From Bacteroidota bacterium (GTDB lineage Bacteria > Bacteroidota > Bacteroidia > Flavobacteriales_D > Crocinitomicaceae): a stretch of DNA of 51,390 nt. How positions within the stretch are numbered: the first letter of the stretch is position 1; every line of letters starts with the position of its first letter. The notes beneath the pieces were generated by a model. It worked only from the letters and a program-made list of their open reading frames with translations, was not told the DNA's origin and ran no database searches. This document shows, piece by piece, positions 1 through 51,390 of the stretch. The position numbers were made by a program, and so were the translations under genes. The stretch lies in NCBI GenBank assembly GCA_024280295.1, contig JAJRQK010000053.1, positions 1 to 51,390 on the forward strand, read 5' to 3'.

Positions 1-40
1 AAGTAAAATGTACAGAGATATAAATCAAATTATCTCACAG

Positions 41-670
41 ATGAAAAAAACTCAGACTAACTGGAATTTAAAAATTTCAACTACACTCATTATTCTACTC
101 TCTTTTACACATCTATGCTTCGCTCAAGATAGTGATTCTCCTTTCGTGAATTTTGAGCAATTCGAAGCATTAGTAAAAGAAGTAAAAGAACACAGAAGTG
201 AACGAATGCTTCCATTAAACGACTTTAATAAGGCGAGTAAAGAAAAGAACACCGTAATCTTAGATACGCGATCTAAATCAGCCTACAATGCAAAGCATAT
301 CAAAGGTGCGATTCATTTAAACTTTTCTGATTTCACACAAGAAAGCCTTGATAATCTATTTGATTCGAAGGATGTACGTATCTTGATATATTGCAATAAC
401 AACATTGAGGAGAATCCATTCCTCCTTGAAGAGGTTGTGGCATTTTTCCCCTCAAAAGTGGCAACTCCGTTAGAAGTTTTTGAGATTGATTCTGATGACA
501 GGGGGCAACTGATCATTTCAGAGCCAACAATTACACTTGCTTTGAATATTCCCACGTATATCAATCTTTACGGTTACGGATACAAAAACGTCTACGAATT
601 GAAAGACCTTGTCGCGGCTACTGATCCAAGAATTCAATTTGAAGGCACATCAGTATTGACAACTCAATAA
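41..670 (+). CDS. Exported rhodanese-like domain protein
   Basis: Predicted secreted or periplasmic protein of 209 residues. An N-terminal hydrophobic segment ending at CFAQ looks like a signal peptide. It is followed by a rhodanese fold with the LDTRSKSAYNAKHIKGA block (Asp-Thr-Arg, then His-Ile-x-Gly-Ala) and a candidate catalytic Cys118 in LIYCNNN. The rhodanese family transfers sulfur or acts as a thiol carrier; the substrate is not visible here. The active-site loop after the Cys (NNNIEENP) is longer than in classical rhodaneses, so catalytic activity is uncertain. The reading frame could start at base 8, but the ATG at 41 puts the basic, hydrophobic signal peptide at the true N-terminus and is preferred. 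The next gene lies 74 bases downstream and has its own promoter-like element. Confidence 0.85.
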   Translation: MKKTQTNWNLKISTTLIILLSFTHLCFAQDSDSPFVNFEQFEALVKEVKEHRSERMLPLNDFNKASKEKNTVILDTRSKSAYNAKHIKGAIHLNFSDFTQESLDNLFDSKDVRILIYCNNNIEENPFLLEEVVAFFPSKVATPLEVFEIDSDDRGQLIISEPTITLALNIPTYINLYGYGYKNVYELKDLVAATDPRIQFEGTSVLTTQ

Positions 671-718
671 TTATTCAACAGAATTTCTATATTTAAGGTG
701 GATTGAGAGATTCACCTT

Positions 719-726
719 TATCTTTA
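719..726 (+). promoter_or_regulatory. Probable -7 element for the flavin oxidoreductase gene
   Basis: TATCTTTA matches the Bacteroidota -7 consensus TAnnTTTG except at the last base, and lies 18 bases before the ATG at 745. No -33 TTG at a suitable distance was seen. Confidence 0.4.
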
Positions 727-744
727 GAACGTTATTATTAATTC

Positions 745-2241
745 ATGAATCACACTGACGAAAATCGCCGTAAAGTAATTAAAACCTTAGTTCTAGCAGG
801 GTTCGGGCTACACATTGTAGGATGCACATCACCTGTTGAGCCGAAAGAGAAAATTAAATCTACTCCAATATCTGATAAAGATTCCACTGCAATTGAGAAA
901 ATTGAAGATGAAATTCTCAGTAATAACGTCACGTATTTCACACAGGATAATGATGAGTTTTCAAAATTAGGAACGTATTTTAATTTACACACGCAAAAAT
1001 CTCCTGCTATCATAGCATTAGTTGTGAACGCTGAAGGAGTATCCGAAGCAATATTACATGCCAAAGAATTAAATCTACCCGTATCTGTTAAGAGTGGTGG
1101 ACATAGTTTTGAGCAATTCTCATCGAATACGGGTGGTCTAGTCATCAACTTAAGCTTATTAAACGAAATGAAGTGGGGCAACAACAATGAACTCATTGCT
1201 GGATCTGCTTGCTTACTTCGTGAAATATATGATTTCGTTCTGCCAGCTGGGCGATTATTACCAGCAGGTTCTTGCGGTACTGTCGGATTAGGAGGCTTAA
1301 CACTTGGTGGTGGCTACGGATTATTCGCAAGAGAATATGGGCTAACATGTGATCATCTACTTGAAGCAACATTTGTAGATGGAAATGGGAAGATTCACAA
1401 AGTAGATCAAAATCATCCAATAATGTGGGCGTTAAAAGGTGGAGGGAACGGTAATTTTGGGGTTGTAACTTCATTTAAGATGAAAACTCAACCAATTCCG
1501 ACTCAATTCAACACTACCAAATTTAAAGCATATAAACTAGATTCAATTCAAGCCAAAGAACTCTTTAAGACTTGGTTTGATAATGCTTACCTACTACCTG
1601 GTCATTGCTTTTCTGCATTTGTTCTCAATGGTAGAACGTTAACTATTCTAGTAACTTATTTTAAAGATAAATCTTCAGAACTGGAATCGATGGAAGCAGC
1701 TTTATCGCCAATTTGTGATAAAACAACAACCTCTAATACCATAGATATACCTAAAGCTCTGAAACGCTATTATGGTATAACTCACCCTATTTATTTCAAA
1801 AACGCCTCAGCCGGTTATTATTCAAAATTTTCGGAAATTGAAGATTGTATAGATGATGTTCTATCGACAGTTGTAACTACACCTGGATTAATTTATCAAG
1901 TCAACACACTCGGCGGGAAAATTGCTTCTTCCAATTTTGAAAGTAGCTCTTGTTATCCACATAGATCCTATAACTATCTGAGTGAGCTTCAATCCTATTG
2001 GAATGAAGGAGAAACGAGTAAGAAAGAAATGCTCTTACGAGCATTCACGAAAGTACAGGACTTGTTCTATGCAAATGGAAATCGCGCTCAATACCGTAAC
2101 TACCCCAGCATCGGATTCCCAGATTGGGAAAAATCATACTACGGAGATAATTATTCGAAACTTCAAGAGATCAAGAAAAAATACGATTCAGACAATACGA
2201 TTCGCCACGATCAGAGTATTAAACAAGCGGATGAGACTTAG
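745..2241 (+). CDS. FAD-linked oxidoreductase, bicovalent flavin (BBE) type, lipoprotein-like N-terminus
   Basis: 498-residue berberine-bridge-enzyme-type FAD oxidase. The FAD_binding_4 domain spans about residues 85-250. It contains His120 in SVKSGGHS and Cys177 in AGSCGTVGLGG, the two residues that attach FAD 8-alpha-histidyl and 6-S-cysteinyl in this family. The C-terminal BBE motif is present (NYPSIGFPDWEKSYYG, then KKKYD and N). Family members oxidise sugars, alcohols or alkaloid-like compounds; the substrate here cannot be told. The N-terminus has a twin arginine (NRRKVIKT) followed by a hydrophobic stretch and a lipobox-like LHIVGC with Cys27, which suggests export, possibly folded through Tat and then lipid-anchored. 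The gene converges on the minus-strand truC gene 68 bases away. Confidence 0.9.
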   Translation: MNHTDENRRKVIKTLVLAGFGLHIVGCTSPVEPKEKIKSTPISDKDSTAIEKIEDEILSNNVTYFTQDNDEFSKLGTYFNLHTQKSPAIIALVVNAEGVSEAILHAKELNLPVSVKSGGHSFEQFSSNTGGLVINLSLLNEMKWGNNNELIAGSACLLREIYDFVLPAGRLLPAGSCGTVGLGGLTLGGGYGLFAREYGLTCDHLLEATFVDGNGKIHKVDQNHPIMWALKGGGNGNFGVVTSFKMKTQPIPTQFNTTKFKAYKLDSIQAKELFKTWFDNAYLLPGHCFSAFVLNGRTLTILVTYFKDKSSELESMEAALSPICDKTTTSNTIDIPKALKRYYGITHPIYFKNASAGYYSKFSEIEDCIDDVLSTVVTTPGLIYQVNTLGGKIASSNFESSSCYPHRSYNYLSELQSYWNEGETSKKEMLLRAFTKVQDLFYANGNRAQYRNYPSIGFPDWEKSYYGDNYSKLQEIKKKYDSDNTIRHDQSIKQADET

Positions 2242-2309
2242 TTTCTGATAAACCGAGAAACAACTGAACTAGGCAGAAGTTTCTCAAGCTTACTTATAAC
2301 TTGGACTAG

Positions 2310-2990
2310 CTAAAATTCAAGTTCAATTATCATACGCTTAAACTCATCACTATAATCACATTGAATCTTGAGTTTGATTTCACTAACAGGGTGAGTAAAT
2401 TCCAACTCCGATGCATGAAGCATTAATTTTGTCATCGAAAATTTCTCTTTAAACAATCGGTTTTGCTTGTTACAACCATGTGGTCGATCTCCAATAATAG
2501 GATGCCGTAAATGAGCAAAATGCTTCCGAATCTGATGCATTCGACCTGTCTCTGGTTGGACTTCAATAAACGAGTAACGAGATGAATCAAACTTACCATG
2601 TGCTAATGGTATTTCAACTTTTTGGACTCGCGAAAAATGAGTGATAGCTTCCTGCTTTTTTCCAGAATCATTGATCAAAGGAGAGTCAATTGTCCCATCA
2701 TTCTCCACCCAGCCTCGCACGATTGCCAAATACTTCTTCTTCACATTTTGTGACATAAACTGTTGTTGCATTAATCGGTTGCTGAATTCATTTTTAGCGA
2801 ATAGCAATACCCCAGATGTTTTTCTGTCCAACCGATGAACAGGATATACTTTTTGACCGATTTGATCACGTAGTATCTGCAATGCAAATTCAGTAGCGTC
2901 ATTTGCAATTCTCGTTCTATGAACAAGTAATCCACATGGTTTGTGAATCGCAATTAAATGCTCATCTTCATAAAGAACAGTCAATTCCAT
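2310..2990 (-). CDS. truC: tRNA pseudouridine synthase, TruC-like (RluA family)
   Basis: 226-residue pseudouridine synthase. The catalytic Asp55 sits in the invariant VHRLDRKTSG motif. The N-terminal YEDEHLIAIHKPCGLLVHR block and the RDQIGQ segment match E. coli TruC closely as I recall it. TruC makes pseudouridine 65 in tRNA. The C-terminal GRMHQIRKHFAHLRHPIIGD block is also a family hallmark. The ATG directly abuts the stop codon of the upstream O-methyltransferase gene, so the two are almost certainly one transcript. Assignment to TruC rather than another RluA-family enzyme rests on remembered similarity, so the family is certain and the exact substrate less so. Confidence 0.88.
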   Translation of the reverse strand: MELTVLYEDEHLIAIHKPCGLLVHRTRIANDATEFALQILRDQIGQKVYPVHRLDRKTSGVLLFAKNEFSNRLMQQQFMSQNVKKKYLAIVRGWVENDGTIDSPLINDSGKKQEAITHFSRVQKVEIPLAHGKFDSSRYSFIEVQPETGRMHQIRKHFAHLRHPIIGDRPHGCNKQNRLFKEKFSMTKLMLHASELEFTHPVSEIKLKIQCDYSDEFKRMIIELEF

Positions 2991-3632
2991 CTACTTCTTG
3001 CGTACAATCATCAACCCATCCCTAATTGGCAAAAGCACCTCTTGCACTCGATTATCTTTATGGATTAGTTCATTCATTTCGATGAGTACTTTTGTGTCGA
3101 TATCTCCTTCAATAACATCTTCCATTACTTTCCCAGACCACAATACATTGTCCAGAAGAATGTATCCACCTGGATTTAACTTATCAATAACTAAATTGTA
3201 ATAATTGATGTAATTTCCCTTATCAGCATCGATAAAAACAAGATCAAATGTTTCATCTAAAGTTGGGATGATTTCTATGGCATCACCTATTATCATTGAA
3301 ATAGCATCTTTGAATTCAGATTTTCGCACAAATTCATCTACCAACTCTTCAAGTTCCTCGTTCTTATCAATGGTCAATACCTTCCCTCCTTTTACTAGGC
3401 CTTCAGCAAGGCATAATGCAGAATACCCTGTATAAGTTCCAATTTCCAGTATGTTTTTTGGCTGAATCATGTGAGACAACATACTCAAAACACGACCTTG
3501 GAAATGTCCGCTCAACATACGGGGAATCAAAACACTCGTATGTGTCCTACGATTTAATTCATAGAGTAACTGAGGCTCAGGTTCTGTATGTGCACAAACG
3601 TAATTGTCTAATTTTTCACTAATAAATTCCAT
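2991..3632 (-). CDS. O-methyltransferase, class I SAM-dependent (catechol/caffeoyl-CoA OMT family)
   Basis: 213-residue O-methyltransferase with SAM motif I LEIGTYTGYSAL (about residues 62-73). The metal-site residues of the family are present: FIDADKGNY (Asp135) and LLDNVLW (Asp161, Asn162). Members methylate catechol-type hydroxyls or, in bacteria, tRNA hydroxyuridine (TrmR-like). Direct fusion of this transcript to truC makes an RNA substrate conceivable, but that is inference only. A TATCTTTG -7 element lies 38 bases upstream of the start. The gene is divergent from the T9SS protein gene starting at 3729. Confidence 0.88.
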   Translation of the reverse strand: MEFISEKLDNYVCAHTEPEPQLLYELNRRTHTSVLIPRMLSGHFQGRVLSMLSHMIQPKNILEIGTYTGYSALCLAEGLVKGGKVLTIDKNEELEELVDEFVRKSEFKDAISMIIGDAIEIIPTLDETFDLVFIDADKGNYINYYNLVIDKLNPGGYILLDNVLWSGKVMEDVIEGDIDTKVLIEMNELIHKDNRVQEVLLPIRDGLMIVRKK

Positions 3633-3669
3633 AAATCGTCAATTTTATCTAGCACGAAATCAGCTACAA

Positions 3670-3677
3670 CAAAGATA
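3670..3677 (-). promoter_or_regulatory. -7 promoter element for the O-methyltransferase/truC transcript
   Basis: TATCTTTG on the minus strand is a perfect TAnnTTTG match, 38 bases upstream of the ATG at 3632. It forms a divergent promoter pair with the plus-strand element at 3715. Confidence 0.6.
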
Positions 3678-3714
3678 ACGAGAATTAGATAACAACATAA
3701 AACTATAAAAGTCG

Positions 3715-3722
3715 TAATTTTG
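3715..3722 (+). promoter_or_regulatory. -7 promoter element for the T9SS protein at 3729
   Basis: TAATTTTG is a perfect TAnnTTTG match ending only 6 bases before the ATG at 3729. The mRNA should therefore start at or very near the start codon. It excludes the longer TTG reading that begins inside the element at 3720. Confidence 0.55.
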
Positions 3723-3728
3723 ATACCA

Positions 3729-4931
3729 ATGAAACTAGTCATCTTATTTCTAGCAATATCATTCGATTCAGCATCGCAAATATGGCTGACACAATCAATT
3801 GGTGGCTCATCTGCAGTGGTAACATCTCCAACAAGTCAATTTGTGATCGATGAACATCGAAATTCGATTTGGCTGATCTCTGATAGTACAGCGAGCGTCA
3901 TTGAAAACGATGGTACACTCTATAATTTTAGCACAACAGATCTTGAATCAAGTATGACTGGCGGAAACATGAAGTTTGCTTTTTCATCAGATCACATTTA
4001 TTACAGTATTAAAAATGTTGGGCTAAAAACATTCGATGCGTATTCGCCACAATTTGTTTTTGGATTGGCTGATATACGTGAGTTATTCTCCGATTTAGAC
4101 ACAGTATTTATGGTGACAGACAATGTTCTTCAGTACTACCACCCTGCAACTGGAGCGGTTAACACCTTCGTTACCTCTAGTAATGGAAATGCGCGAAAAA
4201 ATGGTCACACTTACATAGATTTTGGTTCTGCGGCCTATGCAGTTGGTCCATTTTCAGCTGTTACACTCACGGCTGATCCTACATATTTAACCTCACCGAT
4301 GAATGACTTTACTTTTTCAAGGTTCACAGATTCCATCTACGTAGGTCAAGAAACTGGAATATCAATGGCCTACCAAGAACAAGTCTATGATACAATTACA
4401 CAGAATAACACAACCAATATGCCGAGCGCAAACGTTCTAGATATTCGCTTTGACATGAACAATGATCTTTGGGGGATTTTTGGCGATCCAACTGGACAAC
4501 CTTTTGCAATAGCTATGCTAAGTGCAACAAACTGGATCAATAGTTACACAAACGTAAACTCACCAATTAATTTTTCAAATTTCCAAGGCTTGGAGTTTGA
4601 TACATTTAATAATTTGTGGGTTGCTGAAACATTTAAGCTACACACACTAAATTCAGCTACAACACCAGGATGGCTGAATACGATCGCACTCACTAAAAGC
4701 AAGATTAATTTATTTCCAAACCCTACACAAGAGTTCCTTTCTTTCGAATCCGAAAATCCTATTGCAAAAATTGAACTTATGGACTTATCTGGGAAGATTC
4801 TCTATTTCTCACAAAAGAATCTGAGCATTAACCCTTCGATCGATGTTTCGAAAATTCAAGCGGGGATGTACCTAGCAATCATCCATCTTCAGAATGATTC
4901 AGTTCAGTCAATCAAGTGGCAAAAGCACTAA
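3729..4931 (+). CDS. T9SS-exported protein with repeated two-component-propeller-like strands
   Basis: 400-residue secreted protein. A signal peptide (KLVILFLAISFDSASQ) is followed by a beta-rich region with repeated D-x-x-N-x-x-W units (for example FDMNNDLWGIF and FDTFNNLWVAE), which resemble two-component-regulator-type propeller blades. The C-terminal ~75 residues form a type A T9SS sorting domain: INLFPNPTQEFLSFES, a MDLSGKI block, and a GMYLAIIH strand. The protein should cross the outer membrane by the type IX system and be surface-anchored or released. The function of the propeller is unknown. The start is set by the promoter element at 3715-3722. Confidence 0.82.
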   Translation: MKLVILFLAISFDSASQIWLTQSIGGSSAVVTSPTSQFVIDEHRNSIWLISDSTASVIENDGTLYNFSTTDLESSMTGGNMKFAFSSDHIYYSIKNVGLKTFDAYSPQFVFGLADIRELFSDLDTVFMVTDNVLQYYHPATGAVNTFVTSSNGNARKNGHTYIDFGSAAYAVGPFSAVTLTADPTYLTSPMNDFTFSRFTDSIYVGQETGISMAYQEQVYDTITQNNTTNMPSANVLDIRFDMNNDLWGIFGDPTGQPFAIAMLSATNWINSYTNVNSPINFSNFQGLEFDTFNNLWVAETFKLHTLNSATTPGWLNTIALTKSKINLFPNPTQEFLSFESENPIAKIELMDLSGKILYFSQKNLSINPSIDVSKIQAGMYLAIIHLQNDSVQSIKWQKH

Positions 4932-4971
4932 ATTCGATCTGAAATCCTAAAGAAATCGGTAATTTCGTTTT

Positions 4972-5460
4972 ATGAAAACGGTCAACATAAAAGGGTATCA
5001 TGCCATAGGGATTTATAGAGGAAAGACACATCACAATATGGGGACTCTTTGGAGATCAGCATATATACTTGGCGCATCCTACATTTTCACTGTTGATGGT
5101 AAATACAAAAAACAGTCTTCTGATGTATTGAGAGCTTGGGCGAGAATTCCACTTTTCTCCTACAAAACATTTGACGATTTACTTGATAACATACCGTACG
5201 ACTGCCGACTAATTGGTGTTGAAATTGATGATCGAGCAGAAATGCTACACGATTTTGAACATCCAAAGCGAGCAATTTATTTACTTGGAGCCGAAGATAC
5301 AGGACTTCCTGAGTTCGTAAAAGAGAAGTGTCATTTCTTAATCAAACTTCCTGGTAATTCTTCATTAAATGTAGGTGTAACAGGTAGTATTGTTCTACAC
5401 GATCGTGTTTCAAAGGTTCCGTGTGACTTACCTCCAAATCATCAAGATAGCCTAGATTAA
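4972..5460 (+). CDS. SpoU/TrmH-family RNA 2'-O-methyltransferase
   Basis: 162-residue SPOUT-class methyltransferase. Motif 1 is GTLWRSAYILGA, motif 2 is LLGAEDTGLP, and motif 3 is KLPGNSSLNVGVTGSIVLHDR, the trefoil-knot SAM site of SpoU enzymes. It is a minimal one-domain form close to TrmL in size. It probably methylates a ribose 2'-hydroxyl in tRNA or rRNA; the target nucleotide cannot be read from sequence. The gene follows the T9SS gene by 40 bases and is followed by a strong hairpin. Confidence 0.85.
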   Translation: MKTVNIKGYHAIGIYRGKTHHNMGTLWRSAYILGASYIFTVDGKYKKQSSDVLRAWARIPLFSYKTFDDLLDNIPYDCRLIGVEIDDRAEMLHDFEHPKRAIYLLGAEDTGLPEFVKEKCHFLIKLPGNSSLNVGVTGSIVLHDRVSKVPCDLPPNHQDSLD

Positions 5461-5491
5461 AATGCTAATGCAAGTTTTTAGTTTAAAAAAA

Positions 5492-5515
5492 TCCCTTGGT
5501 TGCAAAACCAAGGGA
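5492..5515. terminator. 10-bp perfect hairpin after the SpoU methyltransferase gene
   Basis: TCCCTTGGTT, loop GCAA, AACCAAGGGA form a perfect 10-bp stem with a GNRA-type loop. Six A residues precede it, so it has a U tract only for minus-strand transcription. In the plus direction it is followed by AATTA rather than T. It is likely a transcript end, possibly working in both directions. Confidence 0.55.
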
Positions 5516-5606
5516 AATTAGTTCGATTCATGCTTGAATATAAGCGACTCAATGACAATTAGGGATATGCTACGGCGAATTAGAATGGACTTAGTTTAGA
5601 CGTGAA

Positions 5607-5634
5607 AATTTTAAGACTCGAAGACATAAGACTG
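5607..5634 (+). repeat. Dispersed purine-rich repeat, copy A
   Basis: The core TTTTAAGACTCGAAGACA plus TAAGACTG is identical over 26 bases to the copy at 41859. Related copies lie at 39111 and, in decayed form, near 20787. It is intergenic with no coding potential. Confidence 0.6.
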
Positions 5635-5777
5635 GCAAATTGAATACAACCAGAGTCATCCTTGTAAAGGCCTCAACGGACTGAGTTCTTGGTTCTGTAT
5701 TGGAGACTCTTTACTAGAAGAAGTCATTAAGGAATAATTATATTTAAACACTGTCCGATTTAGGGGAAGGCTACAAT
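5635..5777. other. Non-coding stretch upstream of the transposase remnant
   Basis: No gene, RNA or clear regulatory motif was recognised here. It could contain the unrecognisable N-terminal part of the decayed IS30 element. Confidence 0.4.
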
Positions 5778-6274
5778 ATTGTTGAACAGAAGTCAAAAAT
5801 CGGAGGCTTTGAAATTGATTTGATTATTGGTAAAGGACACAAAGGAACTCAATTAACAATGGTAGACAGAATGACCAGTTATACAGACTTTAACATCCAA
5901 AAGGGCACAAGAAGTTCAAAAAGCTATTGTTTCAGCATTAATGCCTTACAAATCAATCATAAAGGCCATAACCAACGACAATGGAAGAGAGTTTTCGTTG
6001 CACAAGTTTACTGCTAAATAACTCAATACAGAAGTGTTTTTTTGTAATCCGTATGCTTCATATGAAAGGGGCTTAAATGAATATGTCAACAAATTAATCA
6101 GACAGTTCTACCCTAAACAAATGGAATTGAACAATAATAAAACAAAGTCAAAACCTTGTAGTTATGGACCTTTTAAATAAAAGACCACGAAAAAAAATAA
6201 ATTTCCAAACTCCAGAAAAGATGTTTTTCGCTATGTTTAACCTAGAAAATGAAAAACTTACATTAGCTAGTTGA
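5778..6274 (+). pseudogene. IS30-family transposase remnant, C-terminal DDE domain, multiply frameshifted
   Basis: Translating across frames recovers ordered IS30 catalytic-domain blocks. Frame 1 from 5781 gives IVEQKSKIGGFEIDLIIGKG and then HKGTQLTMVDRMTSYTDF. A shifted frame gives ALMPYKSIIKAITNDNGREF and SLHKF. A third gives CNPYASYERGLNEYVNKLI and RQFYPKQ, and the end reads LLNKRPRKKINFQTPEKMFF to a TGA at 6272-6274. The D (EIDLIIG), D (TNDNG) and E (YERG..NE) positions of the DDE triad are all recognisable. The N-terminal HTH half is missing and the copy cannot be active. No terminal inverted repeats were identified. Confidence 0.85.
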
Positions 6275-6329
6275 ATCTACGATAGTTAGGCAGAGCAAAA
6301 TCATTGATAAGTGAATGGGAAAATATATG

Positions 6330-6337
6330 TAGCTTTG
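6330..6337 (+). promoter_or_regulatory. -7 promoter element for the SulP transporter gene
   Basis: TAGCTTTG is a perfect TAnnTTTG match, 27 bases before the ATG at 6365. A TTG lies 23 bases upstream at 6304-6306, slightly beyond the usual -33 spacing. Confidence 0.5.
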
Positions 6338-6364
6338 CACCCTTAAATCTTGCAATTAGAGCGC

Positions 6365-8182
6365 ATGAAGAAAATTTTCAATCTCTTCGACCTTAAACAG
6401 AAGGTCAACTACAAAAATGAAATTCTTTCTGGATTAACTGTTGCATTAGCACTTGTTCCCGAAGCAATTGCTTTTGCTTTACTGGCAGGATTATCTCCTC
6501 TTACAGGATTATATGCTGCATTTTCAATTGGATTAATCACCTCAATTTTAGGAGGTCGGCCAGGTATGATTTCAGGAGCTACGGGAGCAATTGCAGTTGT
6601 GTATATTGGAATGATTGCCATCTTAAAGAAGACCAATCCAGAAATAACTGTAGACGAGATTACACAATATATTTTTGCTACGGTTATCCTTGCTGGAATC
6701 ATGCAAATTCTTGCTGGCCTATTGAAACTAGGTAAATTTATTCGGCTTGTCCCCCACCCAGTGATGTTTGGATTTGTGAATGGGCTGGCAATTGTGATTT
6801 TTATGTCTCAAGCAGATACTATTAAACAAGATGTCCTAGATCATTATGGAAATAAGATGGAGGAAACTGTGTCTACTGATAAGATCTACAACATCAATGA
6901 TAGCTACGTTACAAACAGTAATACAAATACATTAACGTACAACTTACAAGGAAATCAACTTAGAAACATTGCCACAAACGAAGTTGAATACGAAATTTAT
7001 GGAAGTCAAGCATTCAATGCTGAAACACATAAAGTAGCATTCAATTTAGCTGAGAACTCATTGTATGAAATAGAATCTAAAGGTTATGTGAAAGAATATT
7101 TAGGTCGAGATGACATGATTCTAATGATTGGGTTAATCCTATTAACAATGCTGATAATTTGGGGCTTACCAAAACTGACCACCTTTGTTCCGTCTTCACT
7201 TGTAGCGATTATTGTCGTCTCCTCTATTGTTATATTTTTTCAGGTTGATACAAAAACGGTTGGTGATATTGCTTCGATTGAAGGAGGTTTCCCGCCATTG
7301 AGTATTCCCCAAATCCCGCTCACTTGGGACACATTTGTAACGATTTTCCCTTATGCCTTAATTGTTGCAGGCGTAGGATTAATCGAAAGCTTACTGACAT
7401 TAAATCTCATTGACGAAATCACAGGAACTCGTGGTCGAGGAAACAAAGAATGTGTTGCACAAGGATCCGCGAATATTATTAGCGGATTATTCTCAGGAAT
7501 GGGAGGTTGTGCAATGATCGGTCAAAGTTTGATCAATATATCCTCTGGAGCAAGAGCAAGACTTTCAGGGATTGTTGCTTCAGTCGTATTACTGATATTT
7601 ATTATGTACGGTGCAGATGTCATTCAACAACTTCCAATGGCAGCTCTAACAGGAGTGATGGTGATGGTTTCTGTTGGAACATTCGAATGGGCTTCTTTGA
7701 AAGTTTTTGGTAAGATGCCTAAGTCAGATGTGATTGTAATGGTGATTGTAACACTTGTAACAGTATTCTTACATAACCTTGCGCTTGCGGTGCTTGTAGG
7801 TGTAATAATTTCTGCGTTGACTTTTGCATGGGAAAATGCCAAACGAATCCGAGCTCGAAAACACATCGATGAAAAAGGAACGAAGCATTACGAAATATAT
7901 GGACCGCTATTCTTTGGTTCAACAGCTGTATTCACTGCAAAATTTGACATTCCTAATGACCCTAACGATGTGATAATTGATTTCTCTGAGAGTCAGATTG
8001 TTGATATGTCCGCAATTGAAGCTGTAAATCAACTTACTGAACGCTATCTTAAAGCAGGTAAAACTGTACACCTCCGTCATCTTAGTAAGGATTGCCAGCG
8101 ATTATTGAAAAATGCAGACAAACTCATCGATATTAATCTTTCAGAAGATCCAACATATAAAGTTGTATCTAACTCTATCTAG
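6365..8182 (+). CDS. SulP-family anion permease with C-terminal STAS domain and an internal soluble insertion
   Basis: 605-residue inner-membrane SLC26/SulP transporter (sulfate, bicarbonate or other anion). The family's N-terminal membrane block is present (SGLTVALALVPEAIAFA, then GGRPGMISGATGA), and the second half has VGLIESLLT and GMGGCAMIGQS. A cytoplasmic STAS domain (about residues 510-600) carries IDFSESQIVDMSAIEAV. Between the PHPVMFGFVNGLAIVIFMSQ segment and the next helix there is a polar, beta-rich insert of about 90 residues (about 155-247), where most SulP proteins have a short linker. The frame extends upstream to a TTG at 6350, but the ATG at 6365 fits the promoter. Substrate is not predictable. 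Confidence 0.9.
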   Translation: MKKIFNLFDLKQKVNYKNEILSGLTVALALVPEAIAFALLAGLSPLTGLYAAFSIGLITSILGGRPGMISGATGAIAVVYIGMIAILKKTNPEITVDEITQYIFATVILAGIMQILAGLLKLGKFIRLVPHPVMFGFVNGLAIVIFMSQADTIKQDVLDHYGNKMEETVSTDKIYNINDSYVTNSNTNTLTYNLQGNQLRNIATNEVEYEIYGSQAFNAETHKVAFNLAENSLYEIESKGYVKEYLGRDDMILMIGLILLTMLIIWGLPKLTTFVPSSLVAIIVVSSIVIFFQVDTKTVGDIASIEGGFPPLSIPQIPLTWDTFVTIFPYALIVAGVGLIESLLTLNLIDEITGTRGRGNKECVAQGSANIISGLFSGMGGCAMIGQSLINISSGARARLSGIVASVVLLIFIMYGADVIQQLPMAALTGVMVMVSVGTFEWASLKVFGKMPKSDVIVMVIVTLVTVFLHNLALAVLVGVIISALTFAWENAKRIRARKHIDEKGTKHYEIYGPLFFGSTAVFTAKFDIPNDPNDVIIDFSESQIVDMSAIEAVNQLTERYLKAGKTVHLRHLSKDCQRLLKNADKLIDINLSEDPTYKVVSNSI

Positions 8183-8316
8183 TGAATTCCCCATTTACAA
8201 AGTTTAGCTGCCATTAATCATTCTTATCTCAAAGTAAGCCATGTTCTACTTAAGTTTGTCGTAGAAAATAAAATTTTGAGATTATCGATTTTAGTATCGA
8301 ATCACTATACATCTAT

Positions 8317-10632
8317 ATGAAGCATCTAATAATACTGAGTTTTATCTTTCTTGCTAACGTGAGTATCTCCCAAAAATTCACTATCAGTGGAACAATCAAA
8401 GATTCCACAGATGGTGAAGACATGTACGGAGCAGTCGTGAAAGTCAAAGAACTAACAAACATTGGAGCAACGGCTAATGCTTACGGATTTTACTCCTTAA
8501 CACTTGAACAAGGAAAGTACACTTTTATCTATCGTTCTTCAGGATATGATTCAAGAGAAATCATTGTTGATTTAACAGAGGATAAAATATTGAACATTGA
8601 ATTAAGTGTACCTAAAGATGTCCGAGAAATTGAAGGTGTAACAGTGACAGCAGTCAAGGAGAATGACAACATTACCTCATCAGGAATGAATGTCACTAAA
8701 TTTAACCCAAAAGACATCGAAACAATTCCTGTGATTTTTGGTGAAAAAGATATAATGAAGACCTTACAACTAACCCCTGGAGTTAAGACAGCTGGCGAAG
8801 GTAATTCAGGGTTTTTCGTTCGTGGTGGTGCTGCCGATCAAAATTTAGTCCTGCTAGATGAAGCTGTAGTGTACAATGCCTCTCACCTACTTGGCTTTTT
8901 TTCCGTATTCAACTCTGATGCAGTAAAAGATGTCTCACTCTACAAAGCTGGAATTCCTGCCGAATATGGAGGTCGAGCTTCATCTGTTATGGATGTAAAA
9001 ATGAAAGACGGGAACTTAAAGAAATTTGGTATCTCTGGTGGAATTGGATTAATCTCTTCACGTTTGGCATTGGAAGGTCCAATCGTGAAAGACAAAGGTT
9101 CGTTCATTGTCTCTGGAAGAAGAAGTTATTTGGACGTCTTCTTAAAGTTATCAAAAGATGAAGATCGCAAAAACACTAAACTCTACTTCTACGATCTAAA
9201 TGCAAAGGCGAACTATAAAATATCAGATAAAGATCGAATCTTTCTATCGGGCTATTTCGGACGAGATAAATTCGGTTTTGGGGATCAATTTGGCTTCGAT
9301 TGGGGAAATGCAACAGGAACGATGCGCTACAATCGAATTATCAGTAATAAGCTCTTCTCGAATACATCAGTTGTGTTTAGTAACTTCGATTATCAATTTA
9401 CAATTGGATCGGGTGAAGATGCTTTTGGCGTAAAGTCATCCATTCAGGATTGGGCAATCAAACAAGATTTCACGTACTACTTAAATCAAAACAACACACT
9501 AAAATTTGGTATTGCAGGAACTCATCACACCTTTAAACCAGGAGCATTGACAGGCGACAACGAATCATTCAACGAGCTTATACTTGATAGTCGCTATGGC
9601 TTAGAGTTTGGTGGTTACATCCAAAACGACATGAAGATAGGTGCTCGATTTAATATGATGTATGGATTTCGCTACTCAGGATTCGACCTAGTTGGAGGAA
9701 AAGCATACACTTACGATGCTGATGGAAATAAGCTAACAGAGGAAGAACATAAACGCTGGGAATCAATCTCTTATCAATTTGGACTTGAACCTCGACTTTC
9801 AATGAGTTTTGTTATTTCAGAGAAAAATTCTGTGAAACTTGGATACGATCGAAATTACCAATATTTACATCAACTATCAAACTCAACAACGAGCAGTCCA
9901 ACCGATGTTTGGGTTCCAAGTTCGAATAACATCAAGCCACAAATTGCGGATCAACTTGCTTTAGGTTATTATCAAAATCTAAAGAAAAATACCTACCGGC
10001 TTTCATCAGAAATCTATTACAAAACACTTCAGAACCAAATTGATTATCGAAATGGAGCCGATTTATTGTTGAACAATGAAGTTGAAGGAGAATTGGTTTA
10101 CGGACAAGGAAGAGCCTACGGACTCGAATTAATGCTACAAAAAACGAAAGGTAAGTTTACTGGATGGATTGCTTATACACTTTCAAGATCACTCCGTCAA
10201 TTTGATGATATCAACGAAGGAAAAGAATTTTCTGCACGCCAAGATCGGATTCACGATATTTCAGTTGTGCTAATGTATAAATTCAATAAGAGTCTATCCT
10301 TAGCTTCAACCTTTGTTTACTATACAGGAGATGCAGTTACATTCCCTTCTGGAAAGTATGAGGTTAGTGGAATTTCTATTCCCTACTACACAGAAAGAAA
10401 CGGCTATCGAATGCCCGATTATCATCGTATGGATATTGGACTGACTTGGTATATGAAAGAGACTAAGCGTTTTAAACACGACTTGAATTTTTCGATTTAC
10501 AATTTATATGCTCGTGAAAATGCTTATACCATCACCTTCGAAGAGAATGCTGAAACAGGTGAAACAGAAGCAATACAAACAGCTTTATTCAAAATAATCC
10601 CTTCCATTACTTACAACTTCAAACTCAAATAA
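8317..10632 (+). CDS. TonB-dependent outer-membrane receptor with carboxypeptidase-regulatory-like N-domain
   Basis: 771-residue receptor. A signal peptide (to about VSISQ) is followed by a carboxypeptidase D regulatory-like beta sandwich (about 20-105: FTISGTIKDSTDGEDMYGA, GFYSLTLEQGKY). The TonB plug comes next (about 115-225: LQLTPGVKTAGEGNSGFFVRG, DQNLVLLDEA, PAEYGGRASSVMDVK), then a 22-strand-type barrel. It imports an unknown ligand with energy from TonB/ExbBD. It is not of the SusC/SusD type, since no SusD follows; instead a DUF4249 lipoprotein starts 2 bases after the stop, a pairing common in Bacteroidota. Confidence 0.92.
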   Translation: MKHLIILSFIFLANVSISQKFTISGTIKDSTDGEDMYGAVVKVKELTNIGATANAYGFYSLTLEQGKYTFIYRSSGYDSREIIVDLTEDKILNIELSVPKDVREIEGVTVTAVKENDNITSSGMNVTKFNPKDIETIPVIFGEKDIMKTLQLTPGVKTAGEGNSGFFVRGGAADQNLVLLDEAVVYNASHLLGFFSVFNSDAVKDVSLYKAGIPAEYGGRASSVMDVKMKDGNLKKFGISGGIGLISSRLALEGPIVKDKGSFIVSGRRSYLDVFLKLSKDEDRKNTKLYFYDLNAKANYKISDKDRIFLSGYFGRDKFGFGDQFGFDWGNATGTMRYNRIISNKLFSNTSVVFSNFDYQFTIGSGEDAFGVKSSIQDWAIKQDFTYYLNQNNTLKFGIAGTHHTFKPGALTGDNESFNELILDSRYGLEFGGYIQNDMKIGARFNMMYGFRYSGFDLVGGKAYTYDADGNKLTEEEHKRWESISYQFGLEPRLSMSFVISEKNSVKLGYDRNYQYLHQLSNSTTSSPTDVWVPSSNNIKPQIADQLALGYYQNLKKNTYRLSSEIYYKTLQNQIDYRNGADLLLNNEVEGELVYGQGRAYGLELMLQKTKGKFTGWIAYTLSRSLRQFDDINEGKEFSARQDRIHDISVVLMYKFNKSLSLASTFVYYTGDAVTFPSGKYEVSGISIPYYTERNGYRMPDYHRMDIGLTWYMKETKRFKHDLNFSIYNLYARENAYTITFEENAETGETEAIQTALFKIIPSITYNFKLK

Positions 10633-10633
10633 G

Positions 10634-11422
10634 ATGAAATTATTTAGTACACTTATCATCGGAATTTTTGTATTTACATCATGTACGAAAGTCATTGATG
10701 TTGACTTGAATGAAGCAAATACAGTTCTTGTAATTGAGGCAAATTTTAGCTCGGAAGACAGCACAGTTCGCATACTCGTGACTCAAACCGCAAACTACTT
10801 TAGTAACGATCCTCAACCTCAAGTTAATGATGCAATTGTAACCATTACAGATTATTTGGGGAATGTTACCCCTATCCCATTTGCTGCTAGCGGAAATTAT
10901 CAATTGTCAAATTACATCCCTATCCTTGGTACTTCATACACACTAACAGTAGATCAAGGAGGTGTAACTTATATTGCAACTTCGATAATGAATGATCCAA
11001 TAACTCAAGAACCAATTTATTATGAATTTACAGAGGGATTTTTCGGATCAGACCCAGGCTATTTGTCGTACCTCTCTTACCTCGATCCAGCTGCTGAAGG
11101 AGATTATACCTTAGCACTTGTCTCACTGAATGGAGAGTTATATAGAAATCTCGATGACATTACTTTGAGCGACGATAAGCTCACAAACGGAAATTACATC
11201 ATTCGACCATTATTCCAAAATCTATTTGAGGTAAATGATACCATCCACGTAGAATTAAGAACAGTTTCAAAAGGTGTGTACGATTACTATACAGAATTAC
11301 AATCATTAACCGATCCTAGCAGTGCTGCTCCAGCTAATCCAGATATTCAATGGACAAATAATGCATTGGGGTACTTTTCTGCCTATAGTTCAAGTCGTCA
11401 AGAGACCATAATTGTAGAGTAA
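10634..11422 (+). CDS. DUF4249-type lipoprotein paired with the TonB receptor
   Basis: 262-residue lipoprotein. The signal peptide ends in a lipobox (FVFTSC). The start of the mature part is typical of DUF4249 (VIDVDLNEANTVLVIEANFS), followed by an Ig-like beta domain (VNDAIVTITDYLGN) and YYTELQSL with a closing NALGYFSAYSSS motif. Such proteins sit next to TonB receptors of the FecA-like class and probably act as surface or periplasmic accessories in uptake. Their biochemical role is undefined. Start and spacing (one base after the receptor stop) indicate translational coupling. Confidence 0.85.
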   Translation: MKLFSTLIIGIFVFTSCTKVIDVDLNEANTVLVIEANFSSEDSTVRILVTQTANYFSNDPQPQVNDAIVTITDYLGNVTPIPFAASGNYQLSNYIPILGTSYTLTVDQGGVTYIATSIMNDPITQEPIYYEFTEGFFGSDPGYLSYLSYLDPAAEGDYTLALVSLNGELYRNLDDITLSDDKLTNGNYIIRPLFQNLFEVNDTIHVELRTVSKGVYDYYTELQSLTDPSSAAPANPDIQWTNNALGYFSAYSSSRQETIIVE

Positions 11423-11518
11423 TTTATTCAAACATACTTTGCAACTAAATGTTGGCAACTATCAAAGCTGTACTTGCAACAAAAAAATGGACACTAAGTT
11501 AAATCACGCTGCTTATTT

Positions 11519-11679
11519 CTAATTATTATTTTCTAACTCAAATTCGTTAATTGTTTTGTAATTCAATGCTGAATTCCTTCTGTTTCTGTGTACCACGTTT
11601 CTATACATTCGAAAATTGAAGTTTCAACATCCGTTTTTCGAAGATATTCATTTTTGTAAACCCATTCTGTTTTTAAGCT
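11519..11679 (-). pseudogene. IS3-family transposase (OrfB) C-terminal remnant with one frameshift
   Basis: Reading the minus strand gives SLKTEWVYKNEY, LRKTDVETSIFECIETWY, and after a frame change RNRRNSALNYKTINEFELE to a stop at 11521-11519. This is the standard end of IS3-group OrfB (FFKTLKTEWVY, IEXWYNXXRXHSALXYXTP). Just beyond the stop, minus strand, ACTTAGTGTCCATTTTTTTG followed by TTGCAAGT resembles the terminal inverted repeat of Bacteroidota IS3 elements (recalled, not checked). Only the 3' end of the element survives. Confidence 0.82.
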
Positions 11680-11857
11680 ACGTATTCCCAAAAGCGAATA
11701 TAAGTTGCTAAGGAGCGACTAATTAATAAAATGCTATACCAATAAACGAAATCTCTGTTGTTGATCCAACCTAACTATTCATCCTTCATTTCAAGCGACA
11801 CGAACGAACAAATAACAGATTATTTAATTCTTAATTCAAATCTCATCATTAGAATCC
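11680..11857. other. Non-coding stretch between the IS3 remnant and ffh
   Basis: It may include more decayed IS3 sequence next to the remnant. No other gene or RNA was recognised. Confidence 0.35.
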
Positions 11858-13207
11858 CTATATCCCCGTCATTCCTCCGCCCATCCCCTTCATCTGACTC
11901 ATCATTTGCTTCATCTTGCGAGGGTTAGACATCATTTTCATCATCTTTCTGGTGTCACCAAACTGTTTCATTAGCTTATTTACCTCTTTCATATCACGAC
12001 CACTCCCTTTAGCCAACCGAAGTTTGCGTTGACCATTAATGATATTTGGATTTGCTCGTTCTTTAGGAGTCATTGATTGAATAATCGCTTCGATATGCTT
12101 AAACGCATCATCTTTGATATCGACATCTTTCATCGCTTTCCCCATACCAGGAAGCATCCCCATTAAATCTTTCACATTTCCCATTTTCTTCACTTGCTGA
12201 AGTTGTCCAAGGAAATCATTGAAATCGAATTGGTTTTTTTGAATTTTCTTCTGAAGCCTACGTGCCTCTTCCTCATCAAATTGTTCTTGAGCTCTCTCAA
12301 CAAGCGAAACCACATCACCCATTCCAAGGATACGGTCTGCCATTCTCGAAGGGTAGAAGACATCTAGAGCCTCCATTTTCTCACCTGTACCAATAAATTT
12401 AATCGGCTTGTTAACAACAGATTTGATCGACAACGCAGCACCGCCACGTGTATCACCATCGAGTTTTGTAAGAACCACACCGTCGAAATTAATTCGTTCG
12501 TCAAATGCTTTGGCAGTATTAACAGCATCTTGTCCCGTCATGGCATCTACAACAAACAATGTCTCTGAGGGATTAATCGCTTTCTTAACTTCTGCAATTT
12601 CCGACATCATTTTCTCATCAACAGCCAATCGACCAGCAGTATCAATAATCACAACATTAAAGCCATTGCTTTTTGCATACTGAACTGCTGCTTCTGCAAT
12701 TTTCACAGGATTCTTCTCTTCTCTGTCCGAGAATACTTCAATTCCAAGTTGCTCTCCAAGAACATGCAATTGGTCAATTGCAGCTGGACGGTAAACATCA
12801 CATGCCGCTAATAAAGGTTTCTTTCCTTTCTTATTCTTCAGGTAGTTACCAAGCTTACCTGTGAATGTCGTTTTTCCCGATCCTTGAAGACCAGACATCA
12901 AAATAACTCCAGGATTTCCTTGATAATTTATTTCAACCTCGTTGCCTCCCATCAATTTTGCCAATTCATCATGACAAATTTTAGTCATTAATTGACTTGG
13001 TGAGAGTGAAGTCAATACATTTTCTCCAATCGCCTTTTCCTTAACGGTAGTCGTGAAGTCTTTCGCAATTTTAAAGTTTACATCCGCATCTAATAAAGCA
13101 CGACGTACTTCTTTAAGCGTTTCAGCAACGTTTATTTCAGAAATTTGTCCATGCCCTTTTAGGACTTTGAACGCTCTATCAAACTTCTCAGATAAATTTT
13201 CAAACAT
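11858..13207 (-). CDS. ffh: Signal recognition particle protein Ffh (SRP54)
   Basis: 449-residue SRP GTPase that binds signal peptides of nascent membrane proteins and delivers ribosomes to FtsY. The N domain occupies residues 1-90. The G domain shows the P-loop GLQGSGKTT, DVYRPAAIDQL, DTAGR and TKLDGDTRGG. A methionine-rich M domain follows from about residue 300 and ends in the MMSNPRKMKQMMSQMKGMGG tail, which binds signal sequences and 4.5S RNA. Length is normal. No 4.5S RNA gene was seen in this window. The start ATG is the only good one. Confidence 0.97.
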   Translation of the reverse strand: MFENLSEKFDRAFKVLKGHGQISEINVAETLKEVRRALLDADVNFKIAKDFTTTVKEKAIGENVLTSLSPSQLMTKICHDELAKLMGGNEVEINYQGNPGVILMSGLQGSGKTTFTGKLGNYLKNKKGKKPLLAACDVYRPAAIDQLHVLGEQLGIEVFSDREEKNPVKIAEAAVQYAKSNGFNVVIIDTAGRLAVDEKMMSEIAEVKKAINPSETLFVVDAMTGQDAVNTAKAFDERINFDGVVLTKLDGDTRGGAALSIKSVVNKPIKFIGTGEKMEALDVFYPSRMADRILGMGDVVSLVERAQEQFDEEEARRLQKKIQKNQFDFNDFLGQLQQVKKMGNVKDLMGMLPGMGKAMKDVDIKDDAFKHIEAIIQSMTPKERANPNIINGQRKLRLAKGSGRDMKEVNKLMKQFGDTRKMMKMMSNPRKMKQMMSQMKGMGGGMTGI

Positions 13208-13275
13208 AGGTATTACTTTACTCCCGTAAAATTAAGAATTCTGAATGAGGAATGTAGAATTCCATCCTTCTTAAT

Positions 13276-14907
13276 TTATTCTTTCCTAAGGATATCAGAA
13301 TCAACTGGAAGGGCATCATCAAACTTCTCTTTATTTGGGAGCAGCTTAATTTTAATGTTGAAATAACCATAAATAATTGTCATCACAGGGCTAATCAGGT
13401 TAAAAAAGCAATACATCCAGTAATCACCTGTTGCAACTCCTAGAACAGTAGATTGAGCCGCACCACACGTATTCCAAGGGAATAATACTGAAGTCACTGT
13501 TCCCGAATCTTCTAATGTTCTACTTAAATTTTGAGGAGCTAAACCTCGATCTTTATAGGTGTCAGCAAACATTCTTCCAGGTACAACAATTGCTAAATAT
13601 TGATCTGAAGCAGTTGCATTGAAGAAAACACATGTCCCAGCAGTTGTTGCTATAAGTGATCCTGTTGATTTAGCAAATACAACGATTGTACTTGTGATTT
13701 TTTGAAGAAGCCCACATGCTTCCATAACTCCACCGAATGCCATCGCGCAAATAATTAGCCAAATGGTATTCATCATTCCAAACATTCCCCCTGTAGAAAA
13801 GAGCTTATGAATCTCCCCATACATTTTAGGGTCATCAATTAGAAGTGATTTGTATTCTACTGATTGCATTGTAAGACCTTCAATCATTGGTGTGTATTCT
13901 GCTGGTTTCATTGTCTCAAAATCGATATTCAATCCATCGTAGAGAACATGATCATCACCTAAAAGAGAGATTCCCCCATACATTGCATCAACACTTCCTT
14001 TGTATGCAGCATAAGCATAATTTCCTGTTTCACCTCCAATCTCCTTCACAATATCTGGCTGAAAAATAATGGCAGCAATCGCACCGAGCAAAGTCCCAAT
14101 AAATAATGCAGGAACTGCACTTACTTTTTTGATGATTAGAAATATTACCACACCTGGAACCAAAAATAGAACAGGAGAAATGTAAAACTTAGCTTCCAAC
14201 AAATTTAGAATGCCTTGTACACCTTCATTACTTGGTTTTGAATCAATAGTGAAGCCCAAAATTAAAAAGATAATGAGTGTAATTAATATTGAGGGAATAG
14301 TGGTTAACGCCATGTAGCGAATATGCGTAAATAAATCAGTTCCTGCCATTGCTGGAGCAAGATTTGTGGTATCTGATAATGGTGACATCTTATCCCCAAA
14401 ATAGGCTCCTGAAATGATAGCTCCAGCGATTAATCCTTGATGGATTCCTAGTACTGTTCCTATTCCTAATAAGGCAAGACCAACAGTTGCTATTGTACTC
14501 CATGAACTACCTGTGGCCATTGCAACAATTGCACTAACAATACATGCAGCAACTAAAAATACCGTTGGATTTAAAATTTCGAGTCCATAATAGATCATTG
14601 TTGGAACGACTCCTGAAATCATCCATGTTCCCGCAAGTGAACCTATTAGGAGCAATATCAATAATGCAGGGAGCGCAGATTTTATACTCTTTACAATACC
14701 CTTTTGAAGTTTTTTCCATGAGTAACCATTGATTATACCAATCACCCCAGCAACAGCAGCCGCAATTAATAGTGCAATTTGATTGGCACCATACGTAGCA
14801 TCATCTTCATAAATCATAACGTTTAACGCAAGAAGTGCTACAAGTACAACGATTGGAATCATTGAACCAATGAAGGTTGGAGTTCTTTTCTTTGATTTTG
14901 TGGACAT
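13276..14907 (-). CDS. nhaC: NhaC-family Na+/H+ antiporter
   Basis: 543-residue polytopic membrane protein with about 11-12 hydrophobic segments. NhaC-family blocks include MATGSSWSTIATVG, GAIISGAYFGDKMSPLSDTT, and near the C-terminus SDQYLAIVVPGRMF with DSGTVTSVLFPWNTCGA. NhaC proteins exchange sodium (some act on malate/lactate) for protons. The frame can be extended to a TTG at 14916, but the ATG at 14907 is a better start (MSTKSKKRTP). A hydrophilic stretch near residues 295-360 is longer than in Bacillus NhaC. The gene lies 40 bases downstream of the RND exporter on the same strand, so co-transcription is plausible. Confidence 0.88.
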   Translation of the reverse strand: MSTKSKKRTPTFIGSMIPIVVLVALLALNVMIYEDDATYGANQIALLIAAAVAGVIGIINGYSWKKLQKGIVKSIKSALPALLILLLIGSLAGTWMISGVVPTMIYYGLEILNPTVFLVAACIVSAIVAMATGSSWSTIATVGLALLGIGTVLGIHQGLIAGAIISGAYFGDKMSPLSDTTNLAPAMAGTDLFTHIRYMALTTIPSILITLIIFLILGFTIDSKPSNEGVQGILNLLEAKFYISPVLFLVPGVVIFLIIKKVSAVPALFIGTLLGAIAAIIFQPDIVKEIGGETGNYAYAAYKGSVDAMYGGISLLGDDHVLYDGLNIDFETMKPAEYTPMIEGLTMQSVEYKSLLIDDPKMYGEIHKLFSTGGMFGMMNTIWLIICAMAFGGVMEACGLLQKITSTIVVFAKSTGSLIATTAGTCVFFNATASDQYLAIVVPGRMFADTYKDRGLAPQNLSRTLEDSGTVTSVLFPWNTCGAAQSTVLGVATGDYWMYCFFNLISPVMTIIYGYFNIKIKLLPNKEKFDDALPVDSDILRKE

Positions 14908-14947
14908 AAGGCTCAATTATTTAAGTATGCGCTAAAATATATATAAT

Positions 14948-17224
14948 CTATCGTTCTCGTCTAGTAGGCTTATAGAATACTAACAAGAGAACAGGTAAAA
15001 GTGTGAGATCGGCAATTAAGGCAACAAATAGTGTAATACAGAGCATTAAGCCCATGTAGAATGTCCCAAGGAATGATGAAAAGACAAGCAACAAAAACCC
15101 TGCACAAAGAATCAAAGTTGTTAAAATCATCGCCTTTCCAGTTGTCATATAACTCCGTTTTAACGCATACAAATGACTCTTACCTTGCATTAACTCGTAT
15201 TTAAACTTGCCCAGAAAATGAATAGTATCATCGACAGCTATTCCAAAAGCAATTGTAAATATAATAGCCGTAGAAGTCTTCAATTCAATTCCTAGATAAC
15301 CCATTAGTCCAGCAATGAAAAGTAAAGGAAAGACATTTGGAACAATGCTGATAACCAATATTCTCCATGAGCGATAAATAAATCCGATAAGAAAGGCAAC
15401 AATGAGAATAGAAATTGCCAATCCTTTGATCAAACTAATTGACAAATATCCAAGGTTTTTATCGAATAAATGAGCAGTTCCAGTAATTGTGTATTCGGCA
15501 ATCCCCGATTTTTCTTTCTTATTGAGGAAATTTCTTAATTTCCGATTCAAGGCAGTTACTTTTTTATTACCAAGATCGTTCATCGTTCCACTAATGCGCA
15601 TTACTCTTTCAGTAGAATCAACAAACGTAGGGTAAAACTCTCCACCACCGGCAATTCGAAGACCTCGTCTAAAATTCTTCAGTTTGCGCTTAGATTTTGG
15701 TAATTTAAAGTAATCAGCATTCCCTAGGTGAGAACTTCTATTCATTATTTTCAGTGAATTAACGAGCGACACTTTAAGTTCTAATCCATATTCTCTAATT
15801 AAGAATTGTTCAATTGAATCGGCTTGCTGAAGCACCTCTATATCCCAAACGGTTAGTGAAGGATTCTTCAATTCGATAGCTAACTCAAATGGTCGAACTC
15901 CTCCGTAATGTTCATCTAAAAAATTAAAATCGAGCTTGAGAGGTTCATCAGCTTTCAAATCATCCATTAGGTAATTGTCGGATTCAATCTGGAACATCCC
16001 AACTACGCTTAAAGCGATGATGCCGATACCAATCAAAAAGATTCGTTTACGCCGTTTGATGACAACCGGAAACCAACGTTGTAAGTATTTCTGCCAAAAA
16101 TGATTTTTTTGCTTCTTTCTCACATACTTAGGACCTGGAAAGAGGTAAAACAGCGCTGGTAAAGTCAAAAACGTAAGTAGAAAAGCGATAAGAACTCCAA
16201 AACCCATCACAACACCGAAGACTTGAATGGGTTGCACTCGAACAAAATAAAGCGAGAAAAATCCAATTGCGGTCGTCACAGATGTCAGCAAAGTAGCTAG
16301 TCCAACTTCTTTTACAGAGACGATTATAGCATTAAAAGTAGAAGATTCAGTCCGTAATGCGTCTAAATAGCGAGAGACTAAGTGTACAACATCCGACATT
16401 GCCACAACGAACATGATTGAAGGCAAAACAGTCAAAATAATATTCATTGGTTCACCAATCATTCCCATTGAACCAATAACCCATATCATGGATGAGAATA
16501 TGATAATTTGCGGAATAATAACTCCCCAACCAGATCGGAACGCAAGAATAAGGAAAACGACAATTAGAAAAGCACTCAGTCCAATAAACATTGCCATCTC
16601 TAAGAACATCTTATCGGAGTAGTACTTCTGTCCGATTGTTCTTCCTGCAATCCGAACATTGTCGAAATCAGTTTCATCCATGATTGCTTGAACCCCAATA
16701 ATGAGTTCGTCACTTTTCTTCTTGCTAATGAAGTCATCGTGACGCATAAAAATACAAATCGACTTTGCATCCTTTGCAACGAGAGAATTTACGAGTTCTA
16801 CATTCTTATATATTCGAGTAGAATCTCGTTCAACATTAAAATCATCAAAATCGAGATAAGGTTTATTGACCGTGGTACCTCCATTTAATATAAGAATTTC
16901 ATCTGTATTTGTGATACTTGTGACAAATTTCACATGAGGAGCTGATTCCAAATCAACTGTCACTTTTGCCACTTTCTCGAAGAATTCTTTCTCGAAAATT
17001 CCATCCTCCCTTTCAATTGCTATTAAGAGAAAGTCGTTATCCGATTCAAACTTAGCTCGATGTTCGAAAAAATAGTCGGTTTCCTCATCATCAATTGGGA
17101 AGAACTTCTCGAAATCGTAATCAAATTTTAGTTGGAAAGATTGGACGAGAAAAAAGATTGAAAGCCCTAAAAAACAGGTTAATGCGATCCAAACGTATTT
17201 TTTAAATGTTGATTCCCCAACCAT
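14948..17224 (-). CDS. RND/MMPL-family membrane exporter
   Basis: 758-residue RND-superfamily protein with the duplicated plan of one TM helix, a large periplasmic loop and five TM helices, twice. MMPL-type blocks include VLPSIMFVVAMSDVVHLVSR in the first half and the equivalent FTIAFGIAVDDTIHFLGKFK in the second, with the conserved Asp pair in TM4. It resembles hydrophobe/lipid exporters rather than three-part drug pumps: no membrane-fusion protein or TolC gene is nearby. The longer reading starts at a TTG (17278) that lies upstream of the -7 element at 17250-17257, so the ATG at 17224 is used. Confidence 0.87.
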   Translation of the reverse strand: MVGESTFKKYVWIALTCFLGLSIFFLVQSFQLKFDYDFEKFFPIDDEETDYFFEHRAKFESDNDFLLIAIEREDGIFEKEFFEKVAKVTVDLESAPHVKFVTSITNTDEILILNGGTTVNKPYLDFDDFNVERDSTRIYKNVELVNSLVAKDAKSICIFMRHDDFISKKKSDELIIGVQAIMDETDFDNVRIAGRTIGQKYYSDKMFLEMAMFIGLSAFLIVVFLILAFRSGWGVIIPQIIIFSSMIWVIGSMGMIGEPMNIILTVLPSIMFVVAMSDVVHLVSRYLDALRTESSTFNAIIVSVKEVGLATLLTSVTTAIGFFSLYFVRVQPIQVFGVVMGFGVLIAFLLTFLTLPALFYLFPGPKYVRKKQKNHFWQKYLQRWFPVVIKRRKRIFLIGIGIIALSVVGMFQIESDNYLMDDLKADEPLKLDFNFLDEHYGGVRPFELAIELKNPSLTVWDIEVLQQADSIEQFLIREYGLELKVSLVNSLKIMNRSSHLGNADYFKLPKSKRKLKNFRRGLRIAGGGEFYPTFVDSTERVMRISGTMNDLGNKKVTALNRKLRNFLNKKEKSGIAEYTITGTAHLFDKNLGYLSISLIKGLAISILIVAFLIGFIYRSWRILVISIVPNVFPLLFIAGLMGYLGIELKTSTAIIFTIAFGIAVDDTIHFLGKFKYELMQGKSHLYALKRSYMTTGKAMILTTLILCAGFLLLVFSSFLGTFYMGLMLCITLFVALIADLTLLPVLLLVFYKPTRRER

Positions 17225-17249
17225 TTCTATAAAGTCCTCGTTAATAGGG

Positions 17250-17257
17250 CAAAGATA
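17250..17257 (-). promoter_or_regulatory. -7 promoter element for the RND exporter gene
   Basis: TATCTTTG on the minus strand, 25 bases before the ATG at 17224. It decides that start over the upstream TTG. Confidence 0.6.
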
Positions 17258-17293
17258 ATTTCTTTGTCCGCATTTCAACTATTCGAACATTGT

Positions 17294-17325
17294 TTTGTCT
17301 TTCTATTTTGAAAATGATAAATTTG
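17294..17325 (+). promoter_or_regulatory. Full -33/-7 promoter for the T9SS protein at 17341
   Basis: TTTG (17294-17297), a 20-base spacer, then TAAATTTG (17318-17325). This is the canonical Bacteroidota promoter layout and lies 15 bases before the ATG at 17341. It excludes upstream in-frame starts from 17290. Confidence 0.7.
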
Positions 17326-17340
17326 ACAAAAATTAATTCT

Positions 17341-18375
17341 ATGAAAAGAGTATTACTATTAGGAACTTTAGTGTGTTCATCGCTCAGTTTTTCGCAAAGT
17401 CTAATGCTGACGAACGAACCAACAATTGGTCAATCTCAGTCGATGTTTTTATGTGATTCGTTTGCGGACACCTATCCAGCAATTACCGGTACTGGTGTTA
17501 CTTGGGATTATTCGAACATAGCGTATTACCCAGGAATTACAAAAACGGTAACAATTAATGATGCAACATTTGATCCGAACTACGCATCATACCCAACAGC
17601 AACTACAACAATTGATGTTGAAAACACCCTCACAACTTTCTATCATTCAGATGCTAACGGTAGAGTTTCACCTGGATTCGTTTTTACTGAAGCAACCTTC
17701 GGTGAGTTATTAGCTACTTTCAGTGTAGATGAGGAAACTCTTGTTTCTTACCCATTTGCTTACGGAAGTTCTCTTTCAGACACTTATGATGGATTCTTAC
17801 AATTTGACTTCAATGGTATTCCTCAGAATCCAACAGCAGCTGGAAATGCTTATGCATGGATAGATGGTCAAGGAACTTTAATTCAACCTGATGGGTCAAG
17901 CCTTACAAATGTCATTCGATATAAATTAATCGATACAACACTCACTAACGTTCTAGCATTTGGAGACATCGAAATTATTCGTACTCAATATGAGTACTAC
18001 GATGTTGCAAGTTCATCTTTACCACTTCTTACATTTTCAAGAATTATTATTCAACAACCTGGAGGAGGAGCATCTATTGCTGATAACACAATTGTATTAT
18101 CAACAACTCAACCAACTCAAATTGTTGGACTTGACGAAGTAGATGCGATTAACTTCACGATTTATCCAAACCCAACTGAAGATAAGTTAACACTACAAGG
18201 AGAATTTAATGACGATGCAACTGCTTCAATCTATGATCAAAGTGGACGCATATTAATCAGCTTACCTGCAACGAATGGAATGTCAATTGATCTTTCATCA
18301 TTTAACACTGGCATGTATATGTTGAAAGTGACAAGCAACGGTGCGGTAACAACGAAGACAGTAGTTAAGAAATAG
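17341..18375 (+). CDS. T9SS type A sorting-domain protein of unknown function
   Basis: 344-residue exported protein. The signal peptide is KRVLLLGTLVCSSLSFSQS. A beta-rich middle rich in Thr, Tyr and Gly has no recognised domain (its start, with an ITGTGVTWDYSN block, recurs in many Bacteroidota exported proteins). The C-terminal ~75-residue sorting domain has INFTIYPNPTEDKLTLQG, ASIYDQSGRIL and TGMYMLKV ending in a basic VVKK tail. The protein is presumably secreted and surface-attached through T9SS. It is transcribed alone: it has its own promoter and is followed by a strong terminator. Confidence 0.85.
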   Translation: MKRVLLLGTLVCSSLSFSQSLMLTNEPTIGQSQSMFLCDSFADTYPAITGTGVTWDYSNIAYYPGITKTVTINDATFDPNYASYPTATTTIDVENTLTTFYHSDANGRVSPGFVFTEATFGELLATFSVDEETLVSYPFAYGSSLSDTYDGFLQFDFNGIPQNPTAAGNAYAWIDGQGTLIQPDGSSLTNVIRYKLIDTTLTNVLAFGDIEIIRTQYEYYDVASSSLPLLTFSRIIIQQPGGGASIADNTIVLSTTQPTQIVGLDEVDAINFTIYPNPTEDKLTLQGEFNDDATASIYDQSGRILISLPATNGMSIDLSSFNTGMYMLKVTSNGAVTTKTVVKK

Positions 18376-18400
18376 GACTACAAGAAAACAACTTCTAAGA

Positions 18401-18430
18401 AACCTGATTCAATTGAATCAGGTTTTTTTT
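18401..18430 (+). terminator. Intrinsic terminator after the T9SS gene
   Basis: AACCTGATTC, loop AATT, GAATCAGGTT form a perfect 10-bp stem that runs straight into a T tract ending at 18430. Confidence 0.85.
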
Positions 18431-18476
18431 GTTAATAGATTTTCAAATAGCTGTCACAAAACATTCCAATTCTCGT

Positions 18477-18484
18477 TATATTTG
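18477..18484 (+). promoter_or_regulatory. -7 promoter element for the large exported protein
   Basis: TATATTTG ends 4 bases before an ATG at 18489 and 16 bases before the ATG at 18501. The predicted transcription start would leave out or just reach the first ATG, which favours 18501. Confidence 0.5.
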
Positions 18485-18500
18485 AGTAATGAAAGCGTCT

Positions 18501-20780
18501 ATGGCAAAACATCTACTTTTTTCTGTATTATTTTCAACGATTTCACTAGTGTCCAACTCACAAGTAAATGAAGGATTAACACCAGAAGAACGTGCCTACC
18601 TTTTCCATATTGTGAAGAAAAGCCCTATTCTTAATCAAAATTTCGGGCGTTATTTTGACTACATCGGTGAGGAAATAGCATTCTACAATGGCGAATTGAA
18701 TTATGACTCAATTGAGCTGTTAATCATCAATTCTCCCGAAACTCTTATTATTCGGAAGGGAGAAATTGCAAAATCTCCAAAAGGATTAATAGCAGAAGCA
18801 TCAAATAAGATGGCTTTATGGGAATTGAACAAAACATTACTTGCCAAGCGAGACAATCCTACTAATCTAAAAGAATACAAGAACGAATACGCTAAATTTG
18901 AACGGTTGTTGATGGAGAAATTACCCGCAACAATTTTAAAGATGAAAGATGGAGAAATGAAACCTCATCCCAAACTTCAACAAGTGATGAATCCAAGTCT
19001 TGCTTTCGATGATAAAGCAGCGATTATCGAATCCATGCGGTTTTTAACTATCGAAGATCAACTTACTACCCTTAAAGCGATTAACTATGCCATGGATAGC
19101 TATGTGGAAGATCGAACCTTCGAAATATATGGTGCTCTTGGAGGAAAAGCTGATGAATTCCATAACGTATTAATTGCAGCTGGTGATGGATCAAGTACAA
19201 CAGGAATGCTTGAAGAACGAGAAAAAGATGAAAAAGGTCGATGGAATAAAGGATTACCAAAGGCAGTTGGATTGTTTCCTTACGAAATCTATATCGATAA
19301 AAAAGTAGTGAAGAAAAAAACTACTAAGAAAATTGAACCTAGACGATATACGACGACAGATTTCATGACGGTTGGGAAGAATCGACACACTAATGTACAC
19401 TTTGATGTCTGGGGATATAATTCTACCAAACAAACAACAGTCGTTCTTGAAAAAAACGGACTTTCTTACCATCTATTTGGTTCGGGAGAAACGAGATTCC
19501 TCTCCCCAGATTCAACTTTTGCTGGTGGTGCTACATTTCAAAGTATCATTGATGATTTAGAATACAATAAGATTGCGAAATTGAATGAACAAATCTACGG
19601 TAAACGAGGGTTTGATTATTGGCTGGATTACAATAAGAAAAAGAAGGATCAAACTGAGCTAAAAATTGAGAAGCGAGAAAAAGAATATTCTGATTTGGGT
19701 TATTCTCCAATTGTTACTTCTTCTAAGCCATCTCGAAAAGTGAGGAAATCGAAACGCAAAGCCATTAAATCAGGATCAGGATCGTTCAATGGAACACCAA
19801 CGACAAAATCAAATCGATCTACACGTAAAAAGCTTCAAAACACTATTGTTGCTCTCTACGCAGCATTTGAAGGATATATTAGAAACATCAAAGAACTCGA
19901 AATAAAAAAGCAAGAAGCAATTGATCTTATGGCTGTCTATCAGCGTAAATTGGATGATTACAAAGCAATTTTTGGAATTAATTGGGCAAGCTTTGTTGAA
20001 GAAGATGGATTGTTCACCTTCCAAGATTCAAGTACATTCGATATAATGACGCAAGAATTCCAATTCAAACCCACCGCTGAACGAGAAGCTTTTGAGGTTC
20101 GCTTAATTGCAATTCCAAATTCGTCTTTATCAAGCTCCGCAGATGAAGTTATGATGCATGTAAATGTTATGGATGCACTTCCAAATTACAATGCACGAAT
20201 CAATTTGGAGATGAATGATGTATTTGCTTCCGATAAGTGGAATTTACCACATTCTTTATTCACACTTGAGGATAGTGTTGCCTTAACCGTTTTCTGCGAA
20301 GGATTACTCGATAAGAAAGTTGAATTTAATATCATCGCACGTGGACAAGGAATTGGAGAGTGGAATGGATCACAAACAGTGAAAGATTATAAGCCAGAAG
20401 AATTAAGTCGATACCCGAATGAAGGCAAAATGGACAGTTCATTTGTGCGCTTGCGACGCTCCGAATTAATGATTAATATGGGACGAAGTATCACTGTAGA
20501 AATTAACTCATACACTGATCCAGTTGTATCTAATATCGCTATTTCAAGTGATGCATTAAATACTGGAGTCGCAAAGTACGGCTTGTCAAAAAATGATCTT
20601 CTATCTGCATATAGAACATATACAATACTGAATGCTTTCAAGCGAGAAATTAATTTATTAGCTGGAAAGTATATGTCGCGAGAAGATGCACATCATGTCA
20701 TTGATCGGTTTAACAGAAAGTTAGCAAAAATTAAAATTTCAGTGGGTAGAACTTCGTTTAAGTTGAGTGTGTTTGAGTAA
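18501..20780 (+). CDS. Large exported protein of unknown function
   Basis: 759-residue protein that I do not recognise. It begins with a signal peptide (AKHLLFSVLFSTISLVSNSQ) and continues as a mostly soluble, charged polypeptide. Around residues 410-445 is a very basic low-complexity stretch (KPSRKVRKSKRKAIKSGSGS, then SNRSTRKK), followed by a helical, probably coiled segment (KELEIKKQEAIDLMAVYQRK). The C-terminal third looks beta-rich. There is no C-terminal T9SS domain and no lipobox, so it is probably periplasmic. An alternative ATG at 18489 adds four residues but crowds the promoter. The gene stands alone between a terminator and a convergent helicase gene. Confidence 0.75.
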   Translation: MAKHLLFSVLFSTISLVSNSQVNEGLTPEERAYLFHIVKKSPILNQNFGRYFDYIGEEIAFYNGELNYDSIELLIINSPETLIIRKGEIAKSPKGLIAEASNKMALWELNKTLLAKRDNPTNLKEYKNEYAKFERLLMEKLPATILKMKDGEMKPHPKLQQVMNPSLAFDDKAAIIESMRFLTIEDQLTTLKAINYAMDSYVEDRTFEIYGALGGKADEFHNVLIAAGDGSSTTGMLEEREKDEKGRWNKGLPKAVGLFPYEIYIDKKVVKKKTTKKIEPRRYTTTDFMTVGKNRHTNVHFDVWGYNSTKQTTVVLEKNGLSYHLFGSGETRFLSPDSTFAGGATFQSIIDDLEYNKIAKLNEQIYGKRGFDYWLDYNKKKKDQTELKIEKREKEYSDLGYSPIVTSSKPSRKVRKSKRKAIKSGSGSFNGTPTTKSNRSTRKKLQNTIVALYAAFEGYIRNIKELEIKKQEAIDLMAVYQRKLDDYKAIFGINWASFVEEDGLFTFQDSSTFDIMTQEFQFKPTAEREAFEVRLIAIPNSSLSSSADEVMMHVNVMDALPNYNARINLEMNDVFASDKWNLPHSLFTLEDSVALTVFCEGLLDKKVEFNIIARGQGIGEWNGSQTVKDYKPEELSRYPNEGKMDSSFVRLRRSELMINMGRSITVEINSYTDPVVSNIAISSDALNTGVAKYGLSKNDLLSAYRTYTILNAFKREINLLAGKYMSREDAHHVIDRFNRKLAKIKISVGRTSFKLSVFE

Positions 20781-20929
20781 AGGGTAAAGAAGTTAGACTT
20801 TAAGATGATAGATTGAAAGACTGGGTATGAAAAATTTCAACTACGTTAATGAAAATCGTGGTTCTATGAAAATTGAATTCAGATGCAAAGTCAAGGGGAT
20901 ATTTGTACAGAAATTCGCCTTTCAATGCT

Positions 20930-22363
20930 TCACGACTCACTATCTCCAACAAAAAACTCATCCGAGAAATTCACTAAAAAAACTTTTTCGGTTCCACGAG
21001 TCAAAGCAGTGTACAGCCAACGGTAATAATCTGGCCCCATCATCTCTTCCGTAATATAACCTTGATCAATATAAACGTGCTTCCACTGACCTCCTTGCGA
21101 CTTATGACATGTCACTGCATAGGCATACTTCACTTGCAAAGCATTAAAATAAGGATCGCTTAAAATTGCTTCGTAACGCTTTTTCTTAGTTGTGATATGC
21201 GAATAGTCCCGCTCAATTTCGTAAAACAATGCTTTCATGCGATCTCTCGATAAATTCGGAGCATCTACCAAAAGAGCTTCTGTATGAATAATCACTTCCA
21301 CTTCTCCAAGATCTTCGTAATCTGGAAATGAAACAAGGACACGCGCGAATTCAAATCCATACAATTCCTCGATTCTAAGAATCCTCCTTACCTTAATTAT
21401 CTCACCATTTGCTATAAACCCAACCTTAGAATCATCATCAAGCCAGAAATAATTATTCTTTACAACCATCAGGGCATCACCAGAGCATAATTTCTCTTCG
21501 AACCACATAATTCGACCACGAATTTGCTGATTGTACTTGTTTGCGTTCTTATTTGACCTAGTGATGACAATCGAGTCTTCCGTTCCATATTTTGACATAC
21601 TACTTTCGAGTTCATCCTGCAACTCCATGCCATTCAATCGAATCAAATCGGTTTGCTGTCGTATATCGAAGCTTGGATAATCCACCCAATTAGTATTTCT
21701 TAATAGGGTCGCATTTCGAAGAATTTCAGAATCATGAGCTTGCCGAAGAACCTCACTTAACTTAAAAGATCTAATGTTTAACTCTGGATAATGAGAACTT
21801 AGGTAATCTTGATTTAATGCTGGTGAATGATCACATCCAACGGGTGGTAATTGTCCATCATCACCCATTAAAATTAGCTTACAACCACCAGAGGAGTAAA
21901 CATATTCGAAAAGATCTTGCAATAAATTTCGAGCGTTAATATTTCCATCCTTTTGCATTGTATAATCACCTATCATAGAGGCTTCATCTACAATAAAGAA
22001 TGTATTTCGCTGTAAATTGGGTATAAGACTGATAGGCGATCCAAAATCCGTTTTCGATTTGCGGCGATAAATCAGCTTGTGAATCGTTAATGCTTCCTTA
22101 TTCGACTTTAAGCTGAACACCTTTGCTGCTCGTCCCGTCGGTGCTAGAAGTCTCGTTCGTATTTTATAGTGCTGTAATGTCTTCACAAATGCAGCGAGCA
22201 CTGATGTCTTTCCAGTTCCAGCATAACCTTTTAGCAAAAACAGTTGCTTACCATCTAGGTCACGCGCAAACGACTCTAAATCAGAAAACAATATAGATTG
22301 ACCTTCAGTTGGTTTCATCCCAAAACTTTCCAATAAGACGCTATAAAACGAAGAGTTTTGCAT
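20930..22363 (-). CDS. RecD-like ATP-dependent DNA helicase (SF1B)
   Basis: 477-residue helicase. Walker A is LLKGYAGTGKTSVLAAF, Walker B is FFIVDEASMIGD, motif III is MGDDGQLPPVG, and a TRSNKNANKYN block is present. The C-terminal UvrD_C_2 part has YAVTCHKSQGGQWKHVYID and the arginine-finger motif WLYTALTRGTEKVFLVN. It is shorter than RecD2 and lacks its long N-terminal region. No RecB or RecC is nearby, so it is a stand-alone 5'-3' helicase of the RecD/Pif1 type, probably in repair or replication restart. Its 3' end lies 149 bases past the end of the convergent unknown gene. Confidence 0.9.
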   Translation of the reverse strand: MQNSSFYSVLLESFGMKPTEGQSILFSDLESFARDLDGKQLFLLKGYAGTGKTSVLAAFVKTLQHYKIRTRLLAPTGRAAKVFSLKSNKEALTIHKLIYRRKSKTDFGSPISLIPNLQRNTFFIVDEASMIGDYTMQKDGNINARNLLQDLFEYVYSSGGCKLILMGDDGQLPPVGCDHSPALNQDYLSSHYPELNIRSFKLSEVLRQAHDSEILRNATLLRNTNWVDYPSFDIRQQTDLIRLNGMELQDELESSMSKYGTEDSIVITRSNKNANKYNQQIRGRIMWFEEKLCSGDALMVVKNNYFWLDDDSKVGFIANGEIIKVRRILRIEELYGFEFARVLVSFPDYEDLGEVEVIIHTEALLVDAPNLSRDRMKALFYEIERDYSHITTKKKRYEAILSDPYFNALQVKYAYAVTCHKSQGGQWKHVYIDQGYITEEMMGPDYYRWLYTALTRGTEKVFLVNFSDEFFVGDSES

Positions 22364-22465
22364 GATTTACAGAAGTAAGTACACCCATAATTCGAGTTAC
22401 ACTTCTTATTGATTGAACGGTTAAAAAAAAGTACTGTATGGCACATCCTACAATCGAAAAAATTG

Positions 22466-22473
22466 TAGTTTTG
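22466..22473 (+). promoter_or_regulatory. -7 promoter element for the 22500-25158 operon
   Basis: TAGTTTTG, a perfect TAnnTTTG match, 26 bases before the ATG at 22500. Confidence 0.55.
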
Positions 22474-22499
22474 TTACGTATAAAAGTAAATAGATAATC

Positions 22500-23402
22500 A
22501 TGACAAACAATCTTTCAGTCCTATTAAAGAAATACTCGGTACCAGCGTTGTTCCTTATTATTGGAATTCTTCTCTTAATAGTTGGAGTCAGAACGAATCA
22601 AGATTGGACATTTATGATGTCTGCTGTACTCATGTTTATTGCCGGTGCTTTGAGCGCATTATACAGTTCAGGAAAGCTGAAGGCAACAATGCTTCTTTTA
22701 TTAGGAGGAATGGCAGGGATTGCTGCCATTGTAGCATTATATCTATCAACAACCACTGTGAAAGATACAATTGACACTCAAACGCTAAATGATTTTGCAT
22801 TTACATGGTCAACACAGAACTTAATTGATATCCGCTACGTTCAAAAAGAGCATTTCAAGAAAAACGGAACTTACTTGAAAACATGGGATGAGTTTACAGA
22901 GTTTCTTAAGAATGGTACAATTCCATTTGTAGAATCTGAAGGAACTGTGCCCGGAAGAAGAATTTCCTCAGAGGAGAGAGACTTTTTGTATGGCGATAAT
23001 CGCGCAGTTGATAATAAGATGACTGAGGAAGAAGCAGTTCTTTTATCAAGATGGACTGAAAACCCAGACCCTAAGAATGCTGCCGATTTTAATGGATTTC
23101 GACGCGATACAGTTCAAATGGATATGTTTAAATCAAAATTTGGAACGAAAGCTTACTTAGCAAGTAGAGAACGACTCGGTCTCAAAAAATTCTATGCCGA
23201 TTCTCTACGTTACATTCCTTATTCAAGTGGAAAAACAGAATGGACACTCGAAGTTCAAGATTCTGTTGAAATTGGGGCTGAGTTCAAGATCACAACACTC
23301 AAAGTATCAGGAATGCGTCCATTTAAGAAGGATGAAGGTGATATGATGAGCTTTGGTTCAAAAAATTCTGCAGATCTCACAGGCACATGGGAGAACGAAT
23401 AG
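22500..23402 (+). CDS. Membrane-anchored protein of unknown function
   Basis: 300-residue protein with three N-terminal hydrophobic helices (about residues 14-32, 37-53, 60-82: LFLIIGILLLIVGV, MMSAVLMFIAGALSALY, LLLLGGMAGIAAIVALYL). A soluble domain of about 210 residues follows, rich in charged residues. It contains FTWSTQNLIDIRYVQKEHFK, a feature I associate with conserved Bacteroidota proteins of unknown role. It begins an operon with DUF3822, rsmD and coaD: the next start is 2 bases after its stop. No catalytic motif was seen. Topology suggests a periplasmic or cytoplasmic sensor-like domain on a membrane anchor, but that is inference. Confidence 0.8.
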   Translation: MTNNLSVLLKKYSVPALFLIIGILLLIVGVRTNQDWTFMMSAVLMFIAGALSALYSSGKLKATMLLLLGGMAGIAAIVALYLSTTTVKDTIDTQTLNDFAFTWSTQNLIDIRYVQKEHFKKNGTYLKTWDEFTEFLKNGTIPFVESEGTVPGRRISSEERDFLYGDNRAVDNKMTEEEAVLLSRWTENPDPKNAADFNGFRRDTVQMDMFKSKFGTKAYLASRERLGLKKFYADSLRYIPYSSGKTEWTLEVQDSVEIGAEFKITTLKVSGMRPFKKDEGDMMSFGSKNSADLTGTWENE

Positions 23403-23403
23403 C

Positions 23404-24165
23404 ATGAGTCACCAACTCGCTATTAATGTTTCTGCTATTGGAGCATCATTTGTAGCCATTAGTCCAACCGGAGTAATTCAGGAGAAGACTATCAAATTCG
23501 ATTCTATTCAAACAGATGAAATCAAAAAATCTCTCAATGAAGCCTTTGAAAAGGAATCAATACTTCAAGCTGAGTTCGAAGAAATAACCATTGCTTGGTC
23601 TACTCCAAAATCGACCTTGATTCCTAATAATGTTTTTGCCGAATCAACTCCAAAAGCACTATTTCATCTCTGTTTTGGAGATATTACAGCTGAAAACGAT
23701 ATCGACTACAATAGAATTGCTGAATTGAGCATTGTAAATATCTTTGAGATACCGCTTTGGCTTAAAAGTTACTTCGTGATTAAATTTCCACGAGTAATCA
23801 TTCAACACACAGGAACACATTCTCTGCGCAAAACCATGGGTTCGAATGCGTTTAAAATGAAAGCAACAACTGTTGTTCACGATTCTTTTTTTCAACTCAC
23901 ATTGGCCAAGCATAACAATCTTGAATTTTATTCTTTTTTCGACATACAATCAGCAGAAGACGTTATTTACCATTTAATGTTTACACTTCAACAAAAAGAA
24001 ATGGTGAATGAAAAGGGAATTATTGAAATTGCTTCAGGAATTGGCAGTTCAGCCATTAACTTAAACGAAATTATTCAAGGACTCTCAAAAATTAAAGATT
24101 TATCTGGATTTAAAGTAGAACTAGAGACTCATTTCGTTGCTAAAGCCCAACAACTGTGCGTATAA
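23404..24165 (+). CDS. DUF3822-family protein
   Basis: 253-residue protein that matches the DUF3822 family as I recall it. Hallmarks are the early HQLAINVSAIGASFVAISP strand pair and the neighbourhood with rsmD and coaD, which is conserved in Bacteroidota. The fold is thought to be actin/ASKHA-like; the function is unknown. The frame is open from 23353, but the ATG at 23404 follows the upstream stop directly and is the natural start. The 3' end overlaps rsmD by 10 bases, so translation of the two is coupled. Confidence 0.8.
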   Translation: MSHQLAINVSAIGASFVAISPTGVIQEKTIKFDSIQTDEIKKSLNEAFEKESILQAEFEEITIAWSTPKSTLIPNNVFAESTPKALFHLCFGDITAENDIDYNRIAELSIVNIFEIPLWLKSYFVIKFPRVIIQHTGTHSLRKTMGSNAFKMKATTVVHDSFFQLTLAKHNNLEFYSFFDIQSAEDVIYHLMFTLQQKEMVNEKGIIEIASGIGSSAINLNEIIQGLSKIKDLSGFKVELETHFVAKAQQLCV

Positions 24166-24707
24166 TTCGCGGGAAATTTAAAACCCGAAAACTAGGTCTT
24201 CCTAAGGGATTCCCATCACGTCCAACAACAGATTTCGCTAAAGAAGGACTCTTTAACGTTCTTGAGCATCAGTATTACTTAGAGGATATGAACATACTAG
24301 ATCTTTGCTCTGGAACAGGTAGTATTACGCTTGAATTCTTATCGAGAGAAGCTGGGAAAGTAATTGCTGTTGATAAAAATTACAATTGCGTCCGTCATAT
24401 TATCAAAATGGGCAAGCAATACGATTGCATGGATGACCTTACAGTGATAAAATCTGAAATGTTAAAGTATTTAGGTAAAACAACGGAGACTTTTGATCTC
24501 ATTATTGCTGATCCACCTTACGCTTATGAAAAGCATGCTGATATCGTTGAAATTGTTTTTGAACGCAATTTACTTAAAGATGATGGCGTACTCATTATCG
24601 AACATGGAAAAGAAACGAAGCTCGAAACTATAACTCAATTCGATATTTTACGTACATACGGGAACGTGAACTTTAGTTTTTTCAAATTAAACGATGATGA
24701 CAACTAA
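24156..24707 (+). CDS. rsmD: 16S rRNA (guanine966-N2)-methyltransferase RsmD
   Basis: 183-residue RsmD-family enzyme that methylates G966 of 16S rRNA. The N-terminus is MRIIRGKFKTRKLGLP, then RPTTDFAKEGLFNVLEH. The SAM motif is LDLCSGTGSITLEF and the catalytic motif ADPPYAY. The start codon is GTG at 24156, inside the last codons of DUF3822; it reproduces the conserved RsmD N-terminus exactly. The C-terminus overlaps coaD by 14 bases. Confidence 0.95.
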   Translation: MRIIRGKFKTRKLGLPKGFPSRPTTDFAKEGLFNVLEHQYYLEDMNILDLCSGTGSITLEFLSREAGKVIAVDKNYNCVRHIIKMGKQYDCMDDLTVIKSEMLKYLGKTTETFDLIIADPPYAYEKHADIVEIVFERNLLKDDGVLIIEHGKETKLETITQFDILRTYGNVNFSFFKLNDDDN

Positions 24708-25158
24708 AATCGGTGTTTTTCCAGGATCTTTTGACCCATTTACCAAGGGGCATGAAGCGGTTGTGCTCAAAAGTCTCGATCTTTTCGATCAAGTGATTAT
24801 TGCGATTGGTGTTAATCAGCAAAAGAAGTATCTTTTTAATCTTGATAAGCGAATTTCTCATATAGAATCCATTTTCCATGGAGATATGGGGGTTTCGATT
24901 CAAGAATTCAATACACTCACAGTTGATTTCTGTAAGAAAAAAAATGCCAACCATATAATCAGAGGGTTGAGAAACTCACAAGATTTCGAATATGAAAAAT
25001 CGATTGCTCACATGAATTTCGATCTTGAAGGAATTGAAACTGTGTTCTTTTTGACAGATAAAAATCACAGTGCTATTAGTTCATCAATTGTTCGAGAAAT
25101 TTACAAGAATAATGGCAGCATTGATCAATTTGTAACAAAACCACAACTCCTCGTTTAA
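24694..25158 (+). CDS. coaD: Phosphopantetheine adenylyltransferase CoaD
   Basis: 154-residue nucleotidyltransferase catalysing ATP + 4'-phosphopantetheine to dephospho-CoA, the fourth step of CoA synthesis. The HxGH-type motif appears as IGVFPGSFDPFTKGH, in which the first His is replaced by Thr as is usual in CoaD. RGLRNSQDFEYEKSIAHMN and the SSSIVREIYKNNG block are also conserved. The start is ATG 24694 or the adjacent ATG 24697. The start lies within the end of rsmD, an order (rsmD-coaD) seen widely in bacteria. Confidence 0.96.
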   Translation: MMTTKIGVFPGSFDPFTKGHEAVVLKSLDLFDQVIIAIGVNQQKKYLFNLDKRISHIESIFHGDMGVSIQEFNTLTVDFCKKKNANHIIRGLRNSQDFEYEKSIAHMNFDLEGIETVFFLTDKNHSAISSSIVREIYKNNGSIDQFVTKPQLLV

Positions 25159-25213
25159 ATAAGTGGTATAATAAATGTATTACTAACTCCGTATTGATTC
25201 CAAAATATCTCCT

Positions 25214-26665
25214 ATGTATAGAATCGTCTTTCTTATTTCGTTCATCGCCTTCTCCTCTATTGGACAGACAGTAACATTGACAGGTATAGCTCCAAATTAT
25301 GTTGGACAAGATATTGAGGTCTATGAAATAGAAGATTATTTTAGCATGAAGCAACGTTTAATTACGTCTTCAACAGTTAATCCAGATAGCAGTTTTTCGA
25401 TAACACTGAGTTCACCTTACCTTCAGAAAGTGATCATCAAAGTAAACAATAACAGTGGTTTCTTATACATTCAGCCAGATGCCCACTACAATTTATTCAT
25501 TCCTGAAAAGAACAAATACGATCCAGTTAGACAAAATGGAAATCAAATTGAAATTGGTTTTTTATCTCTTGATAGTACTGATATCAACTACAAAATTCTA
25601 GGCTTTCAGCGGTGGGTTGACAATTTTATCGGGAATAACTATTACTTAAGAACAAAAGATGCTTCAACATACGTTGAGAACCTCGATCGGTTTAAAGAAA
25701 ACGTTCAAAAGGCATACACTCCAGATACGTCATTGTTCTTTAAGACTTATGTGCGTTTCACGATAGCTGGTTTAGACAATGTAAATCACGCTGCTGAACG
25801 GAATCGTTACGAAAAACATGATTTTTATATAAAACATACACCAGTACAATATCACAATGACGCTTACATGCAATACGTTATCAAATTCTATCAAGAGTTG
25901 ATCCCAAGGCTTTCTGCTGCCACAAATGAAGACGTTTACACAGGTGTTTTACAAAGTAGTCCAACAGAAGTGATGAAAGCACTTGGAACGGAGTACACAA
26001 TGATCAACTTGCGAATCAGAGAGATGATCATGCTTAATGGGCTTAGTGAAATGTACTTTTCGGATCGTTTTCCGCAAACAAATATTATATCCATTTTAGA
26101 CAGTGTTTCTGAACGAAGTTTATTCGCTGCGAACACAATAATTGCTACAAATCTAAAGGATCGGTTAACACAGTTAGTTCCTGGAGGACCAGCACCAGCA
26201 TTTGTTTTGACACAAGATGGGCAAGAAACAAAAACATTGCTAGGATTTAAAGGAAGATACGTCTACCTACACTTTTTAGATCCAAATCGCATAGAGAATA
26301 TCAAAGAGCTTCCATTATTGGAGAAAATTCAAGAAGAATACAAAGATTACGTTGATTTTGTGACGATTTATGAGGAAAAGGATTCTATTGATACAAATTT
26401 ATTAAAGCAAGTTCGCGCTTTGAATTGGAATGTCTATGCAATCTCGAAGGGGAATTCGATTTGGGATAAATACCGTATAGAGTCTTATCCTCAATACATT
26501 TTAATAGACGGAACAGCGACAATTGTATCCAGTCCAGCATTAGGACCAACACCCGACGGGCAGTACCGAACGATTGATAAAACCTTCTTCTATATTAAAA
26601 AACAAATCGATCTCGAAAATAAACCTAAACCAGGTGAATACGATGGTATTAATGGTCATAATTAA
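25214..26665 (+). CDS. Exported TlpA/thioredoxin-fold protein lacking the CxxC pair
   Basis: 483-residue exported protein. A signal peptide (RIVFLISFIAFSSIGQ) is followed by a DUF4369-like beta domain (about 20-110), a helical middle, and a C-terminal thioredoxin-like domain from about residue 335. The domain starts GPAPAFVLTQDGQ and has the strand FKGRYVYLHFLDP, where TlpA/ResA proteins would have FWASWCGPC. Both redox cysteines are missing; the cis-Pro strand YRIESYPQYILID is kept. It is therefore unlikely to be an oxidoreductase and may bind or chaperone envelope proteins. It follows coaD by 55 bases and may belong to the same operon. Confidence 0.82.
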   Translation: MYRIVFLISFIAFSSIGQTVTLTGIAPNYVGQDIEVYEIEDYFSMKQRLITSSTVNPDSSFSITLSSPYLQKVIIKVNNNSGFLYIQPDAHYNLFIPEKNKYDPVRQNGNQIEIGFLSLDSTDINYKILGFQRWVDNFIGNNYYLRTKDASTYVENLDRFKENVQKAYTPDTSLFFKTYVRFTIAGLDNVNHAAERNRYEKHDFYIKHTPVQYHNDAYMQYVIKFYQELIPRLSAATNEDVYTGVLQSSPTEVMKALGTEYTMINLRIREMIMLNGLSEMYFSDRFPQTNIISILDSVSERSLFAANTIIATNLKDRLTQLVPGGPAPAFVLTQDGQETKTLLGFKGRYVYLHFLDPNRIENIKELPLLEKIQEEYKDYVDFVTIYEEKDSIDTNLLKQVRALNWNVYAISKGNSIWDKYRIESYPQYILIDGTATIVSSPALGPTPDGQYRTIDKTFFYIKKQIDLENKPKPGEYDGINGHN

Positions 26666-26671
26666 TAGAAC

Positions 26672-27229
26672 TCAATTAAATGTCGTCTTGTTTCGATAAG
26701 TAAATCCGAAAATAGCTCCCATTACACCTCCAGATATATGGGCAAACTGTGAAATACTATCATCTTGAAAACTTCGGACTATTTCTTGACCGATAAACAG
26801 AACTGCTATCAAGATAAAGGTGATCGGAATCTCGTTCCCCTTCATGTCAATTAGTGAGCTTAGTACGAAGAACATAAAAACAATTCCACTCGCACCAATT
26901 AGTGTATGCTCCCAAAATATAATGTGAACAAATGCTGTAAGAACCCCAGTAATACTCAACATAATTAGTATCCGTTTAACACCGTACCTTTTCTCTACAA
27001 ACGGCCCCAGTAATAGAATGATCGAGATGTTGCCAATTAAATGTGAAATACTCCCGTGTCCCATTGTATATCCAATCATACTTACATACCATTTCCAATT
27101 AGTAAACTGAAAGTCCCCTTGGAGTTGAAATATCCGTGGAATCGTTCCATCCATTTGGAATAAAAAATATACGGCAACGGCAACTGTTGAAAAGGCAATT
27201 GTAAATGGAGCATTAAAAGATATTTTCAT
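26672..27229 (-). CDS. Rhomboid-family intramembrane serine protease
   Basis: 185-residue, six-helix rhomboid. The catalytic Ser is in LIGASGIVFMF (GxSG), the catalytic His in FAHISGGVMGAIFGF, and an upstream SHLIGN motif supplies the conserved His/Asn. It cleaves single-pass membrane proteins within or near the membrane; substrates are unknown. The frame begins at a TTG (27244), but ATG 27229 is preferred. It is divergent from the nitroreductase gene, and its 3' end nearly touches the convergent TlpA-like gene (6 bases). Confidence 0.9.
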   Translation of the reverse strand: MKISFNAPFTIAFSTVAVAVYFLFQMDGTIPRIFQLQGDFQFTNWKWYVSMIGYTMGHGSISHLIGNISIILLLGPFVEKRYGVKRILIMLSITGVLTAFVHIIFWEHTLIGASGIVFMFFVLSSLIDMKGNEIPITFILIAVLFIGQEIVRSFQDDSISQFAHISGGVMGAIFGFTYRNKTTFN

Positions 27230-27275
27230 CTGTCGTAAATTCAATGCACAAGATAAGCACTCTAGCTTTATTTCG

Positions 27276-27283
27276 TAATTTTG
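27276..27283 (+). promoter_or_regulatory. -7 promoter element for the nitroreductase gene
   Basis: TAATTTTG, a perfect match, 17 bases before the ATG at 27301. It rules out the longer reading from 27244. Confidence 0.6.
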
Positions 27284-27300
27284 TAGCTCAATTTCTAACT

Positions 27301-27882
27301 ATGAGATTTAATCTTTCAGAAATCAACGAACTCATTCGTGAGAGGCGAACGATCTATCCTGAACAATTTAGTAATCGGCAAGTTCATCGTGAGCAAATTG
27401 AGGTCATTTTGAACAACGCACAATGGGCACCTACCCATGGGAACACTCAACCTTGGCGTTTCAAAGTATTTATGGAGGAAAGTCGAGAGGAATTGAGTGA
27501 CTTTTTAGGGAAGACATACGTAGAATTAATTCCCAAAGAATTACAGAATGACGTGAAACTAAGTCGACTTATTCAGCGTCCATTGAAAACTTCGGTTGTA
27601 ATCGCGGTGTGTATGGAACGTCAAAAAGAAGAAATCATTCCAGAAATTGAGGAAATAGAGGCAGTCGCTTGCGCAATACAAAACATGCACCTAACCTGTA
27701 CTGCTTATGGATTAGGAGGATTTTGGTCATCCCCTAAACTCATTTACACACCACAAATGAACTCATTCTTAGGGCTGAGAGAGAAAGATAAGTGCATCGG
27801 ACTTTTTTACATTGGTTACCCTTCCATTGAATGGCCAAAAGCACATCGAAAGCCAATCGAATATACCACAGAATGGAAATAA
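27301..27882 (+). CDS. Nitroreductase-family FMN oxidoreductase
   Basis: 193-residue NAD(P)H-dependent flavoenzyme of the nitroreductase family. The N-terminal RERRTIYPEQFSNRQVHREQ block and NNAQWAPTHGNTQPWRF supply the FMN phosphate and ring contacts. The C-terminal part has AYGLGGFWSSP and GLFYIGYP. The family reduces nitroaromatics, quinones or enals; this form is close to YdjA in length (183 residues). Physiological substrate is unknown. The small membrane protein gene 27894 starts 11 bases after its stop and is probably co-transcribed. Confidence 0.9.
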   Translation: MRFNLSEINELIRERRTIYPEQFSNRQVHREQIEVILNNAQWAPTHGNTQPWRFKVFMEESREELSDFLGKTYVELIPKELQNDVKLSRLIQRPLKTSVVIAVCMERQKEEIIPEIEEIEAVACAIQNMHLTCTAYGLGGFWSSPKLIYTPQMNSFLGLREKDKCIGLFYIGYPSIEWPKAHRKPIEYTTEWK

Positions 27883-27893
27883 GTTAAGTAACA

Positions 27894-28304
27894 ATGGAAA
27901 ACCCAATTGATCATGTAATCGATTTAGGCTTGGTGAATTACACGAAGCATCCTGACAATCCAAAATACATTGTTTACAGATTTGCTGATGAAAATCGAGC
28001 AAATTCATTTGAAGAAGCGCTTCTAGAACAAGATATTTGGTTCGAAAAAGGAAGTCAGGAGCGAAAAAAGGGAGAGTTTACACTTTTTGGAATTCATAAG
28101 AACGATTACAAGAAAACTGAGCGTATCAACTTTGATGTTGAAGCTGAACATAAAAAGCCGTTTATTCCATTCAGAGGATTTCGTTACTTTCTGATGACTA
28201 TTTCATTTGGGCTGCTACTACTTGCAATTCTAGGTTATTGCAATGCTCAAGAAAAGCTCAGATCACACAATGAAGTGTCCTGTTCAATCAATCATTCAAA
28301 ATAA
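27894..28304 (+). CDS. Small conserved membrane protein, unknown function
   Basis: 136-residue protein. A soluble N-terminal domain (about 1-90) contains a ferredoxin-like-looking alternation (KYIVYRFADENRANSFEEAL, LEQDIWFEKGS). It is followed by one hydrophobic helix (FLMTISFGLLLLAILGY, about residues 101-118) and a short tail. It probably sits in the inner membrane with its domain in the cytoplasm. No motif suggests a reaction. It is linked to the nitroreductase by an 11-base gap. Confidence 0.72.
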   Translation: MENPIDHVIDLGLVNYTKHPDNPKYIVYRFADENRANSFEEALLEQDIWFEKGSQERKKGEFTLFGIHKNDYKKTERINFDVEAEHKKPFIPFRGFRYFLMTISFGLLLLAILGYCNAQEKLRSHNEVSCSINHSK

Positions 28305-28345
28305 TTGAAATATTATCACGTTCTTAACGGCAACATTGACAGTAT

Positions 28346-29116
28346 ATGAAGTACCCTATATCCATCCTGTTCTGCTCGATTTTGATCTGCACATTCGCAC
28401 AATCAAAGCCAAAGTCGAACGGACGAAAGGGAGCACTCCCAGCATATTTTGGAATTGAGTTACGTCCTGTTTTTCCTTCAAAATTTCTTGGTGAGCCATT
28501 TCTCAGGCTTGAATCTGAAGGATATGTTACCACACTAACTCAGAAATCAGGGTATGGGTTTGGAGGAATAGTACGCGCTGGAATCACTAAATTGATTGCA
28601 TTTGAGTCTGGAATAAATTTTACACGTCGAAACTTTGATTTGACAATGGAATTGGCCGATTCGAACTCGTATGCAGAAGATCAACTAGGCTTCATTGAGT
28701 ATGCAATTCCAATCAATGGATTATTCTACATTCAGCTGTCAAAAGATATTTACATGAATGCATCAATTGGTGTTGCAGTGACTTATCAACCTACTGATGT
28801 TGGCACTTTCAATAAGCCAGGCGGACTAAATATATATACACATACAGGTCTAACACGAAAGAAAATTGGATTATCACTCAATGCTAATTTTGGTTTCGAA
28901 TACAGAACGAAAAAAGATGGTTTTTTCTACTTAGGAGGGTCAGCTAGAGTTCCTTTCGCTCCGTTATTTGACCTTGTTGCTGACTGGAAAAATAAAGGAA
29001 ATAAGATACGTGTCGATGGCGAAGTTGATGGATCCTATTTAGCCGTTGACTTCAAATACTTCTTTCCAATTGTTAAGAACAAAGGTGTTCAATTTCAGAA
29101 CGGTCCGATTGAATGA
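28346..29116 (+). CDS. Outer-membrane beta-barrel protein
   Basis: 256-residue exported protein with signal peptide (YPISILFCSILICTFAQ). Alternating amphipathic strands of the PorT/OMP_b-brl type follow (GFGGIVRAGITKLIAFESGI, FTRRNFDL, GLFYIQLSKDIYMNASIGVA, FGFEYRTKKDGFFYLGG). It ends in a YFFP-containing strand and a short polar tail rather than a terminal Phe. It probably forms a small barrel of 8-10 strands. Function is unknown; it is not obviously the T9SS component PorT itself. Confidence 0.78.
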   Translation: MKYPISILFCSILICTFAQSKPKSNGRKGALPAYFGIELRPVFPSKFLGEPFLRLESEGYVTTLTQKSGYGFGGIVRAGITKLIAFESGINFTRRNFDLTMELADSNSYAEDQLGFIEYAIPINGLFYIQLSKDIYMNASIGVAVTYQPTDVGTFNKPGGLNIYTHTGLTRKKIGLSLNANFGFEYRTKKDGFFYLGGSARVPFAPLFDLVADWKNKGNKIRVDGEVDGSYLAVDFKYFFPIVKNKGVQFQNGPIE

Positions 29117-29157
29117 AATAAATCACACTGTTCAATTTAGGGTTAAATCCTTTTCAT

Positions 29158-29187
29158 AATCTAATTGATTGTCAAGATTTTTTTTTT
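29158..29187 (+). terminator. Weak terminator-like hairpin after the barrel gene
   Basis: AATCT and AGATT can pair over a 12-base loop, followed by a run of ten T. The stem is only 5 bp, so the call is tentative. Confidence 0.3.
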
Positions 29188-29225
29188 GGAATAGTATTTG
29201 TAAACTAAAATGAAAACTCACTTCG

Positions 29226-29690
29226 ATGAAACGCCTACAGACTGCATCTATTATTATACTATTTATCCTACCACTAATTGCTAGCTGCACTAAAAATTCA
29301 TTTGGGAACACTCCAGAAGAAAAAATCATTGGTACATGGATGTTCGATAAGGTGAAGTTTAAACCAAGTGGTGACATTACTTACACTGACTTCTCAAATG
29401 CCTACTCCAATTGTACAGTAACTTTTAATGCTAATTGGACATTGTCAGCATACGATGCGAAATCAAATATTACTGCGATCGGTACTTGGCACATTGACTG
29501 GTACACGAAATACGATGAGAATGATGACTCAGAAACAACAATTTATGTGCTCATTGGAACAATGGACAACCCTGACTTAGGAATAATAAATGATGTTTAC
29601 TGGGATAATTTGGTTGTAAAGAATAACAAGCTATCTACGAATGACGAGAAAGATGGTGGGAAATATAAATACGATTTAGTTAGGTTGTAG
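29226..29690 (+). CDS. Lipocalin-like lipoprotein
   Basis: 154-residue lipoprotein with lipobox LPLIASC (Cys21). The mature protein has the lipocalin-like opening EEKIIGTWMFDKVKFKPSG and later beta strands (CTVTFNANWTLSAYD, AIGTWHIDWYTK, VYWDNLVVKNNKL) that fit small Bacteroidota lipocalin-like/DUF lipoproteins. A ligand cannot be predicted. It is a single gene followed by a perfect 30-bp palindrome. Confidence 0.78.
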   Translation: MKRLQTASIIILFILPLIASCTKNSFGNTPEEKIIGTWMFDKVKFKPSGDITYTDFSNAYSNCTVTFNANWTLSAYDAKSNITAIGTWHIDWYTKYDENDDSETTIYVLIGTMDNPDLGIINDVYWDNLVVKNNKLSTNDEKDGGKYKYDLVRL

Positions 29691-29707
29691 TTCTTTGTAA
29701 GTTGATA

Positions 29708-29737
29708 AATTCTTCATAACCTAGGTTATGAAGAATT
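29708..29737. terminator. Perfect 30-bp palindrome, probable transcript end
   Basis: AATTCTTCATAACCT followed directly by its exact reverse complement AGGTTATGAAGAATT. It lies 18 bases after the lipoprotein stop. It has no T tract, so it could be a bidirectional terminator, an mRNA-stabilising hairpin or a protein-binding site. Confidence 0.5.
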
Positions 29738-29793
29738 ATGTTAATTTATATACGACCATCATAATTAGTTCGTTGATGCAATAAACACAACCA

Positions 29794-30072
29794 ATGAGCT
29801 ACAAAATTACTATCGTTTCCATTTGTCTTCTATCACTTCACACTAAAGTTCAATCGAACTCTTTAGGAATAGAAGTTGGTGCGGGGGTGTCCTTTTTGAC
29901 ACAAGATATTAATCTATGAGATATAGATAAGAGTATAGTATTCAATGGATTATTTCAACATAAATTTGCAGATTTCCATTTAAAGGTCGCTGCAGGATAT
30001 GAGCAAAAAGGTTACTCACTGAGTGTTTTCTTATGGATGAACGTTCAGGCTACAATGACGTGCGCTTTTTAA
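29794..30072 (+). pseudogene. Truncated outer-membrane barrel gene with in-frame TGA
   Basis: The frame from ATG 29794 encodes a signal peptide (YKITIVSICLLSLHTKVQS) and a first strand (LGIEVGAGVSFLTQDINL). It then meets TGA at 29917-29919, continues in the same frame with IVFNGLFQHKFADFHLKVAA and GYEQKGYSLS, and stops at 30072 after about 92 codons. These are the first strands of a PorT-like barrel; the remaining strands are missing. It is broken both by the stop and by loss of its 3' part. Confidence 0.7.
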
Positions 30073-30085
30073 CTTTCATAGATTC

Positions 30086-30106
30086 AACTAGCTAAAGCTA
30101 GTTTTT
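30086..30106 (+). terminator. Terminator-like hairpin after the barrel remnant
   Basis: AACTAGCT, loop AA, AGCTAGTT run into TTT. The tiny loop means the inner pairs probably open. Confidence 0.45.
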
Positions 30107-30151
30107 GGACATGTCCTTGATCCTAATTTAGCACCCATTTTAGTACCCTAT

Positions 30152-30185
30152 AAAAACAAAACCCCAGTAAATACTGAGGTTTTTT
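30152..30185 (-). terminator. Terminator of tRNA-Lys (bidirectional form)
   Basis: On the minus strand ACCTCAGT, loop ATTT, ACTGGGGT is followed by TTTGTTTTT, 16 bases past the tRNA 3' end. A T tract on the plus side (30181-30185) means it could also act in the other direction. Confidence 0.7.
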
Positions 30186-30195
30186 GTTTTAAAAG

Positions 30196-30268
30196 TGATC
30201 CCTCTGGGGCTCGAACCCAGGGCCCACGCCTTAAAAGGGCGTTGCTCTACCAACTGAGCTAAGAGATC
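30196..30268 (-). tRNA. tRNA-Lys, anticodon TTT
   Basis: 73-base cloverleaf on the minus strand. The acceptor GATCTCT pairs with AGGGATC (one G-T), followed by discriminator A. The D arm is GCTC-AGTTGGTA-GAGC. The anticodon arm is ACGCC-CTTTTAA-GGCGT with TTT at positions 34-36, and the T arm is CTGGG-TTCGAGC-CCCAG. CCA is not encoded, as usual in Bacteroidota. An intrinsic terminator follows closely. Confidence 0.96.
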
Positions 30269-30412
30269 ATTTTGCGTTAGCGAGTGCAAATATAGCGGTA
30301 ATATTGAGTACAGCAAAAGATTGAAATATTTTTTTTGAATTAATTTCGTCCTATGATTAGTAGAACTAATCTTTCGGTTTGACGTATAATTGATAAATCG
30401 ACTAATAATCAG

Positions 30413-30420
30413 TATCTTTA
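30413..30420 (+). promoter_or_regulatory. -7-like element for aroK
   Basis: TATCTTTA (one mismatch from TAnnTTTG) ends 5 bases before the ATG at 30426. The transcript would be leaderless or nearly so. Confidence 0.4.
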
Positions 30421-30425
30421 AGTAT

Positions 30426-30953
30426 ATGAGACGCGTTATTTTGATAGGTTTTATGGGAGCAGGAAAATCAACACTCGGAAAAAAAATTGCGAGCCGTATG
30501 GGAATTCCTTTTATTGATTCTGACCTAGAAATTGAAACTCATTTCCAAAAGTCAATCGGTGATATATTTACTGAAAATGGAGAATCGTTCTTCAGAACAC
30601 TTGAAACCGAATACATTGAAGCATTGGATCTGCGCGATAATTTCGTTTTGGCAACTGGAGGAGGAATGCCATGTTTTGGTCGGAATATGGAATTGCTTAA
30701 TTCAATCGGAACTACGTTCTATTTAAATCGATCTCCTAAAGAGCTTGTTCATCGACTTTATCATTCTAAAACAAGTCGCCCATTGATCGCTGGACTTGAT
30801 GAGGAAGAGCTTCTCCCATTTATTGAAAATCGATTAGCTTTGAGAGAAGAATATTACAAGAAATCATCAGTAATTCTATCTCGTGATGAGCAAACTCCAG
30901 ATGTAATTGAGAACTTTACTGAACTTCTACTTCATCCTCTCCAAAAAAACTAA
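30426..30953 (+). CDS. aroK: Shikimate kinase
   Basis: 175-residue kinase that phosphorylates shikimate with ATP in the aromatic amino acid pathway. The Walker A is LIGFMGAGKSTLG (residues 5-17). Shikimate-binding residues lie in IDSDLEIE and ESFFRTLE, the LATGGGMPC motif is present, and the lid Arg is in SKTSRPLI. The frame is open back to a TTG at 30390, but the ATG at 30426 gives the conserved N-terminus RRVILIGFMG. The last 38 bases overlap, tail to tail, the coding sequence of the convergent membrane protein gene. Confidence 0.95.
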   Translation: MRRVILIGFMGAGKSTLGKKIASRMGIPFIDSDLEIETHFQKSIGDIFTENGESFFRTLETEYIEALDLRDNFVLATGGGMPCFGRNMELLNSIGTTFYLNRSPKELVHRLYHSKTSRPLIAGLDEEELLPFIENRLALREEYYKKSSVILSRDEQTPDVIENFTELLLHPLQKN

Positions 30954-31515
30954 TGCTACCACCTCGTTTCTCGTTTCTCATTAAAATGGCGTGAATTATC
31001 GTACTTGCAATCACAATTAGTAACAGAATTTTGTCAAAACCTGTTGTATCTTCTTTAAAGTATTGAAAACTCATATAGAAAAGTAACATTCCAAGATAAA
31101 ATAATGTCCCCCCAAGTATAAAGTAGCTAAATTGATGCCGTTTGCGATAGAGTAGAACCAATCCAGTCATGACAAATAACCAGCAAATCACACCGATTCC
31201 ATAGATAGTCATCAAACGCGTCACAAAATCTTCTGGATGAAAATTCAATTCCAATCCTCGTGCATGAATTACGGATTCAATGGGGACGTTTTTCATCTCC
31301 ATAATCGTCTCACGCATCGAGATAGCAAAATAACCAATCAAATTCCAAATTAAAAAGGTAAGCATGATTACTCCGTTAATGTAGAACGTAACCCTAGTAT
31401 ATATATCAGGTTTGTGTTTACCAAATACAAAATTTCGAAAGCGTATAAGCAGTGGAAGCGGGCTTTTAAATTTAGTCTCTTTTTCAATGATGCTATTTTC
31501 TTCTTCTTCTGACAT
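30916..31515 (-). CDS. Four-helix membrane protein of unknown function
   Basis: 199-residue protein with four hydrophobic segments (TFYINGVIMLTFLIWNLIGY; IYGIGVICWLFVMTGLVLLY; FSYFILGGTLFYLGMLLFYM; ILLLIVIASTIIHAILM). The N-terminus is acidic, with a short amphipathic stretch, and the C-terminus is polar. I recognise no family. Its ATG is one base from the stop codon of the coiled-coil lipoprotein gene, so the two form an operon and may act together in the envelope. Its 3' end overlaps aroK by 38 coding bases on the opposite strand. Confidence 0.8.
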   Translation of the reverse strand: MSEEEENSIIEKETKFKSPLPLLIRFRNFVFGKHKPDIYTRVTFYINGVIMLTFLIWNLIGYFAISMRETIMEMKNVPIESVIHARGLELNFHPEDFVTRLMTIYGIGVICWLFVMTGLVLLYRKRHQFSYFILGGTLFYLGMLLFYMSFQYFKEDTTGFDKILLLIVIASTIIHAILMRNEKRGGSISFFGEDEVEVQ

Positions 31516-31516
31516 C

Positions 31517-32380
31517 TTAATCTACGATTACAACAAGGTACTTAGAAACCTTCCAAAACTCAGATGCATCTGTAATTGTTATGCGTGTTCTTGGCCCTTC
31601 TTCAGATGTTTTATAGGATGATGTAGGATGAACAGTGACAAAGTGGATTCCAGTCCCTTCAATCATTAAATCTTTATTTTTATTTGCATTGATCTCTTCA
31701 AAGTAAGCATCGTTCAATTTGTCTTTTAATCTTAGCTTTTTACCGATTCCTAAGAACCCATTCCGCTTTTCAATGACACCATTCGCTCTTAACTCTTTAA
31801 CCGTTCCATACGCGTAATGAACAGCATTCATATTATTTTTAAGTGATTCAATTGTGATTTCAGCTGTTTGATAGGCACTAAATAATTTTGAATATTCTGC
31901 ATCAAGCTCGTTTAATTCTGATTCCAATAGATTAATTTGCTCATCCTTCCATTGGATATCTTTGAGCAATGCCTCGATCATTACTTCTAATTCTTTAATC
32001 TTAACATTATTGCTCTCCATCTGATCATTAAGTCGTTTCACTTTATTGGCATTCTCTTCTCTGAGAAAGTTAATCTGACGGATTTGCTCCAAAACCCATT
32101 GTTTATCAGAATTTGAAATCTCTGGATTGCTAGAGATCACTCGAATTTCATCCTTTCGAATTCCAATTGTTTGAAGGTTTTCTTGAATTTCGTTAAAAAA
32201 GTGTAATGATTCGTTAATTACAGAATCTTTAAGGCTATTTGTTAACTCTAATTGATCAATACGATTTTGTAAGGCTGTAACGTCTGTAACTTCAGAATAA
32301 TCATCGCCAACTGGCACATCTTCTTTGCAACTCATAAGGATAAGGCTAACTAGAAGAATGAGGGAAAATAATTTAGGCAT
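31517..32380 (-). CDS. Coiled-coil lipoprotein of unknown function
   Basis: About 287-residue lipoprotein. The signal peptide PKLFSLILLVSLILMSC ends in a lipobox. A long coiled coil of about 150 residues follows (from VTALQNRIDQLELTNSLKDS to LNELDAEYSKLFSAYQTAEI). A small C-terminal beta domain begins YAYGTVKELRANGVIEKRNG and ends ATITDASEFWKVSKYLVV-like strands. It could act as a spacer or tether between membrane and cell wall. Upstream in-frame ATGs at 32404 and 32416 exist, but the ATG at 32380 starts the signal peptide properly. It is the first gene of a two-gene operon with the four-helix membrane protein. Confidence 0.82.
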   Translation of the reverse strand: MPKLFSLILLVSLILMSCKEDVPVGDDYSEVTDVTALQNRIDQLELTNSLKDSVINESLHFFNEIQENLQTIGIRKDEIRVISSNPEISNSDKQWVLEQIRQINFLREENANKVKRLNDQMESNNVKIKELEVMIEALLKDIQWKDEQINLLESELNELDAEYSKLFSAYQTAEITIESLKNNMNAVHYAYGTVKELRANGVIEKRNGFLGIGKKLRLKDKLNDAYFEEINANKNKDLMIEGTGIHFVTVHPTSSYKTSEEGPRTRITITDASEFWKVSKYLVVIVD

Positions 32381-32420
32381 CTTTTTTGTTGTTTGTAACT
32401 GCATTAGACAATGCAAATTT

Positions 32421-32428
32421 TATCTTTG
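32421..32428 (+). promoter_or_regulatory. -7 promoter element for the M61 peptidase gene
   Basis: TATCTTTG, perfect match, 18 bases before ATG 32447. A TTTG at 32392-32395 is a possible but distant -33 element (25-base spacer). Confidence 0.6.
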
Positions 32429-32446
32429 ATCGAAAATAACAATTTT

Positions 32447-34237
32447 ATGTTGAAATATACGGTGTGTTTGTTGGTATCGATACTAACATTTTATGGGTCC
32501 GGGCAGGAAATCAAGTATAACTTGAAAATGACAAAGCCGCAAAATCACTATTTCCAAGTTGAAATGGAGTTGAATGATTTTGATCAAGAAGAAGTATTTG
32601 TGAAAATGCCAATCTGGGCTCCTGGATCTTATCTAGCAAGAGAATTTGCTAAAAATGTTGATCTCGTTCATGCTTCTGATGAGAAGGGAGTAGTGCTTGA
32701 TGTCAAAAAGATTGATAAAAATACGTGGAGAGTCACGAAACCGAAAGGTGCTGATATAAAAGTGAGCTATGAAGTGTATGCATTTGAGTTAACAGTTCGG
32801 ACTTGCTTTTTGGACTTGACTCATGGTTTTGTCAGTGGTTCTGGAATGTTTATGCGAGTGGATGGGCATGAATCTCTAAGCGGTCAATTGTATATATACC
32901 CATACCAAGGTTTCTCAAAAATTACAACTGCTTTAAAAAGAAATCCTGAAAGTGTAACCGGAGATGGGGCGACGAGTTTTATTTTTGACAATTATGATCA
33001 TTTACTAGATTGTCCGATTGAAATTGGCAACCAAGTCGAATTTTCATTTACAGCTGCGGATGTAAAACATAATGTTGGAATTTATGGCTCTGGGAATTAT
33101 GACATTGCTGCATTGAAAAAAGACATGAAACGAATTATTGAGGCAGCAACGAATGTTTTTGAACAAAACCCAAATGATGATTATACGTTCATAATTCATT
33201 GTGTTGAAAATGGTCAAGGTGGATTAGAGCATTTGAATTCAACAACACTAAGTGTGAATCGATTTACTTTTGAGGGAAGTGCTTATACAGGATTTCTATC
33301 ACTGGTAGCACACGAATATTTCCACTTATGGAATGTCAAACGAATTCGACCAATTGAGTTGGGTCCGTTTAATTACGATGAAGAGAATTATACTTCATTG
33401 CTTTGGGTAATGGAAGGGTTTACTTCATATTATGATGAGTTATTATTGCTTAGAGCAGGATATTATACTGAAAAACAATATTTAGCAAAACTTTTTGGAA
33501 CACTTAATTACGTTGAAGGTTCTGTAGGTGCGAGAGTTCAACCTGTCGCTCACGCTAGTTTTGATGCATGGATTAAGGCGTATCGACCAAATGAAAATAG
33601 TAGAAACACAACAATTTCATACTACTCGAAAGGTACGGTAATTGCTGCAATGCTAGATGCTAAAATTGTAAAGAAATACCAAGGAAAAAAATCCTTGGAT
33701 GATTTCATGCAAAAGATTTATGATACATATTATGTGAAAAAAGGGCGTGGATTCTCTGAAGATGAGTTTAAAATGGAATTGGAAGGTTTCTTAAAGGAGG
33801 ATTTGAATAATTTTTATGAGAATTATATCAATGGAACTACAATGCCTGATTACAATGAGTTTTTTAGTGATCTAGGTTTGACAGTTACCTATGTTGGGAA
33901 AAAGAAACCAAGTGTTGGAGTGACCCTTAGGCAGTCTGGCGGAAAAACAATTATTCAGAGTGTTCGACGCGGTTCAGCAGCTGAAGATGCTGGATTAAGT
34001 GTCAATGACGAAATTATTGGATGTAATGGACTTCGTGCAGATAAAAAATCATTGGAAAGTTTCTTTGTTAGTCTATTAACGGACGATGAAATTCAATTGC
34101 TGATATCAAGAGATCAAGAATTATTTTCATTGGCTGTGAAAATTACACCTTACGAAAAACCTAGATTCAACTACACTTATACAAAAGATGATCAGTTGAA
34201 TAAACTTGGAAAGTACTGGCTTAGAAAAGACAATTAA
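32447..34237 (+). CDS. M61-family metallopeptidase (glycyl aminopeptidase-like) with PDZ domain
   Basis: 596-residue exported zinc peptidase. A signal peptide (to about FYGSGQ) is followed by an N-terminal beta domain and the M61 GGLEHLNS motif. The zinc motif HEYFH has His289, Glu290 and His293, and the third ligand is Glu323 in WVMEGFTSYYDELL. A C-terminal PDZ domain (about 490-580: VGVTLRQSGGKTIIQSVRRG, GLSVNDEIIGCNG) probably guides substrates. M61 enzymes remove N-terminal Gly or Ala. Start set by the -7 element. The last base of its TAA is shared with the ATG of the next gene (TAATG), so translation is coupled. Confidence 0.93.
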   Translation: MLKYTVCLLVSILTFYGSGQEIKYNLKMTKPQNHYFQVEMELNDFDQEEVFVKMPIWAPGSYLAREFAKNVDLVHASDEKGVVLDVKKIDKNTWRVTKPKGADIKVSYEVYAFELTVRTCFLDLTHGFVSGSGMFMRVDGHESLSGQLYIYPYQGFSKITTALKRNPESVTGDGATSFIFDNYDHLLDCPIEIGNQVEFSFTAADVKHNVGIYGSGNYDIAALKKDMKRIIEAATNVFEQNPNDDYTFIIHCVENGQGGLEHLNSTTLSVNRFTFEGSAYTGFLSLVAHEYFHLWNVKRIRPIELGPFNYDEENYTSLLWVMEGFTSYYDELLLLRAGYYTEKQYLAKLFGTLNYVEGSVGARVQPVAHASFDAWIKAYRPNENSRNTTISYYSKGTVIAAMLDAKIVKKYQGKKSLDDFMQKIYDTYYVKKGRGFSEDEFKMELEGFLKEDLNNFYENYINGTTMPDYNEFFSDLGLTVTYVGKKKPSVGVTLRQSGGKTIIQSVRRGSAAEDAGLSVNDEIIGCNGLRADKKSLESFFVSLLTDDEIQLLISRDQELFSLAVKITPYEKPRFNYTYTKDDQLNKLGKYWLRKDN

Positions 34238-35553
34238 TGAAAATATTAGTTGTAGGAATAGTTGTCATTAATGCATTCTTGGGCTTGCCACAATCGGATT
34301 TTGAGTTGGTGCAATTACCTCTCCCTAAGGGAACGGAATATCGTTATTCTCAAGTTGAACCTTCGATAGCAATACACCCGAATAAACCGAAAATTATGAT
34401 TGCTGGCTCTGTTCTCACGGAGTACTACTATTCAAGGAATGGTGGTAAATCATGGAAGAGCAAGAAGATGGAAAGTCCGTATGGCGTTTATGGTGATCCT
34501 GTAACTATTTTCGATAATAATGGTCGAGCGTATTATTTTCACCTTTCAAGTTATGAAAAAACATCGCATTTAGACAGAATTGTTTGTCAATCCTCGAAGC
34601 GAGTGTGTGGCAAGTTTAATGATGGTACATTCCCAGAGCCAAACGGAACAAAAGTTCAAGACAAGCATTGGATTGTTGTCAATCCTAAGAACAATGAGTT
34701 GTACATGACATGGACGCAGTTTGATGCCTATAATTCTGCAGATCCTAAAGATAGTTCGATTATCGTTTTTTCTAAGTCTTCTGATGAAGGTATGACTTGG
34801 TCGAAACCTTTGCGAATTTCTAAGCATGGGGGTGATTGCCTTGATGATGATGAAACGGTTGAAGGAGCTGTACCTACTGTTGGGGTGAATGGGGATATTT
34901 ATGTTACATGGACAGGTCCAAATGGTTTGGTAATGCAGAAATCACTTGATGGTGGTGAAACCTGGCTGGTTGAGGAAAAGCAATTAGAGAAGCAATGGGG
35001 TGGATGGACACTCACTATTCCTGGAATCTATCGTGCAAACGGACTGCCAATATTGAAGTGTGACCTGAGTGATGGTCCAAATCGTGGTACACTTTACTTA
35101 AATTGGTGTGATCAACGAAATGGAGATGAGGACACGGATGTTTGGCTAATGAAATCTTCGGATGGAGGAGACAATTGGAGTAAGCCTATCAGGGTAAATC
35201 AAGATGAATCTAAACGGCATCAGTTCTTCACATGGATGGATATAGATCAATCTACTGGGTATTTGTACTTCGTATATTATGACCGTAGAAATTATTCAGA
35301 TACTCAAACTGATGTCTTTGTAACTGGCTCTTTTGATGGAGGAAAGAATTTCTTTGATATCAGAGTGTCAGCATCACCATTCACACCAAATCCTGATTTC
35401 TTCTTTGGGGATTATTTAAATATCGCAGTTGTAAAAGGGGTTGTTCGCCCGATTTGGCCTCGTTATGATAATGGTGCGGTTTCGTTGTGGGTAGCACTTC
35501 TAGGTGAACAGGACGTTTTTAATTTTTTGACCCCTCTTGCGTCAGACGATTAA
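34237..35553 (+). CDS. Exported BNR/Asp-box repeat protein (sialidase superfamily fold)
   Basis: 438-residue exported protein. The signal peptide is KILVVGIVVINAFLGLPQ. At least five Asp-box motifs (S-x-D/N-x-G-x-x-W type) mark a six-bladed propeller: YSRNGGKSWKS, SSDEGMTWSKP, SLDGGETWLVE, SSDGGDNWSKP and SFDGGKNFFDI. The fold is that of sialidases, but I did not find the full catalytic set (RIP motif with three arginines), so true sialidase activity is uncertain. Coupling to the M61 peptidase gene suggests a joint role in breaking down extracellular or periplasmic material. It lacks a T9SS tail. Confidence 0.85.
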   Translation: MKILVVGIVVINAFLGLPQSDFELVQLPLPKGTEYRYSQVEPSIAIHPNKPKIMIAGSVLTEYYYSRNGGKSWKSKKMESPYGVYGDPVTIFDNNGRAYYFHLSSYEKTSHLDRIVCQSSKRVCGKFNDGTFPEPNGTKVQDKHWIVVNPKNNELYMTWTQFDAYNSADPKDSSIIVFSKSSDEGMTWSKPLRISKHGGDCLDDDETVEGAVPTVGVNGDIYVTWTGPNGLVMQKSLDGGETWLVEEKQLEKQWGGWTLTIPGIYRANGLPILKCDLSDGPNRGTLYLNWCDQRNGDEDTDVWLMKSSDGGDNWSKPIRVNQDESKRHQFFTWMDIDQSTGYLYFVYYDRRNYSDTQTDVFVTGSFDGGKNFFDIRVSASPFTPNPDFFFGDYLNIAVVKGVVRPIWPRYDNGAVSLWVALLGEQDVFNFLTPLASDD

Positions 35554-35599
35554 TGATTTTCTCAATGTGACCATTCATACATCAAAGGAAATCAAAATT

Positions 35600-35757
35600 T
35601 CAAAATGAATGTTGAAATCCAACTTTTAAAGAGGTCGTTCTATTTTTCCATGGCGTATATCCGAATGGATTTCCTGTTTTCCATTTAGCAAGAAAACCAT
35701 GCGTATAAGAGGCATTTAAATAGAATTTCACGTTTTCACCTATACGTATTCCAATTC
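35600..35757 (-). pseudogene. C-terminal fragment of an outer-membrane beta-barrel protein
   Basis: The minus strand reads GIGIRIGENVKFYLNASYTH, GFLAKWKTGNPFGYTPWKNR, TTSLKVGFQHSF and a stop at 35602-35600. The alternating strand pattern and the terminal Phe are typical of the last three strands of an OMP_b-brl-type barrel. The rest of the gene is missing: at about 35757 the sequence switches to an unrelated fragment on the other strand. Confidence 0.72.
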
Positions 35758-36005
35758 CCCTTAAAATTGGTGAATTAAAACATCAAGACATTGGACAGAT
35801 GCAGATGTACGTGAACTATTACGATAGAGAAATTAGATTGAAAGACGAAAATAAAACCATTGGAATTGTTCTCTGCCAAAATAAAAGTGAAGCTGTTGTG
35901 GAGTACACATTACCAGAGAATAATGAACAGATATTTGCTAGTAAGTACAAAACGGTGTTACCAGGTAAGGAAGAACTAAAATTATTAATAAACGAAACTG
36001 AATAG
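35757..36005 (+). pseudogene. C-terminal fragment of a YhcG/DUF1016 PDDEXK nuclease protein
   Basis: The frame reads PLKIGELKHQDIGQMQMYVN, YYDREIRLKDENKTIGIVL, CQNKSEAVVEYTLPENNEQI, then a stop at 36003-36005. This matches the end of DUF1016 (YhcG-like) nucleases, whose core has a D-LK-x-G-x-x-x-x-x-x-x-GQM signature with Lys in the catalytic motif. The first catalytic residues and the N-terminal DNA-binding domain are absent. An ATG at 35799 gives a 68-residue frame, but the homology extends upstream of it. The fragment starts exactly where the outer-membrane fragment ends. Confidence 0.82.
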
Positions 36006-36204
36006 TCCACGCTAAAGTCATACACATTGCCAAGTCGCTAAAAAAGCCAACCGCACGAACCAAAACTTGTCAAAGAGTATGCCTTTGCCAACGCTCAACG
36101 GGGCAGAATCAGTTGAAAAGCAGCAATATAATTTTAGGAAAACACTTCGTTCCGAACAAAACTTATAGCCGAATCGAAATTAGCATCTAAATTATCTAGA
36201 CATA
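36006..36204. other. Non-coding stretch after the nuclease fragment
   Basis: No gene or RNA recognised. The base composition is slightly richer in GC than its neighbours between 36030 and 36110 (CCGCACGAACC, GCCAACGCTCAACGGGGC), like foreign intergenic sequence brought in with the YhcG fragment. Confidence 0.35.
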
Positions 36205-36240
36205 AAAAATCCGCTGAATATGATTCAGCGGATTTTTTTT
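36205..36240. terminator. Bidirectional intrinsic terminator
   Basis: AAAAATCCGCTGAAT, loop ATG, ATTCAGCGGATTTTT then more T: a 15-bp stem including A/T tracts on both sides. It ends the minus-strand SPFH transcript and any plus-strand read-through. Confidence 0.85.
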
Positions 36241-36262
36241 ATTGAATTTTAAGCGCAGAGAA

Positions 36263-37129
36263 TCAGTTCGATTTCAAAATAGAAACTCCAGAACCAAAGA
36301 CGTTGCTCTCACCATAAGGTGATCCAATTCCATCCCACTTCTCCCATTTCTTCAATTCAATATAAGCAGGATTACGACCAATTTGCTCCGCCTCCAATTT
36401 AATTGCTTTTGCCTTATAGATTGCTGAAATTACTAAAGAGGAATCTCCACGTGCTTTCTCAATACGTGCATTTGCAAGGTATTCCTCCTCCTTTTGTTTC
36501 TCCTTAGCTGTAAGGTTACGTTGTTTTTGAGTTTCCTTACTCACAATTTCGGCAGCGATATTCTGTGGCAAATCAACATCCTTAATTTCGATGTACTCCA
36601 AGTTGATGTAGTTCTTCTTAAACTCCTTCTTAAGAATGGCACTCATTTCTTCCTCTAAAGCATCTCTTTTGGTGCTATAAACCTCTTCATAATTGTAATT
36701 ACCGATAACCTTCTTAATTGCACCTTGAGATTTATCATCAATAATAGTAATGTATCCCTCACCTACGTCAAGATGCAATTTTGCAGACTTACCTTTCTGA
36801 ACAGAATAATTCACTGCAACCTCTACAGTAATATTAGTACCATTCTTATCCATTACCGTTGAAGTATACGTTTTCGACTGCTGAAGTAGACTATACGTAA
36901 TCATTTCATTCCATGGTGCAATAAAATGCGTACCTTCATTATATGTTATACCAATCTCTACCCCATCTCCATAAGGTCGAAAAATAAACCCTTCTTCTCC
37001 AGGATCCACATCTTTCCATGACATTAATAGGACAACTACAACAATAAGTGAAATAACCCCAATTGCGACATAGCGACCAATTTTTTTAGGATCAATGTTG
37101 ATTGGAATTTGTGATTTAAAATCGTTCAT
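36263..37129 (-). CDS. SPFH/prohibitin-family membrane protein
   Basis: 288-residue protein. One N-terminal TM helix (VAIGVISLIVVVVLLMSW, about residues 20-37) is followed by an SPFH domain (DPGEEGFIFRPYGDGVEIG, then FIAPWNEMITY) and a charged helical C-terminal part (TQKQRNLTAKEKQKEEEYLA) typical of prohibitin/HflK-like proteins. Such proteins form ring assemblies that organise membrane domains and regulate membrane proteases such as FtsH. No protease gene is adjacent. It begins one base after the stop of a small membrane protein gene and is followed by a strong terminator. Confidence 0.88.
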   Translation of the reverse strand: MNDFKSQIPINIDPKKIGRYVAIGVISLIVVVVLLMSWKDVDPGEEGFIFRPYGDGVEIGITYNEGTHFIAPWNEMITYSLLQQSKTYTSTVMDKNGTNITVEVAVNYSVQKGKSAKLHLDVGEGYITIIDDKSQGAIKKVIGNYNYEEVYSTKRDALEEEMSAILKKEFKKNYINLEYIEIKDVDLPQNIAAEIVSKETQKQRNLTAKEKQKEEEYLANARIEKARGDSSLVISAIYKAKAIKLEAEQIGRNPAYIELKKWEKWDGIGSPYGESNVFGSGVSILKSN

Positions 37130-37130
37130 G

Positions 37131-37319
37131 TTAATTTTCTTTTGATTTTCGTTTTAAATAATCTATTACTAAATACGAAACACCAACAATTAGTGCTAAT
37201 GCGAGTACTTTGATAAATGGAGGTCCTTTTAACAGGTAACGAAAAGATAAAAAGATCGCTCCTCCAATAATCACAACACCGAACAGTATGCGGTAAATAA
37301 ATTGTGTCTTCTTGTCCAT
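37131..37319 (-). CDS. Small two-helix membrane protein linked to the SPFH gene
   Basis: 62-residue protein with two hydrophobic helices (RILFGVVIIGGAIFLSFRYL and FIKVLALALIVGVSYLVIDY) and a basic tail (KRKSKEN). It is the first gene of a two-gene operon; its stop is one base from the SPFH ATG. A TATCTTTG promoter element lies 20 bases upstream of its ATG. It is a candidate partner or assembly factor of the SPFH protein; this is inference from linkage only. Confidence 0.8.
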   Translation of the reverse strand: MDKKTQFIYRILFGVVIIGGAIFLSFRYLLKGPPFIKVLALALIVGVSYLVIDYLKRKSKEN

Positions 37320-37339
37320 TATCTCGTATTTAGATGCAT

Positions 37340-37347
37340 CAAAGATA
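37340..37347 (-). promoter_or_regulatory. -7 promoter element for the small protein/SPFH operon
   Basis: TATCTTTG on the minus strand, 20 bases before the ATG at 37319. No -33 match was found. Confidence 0.55.
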
Positions 37348-37456
37348 AGATTAAATTGACGTTAAGGCTGGAAATCGTACAAACGGAGTCATTCGGTGCC
37401 AGTTGGAATGAAACAATGAAGAAAACACTTGATCAGATTCTTTAATTAAAACATTT

Positions 37457-37519
37457 ACTTTATACATAAATGAGTAAAGTGTCATTAAAACAATTACCTT
37501 TGTAAGTGATTACTCACTT
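37457..37519 (+). promoter_or_regulatory. Promoter and candidate TetR operators
   Basis: The -7 element TACCTTTG is at 37495-37502, 19 bases before the TetR ATG. An upstream 24-base palindrome (37457-37480) reads ACTTTA-2-CAT-2-ATG-2-TAAAGT. A downstream one (37504-37519) reads AAGTGA-TTAC-TCACTT. Both contain a GAGTAA half-site (direct in the first, reversed in the second). They flank the -7 element, as expected for autorepression. Confidence 0.5.
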
Positions 37520-37521
37520 TT

Positions 37522-38049
37522 ATGACAAAAAAGCAACAAAATATAATTAATTCAGCATTGAAATTATTCGCGAAGAATGGTTTTGATTCAACTTCTACGA
37601 ACATAATCGCGAAAGATGCAGGCGTATCAGAAGGACTTATTTTCCGGCATTTCGGAAACAAAGAGGGATTGCTCGATGCGATTATACAAGCAGGTTTAGA
37701 AAAAGCCCATGAGTATTTTGCGCTTGTCATGATGGAAGAAGATCCATCTAACAGAATTAGAAAAGCGCTCTCTTTACCCTTCATTGTAGAAAAAGAAGAG
37801 TATAATTTCTGGAGATTGACATATACCCTCAAATGGCAACGAAGAGCTTATGAAGATGCTGCTTTTGACGCTTTCGAAGAGTCAATGATAGATGCTTTTA
37901 CGCAACTTGAATACAAAGACCCCATTTCGGAAGCAAAACTAATTGAAGTATTTATCGATGGAATTGCCACAGAACTACTTTTAAAGGATGGTCAAAACTC
38001 TGCCCCACTTCTGAATGCGATATTAATAAAATACAAATTGAACAACTAA
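37522..38049 (+). CDS. TetR/AcrR-family transcriptional regulator
   Basis: 175-residue regulator. The N-terminal HTH (about residues 6-50) is NSALKLFAKNGFDSTSTNII, then AKDAGVSEGLIFRHFGNKEG. The C-terminal ligand-binding domain is helical and not assignable. It probably represses its own operon, which includes the SDR gene starting 5 bases after its stop. Palindromes on both sides of the promoter are candidate operators. The inducer may be a substrate of the SDR. Confidence 0.9.
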   Translation: MTKKQQNIINSALKLFAKNGFDSTSTNIIAKDAGVSEGLIFRHFGNKEGLLDAIIQAGLEKAHEYFALVMMEEDPSNRIRKALSLPFIVEKEEYNFWRLTYTLKWQRRAYEDAAFDAFEESMIDAFTQLEYKDPISEAKLIEVFIDGIATELLLKDGQNSAPLLNAILIKYKLNN

Positions 38050-38054
38050 TAATT

Positions 38055-39104
38055 ATGATTGATACATCAAAACCAATATTAGTCACTGGTGCTACTGGAT
38101 ATGTTGCTGGTAGACTTGTTGAGAAACTATTAAGTAAAGGACACACCGTACATGCTGCCATCCGAGACCCTGAAAACAAGGAAAAAACAAAATACTTAGA
38201 TTTACTTGCTGAGAAAAGTTCTGGAAGCATCATTTATTTTAAGAGTGACTTACTAGAAGAAGGTTCATACGATGCTGCTATGAAGAATTGCGAATTGATT
38301 TTTCATACTGCTTCTCCATTCATTAGAAATGTAAATGATCCTCAAACTGATTTGGTTGATCCTGCAAAAAAAGGAACGCGCAATGTTCTAAGGTCGGCAA
38401 ATCGAATAGAGTGTGTAAAGCGTGTTGTATTAACAAGTAGTTGTGCATCTATTTATGGTGATGCTGTTGATCTACTTGAGATGCCAAACAATGAGCTTAC
38501 AGAGGAAACATGGAACACTACCTCTTCATTGGAACACCAGCCTTACTCCTACTCTAAAACTGAAGCAGAAAAGGAAGCTTGGAAAATTCAAAAGGAACAA
38601 AACCAATGGGACTTGGTTGCCATAAACCCTTCATTTGTTCTTGGCCCAGGAATCAATCCACACGCGAAATCTGAATCTTATGACATCATAAAACAAATGG
38701 CTGGAGGCGATTTCAAAATGGGAACACCTAATTTCAACATTGGCTGCATAGACGTACGTGATTTAGCTGAGGCTCATTATCGAGCAGGAACATTACCTGA
38801 AGCACAAGGAAGGTACATCATTTCAGGGTCAAACGCTGGATTTAAAGAATTAGCAGGATATGTCAAAGCCAAGTTTCCCAATTATCCAATCTCAACTCGA
38901 ACCGTACCAAAATGGCTCTTATGGCTGATTGCCCCGAAAGTTGGAATGACACGGAAAGAAGTTAAGCTAAATGTGGGGTATCCATGGGTAGCAAATAATT
39001 CAAAAAGCATAAAAGAATTGGGCATGAAATATCGGTCGTTAGAATCTACAGTCACTGAGTTTTTCCAACAATTAGTTGATGCTGGGGAAATCCCGAAGAG
39101 GTGA
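38055..39104 (+). CDS. NAD(P)-dependent extended SDR (dihydroflavonol reductase-like)
   Basis: 349-residue extended short-chain dehydrogenase. The nucleotide motif is VTGATGYVAGRLVEKL (TGxxGxxA), with the catalytic YSYSKTEAEKEAW (YxxxK) at about residues 170-175 and the preceding LTSSCASIYG with the catalytic Ser. A substrate-domain NPSFVLGPG block is also present. This subgroup (DFR/cinnamoyl-CoA/aldehyde reductase-like) reduces ketones or aldehydes; the exact substrate is unknown. It is regulated together with the TetR gene just upstream. Confidence 0.88.
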   Translation: MIDTSKPILVTGATGYVAGRLVEKLLSKGHTVHAAIRDPENKEKTKYLDLLAEKSSGSIIYFKSDLLEEGSYDAAMKNCELIFHTASPFIRNVNDPQTDLVDPAKKGTRNVLRSANRIECVKRVVLTSSCASIYGDAVDLLEMPNNELTEETWNTTSSLEHQPYSYSKTEAEKEAWKIQKEQNQWDLVAINPSFVLGPGINPHAKSESYDIIKQMAGGDFKMGTPNFNIGCIDVRDLAEAHYRAGTLPEAQGRYIISGSNAGFKELAGYVKAKFPNYPISTRTVPKWLLWLIAPKVGMTRKEVKLNVGYPWVANNSKSIKELGMKYRSLESTVTEFFQQLVDAGEIPKR

Positions 39105-39110
39105 AATTAG

Positions 39111-39175
39111 ATTTTAAGACTTGAAGATAATAAGACTGATAGACTCGAAGATGTTAAGACAGAAGGACTGGATGG
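39111..39175 (+). repeat. Dispersed purine-rich repeat, copy C (doubled form)
   Basis: TTTTAAGACTTGAAGATAAT, then a second unit TAGACTCGAAGATGTTAAGA, and the shared tail AGAAGGACTGGATGG. The tail AAGGACTGGATGG is identical to the copy at 41859. Confidence 0.55.
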
Positions 39176-39184
39176 AAATAGAAA

Positions 39185-40081
39185 TTAAAACAGGGTAATT
39201 TGCTGTGGTTGGAAATTATTTTTTTCCTGGCCATCAGCTATTTCAACATGATGTCCAATCATTTTCTTGAGTGAGTACATGAATTGCTTATGATCATTTT
39301 CTACAACAAGAATGTCACCATATAAGCCAACAAATGTTCCAGAAATTCTTTTTTGAGTTTCTTCGGATAGATCGATTATTGTTTGGTGAAGTAAAATTGA
39401 TTTAGGGTTGTAGGTTAATTCTAAGTTGTATATTCTATTGGTGTGAAGTGGTATTTCTAAATCTGATTGAATAGTTGAAATAAGATCGTTTAAAGAACCT
39501 CTTGCCGAATTTTCATCTAACCTGTATCTTAGAATTGAACGCTTTTTCTTTCCTAAAACAACTTCTGGGAGCTTCAATTGTTTACTAATTAGTTCTTCGT
39601 TATAACGCGCTTCATAGGCATTTTCGCAAGTCAAAATATGTGCAACAACTCTTGCGCCTTGCTCTACCCAACGAACTTCTTTTCGGCGATCACTTGATAT
39701 TCCTACTTTGATAAGACCATCAGTGAAATAAGCTAGATAAACAATATGCTTCGTATTATTATAGGCTCGCTGCTGAGGACTAATATCAGATTTCGCCATG
39801 TGATAGAACGACGGGTTAAATCCTGTTTTATCGAAGCAAGTATAGCAAGATGAATTAGTTGTGTTTTCCAATTTCACTTGCTCTTGACAAGGAGAGCCTT
39901 CTAACAATTCGAGATTAAAACTACCTGTGCAATATTTTTCAGCGTTTGCTTCTAAAGTAAATGCGTCATTCTTCAAAATATAGTTCCAACGCTTGATCGT
40001 TTGACTGTTATGCTCATCTACTTCCAAGTATGGACCATTTTGATCGAATCCATAGCCAATAAATACGTTAAAGCTTCCCAT
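39185..40081 (-). CDS. DUF2797-domain protein
   Basis: 298-residue protein with DUF2797 features as I recall them: YCTGSFNLELLEGSPC, then SSCYTCFDKTGF with paired cysteines that may bind zinc. The AYNNTKHIVYLAYFTDGLIK block followed by VGISSDRR resembles a GIY-YIG/T5orf172-like core. A YEARYNEELISKQLKL helix follows. Function is unknown. Nuclease activity is possible but the catalytic set is not established. The TTG at 40108 lies inside the -7 element, so the ATG at 40081 is used. The gene is divergent from prfC. Confidence 0.8.
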   Translation of the reverse strand: MGSFNVFIGYGFDQNGPYLEVDEHNSQTIKRWNYILKNDAFTLEANAEKYCTGSFNLELLEGSPCQEQVKLENTTNSSCYTCFDKTGFNPSFYHMAKSDISPQQRAYNNTKHIVYLAYFTDGLIKVGISSDRRKEVRWVEQGARVVAHILTCENAYEARYNEELISKQLKLPEVVLGKKKRSILRYRLDENSARGSLNDLISTIQSDLEIPLHTNRIYNLELTYNPKSILLHQTIIDLSEETQKRISGTFVGLYGDILVVENDHKQFMYSLKKMIGHHVEIADGQEKNNFQPQQITLF

Positions 40082-40105
40082 TTGTGTTAATAATTCTTGA
40101 ATCAA

Positions 40106-40113
40106 CAAATATA
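40106..40113 (-). promoter_or_regulatory. -7 promoter element for the DUF2797 gene
   Basis: TATATTTG on the minus strand, 24 bases before the ATG at 40081. It excludes the TTG start at 40108. Confidence 0.55.
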
Positions 40114-40145
40114 CCGAATGCGATCAGTCCATCACTTCGAATTCG

Positions 40146-40153
40146 TACATTTG
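40146..40153 (+). promoter_or_regulatory. -7 promoter element for prfC
   Basis: TACATTTG, perfect match, 19 bases before the ATG at 40173. Confidence 0.55.
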
Positions 40154-40172
40154 CGCACTGAAATCGGTGATT

Positions 40173-41768
40173 ATGAGTTACGAAGTTGAAATTGAAAAGC
40201 GCAGAACATTTGGAATTATTTCTCACCCAGATGCTGGTAAAACAACCCTAACGGAGAAATTGCTTCTTTTTGGAGGCGCAATCCAATCTGCAGGAGCTGT
40301 AAAAAGCAATAAGATCAAAAAAACCGCAACTTCCGATTTCATGGAGATTGAGAAGCAACGTGGAATTTCGGTAGCGACTTCTGTAATGGCTTTCAATTAC
40401 GCAGGCAAGCAAATTAATATTTTAGATACTCCAGGTCACAAGGATTTCGCGGAAGATACATTTAGAACATTAACCGCAGTGGATAGTGTGATTTTGGTTG
40501 TCGATGTTGCAAGTGGTGTAGAGGCGCAAACAGAACGATTAATGGAAGTTTGTCGTATGAGAAAAACTCCTGTGCTTATTTTCGTGAATAAGATGGATCG
40601 TGATGGGAAGGAAGCTTTCGATTTATTAGATGAACTGGAGGAAAAACTTCAGATCAAAGTCCGACCGCTTACATGGCCAATTGGAATGGGAGATCGTTTT
40701 AAAGGAGTTTACAATCTTTACGATCACAGTCTCAACCTTTTCGCTGCGAATAAAACAAGCATCTCAGAAGAAATAGTCCCCATTAAAGATTTATCAGATT
40801 CACTATTAGACGAACTAGTTACTGAAGAGTTTGCAAACGAATTACGAGAGGAAGTTGAAATAATCGAAGGTGTTTATGATGAATTTGATCGTGAAGAGTA
40901 TTTAGCTGGTGATCTTGCTCCTGTGTTCTTTGGTTCAGCGATGAACAACTTTGGTGTGAAGGAACTACTCGATGCATTTTGTCGTATTTCCCCTGCTCCG
41001 AGAGGTCGAGATACAGACCAAGGATTCATAGAGCCAAACGATGATAAGTTTTCAGGATTTGTATTTAAAATACATGCTAATCTTGATCCAAAACACAGAG
41101 ATCGAATTGCATTTTTACGTATCGTATCAGGTGAATTTAAACGCAACACTTTCTACCAACACAGTAGAATTGCGAAGAAGATTAAATTCTCGAATCCAAC
41201 TGCATTCATGGCAAAGGAAAAGAGTGTTATTGAAACTGCTTATCCTGGAGATGTTATTGGATTGTACGATTCTGGGAACTTTAAAATTGGCGATACGCTG
41301 AGTGAAACTGGGAATTTTAACTTTAAAGGCATTCCGAGTTTTTCTCCAGAGATTTTCATGGAATTGGAGAATTTAGATCCTATGAAATCGAAGCAACTAG
41401 ACAAAGGAATTAGACAATTAATGGATGAAGGGGTTGCACAGATGTTTATCCGTCAGCCTGGAAATCGTAAAATTATTGGTACAGTAGGGCAACTTCAATT
41501 TGAGGTCATCAATTACCGTTTGGAGCATGAATATGGCGCTAAATGTCGATTTGCACCGCGAAATTATACGAAAGCTTGTTGGATAACATCAGATAACATT
41601 GATCAAATAGCTGCATTCAAGCGAGCTAAGGCAAGTCACATTGCGTTAGATAAAGATGATAATTTGGTCTTCTTAGCTGAGACTCCGTTTTTATTGACAA
41701 TGGCAGAGAAGGATTATCCGGATTTGACATTTCATCAGACATCGGAGTTTAAATTGGAAATGGAATGA
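40173..41768 (+). CDS. prfC: Peptide chain release factor 3
   Basis: 531-residue translational GTPase that recycles RF1/RF2 after peptide release. G motifs: P-loop [20 protein letters not shown]; switch [12 protein letters not shown]3 [15 protein letters not shown]4 FVNKMDRDG. The C-terminal domains carry [15 protein letters not shown]. Length is standard. The open frame reaches a GTG at 40167, but the ATG at 40173 ([20 protein letters not shown]) fits the family. It is divergent from the DUF2797 gene across a short double promoter. Confidence 0.96.
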
Positions 41769-41858
41769 AGTAGAATTGGATGAACACTGATGCCGCAGAT
41801 TAAGCTGATTTTATGATTTTGGCATAGATTATTTGAAGTGTTCTAGTAGATAATAAGG

Positions 41859-41897
41859 TTTTAAGACTCGAAGACATAAGACTGAAGGACTGGATGG
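41859..41897 (+). repeat. Dispersed purine-rich repeat, copy B
   Basis: TTTTAAGACTCGAAGACA, then TAAGACTGAAGGACTGGATG. The first 26 bases are identical to copy A at 5609, and the last 13 match copy C at 39111. Confidence 0.6.
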
Positions 41898-41943
41898 ATG
41901 AAGTGTTAGATTAAGAAATGTAGATTTAGATTCAGATGTGAAA

Positions 41944-42000
41944 GCGTTAGGGATAGTAGCGACATCCTTTTGTCAAAAAGATACAGCGAATAGCCCGCTC
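41944..42000 (+). repeat. Conserved intergenic hairpin element, copy 1
   Basis: Conserved arms AGCGACATCC (41958-41967) and AAAGATACAGCG (41977-41988) flank a short hairpin (CTTTT, loop GTC, AAAAAG). Outer bases GCGTTAGGGATAG and TAGCCCGCTCG are also partly shared with copy 2 at 47941. A 63-codon open frame across it (41938-42129) is not a gene. It lies just past the 3' end of the minus-strand methyltransferase gene. Confidence 0.65.
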
Positions 42001-42017
42001 GAACGCCCAAAAAGAAA

Positions 42018-42821
42018 TTACCGATCTTTTCTTGCTACTATTGAATATACCATCGGGATTTTATTACCAATATGCTCAATTCTATACTTCCCAGCTTCAA
42101 ATTCATCAGTATGGCGGAAACAATTATAGGGTGAGTAATCAAACTCATCAAGAATCTCAATTTTTAACCCGTTAGATAGCAGGGCATTTACAACTTCACT
42201 AATGGGGTGATTCCAAGTAATCGAATCGAATTTCTCATTAGATTCTTTAGTCGCACAAGTCCCATCTAACTCCTCAATAATTGCTTCAGAATTGAAATAA
42301 TTGTAGCCAACCCTTGAAAAATCATCATCAAACATCCAAACAACTGGGTGAAATTCAACAAATACTAGTTTTCCACCTGGCTTTAAGAAATGAGAAACAA
42401 CTTTTGCCCATTTATCCATATCTGGCAACCAACCAATGGTGCCATAACTCGTAAAGACGATATCGAATTTATCATCTAAGTGATTTGGTAAATCGTAGAC
42501 ATCTGAACAAATAAACTTAGCAGATTGCTTGGTTTTCAGAGCCAATTCGGTTGCACGTTCTATCGCAATATTAGATAAATCAACCCCTGTTATATTTGCT
42601 CCCAACCTACTCATTGAAATAGTATCCTGACCAAAGTGACATTGTAAATGTAAAATAGATTTCCCTTCCAAATTAGTGAGGTAGCCTAACTCAATGTCAT
42701 TCAAAGATGATGCTCCAGAAATAAATGCATCGTTCTTATAGAAATCTGAATCGACGTGTTTTTCAGTCCTGCGATTCCATGATTCACGATTTATTTCAAG
42801 ATAGCCTTCATTTTCGCTCAT
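42018..42821 (-). CDS. Class I SAM-dependent methyltransferase
   Basis: 267-residue methyltransferase. The SAM site is ILHLQCHFGQDTISMSRLGA (about residues 55-74), followed by TGVDLSNIAIERA, a D in FICSDVYDLP, and the motif IV-like FDIVFTSYGTIGWLPDMDKW. It resembles small-molecule methyltransferases (methyltransf_11/25 class) with an N-terminal NRESWNRRTEKH start. Substrate is unknown. The gene stands alone at the edge of the accessory stretch; its 3' end abuts the conserved hairpin element. Confidence 0.88.
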   Translation of the reverse strand: MSENEGYLEINRESWNRRTEKHVDSDFYKNDAFISGASSLNDIELGYLTNLEGKSILHLQCHFGQDTISMSRLGANITGVDLSNIAIERATELALKTKQSAKFICSDVYDLPNHLDDKFDIVFTSYGTIGWLPDMDKWAKVVSHFLKPGGKLVFVEFHPVVWMFDDDFSRVGYNYFNSEAIIEELDGTCATKESNEKFDSITWNHPISEVVNALLSNGLKIEILDEFDYSPYNCFRHTDEFEAGKYRIEHIGNKIPMVYSIVARKDR

Positions 42822-42865
42822 AAAAATTTTATTATACTACGAATATACAAATGATATATAAAGTG

Positions 42866-42873
42866 TATATTTG
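42866..42873 (+). promoter_or_regulatory. -7 promoter element for the glycine-rich T9SS gene
   Basis: TATATTTG, perfect match. It gives an 80-90 base leader before ATG 42959; the leader contains a hairpin-capable ATACTTA/TAAGTAT pair (42885-42891 and 42905-42911). Confidence 0.45.
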
Positions 42874-42958
42874 AAGTCTGATAAATACTTAACTGCTAAG
42901 GGACTAAGTATACAAAAGGCAAAGTCTTCTTACAGAAAGCTTTTAAAAGCGTTGAATT

Positions 42959-44311
42959 ATGAATATGATTGTTAGAATCTTTGCCACTTGCATACTAATT
43001 GGATTAGCTGTAAATAAGTCCTTTTCTCAAGTAACCTATAATTATACAGGAGCTGTACAGACATACACAGTACCGCTATTCGTCACGCAATTGATAATAG
43101 ATATGGCTGGGGCAAGCGGAGGAAACTCATTTGGGCTTGCAGTAGTAAATACCCCAGGTTTAGGTGGCCGTGTTCAAACAACACTAAATGTTACTCCTGG
43201 AGATGTTTTGAATATCTATGTTGGAGGAAGAGGCGTTGATGGATCTGCAACTGGTATTGTAGCTGGTGGCTGGAATGGTGGCGGAAATGCTTATACGGCA
43301 TTTGGACTTTATTCTGGAGGTTCTGGAGGTGGAGGATCAGATATACGCTTTGGCGGAACAGCATTCGCAAATAGGTTAGTTATTGCTAGTGGCGGCGGCG
43401 GTGCTGCTACGAATACATTTTCAGGTGGAGATCATGGTGGAAATGGCGGTGGCTTAGTTGGACTTAATGGTGTATCGGGAGATCTACTTCCTACCACATT
43501 CGGCTTCGGTGGCACACAAGTAGCAGGTGGTGCGGGTGGTTTCTTCGCCCCTTATGTCCCAGGAGTTAATGGAACACTAGGACTTGGAGGCGATGCAGGT
43601 AGTGATAGCGCTGGTGGTGGCGCAGGCGGTGGTTATTATGGTGGTGGCGGTGGCTGCTGGGCAGGTGGCGGCGGTGGTAGTAGTTATGTTACTCCTGTTG
43701 GGTCATCTTTAACTACCCACACTCCAGGTTTTCAAACTGGTAATGGGTATATCTCAATTACAGGAATAATTATTCCACTCCCAATATCACTTTCTTTATT
43801 TCGCTCAAATTGTACTGAAGAAAACGTAGAGTTAACTTGGCAAACAACATCTGAGGAAGACAACAATTACTTTAGCATAGAAAAGAGTCTTGATGGAGTT
43901 GATTTTTATGAAATCGGTCAAACAAAAGGAAACGGAAATAGTAATCAAATAATAAACTACCGTTTCATAGATACGGAAAATGCAGGACTAGCTTATTACC
44001 GATTAAAACAAGTAGATTTTAATGGCAAATTTGACTATTCGAATATCATTTTTGAATCATGCAGAAATCAAGTAACAGAAATTACAATTGCCCCAAACCC
44101 TTCTAATGGTATTTTCACTGTTGATTTTGGAACTGAATTAATCGAAGCCCAATTATATGTTAGTACAACTTTAGGTGAAACTATTATGACTAAGTTAATT
44201 TCTAATCAAAAAAACATGGTCATAAGTTTAGATGATTTCCCTAAAGGAGTTTATCATTTAACGCTGATTAATAATGGACAAAAGGAAGTAAAGAAATTGG
44301 TAAAGCTTTAA
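42959..44311 (+). CDS. Glycine-rich exported protein with T9SS sorting domain
   Basis: 450-residue secreted protein. A signal peptide (to about NKSFSQ) is followed by VTYNYTGAVQTYTVP, a typical start of the Gly_rich family. Next come about 200 residues of glycine-rich repeats (GGSGGGGSDIRFGG, GGGAGGGYYGGGGGCWAGGG) resembling the ALK-type glycine-rich domain. From about residue 275 there is a short Fn3-like/linker domain common in Bacteroidota (ISLSLFRSNCTEENVELTWQ, then YYRLKQVDFNGKF). The type A T9SS domain ends the protein (ITIAPNPSNGIFTVDF, FPKGVYHLTLINNG, KLVKL). Likely a surface or matrix protein; ligand unknown. Confidence 0.88.
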   Translation: MNMIVRIFATCILIGLAVNKSFSQVTYNYTGAVQTYTVPLFVTQLIIDMAGASGGNSFGLAVVNTPGLGGRVQTTLNVTPGDVLNIYVGGRGVDGSATGIVAGGWNGGGNAYTAFGLYSGGSGGGGSDIRFGGTAFANRLVIASGGGGAATNTFSGGDHGGNGGGLVGLNGVSGDLLPTTFGFGGTQVAGGAGGFFAPYVPGVNGTLGLGGDAGSDSAGGGAGGGYYGGGGGCWAGGGGGSSYVTPVGSSLTTHTPGFQTGNGYISITGIIIPLPISLSLFRSNCTEENVELTWQTTSEEDNNYFSIEKSLDGVDFYEIGQTKGNGNSNQIINYRFIDTENAGLAYYRLKQVDFNGKFDYSNIIFESCRNQVTEITIAPNPSNGIFTVDFGTELIEAQLYVSTTLGETIMTKLISNQKNMVISLDDFPKGVYHLTLINNGQKEVKKLVKL

Positions 44312-44466
44312 ACCATCTAAAATAATCGTCAATCATTAATTCGACGAAACGAAAAAACATGTAGTTGACTATATTACAATATTTTAAGCAATAAAAACTA
44401 AGCCAAAAAGTTGGAACAAACCGAAAAGACTTAAAACTGAAGTAGGTGAAAATTTAAATAAAAAAA

Positions 44467-44940
44467 ATGAAATATTTCAACACATTATGCATCGTAAGTT
44501 GTTTATTATTTTTCAATTCTTGTAAAAATGATAAACCTTCATCAATCAGCCCAAGTTCAAATAATGAGGACACATTTTTAACAGCCACAATAAATGGTGA
44601 GGATGTGGCAGCAACAATGGCTGTTTTAGCAATAAAAGTAGAAGTTAGTGGCGTTTCCTTTAACACCATAGTAGCGGAAGATAAAACCAATGGTTGTAAT
44701 TTTAATTTATACCATAAAGTGACTGCTAAAGGATCACCACAAGATGTTCAAGCTTTCAGCATTGGATATAAAGAAATAGGATATATAGCTACTAAAGAAA
44801 ATTTGAAATTTGAAATCACCGATGAAAGCAACACTCATTTAGAAGGTACATTTTCTTTTACAGCAAAAAAAATTGGCGGTGATGCAACAACTACAGTTAC
44901 TAATGGGAAATTTAGAGCAAAGAAGAAGGGTTGGAATTAG
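44467..44940 (+). CDS. DUF6252-like lipoprotein
   Basis: 157-residue lipoprotein. The signal peptide YFNTLCIVSCLLFFNSC ends in a lipobox (Cys19). The mature part starts with a Ser/Asn linker, then the motif DTFLTATINGEDVAA and, near the end, LEGTFSFTAKK followed by TTVTNGKFRAKK. This is the pattern I associate with DUF6252 lipoproteins (a beta sandwich of unknown role). It is followed by an attC-like element and then the broken acetyltransferase gene. Confidence 0.75.
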   Translation: MKYFNTLCIVSCLLFFNSCKNDKPSSISPSSNNEDTFLTATINGEDVAATMAVLAIKVEVSGVSFNTIVAEDKTNGCNFNLYHKVTAKGSPQDVQAFSIGYKEIGYIATKENLKFEITDESNTHLEGTFSFTAKKIGGDATTTVTNGKFRAKKKGWN

Positions 44941-44950
44941 GACGTAAAAG

Positions 44951-45082
44951 CCCCTAACAATATATACACGTAAATGCGGTTTTGTGCGAAATTAAAAGTT
45001 TGTTTTTTTGTGCAAACTTTAGTGCTAAATCGAAAGGTAAGTGCTTTTAAAACAGCAACTACGGATATTAAAGCCGTTACCT
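44951..45082. repeat. attC-like imperfect inverted repeat, upstream of the GNAT gene
   Basis: Outer arms ATATACACGTAAATGC (44962-44977) and GCAACTACGGATATTA (45055-45070) are imperfectly complementary (10 of 16). Boundary words CCCCTAAC (44951-44958) and GTTACC (45076-45081) share the TAAC/GTTA pairing. In the middle a perfect 8-bp stem AAAGTTTG (44995-45002) / CAAACTTT (45013-45020) forms a hairpin. This layout resembles integron attC sites, but the boundary 7-mers do not match RYYYAAC/GTTRRRY exactly. Confidence 0.5.
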
Positions 45083-45104
45083 GACATCATAAAAAATGAT
45101 GTCA
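45082..45104 (+). promoter_or_regulatory. Hairpin covering the GNAT start codon
   Basis: TGACATCAT (45082-45090), loop AAAAA, ATGATGTCA (45096-45104) is a perfect 9-bp stem that buries the two tandem ATG codons. It could limit translation, or the match may arise by chance from the site boundary. Confidence 0.45.
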
Positions 45105-45519
45105 TTCGAATTAAATCCAATATTAGATTCAGTTAATTGGATAAGAATTTCGGAACTTTTTGAATTAGTTAATTGGGGAATTAGAGAACCCAAAGAAATT
45201 GAAAAATCATTTAGAGCAAGTTCTGTTACTTGTTTTGTGAAAGATGAAAGTGAAATTATTGGTTTCGGAAGAACTGTAGATGATGGAAGGTATTATGCTT
45301 TACTTGTTGACATAGTCATTCATCCAAATCATCAGTCAAAAGGAATAGGAAAATCAATTGTAAATGAACTACAGAATAGATTAGAAGGGTATGAATTTAT
45401 CACTTTTACTGCTGCTCCAAACAAAGAAGATTTTCACCATAAAATATGGTTGGAAAAAGCAAAAATCCGCGTTTATCTTTCCAAAAGACGAAAAGCAATT
45501 TAATGAACATTGTGAATAA
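45096..45519 (+). pseudogene. GNAT-family N-acetyltransferase with a 1-base frameshift
   Basis: The first 117 codons encode a GNAT domain with the acetyl-CoA signature HPNHQSKGIGKSIVNEL and the ALLVDIVIHP strand. The frame then runs into KIWLEKAKIRVYLSKRRKAI and a stop at 45503. Removing one T at about 45447 restores the family ending KIGWKKQKSAFIFPKDEKQF, then NEHCE and a stop at 45517-45519. The original gene thus had about 141 codons. It could be a real inactivation or an assembly error. The final beta strand is lost, so the protein would probably be unstable. Confidence 0.85.
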
Positions 45520-45529
45520 AAAATGTAGG

Positions 45530-45584
45530 TAACACTGAGTAAAAAAAATACGAAGTTAATGCTTCGCACAATTACTTATTGTTA
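45530..45584. repeat. attC-like imperfect inverted repeat, downstream of the GNAT gene
   Basis: Outer arms TAACACTGAGTAA (45530-45542) and TTACTTATTGTTA (45572-45584) pair at 11 of 13 positions. A central stem CGAAG (45551-45555) / CTTCG (45562-45566) forms an inner hairpin. It starts 10 bases after the repaired GNAT stop codon, the position of an attC site in a gene cassette. Confidence 0.5.
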
Positions 45585-45861
45585 GAAAATCATCCCTATC
45601 CTTAAGAGAAAATAAAGCTCAGGAGAACGTACTATTCTCTAGTCTAAACGTTACTGGATGTGCTCTAAATAACTGGATAGTGAGTTAAGGGTAGATTGCA
45701 TAAATTTCTAGATTGCCCATAACTTGTTCAGTTTCTAGATAAAATCAACTTGATTGAAATAATTTATCATTTTTTCACATATCTCGTGAACCATAGCTGT
45801 TACTAAGTAAAACGCCATCAAGGGACACAAAATTGTATTTATAAAAATATTTACAGTACTA
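45585..45861. other. Non-coding stretch before the PadR promoter
   Basis: No gene, RNA or convincing repeat recognised. Confidence 0.4.
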
Positions 45862-45897
45862 TGTATTGCATAATACAATCTTTTACATGTATCTTTG
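45862..45897 (+). promoter_or_regulatory. PadR/PspC promoter with overlapping palindromic operator
   Basis: -33 TTG (45866-45868), 21-base spacer, -7 TATCTTTG (45890-45897), then 19 bases to the PadR ATG. The palindrome TGTATT-GCAT-AATACA (45862-45877) covers the -33 element. PadR repressors bind ATGT/ACAT-type palindromes, so this fits autorepression. Confidence 0.65.
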
Positions 45898-45916
45898 TAT
45901 AAACAATTAGTCGAAT

Positions 45917-46252
45917 ATGAAATTAGAAAATACCAAGGCTCAGATGCGAAAGGGAATTTTAGAGTTCTGTATTCTATCGATATTAAGCAAAGAAGAAGCC
46001 TACCCGTCGGAGATCATCACCAAGTTGAAAGACGCAAAATTGATCGTTGTAGAAGGCACGCTTTATCCATTGCTAACTCGATTAAAGAATGCCGAACTAC
46101 TCACCTATCGCTGGGAAGAATCTACATCTGGCCCACCGAGAAAGTACTATTCAATCACCAACTTAGGCCAGACATTTCTTTACGAACTTTCGGGTACGTG
46201 GATAGAATTGAACAAGGCCGTTACAAAAATCACTCAAACAGACAAAAAATGA
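45917..46252 (+). CDS. PadR-family transcriptional regulator
   Basis: 111-residue winged-helix regulator. The PadR domain is complete: RKGILEFCILSILSKEEAYP, SEIITKLKDAKLIVVEGTLYP, LLTRLKNAELLTYRWEES and GPPRKYYSITNLGQTFL. It is the short PadR form without a long C-terminal domain. Its TGA overlaps the ATG of the PspC gene (ATGA), so both are translated together, as in many Bacteroidota. The palindrome in its promoter suggests that it represses this operon. Confidence 0.93.
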   Translation: MKLENTKAQMRKGILEFCILSILSKEEAYPSEIITKLKDAKLIVVEGTLYPLLTRLKNAELLTYRWEESTSGPPRKYYSITNLGQTFLYELSGTWIELNKAVTKITQTDKK

Positions 46253-47802
46253 AAAAGACAGTATCAGTAAATATCAAAGGAATCAACTTCTTAATTGAGG
46301 AGGATGCGTATGAGCTGTTGCAGGACTATTTAGACCGTCTGGCAACGACACTTAGAAATGAATCGGGATGTTCAGATATCATAGAGGATGTCGAATTACG
46401 AATTGCAGAGTTATGCTCAACAAAACTAAGTGAAAGCAAAACAGTAATTGAACTTTCTGACATCAATGAAATATTGGCCGCACTTGGAGATCCATCCGAA
46501 TACGTGGATGAAGAATCAGAGTATGCAGAAGAAACAAAAAGTTCAAACTCAAGCACAAAAGGTTCTGAAAAGCGTTTGTTTCGAGATACAGAAAATGCTA
46601 TAATAGGTGGAGTTTGCCAAGGAATTGCTGATTTTCTCAAACTAGATGTCGTCATCGTCCGCGCGATTTTCGTCGTACTATTTCTTTTCGGAGGATTCGG
46701 GTTTCCGCTCTACATCATTCTATGGATCATCGTTCCCAAGGCAAAAAGCACCATTGACCGTTTGCGCATGAAAGGAAGACCTATCACAGTTGAAAATGTG
46801 AAAGATGAAGTTGGAAATGCAGCTGAACGTTTCAAAGACGGTACAAAAAACTTTGCAGGTAAAATTCGCGAAAACGACACCTACAAGAAAAGCATGTCTC
46901 GTGGAGCAAGGATATTATCCACAATCGCAGGATCAATACTGATCCTTTGGGGATTGAGTTGGCTTATAGCACTCCTAGTATTTAGCCTTGGAGGATTCGA
47001 TTTCATCCCAGCAATTGACGACGGTGGATTACTATCTCTTTCTGATTTTGGTGCACTCGTTCTACCCCATACAAGTGATGTAGGAACAGCATGGGTTGGA
47101 GGATTACTATTGGCTTCAAGTTCAATTACACTACTTCTACTCTTAGGATCAATTCTCATCTTTAGAATTCGGAATAAATGGGCAAACCTAAGTTTATTGG
47201 GTATTTTCGTGACAGGAATTATTGGTTTAGTAATGTGCCTTTATTTAGGAGCGAAAACAGGTCGCGATTTCTTCTATGAAGGTGAAATAGAAAAGCAAAT
47301 TGCCACCGTTGATACCGACGAGTTAGTTGTCTTAACTGAAATTGATGACATTGGGAAGCCTAGGAAATTTCACATCAAGAAAAACGGACGATTTGGTACC
47401 GTTAAAATTAGTGAAACCTCAATTACAGATTACGGAATTCATTTTAAATTCAAGCAATCAAACGATACACTCTTCCACGTTCACCAATACAAAAGTGCTC
47501 ATGGCAGAACACGAAAAAAAGGAGAAGATAAAGCAGAAAGGATTACGCATTCTATGGCTATTTTTGGAGATACATTGACATTACAAGCGAGTTATTCATT
47601 TCCACGAGCCGACAAACTACGCGAGCAAGAAGTTATTGTGATTATCGAAATTCCTAAAGGAGGTCGCGTACGCTTGAACGATCAAATTGTTCACTTAGGC
47701 GGCAGTATATCTGATGATGACGGGGGAGAAGTTGAAAAAACAATTTATTACAATGAGGATGGCTATATGGAAGGAAGTGGCAGCTATTATCATTACTACT
47801 AA
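46249..47802 (+). CDS. PspC-domain membrane protein
   Basis: 517-residue membrane protein. An N-terminal cytoplasmic region (about 1-95: VSVNIKGINFLIEEDAYELL, LGDPSEYVDEE) is followed by the PspC domain (about 105-170: KRLFRDTENAIIGGVCQGIA, DFLKLDVVIVRAIFVVLFL, LYIILWIIVPK). Further TM helices follow (SILILWGLSWLIALLVFSL; a second near 285-305; LLGIFVTGIIGLVMCLYLG), then a C-terminal beta-rich domain of about 150 residues. Likely an envelope-stress sensor or effector under PadR control. The open frame extends upstream to 45895 but only overlaps PadR; ATG 46249 is the start. Confidence 0.9.
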   Translation: MKKTVSVNIKGINFLIEEDAYELLQDYLDRLATTLRNESGCSDIIEDVELRIAELCSTKLSESKTVIELSDINEILAALGDPSEYVDEESEYAEETKSSNSSTKGSEKRLFRDTENAIIGGVCQGIADFLKLDVVIVRAIFVVLFLFGGFGFPLYIILWIIVPKAKSTIDRLRMKGRPITVENVKDEVGNAAERFKDGTKNFAGKIRENDTYKKSMSRGARILSTIAGSILILWGLSWLIALLVFSLGGFDFIPAIDDGGLLSLSDFGALVLPHTSDVGTAWVGGLLLASSSITLLLLLGSILIFRIRNKWANLSLLGIFVTGIIGLVMCLYLGAKTGRDFFYEGEIEKQIATVDTDELVVLTEIDDIGKPRKFHIKKNGRFGTVKISETSITDYGIHFKFKQSNDTLFHVHQYKSAHGRTRKKGEDKAERITHSMAIFGDTLTLQASYSFPRADKLREQEVIVIIEIPKGGRVRLNDQIVHLGGSISDDDGGEVEKTIYYNEDGYMEGSGSYYHYY

Positions 47803-47832
47803 ATCTAATTAATGATTAGGAGTAAAGTTACG

Positions 47833-47878
47833 AAAGTGGTGTTCAATATAAAACAAGTTGGGCGCCACTTTTGTTGTT
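47833..47878 (+). terminator. Probable terminator of the PadR-PspC operon
   Basis: AAAGTGGTG and CGCCACTTTT pair (one G-T pair, about 9 bp) over a loop of about 20 bases. The stem is followed by the broken T tract TTGTTGTTT. Confidence 0.5.
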
Positions 47879-47940
47879 TAACAACTGAGTTCCAAACTTA
47901 TCTTAACACTATTTTAGAGTAGAACTTAGGTTAGTAGGGT

Positions 47941-48040
47941 GCTCGGGCGTGCTTTCCGCTGTATCTTTAATTCAAAACTAGAAATCAGAGTTGGCTACTA
48001 CTACTTTGGAAATTAAAGGATGTCGCTCCAATCACTAGCA
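47941..48040 (-). repeat. Conserved intergenic hairpin element, copy 2
   Basis: In minus-strand orientation it has the same arms as copy 1: AGCGACATCC (48027-48018) and AAAGATACAGCG (47968-47957), with GCTAG-GAT and GGAAAGC flanks. Between them the stem is longer, CTTTAATT/AATTAAAG (47965-47972 and 48011-48018 on the plus strand), with a loop of 38 bases. Arms are conserved while the stem sequence differs but remains paired. Confidence 0.65.
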
Positions 48041-48133
48041 CGAAATCTTGCTTCGGAAAAACAAGTCCTATTTCTTTGATCATTTTCTCTTCGAATTAAT
48101 CATAAATCTCCTACATTTTAAGAACTTTGTAAC

Positions 48134-49504
48134 TTGAAGTACGCGATTATAGATATAGAAACGACTGGAGGTGCGCCTAAGGACTCCAAAATCACAGAGA
48201 TTGCCATTTACATTCATGATGGAGAAAAAGTAATTGACGAATATGCAACATTGATTAATCCAGAGATGCCAATTCCTCCGTTCATTGTTCAATTGACGGG
48301 CATAAATGATCGAATGGTAAAGGATTCTCCAAAATTCTTCGAAGTAGCAAAAGAAATCATTGAATTTACCACAGATTGTGTTTTTGTAGCTCATAACGTG
48401 AGCTTTGATTACGGAATTGTGCGCATGGAATTTAACACACTTGGTTTTGATTACCGTCGTCCTCACCTATGTACAGTTAGAGCTTCAAGATTTGTAATTC
48501 CAGGTCACGAGTCGTATAGTCTTGGCAAATTGACCAAGAAATTAGGAATCAATTTAGTTGGTCGTCACCGAGCAGGAGGAGATGCACTTGCAACGGCAAA
48601 ACTATTCACATTACTGATTGAAAAAGACCCAAAAGGGCTTGCCACATTTATTCAGGAGGAGATTAATCCAAAACGACTTCATCCAAACTTGGATGTTAGT
48701 GCACTTGAGGAGATTCCAAATAAAGCTGGAGTCTATCGATTCTATAACGAAACAAATCAGCTCATTTACATTGGGAAAAGTATTCATCTTAAGAAACGAA
48801 TTGAACATCATTTGCGAAATTCAAAGACAAAAAAAGCAATCCAAATGCAAACTGATATTGCTCGCATTGAATTCGATTTGACTGGTTCAGAATTAATCGC
48901 TTTGCTTCAAGAAACACAGCAAATAAAGGAGCATCAACCTATTTACAATCGCGCATTAAAACGTTCAAATTTTCCATTTGGCTTATACGATTATTTGGAT
49001 GAGAAGGGTTACTTGCGATTGCACATTGCTCAAGTTTCAAAAATACAAGATGCTCCACTGTTAAGTTTTAGCTCAAAAAAAGAGGCAACTGTAACACTAG
49101 AGCGATTCGTTGAGGAACATCGTTTGTGCAAAAAATTATGCAACATCTACAAAACAAGCAGTTCGTGTTTCCAGTATCAGATTAAAGAATGTAATGGCGC
49201 ATGCATCAATGAAGAAAGCACTAAAGATTATAATTTACGCTGTCAAGAACTAGTAGATGAACTCAACTTAAACGGGGCTTCATTTTACATTGTAGGAAAA
49301 GGACGTGCTCGAAACGAAAAAAGCTTAGTTTATATAGAAAAGGGGGTATTAAGAGGTTTTGGTTATGCGCCATTTCATTTTAACCGACAGAAACCTGAAA
49401 AATGGAATCGATTTATAGACTTAGTTAAAGATGACAAAGATTCCCGCACGATTGTAAAATCCTACTTGCGAAAGAATGAAGAAGTAGAACTCGTTTATTT
49501 GTAA
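48134..49504 (+). CDS. DnaQ-like 3'-5' exonuclease fused to a GIY-YIG endonuclease domain
   Basis: 456-residue fusion. The N-terminal DEDDh exonuclease (about 1-165) has AIIDIETTGG (Asp, Glu), AHNVSFDYGIV (Asp) and GRHRAGGDALATAKL (His, Asp). The GIY-YIG domain (about 195-275) reads NKAGVYRFYNETNQLIYIGK, then SIHLKKRIEHH, like UvrC/Cho. The C-terminal third has a Cys cluster (CKKLCNIYKTSSSCFQYQIK, then CNGAC), as in UvrC-type proteins. It probably cuts and trims damaged DNA; similar DnaQ-UvrC fusions exist in Actinobacteria and Bacteroidota. The start is TTG at 48134, which gives the usual K-Y-A-I-I-D N-terminus; no ATG is available nearby. Confidence 0.92.
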   Translation: MKYAIIDIETTGGAPKDSKITEIAIYIHDGEKVIDEYATLINPEMPIPPFIVQLTGINDRMVKDSPKFFEVAKEIIEFTTDCVFVAHNVSFDYGIVRMEFNTLGFDYRRPHLCTVRASRFVIPGHESYSLGKLTKKLGINLVGRHRAGGDALATAKLFTLLIEKDPKGLATFIQEEINPKRLHPNLDVSALEEIPNKAGVYRFYNETNQLIYIGKSIHLKKRIEHHLRNSKTKKAIQMQTDIARIEFDLTGSELIALLQETQQIKEHQPIYNRALKRSNFPFGLYDYLDEKGYLRLHIAQVSKIQDAPLLSFSSKKEATVTLERFVEEHRLCKKLCNIYKTSSSCFQYQIKECNGACINEESTKDYNLRCQELVDELNLNGASFYIVGKGRARNEKSLVYIEKGVLRGFGYAPFHFNRQKPEKWNRFIDLVKDDKDSRTIVKSYLRKNEEVELVYL

Positions 49505-49563
49505 CCAACGGCATTTTAGAACCTAACTTAGTTTTGTAATTAATTCAATATTTCAAACCACTT

Positions 49564-49938
49564 TCACACTGTCCCCATATAATCTTGCCAATGTACTAAA
49601 ACGAACTTAGATCTTCCATTTTCTGTTCGTTCTAAGTACCCAAATTCAAAACAAAAGAGATACACATCTCCTTTCGTATTCTTCCAATAATGGGTAAAAA
49701 ACTTAGGATTAAACCCGCTTGCAATAAGATCTTCTTTGCGAATGATTGCTTTACCAGCCTTGTTGTATAACTTTAATAAGCGACGATTAGCCTTTAGCTG
49801 TTTCTCAACTTTATTGAAAAAGCTCGCTTCTTTGTTTTTACTAACTTTGTAGTTGTAGGCTGACTTACAATGTTCATCACAGTAAATTTTATCAACTCTA
49901 CCTTCTAATTTCTCATCACAGTACTTACAATTCGACAT
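49564..49938 (-). CDS. Small zinc-ribbon protein of unknown function
   Basis: 124-residue protein that starts with a probable zinc ribbon: CKYCDEKLEGRVDKIYCDEH (Cys4, Cys7, Cys20) with a fourth ligand Cys24 in HCKSAYNYK. The rest is basic and helical (NKVEKQLKANRRLLKLYNKA), then a C-terminal beta part (GDVYLFCFEFGYLERTENG). It probably binds nucleic acid; no named family comes to mind with confidence. It is divergent from the tyrosine recombinase gene; a 12-base palindrome (TTATACGTATAA, 49963-49974) lies between them. Confidence 0.78.
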   Translation of the reverse strand: MSNCKYCDEKLEGRVDKIYCDEHCKSAYNYKVSKNKEASFFNKVEKQLKANRRLLKLYNKAGKAIIRKEDLIASGFNPKFFTHYWKNTKGDVYLFCFEFGYLERTENGRSKFVLVHWQDYMGTV

Positions 49939-49962
49939 TTTAATCGCACAATTATTCGGTTG

Positions 49963-49974
49963 TTATACGTATAA
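49963..49974. promoter_or_regulatory. 12-base palindrome between divergent genes
   Basis: TTATACGTATAA is a perfect palindrome in the 90-base gap between the zinc-ribbon gene and the recombinase gene. Possible operator; AT-rich palindromes of this length can occur by chance. Confidence 0.3.
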
Positions 49975-50028
49975 TACTACGAATAAATTTTCACTTGAAA
50001 CTAATTAGAATGATCTTTCCCAATAAAA

Positions 50029-51186
50029 ATGTACACCAAAAAATCTTATATAACGCTCAAGCATCTTGTCATCGATGGAAGTAAATACATTGGGCTCAAA
50101 CACTATCCAAGTAAAGCGATAACAGTAATCATTGAATCTTTATCAACTATAGATTGGAGTGATGATTACGGGATGCACTATCTTCCCAATACAAAATCAA
50201 ACCTAGACCAGGTTTTTTCACTTTTCAAGGGGATCGCGCATATCAACTGTACGCATTTTTACAGAAACAAATCCCCTCACATTTCAACTACCATCTTAAA
50301 TGTCGATGGGTTTCGTAAGAGGCGTCTAAAACCTGGTTATCGGGCATGTCCTGAAGAATTTCTTCGTAAACTAGAGTTAAAGCGTTATGCGTTAAGTACA
50401 GCAAAGACCTACATTTCCTTCTTCGAAAAATTCATCAATTTCTATCCAGAAATCGCTCTAGAAAGCCTTGATGAAAATGATATTCGGAATTATTTGCAAC
50501 ATCTCATACAAGAGAACAAATCTGGATCCTACTTAAATCAAGTCGTAAATAGCATTAAGTTCTACTACGAAGTTGTAAAGGACATGCCCAATCGTTTCTA
50601 TTCAATTGAGCGTCCGCGACAGGAATACAAATTACCAAAGGTCATTAGTATGGAAGAGATTGCAGGTATGATTAATGTAACCCGTAACATCAAGCACCGT
50701 TGCATAATTGCCCTACTCTATTCCGCAGGGTTACGCAGAGGCGAACTACTTAATTTGAAACTTACTGATATTGACAGTAAACGAATGCTGATAACTGTCC
50801 GCTCTGGGAAGGGCAACAAAGATCGCGTAACGCTACTAAGTCCAACTATGCTAGAAGAACTCAGAAATTACTTCATAGAATACCGACCAAAAGATTACCT
50901 ATTTGAAGGAGAGAGCGGCTTAAAATATGGCAGTAGTAGTGTTCTCCTAATTGTAAAGCGAGCAGGAATAAATGCAAAAGTCACTAAGAACGTCACTCCC
51001 CACATGCTCCGCCACAGTTTTGCTACTCATTTATTAGAAAACGGGGCGGATCTGCGTTACATCCAATCATTATTAGGTCATAATAGCAGCAAAACAACAG
51101 AAATCTACACGCAGGTAACATTAAGCCATGTCAAGGAGATTAAAAGCCCACTAGACTCTTTAAATTTAACCTCCTATAATGAATAA
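50029..51186 (+). CDS. Tyrosine-type site-specific recombinase/integrase
   Basis: 385-residue tyrosine recombinase. The N-terminal ~100 residues are an extra domain. The SAM-like core-binding domain is about 108-190 (FLRKLELKRYALSTAKTYIS). The catalytic domain has Arg in SAGLRRGELLNLKL, Lys in RSGKGNKDRV, His-x-x-Arg in TPHMLRHSFATHLLENGADL, His in QSLLGHNSSKTT, and nucleophile Tyr in EIYTQV. The set is complete, so it should be active. It lacks the extra segment before the HxxR box that marks integron IntI enzymes. It resembles the stand-alone XerD-like integrases common in Bacteroidota accessory DNA. Confidence 0.93.
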   Translation: MYTKKSYITLKHLVIDGSKYIGLKHYPSKAITVIIESLSTIDWSDDYGMHYLPNTKSNLDQVFSLFKGIAHINCTHFYRNKSPHISTTILNVDGFRKRRLKPGYRACPEEFLRKLELKRYALSTAKTYISFFEKFINFYPEIALESLDENDIRNYLQHLIQENKSGSYLNQVVNSIKFYYEVVKDMPNRFYSIERPRQEYKLPKVISMEEIAGMINVTRNIKHRCIIALLYSAGLRRGELLNLKLTDIDSKRMLITVRSGKGNKDRVTLLSPTMLEELRNYFIEYRPKDYLFEGESGLKYGSSSVLLIVKRAGINAKVTKNVTPHMLRHSFATHLLENGADLRYIQSLLGHNSSKTTEIYTQVTLSHVKEIKSPLDSLNLTSYNE

Positions 51187-51267
51187 GCACATAATCCTTT
51201 TATAATCAATATGCCTTTTTTATATACAAATCAATTAGTATATTGGGATGTTAGCATGCATTAAAAA

Positions 51268-51390
51268 ATGACAGCAAGTAAGAAAATAGGACGATTGACA
51301 TTACTGAAGCATTGCACCATTTTTGCAGGAGTAATGCTGTCAATACCAATAATTATTGAGCTGATTGATAATAAACCGATAAATATTATA
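51268..51390 (+). CDS. Possible start of a membrane protein gene, cut by the window end
   Basis: An ATG at 51268 opens 41 codons to the window edge: TASKKIGRLTLLKHCTIFAG, then VMLSIPIIIELID. It contains one hydrophobic segment. It is too short to classify; coding status is uncertain. Confidence 0.35.
   Translation, partial: MTASKKIGRLTLLKHCTIFAGVMLSIPIIIELIDNKPINII

Follow-up and report, generated by a model that had tools for sequence, protein, structure and literature searches.

The two intergenic blocks found in the window, the 51,390-nucleotide stretch of DNA analyzed here, belong to Flavo-1, a dispersed family catalogued as Rfam RF01705, and Flavo-1 is probably a short, non-coding, non-autonomous insertion element of the REP/ERIC type rather than a small RNA. 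Both copies align to RF01705 end to end (copy 1 over model positions 1–76 of 76). With E values computed over 14.4 kb and 4227 families, copy 2 reaches the gathering score of 42 bits (44.6 bits, E 5.8e-7) and copy 1 lies slightly under it (40.2 bits, E 9e-6). The motif was described in 2010 (Weinberg et al., PMC2864571), with no function assigned in the accessible part of that article; its Table 1 lists Flavo-1 as probably an RNA ('y') and as neither cis-regulatory nor a riboswitch (both 'n'), and Rfam files the family as 'Gene; sRNA'. A preliminary description of the window had spoken of similar blocks in other Bacteroidota as lacking a named function, which holds for the function, but the block does have a name. 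The sequence family itself has thus been known since 2010; no publication calling Flavo-1 a mobile DNA repeat was found in the literature outside supplements and most subscription papers. In their accessible portions, the word 'Rfam' is absent from PMC3733652 and PMC12306157, and 'Flavo-1' from PMC12306157.

Both exact arms are present at two places in the window, one on either strand (AGCGACATCC at 41958–41967 (+) and 48018–48027 (−); AAAGATACAGCG at 41977–41988 (+) and 47957–47968 (−)), at the places given in the preliminary description. The inner stems also agree with it, being CTTTT-GTC-AAAAAG in copy 1, where four T stand opposite five A, and CTTTAATT-38 nt-AATTAAAG in copy 2. The limits of the element had been drawn slightly too narrow, as the alignment extends it by a CCCAAA edge and by an outer stem in which GCGTT pairs with AACGC (Table 1). 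Single arms, with mismatches allowed, are no commoner than in shuffled sequence, but two occurrences of the ordered arm pair are a different case, with RF01705 scoring these places at 44.6 and 40.2 bits. The evidence for structure is wholly comparative, since neither copy on its own folds more stably than shuffled versions of it, whether treated as RNA or DNA and on whichever strand (z −0.69 to +1.30). Both copies lie in gaps beside gene ends and in opposite orientation, as previously described: copy 1 occupies a convergent gap, and copy 2 runs antisense to both flanking genes in a tandem gap that follows a PspC-domain gene. The true start of the PspC-domain frame is probably further in.

Table 1. 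Flavo-1 copies in the window and their neighbors. R1 is our own model; copies 1 and 2 are both among the 50 copies from which it was built.
Feature	Position	Strand	Basis
Flavo-1 copy 1, short loop, prfC/methyltransferase gap	41939..42004	+	RF01705 40.2 bits; R1 83.8 bits
Copy 1 5′ arm GGGATAGTAGCGACATCCTTTT	41950..41971	+	Read from sequence; pairs counted in alignments
Copy 1 3′ arm AAAGATACAGCGAATAGCCCG	41977..41997	+	Pattern match; pairs counted in alignments
Flavo-1 copy 2, 38-nt loop	47941..48044	−	RF01705 44.6 bits; R1 73.0 bits
Copy 2 5′ arm GATTGGAGCGACATCCTTT	48015..48033	−	Pattern match
Copy 2 3′ arm AAAGATACAGCGGAAAGCACG	47948..47968	−	Pattern match
prfC (release factor 3), neighbor of copy 1	40167..41768	+	ORF; PF16658 RF3_C, E 1.5e-43
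Methyltransferase gene, convergent neighbor of copy 1	42018..42821	−	ORF; PF13649, E 2.2e-13
PspC-domain open frame, 3′ end toward copy 2	45895..47802	+	ORF; PF04024, E 2.5e-22, residues 226–283
Exonuclease/GIY-YIG gene, other neighbor of copy 2	48134..49504	+	ORF; PF00929, PF01541

The 3.46-Mb source genome (G000) contains at least 54 copies, the number of R1 matches at E<=0.01; RF01705 gives 47 matches at E<0.01, 17 of which are over its cut-off. All 54 copies lie outside genes (script-called genes, judged by copy midpoint). Of the 54, 24 sit in convergent gaps, whereas among gaps of 60 bp or more that lack the element 15 of 58 are convergent (p 0.048), and the copies in tandem gaps comprise 14 sense and 9 antisense. 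Flavo-1 is commonly some 70–130 bp long and forms an imperfect palindrome, whose ends are an imperfect repeat (GCGTT / AACGCCC) and whose consensus holds conserved bases in the internal loops. A loop motif, TGAG...CGAA, is in excess, a descriptive observation given that the motif was defined after the loops were inspected. Double changes are present at 16 of 19 stem pairs, both in the 54 copies of the source genome, aligned by fitting to the model (score 0.374 versus 0.164 for shuffled alignments, 0/500), and in 50 mixed copies aligned independently with MAFFT (0.480 against 0.193 after shuffling, 0/500). The preliminary description would have been refuted by a lack of further copies or of stem covariation; both were found.

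The family is patchily distributed, occurring in 63 of the 198 genomes from the class and in 13 of 34 congeneric genomes, among which the source genome is the richest; the other 21 lack a match at E<=1e-4. The same gene may be followed by an occupied or an unoccupied gap: Flavo-1 lies behind lpd at 2 of 30 loci (at one of the 30 the gene is followed by just 57 bases), and it is present at 5 of 20 loci of a second oxidoreductase gene and at 4 of 11 of thiC, again behind the gene. The identities of lpd, thiC, and dnaN are confirmed by NCBIfam, and that of thiE is our own reading of its translation. An identification of the second oxidoreductase gene as sthA was rejected, its best NCBIfam match being dihydrolipoyl dehydrogenase, below cut-off. 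Behind lpd, Flavo-1 stands in opposite orientations in congeners G012 and G007, and the same reversal behind one gene is seen at dnaN (loci L016/L147) and at the gene shared by loci L026 and L138. The gene pair flanking copy 2 is present in Flavobacteriales bacterium UBA7325 (locus L202) with no element between the genes; the two sites differ by 205 unaligned bases, approximately twice the element, and hence the copy 2 site is not a clean single insertion. Target-site duplications were not readable at the compared sites, because the flanks are too diverged.

Of the three ideas offered in the preliminary description, a REP-like mobile hairpin is the best supported, because the copies are dispersed, intergenic, and in either orientation, and because gene pairs occur both occupied and unoccupied. 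In this mechanism an imperfect palindrome would insert between genes in either orientation, and the occupied sites would have arisen through insertion and not through repeated loss. The scarcity of G-U pairs, together with A-C pairs that are not much rarer, points to a DNA hairpin as the conserved entity, which would be spread by a trans-acting enzyme whose gene does not adjoin the copies. Searches with the arms taken separately revealed no gene-carrying (autonomous) Flavo-1; lone arms belonged to initially overlooked copies or to decayed ones, or were chance matches, and the longest loop, of about 280 nt, holds no recognizable gene. A search of plasmids and phages with a single copy from G148, a short and hence weak query, gave no match.

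That Flavo-1 is a structured RNA, either a small RNA or a cis element as catalogued in Rfam, now seems improbable, despite its entries in Rfam and in Table 1 of PMC2864571, the covarying stems and the conserved internal-loop bases. Several 5′ transcribed regions of F. psychrophilum overlap Flavo-1 matches according to the accessible text of PMC9723704, but the same text, from 2021, remarks that no sense/antisense rule was observed. An RNA gene also fits poorly with 54 copies in one genome yet none matched in most congeners, with placement on both strands relative to genes, with copies flipped behind the same gene, or with the G012 copy standing beyond a terminator-like hairpin. The inner-stem cells contain 2367 Watson-Crick, 51 G-U, and 31 A-C pairs, unlike those of 15 control tRNAs (160, 15, and 0), for each of which the register with the most Watson-Crick pairs was taken (in one tRNA it differed from that of the others), a choice that depresses A-C and G-U alike. 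G-U thus makes up 2.1% of standard pairs in Flavo-1 and 8.6% in the tRNAs. G-U does somewhat exceed A-C, both overall (p 0.035) and among the 65 copies that come from other families (8 G-U, 3 A-C), which speaks for an RNA. Strand indifference, pair counts, and the remark in PMC9723704 together disfavor the small RNA suggested in the preliminary description. Its transcript-end structure is also disfavored: behind lpd in G012 the scan calls a terminator-like hairpin and Flavo-1 comes after it, in the orientation opposite to that in G007, where such a hairpin is read by eye and the scan calls none. A bidirectional intrinsic terminator would account for the over-representation of convergent gaps, and one terminator-like match falls within copy 1 (minus strand, behind the methyltransferase gene), but copy 2 has none, the consensus stem is followed by CCCAAA and has no T run after it on either strand, and lpd in G012 already has a terminator-like hairpin of its own ahead of the element. 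As an intrinsic terminator is a G+C-rich hairpin followed by a T run, this identity was rejected and is very improbable indeed. It is possible, albeit doubtful, that inserted copies are kept for a local role of the DNA hairpin, such as protein binding, supercoiling, or insulation between genes, because old shared copies keep their pairing; this is compatible with, and not exclusive of, an insertion element. Behind thiC, the position and orientation of Flavo-1 agree among G015, G005, G024, and G041, and behind the oxidoreductase gene G013 and G041 have near-identical flanks but differ in the loop stem by a paired replacement of C-G by T-A. Such retention of pairing through paired changes suggests that selection may act after insertion, and the excess of convergent gaps points the same way. 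Against this, most examined congeners lack Flavo-1 at the thiC and oxidoreductase sites, and independent insertion at a favored place could also produce shared positions. Quasipalindrome repair is another possible source of kept pairing.

Movement of the insertion element by a RAYT (TnpA-REP, an HUH tyrosine transposase) was also considered, with Flavo-1 as its REP; this is unlikely, as is the particular involvement of Bacteroidetes subclass 2.6, for whose enzymes flanking 'atypical secondary structures' have been reported. RAYT-type (PF01797) genes are present in 9 of 13 congeners that bear Flavo-1 and in 2 of the remaining 21 (Fisher p 5e-4, uncorrected for kinship), and any Y1 match, IS200-like included, in 10 of 13 and 3 of 21. 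Proteins from G005 and G007 score above the NCBIfam cut-off for REP-associated tyrosine transposase and, by our own comparison with the accessible text of PMC6006769, resemble the subclass 2.6 motifs. A GT[AG]G foot was not seen by eye in the Flavo-1 consensus, and subclass 2.6 structures also lack it in that text. Against a RAYT, no Flavo-1 match at E<=1 was found in 95.9 kb (10 stretches) around 11 RAYT-type genes of six bearing congeners, a search that left out the bearing genomes G040, G041, and G043; the gene in G007 is instead surrounded by different palindromes. Around Y1 transposase loci there were only two matches, both copies of the source genome that were already known. Four Flavo-1 genomes (G000, G012, G022, and G047, the last 72% complete) have no RAYT-type match, and the source genome shows just an IS200-like match broken across two frames and, separately, one sub-threshold fragment. 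The TnpA-REP link of the preliminary description was therefore not borne out at these genes or in the source genome. Lagging-strand HUH transposition might give an orientation bias, and orientation relative to local GC skew shows none (30 same, 35 opposite, n=65, p 0.62). With no linkage to Flavo-1 at the loci examined, a RAYT was rejected as the proven mobilizer, and co-occurrence is what makes it a candidate enzyme. It is interesting to speculate, at rather long odds, that the family listed by Rfam as an RNA is instead a parasitic DNA hairpin of Bacteroidota and no RNA gene. An HUH enzyme would mobilize it in trans, perhaps a RAYT of subclass 2.6 that accepts a second substrate besides the palindromes flanking its own gene, and in places the hairpin would since have been domesticated as a maintained intergenic DNA structure.

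Flavo-1, catalogued as a 'structured RNA' and strongly covarying, seems to be a DNA palindrome that is mobile. In that case, covariation caused it to be misfiled, and transcript annotations that use its name mislead; the same check would be merited by other orphan RNA motifs with many copies, no strand preference, and a patchy distribution. Bacteroidota would gain a REP/ERIC-like repeat with a searchable mobilizer.

The Rfam Flavo-1 family has the same sequence and structure as the window copies, but is filed as an sRNA gene, whereas those described here resemble DNA insertions scattered over the genome. In many copies of the genus GCGTT and AACGC form an outer stem, in some cases along with a small side hairpin, and the 76-position Rfam consensus leaves this unpaired. 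ERIC and RU-1 (127 bp), which are MITE-like small mobile sequences in the accessible parts of PMC2229807 and PMC2759123, are similarly about 100 bp, non-coding, palindromic, and mostly intergenic; this is a likeness by description, and for Flavo-1 neither a target duplication, which the diverged flanks would hide, nor a terminal repeat in common with an autonomous element was seen. REPs with RAYT/TnpA-REP (REPtrons) are alike in being dispersed, imperfect intergenic hairpins with fixed mismatches, many per genome and in either orientation. Flavo-1 differs from REPs in its greater length, very variable loop, and consensus with no visible GT[AG]G foot, and from REPtrons in not being found beside the RAYT-type genes examined. 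Integron attC sites, like Flavo-1, form a hairpin from a single strand, with unpaired bulges and a terminal loop that varies; in contrast, Flavo-1 copies are scattered singly and, by inspection, keep the sequence inside the stem.

Both intergenic copies belong to Flavo-1 (Rfam RF01705), a known sequence family for which the reading proposed here is new, that of a dispersed intergenic DNA palindrome that is probably mobile. The arms and stems that the preliminary description assigned to the two copies were found where it had placed them, and an Rfam scan matched each copy end to end.

Flavo-1 copies and other features in the window
Feature	Position	Strand	Evidence
Flavo-1 copy 1	41939-42004	+	RF01705, 40.2 bits, slightly below cut-off 42, end to end (Rfam scan)
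Hairpin within copy 1, behind methyltransferase gene	41985-41999	-	Terminator-like
Flavo-1 copy 2	47941-48044	-	RF01705, 44.6 bits, above cut-off 42, end to end (Rfam scan)
Tyrosine recombinase	50029-51186	+	Phage integrase family

The source genome (3.46 Mb, 74 contigs) holds many more. With 150 of 614 first-look candidates scored, RF01705 gave at least 53 matches at E≤10, at least 47 at E<0.01 and at least 17 above cut-off. A model built from 50 copies (R1; 14 from this genome, 36 from relatives), together with separate searches for each arm, gave 54 matches at E≤0.01, a set that excludes one copy truncated by a contig end and one with a loop of ~280 nt.

Read from the outermost pair inward, the 5' half of the element is GCGTT-A-GGG-A-TA-GNA-GC-GGC-ATC-C-TTTT. 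Beyond the loop, the 3' half continues as AAAA-GAT-ACA-GC-GGA-TA-G-CCC-G; next comes either a spacer or a small side hairpin, and finally AACGC-CCAAA. Across the 54 own copies, in an alignment fitted to the model, pairing holds in 89.9% of cells, two-sided changes occur at 16 of 19 pairs, and the covariation score is 0.374 (0.164 when shuffled, 0/500 shuffles; ≤0.108 when the alignment is slid); the outer stem is the weakest part, with 75.0% of cells paired. A MAFFT alignment of 50 copies scored 0.480 (0.193 shuffled, 0/500; slid ≤0.142), and its plain count of double-change pairs (16) was attained by 19 of 500 shuffles. Taken individually, copies 1 and 2 are not out of the ordinary in folding stability. 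The loop motif TGAG...CGAA, picked post hoc, occurs in 32 of 182 copies versus 4.3% of shuffled loops; it is part of a frequent second palindrome in the Flavo-1 loop (for example at own loci L015 and L013 and at L257 and L260 of G241), which is also seen in other families. In two own copies (L001, L090) the side hairpins, private to this pair, are similar (CTTTTGCAAAAAGG core), and the loops differ.

Such covariation could reflect a folded RNA or a DNA hairpin. The 14 inner pairs comprise 1496 Watson-Crick, 43 G-U and 28 A-C cells in 117 copies from the genus and its order, and 871, 8 and 3 in 65 copies from other families; the acceptor and T stems of 15 distinct tRNAs from the same loci gave 160, 15 and 0. 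G-U accounts for 2.1% of standard pairs in Flavo-1 versus 8.6% in tRNAs (p 2e-5), and the G-U:A-C split also differs (p 0.002). Within Flavo-1, A-C is rarer than G-U (p 0.035). The constraint is almost strand-blind and is better fitted by a DNA hairpin than by an RNA, a comparison that is support, not proof, since cells are non-independent and tRNAs are a single kind of RNA.

Genomic placement agrees with a DNA hairpin. In a placement set of 54 own copies, which combines 49 RF01705 matches with five additional ones and is not wholly the same as the E≤0.01 matches, none has its midpoint inside a script-called gene; 24 lie in convergent, 14 in tandem sense, nine in tandem antisense and seven in divergent settings. 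Convergent gaps make up 24 of these 54 versus 15 of 58 element-free gaps ≥60 bp, taken from the window plus 11 own stretches (p 0.048). A Flavobacterium psychrophilum transcriptome study (PMC9723704) describes Flavo-1 hits in sense and antisense alike, with many of them falling outside what is transcribed, and several 5' regions that coincide with hits.

Among relatives, Flavo-1 is patchily distributed: 13 of the 34 genomes in the genus carry it at E≤1e-4, as do at least 63 of the 198 in the class at E≤1e-5, with no more than 22 candidates per genome scored. Behind lpd, R1 found it at two of 30 congener loci, one of the 30 having only 57 bases behind the gene. The two, in G012 and G007, are oppositely oriented; a terminator-like hairpin separates lpd from Flavo-1 in G012, and one was read by eye in G007, where the terminator scan called none. 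A third R1 match, at the source genome's lpd locus, is on the gene's other side. Flavo-1 is missing behind lpd in G022 and G040, although these genes share 93 and 92% identity, respectively, with the G012 gene. It lies behind a second oxidoreductase gene at five of 20 loci and behind thiC at four of 11. Read by eye, several Flavo-1-free loci apparently retain the same next gene, and an apparent thiE begins 3 bases after thiC in G003 and G040. The gap behind thiC in G019 (L219) is occupied, by eye, by a different palindrome with CTGAGGCTCTCGAAG, where four congener loci have Flavo-1. Flavobacteriales bacterium UBA7325 has copy 2's gene pair, at 86% protein identity, with no Flavo-1 in between; the unaligned middle measures 299 bp in the window versus 94 bp there, an excess of roughly two element lengths. 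No Flavo-1 match was found at any of the 14 loci in the set that includes this one. We infer the direction of change from the fact that most sites are without Flavo-1.

Some copies persist. Those behind thiC in G015, G005, G024 and G041 have a common place and orientation, and those behind the oxidoreductase gene in G013 and G041 have flanks in common and a paired C-G to T-A change; some copies therefore survive speciation with pairing retained. A local role, repeated insertion at a favoured place or quasipalindrome repair may each account for this.

A REP-associated tyrosine transposase (RAYT) is a candidate mobiliser. RAYT-type PF01797 hits, a call that is our reading of score and length, occur in nine of 13 Flavo-1-bearing versus two of 21 other congeners, uncorrected for kinship, with a weak hit in G019, one within a 681-aa frame in G041, and G003 scored as without because its hits are IS200-like only. 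Two of the proteins score above the REP-associated tyrosine transposase cut-off in NCBIfam. Against this, four bearing genomes, the source genome among them, have no RAYT-type hit, and no Flavo-1 match was found around 11 RAYT-type genes of six bearing genomes. Two RAYT-like genes lie ~4 kb from a Flavo-1 copy in stretches from another family, which is unremarkable because those stretches were centred on Flavo-1 copies. There is no replication-strand preference (30 versus 35 of 65). Also against a link, a RAYT-type gene in G007 (L052, 700-2600) is surrounded by its own repeated palindromes (GCGAAGGATTGCAAATCCTTCG, GCAGGATTTGCAATCCTGC). The source genome's best Y1 transposase hit (L031/L032, G000:C51:208072-208420) is an IS200-like one, split between two frames, with a Flavo-1 copy ~2 kb from it.

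According to a 2018 survey (PMC6006769), atypical structures flank Bacteroidetes subclass 2.6 genes and also have copies elsewhere in the genome. As a dispersed, probably mobile intergenic DNA palindrome, Flavo-1 would resemble REP or ERIC in its working, and it is a possible rather than an established member of the REP/RAYT system.
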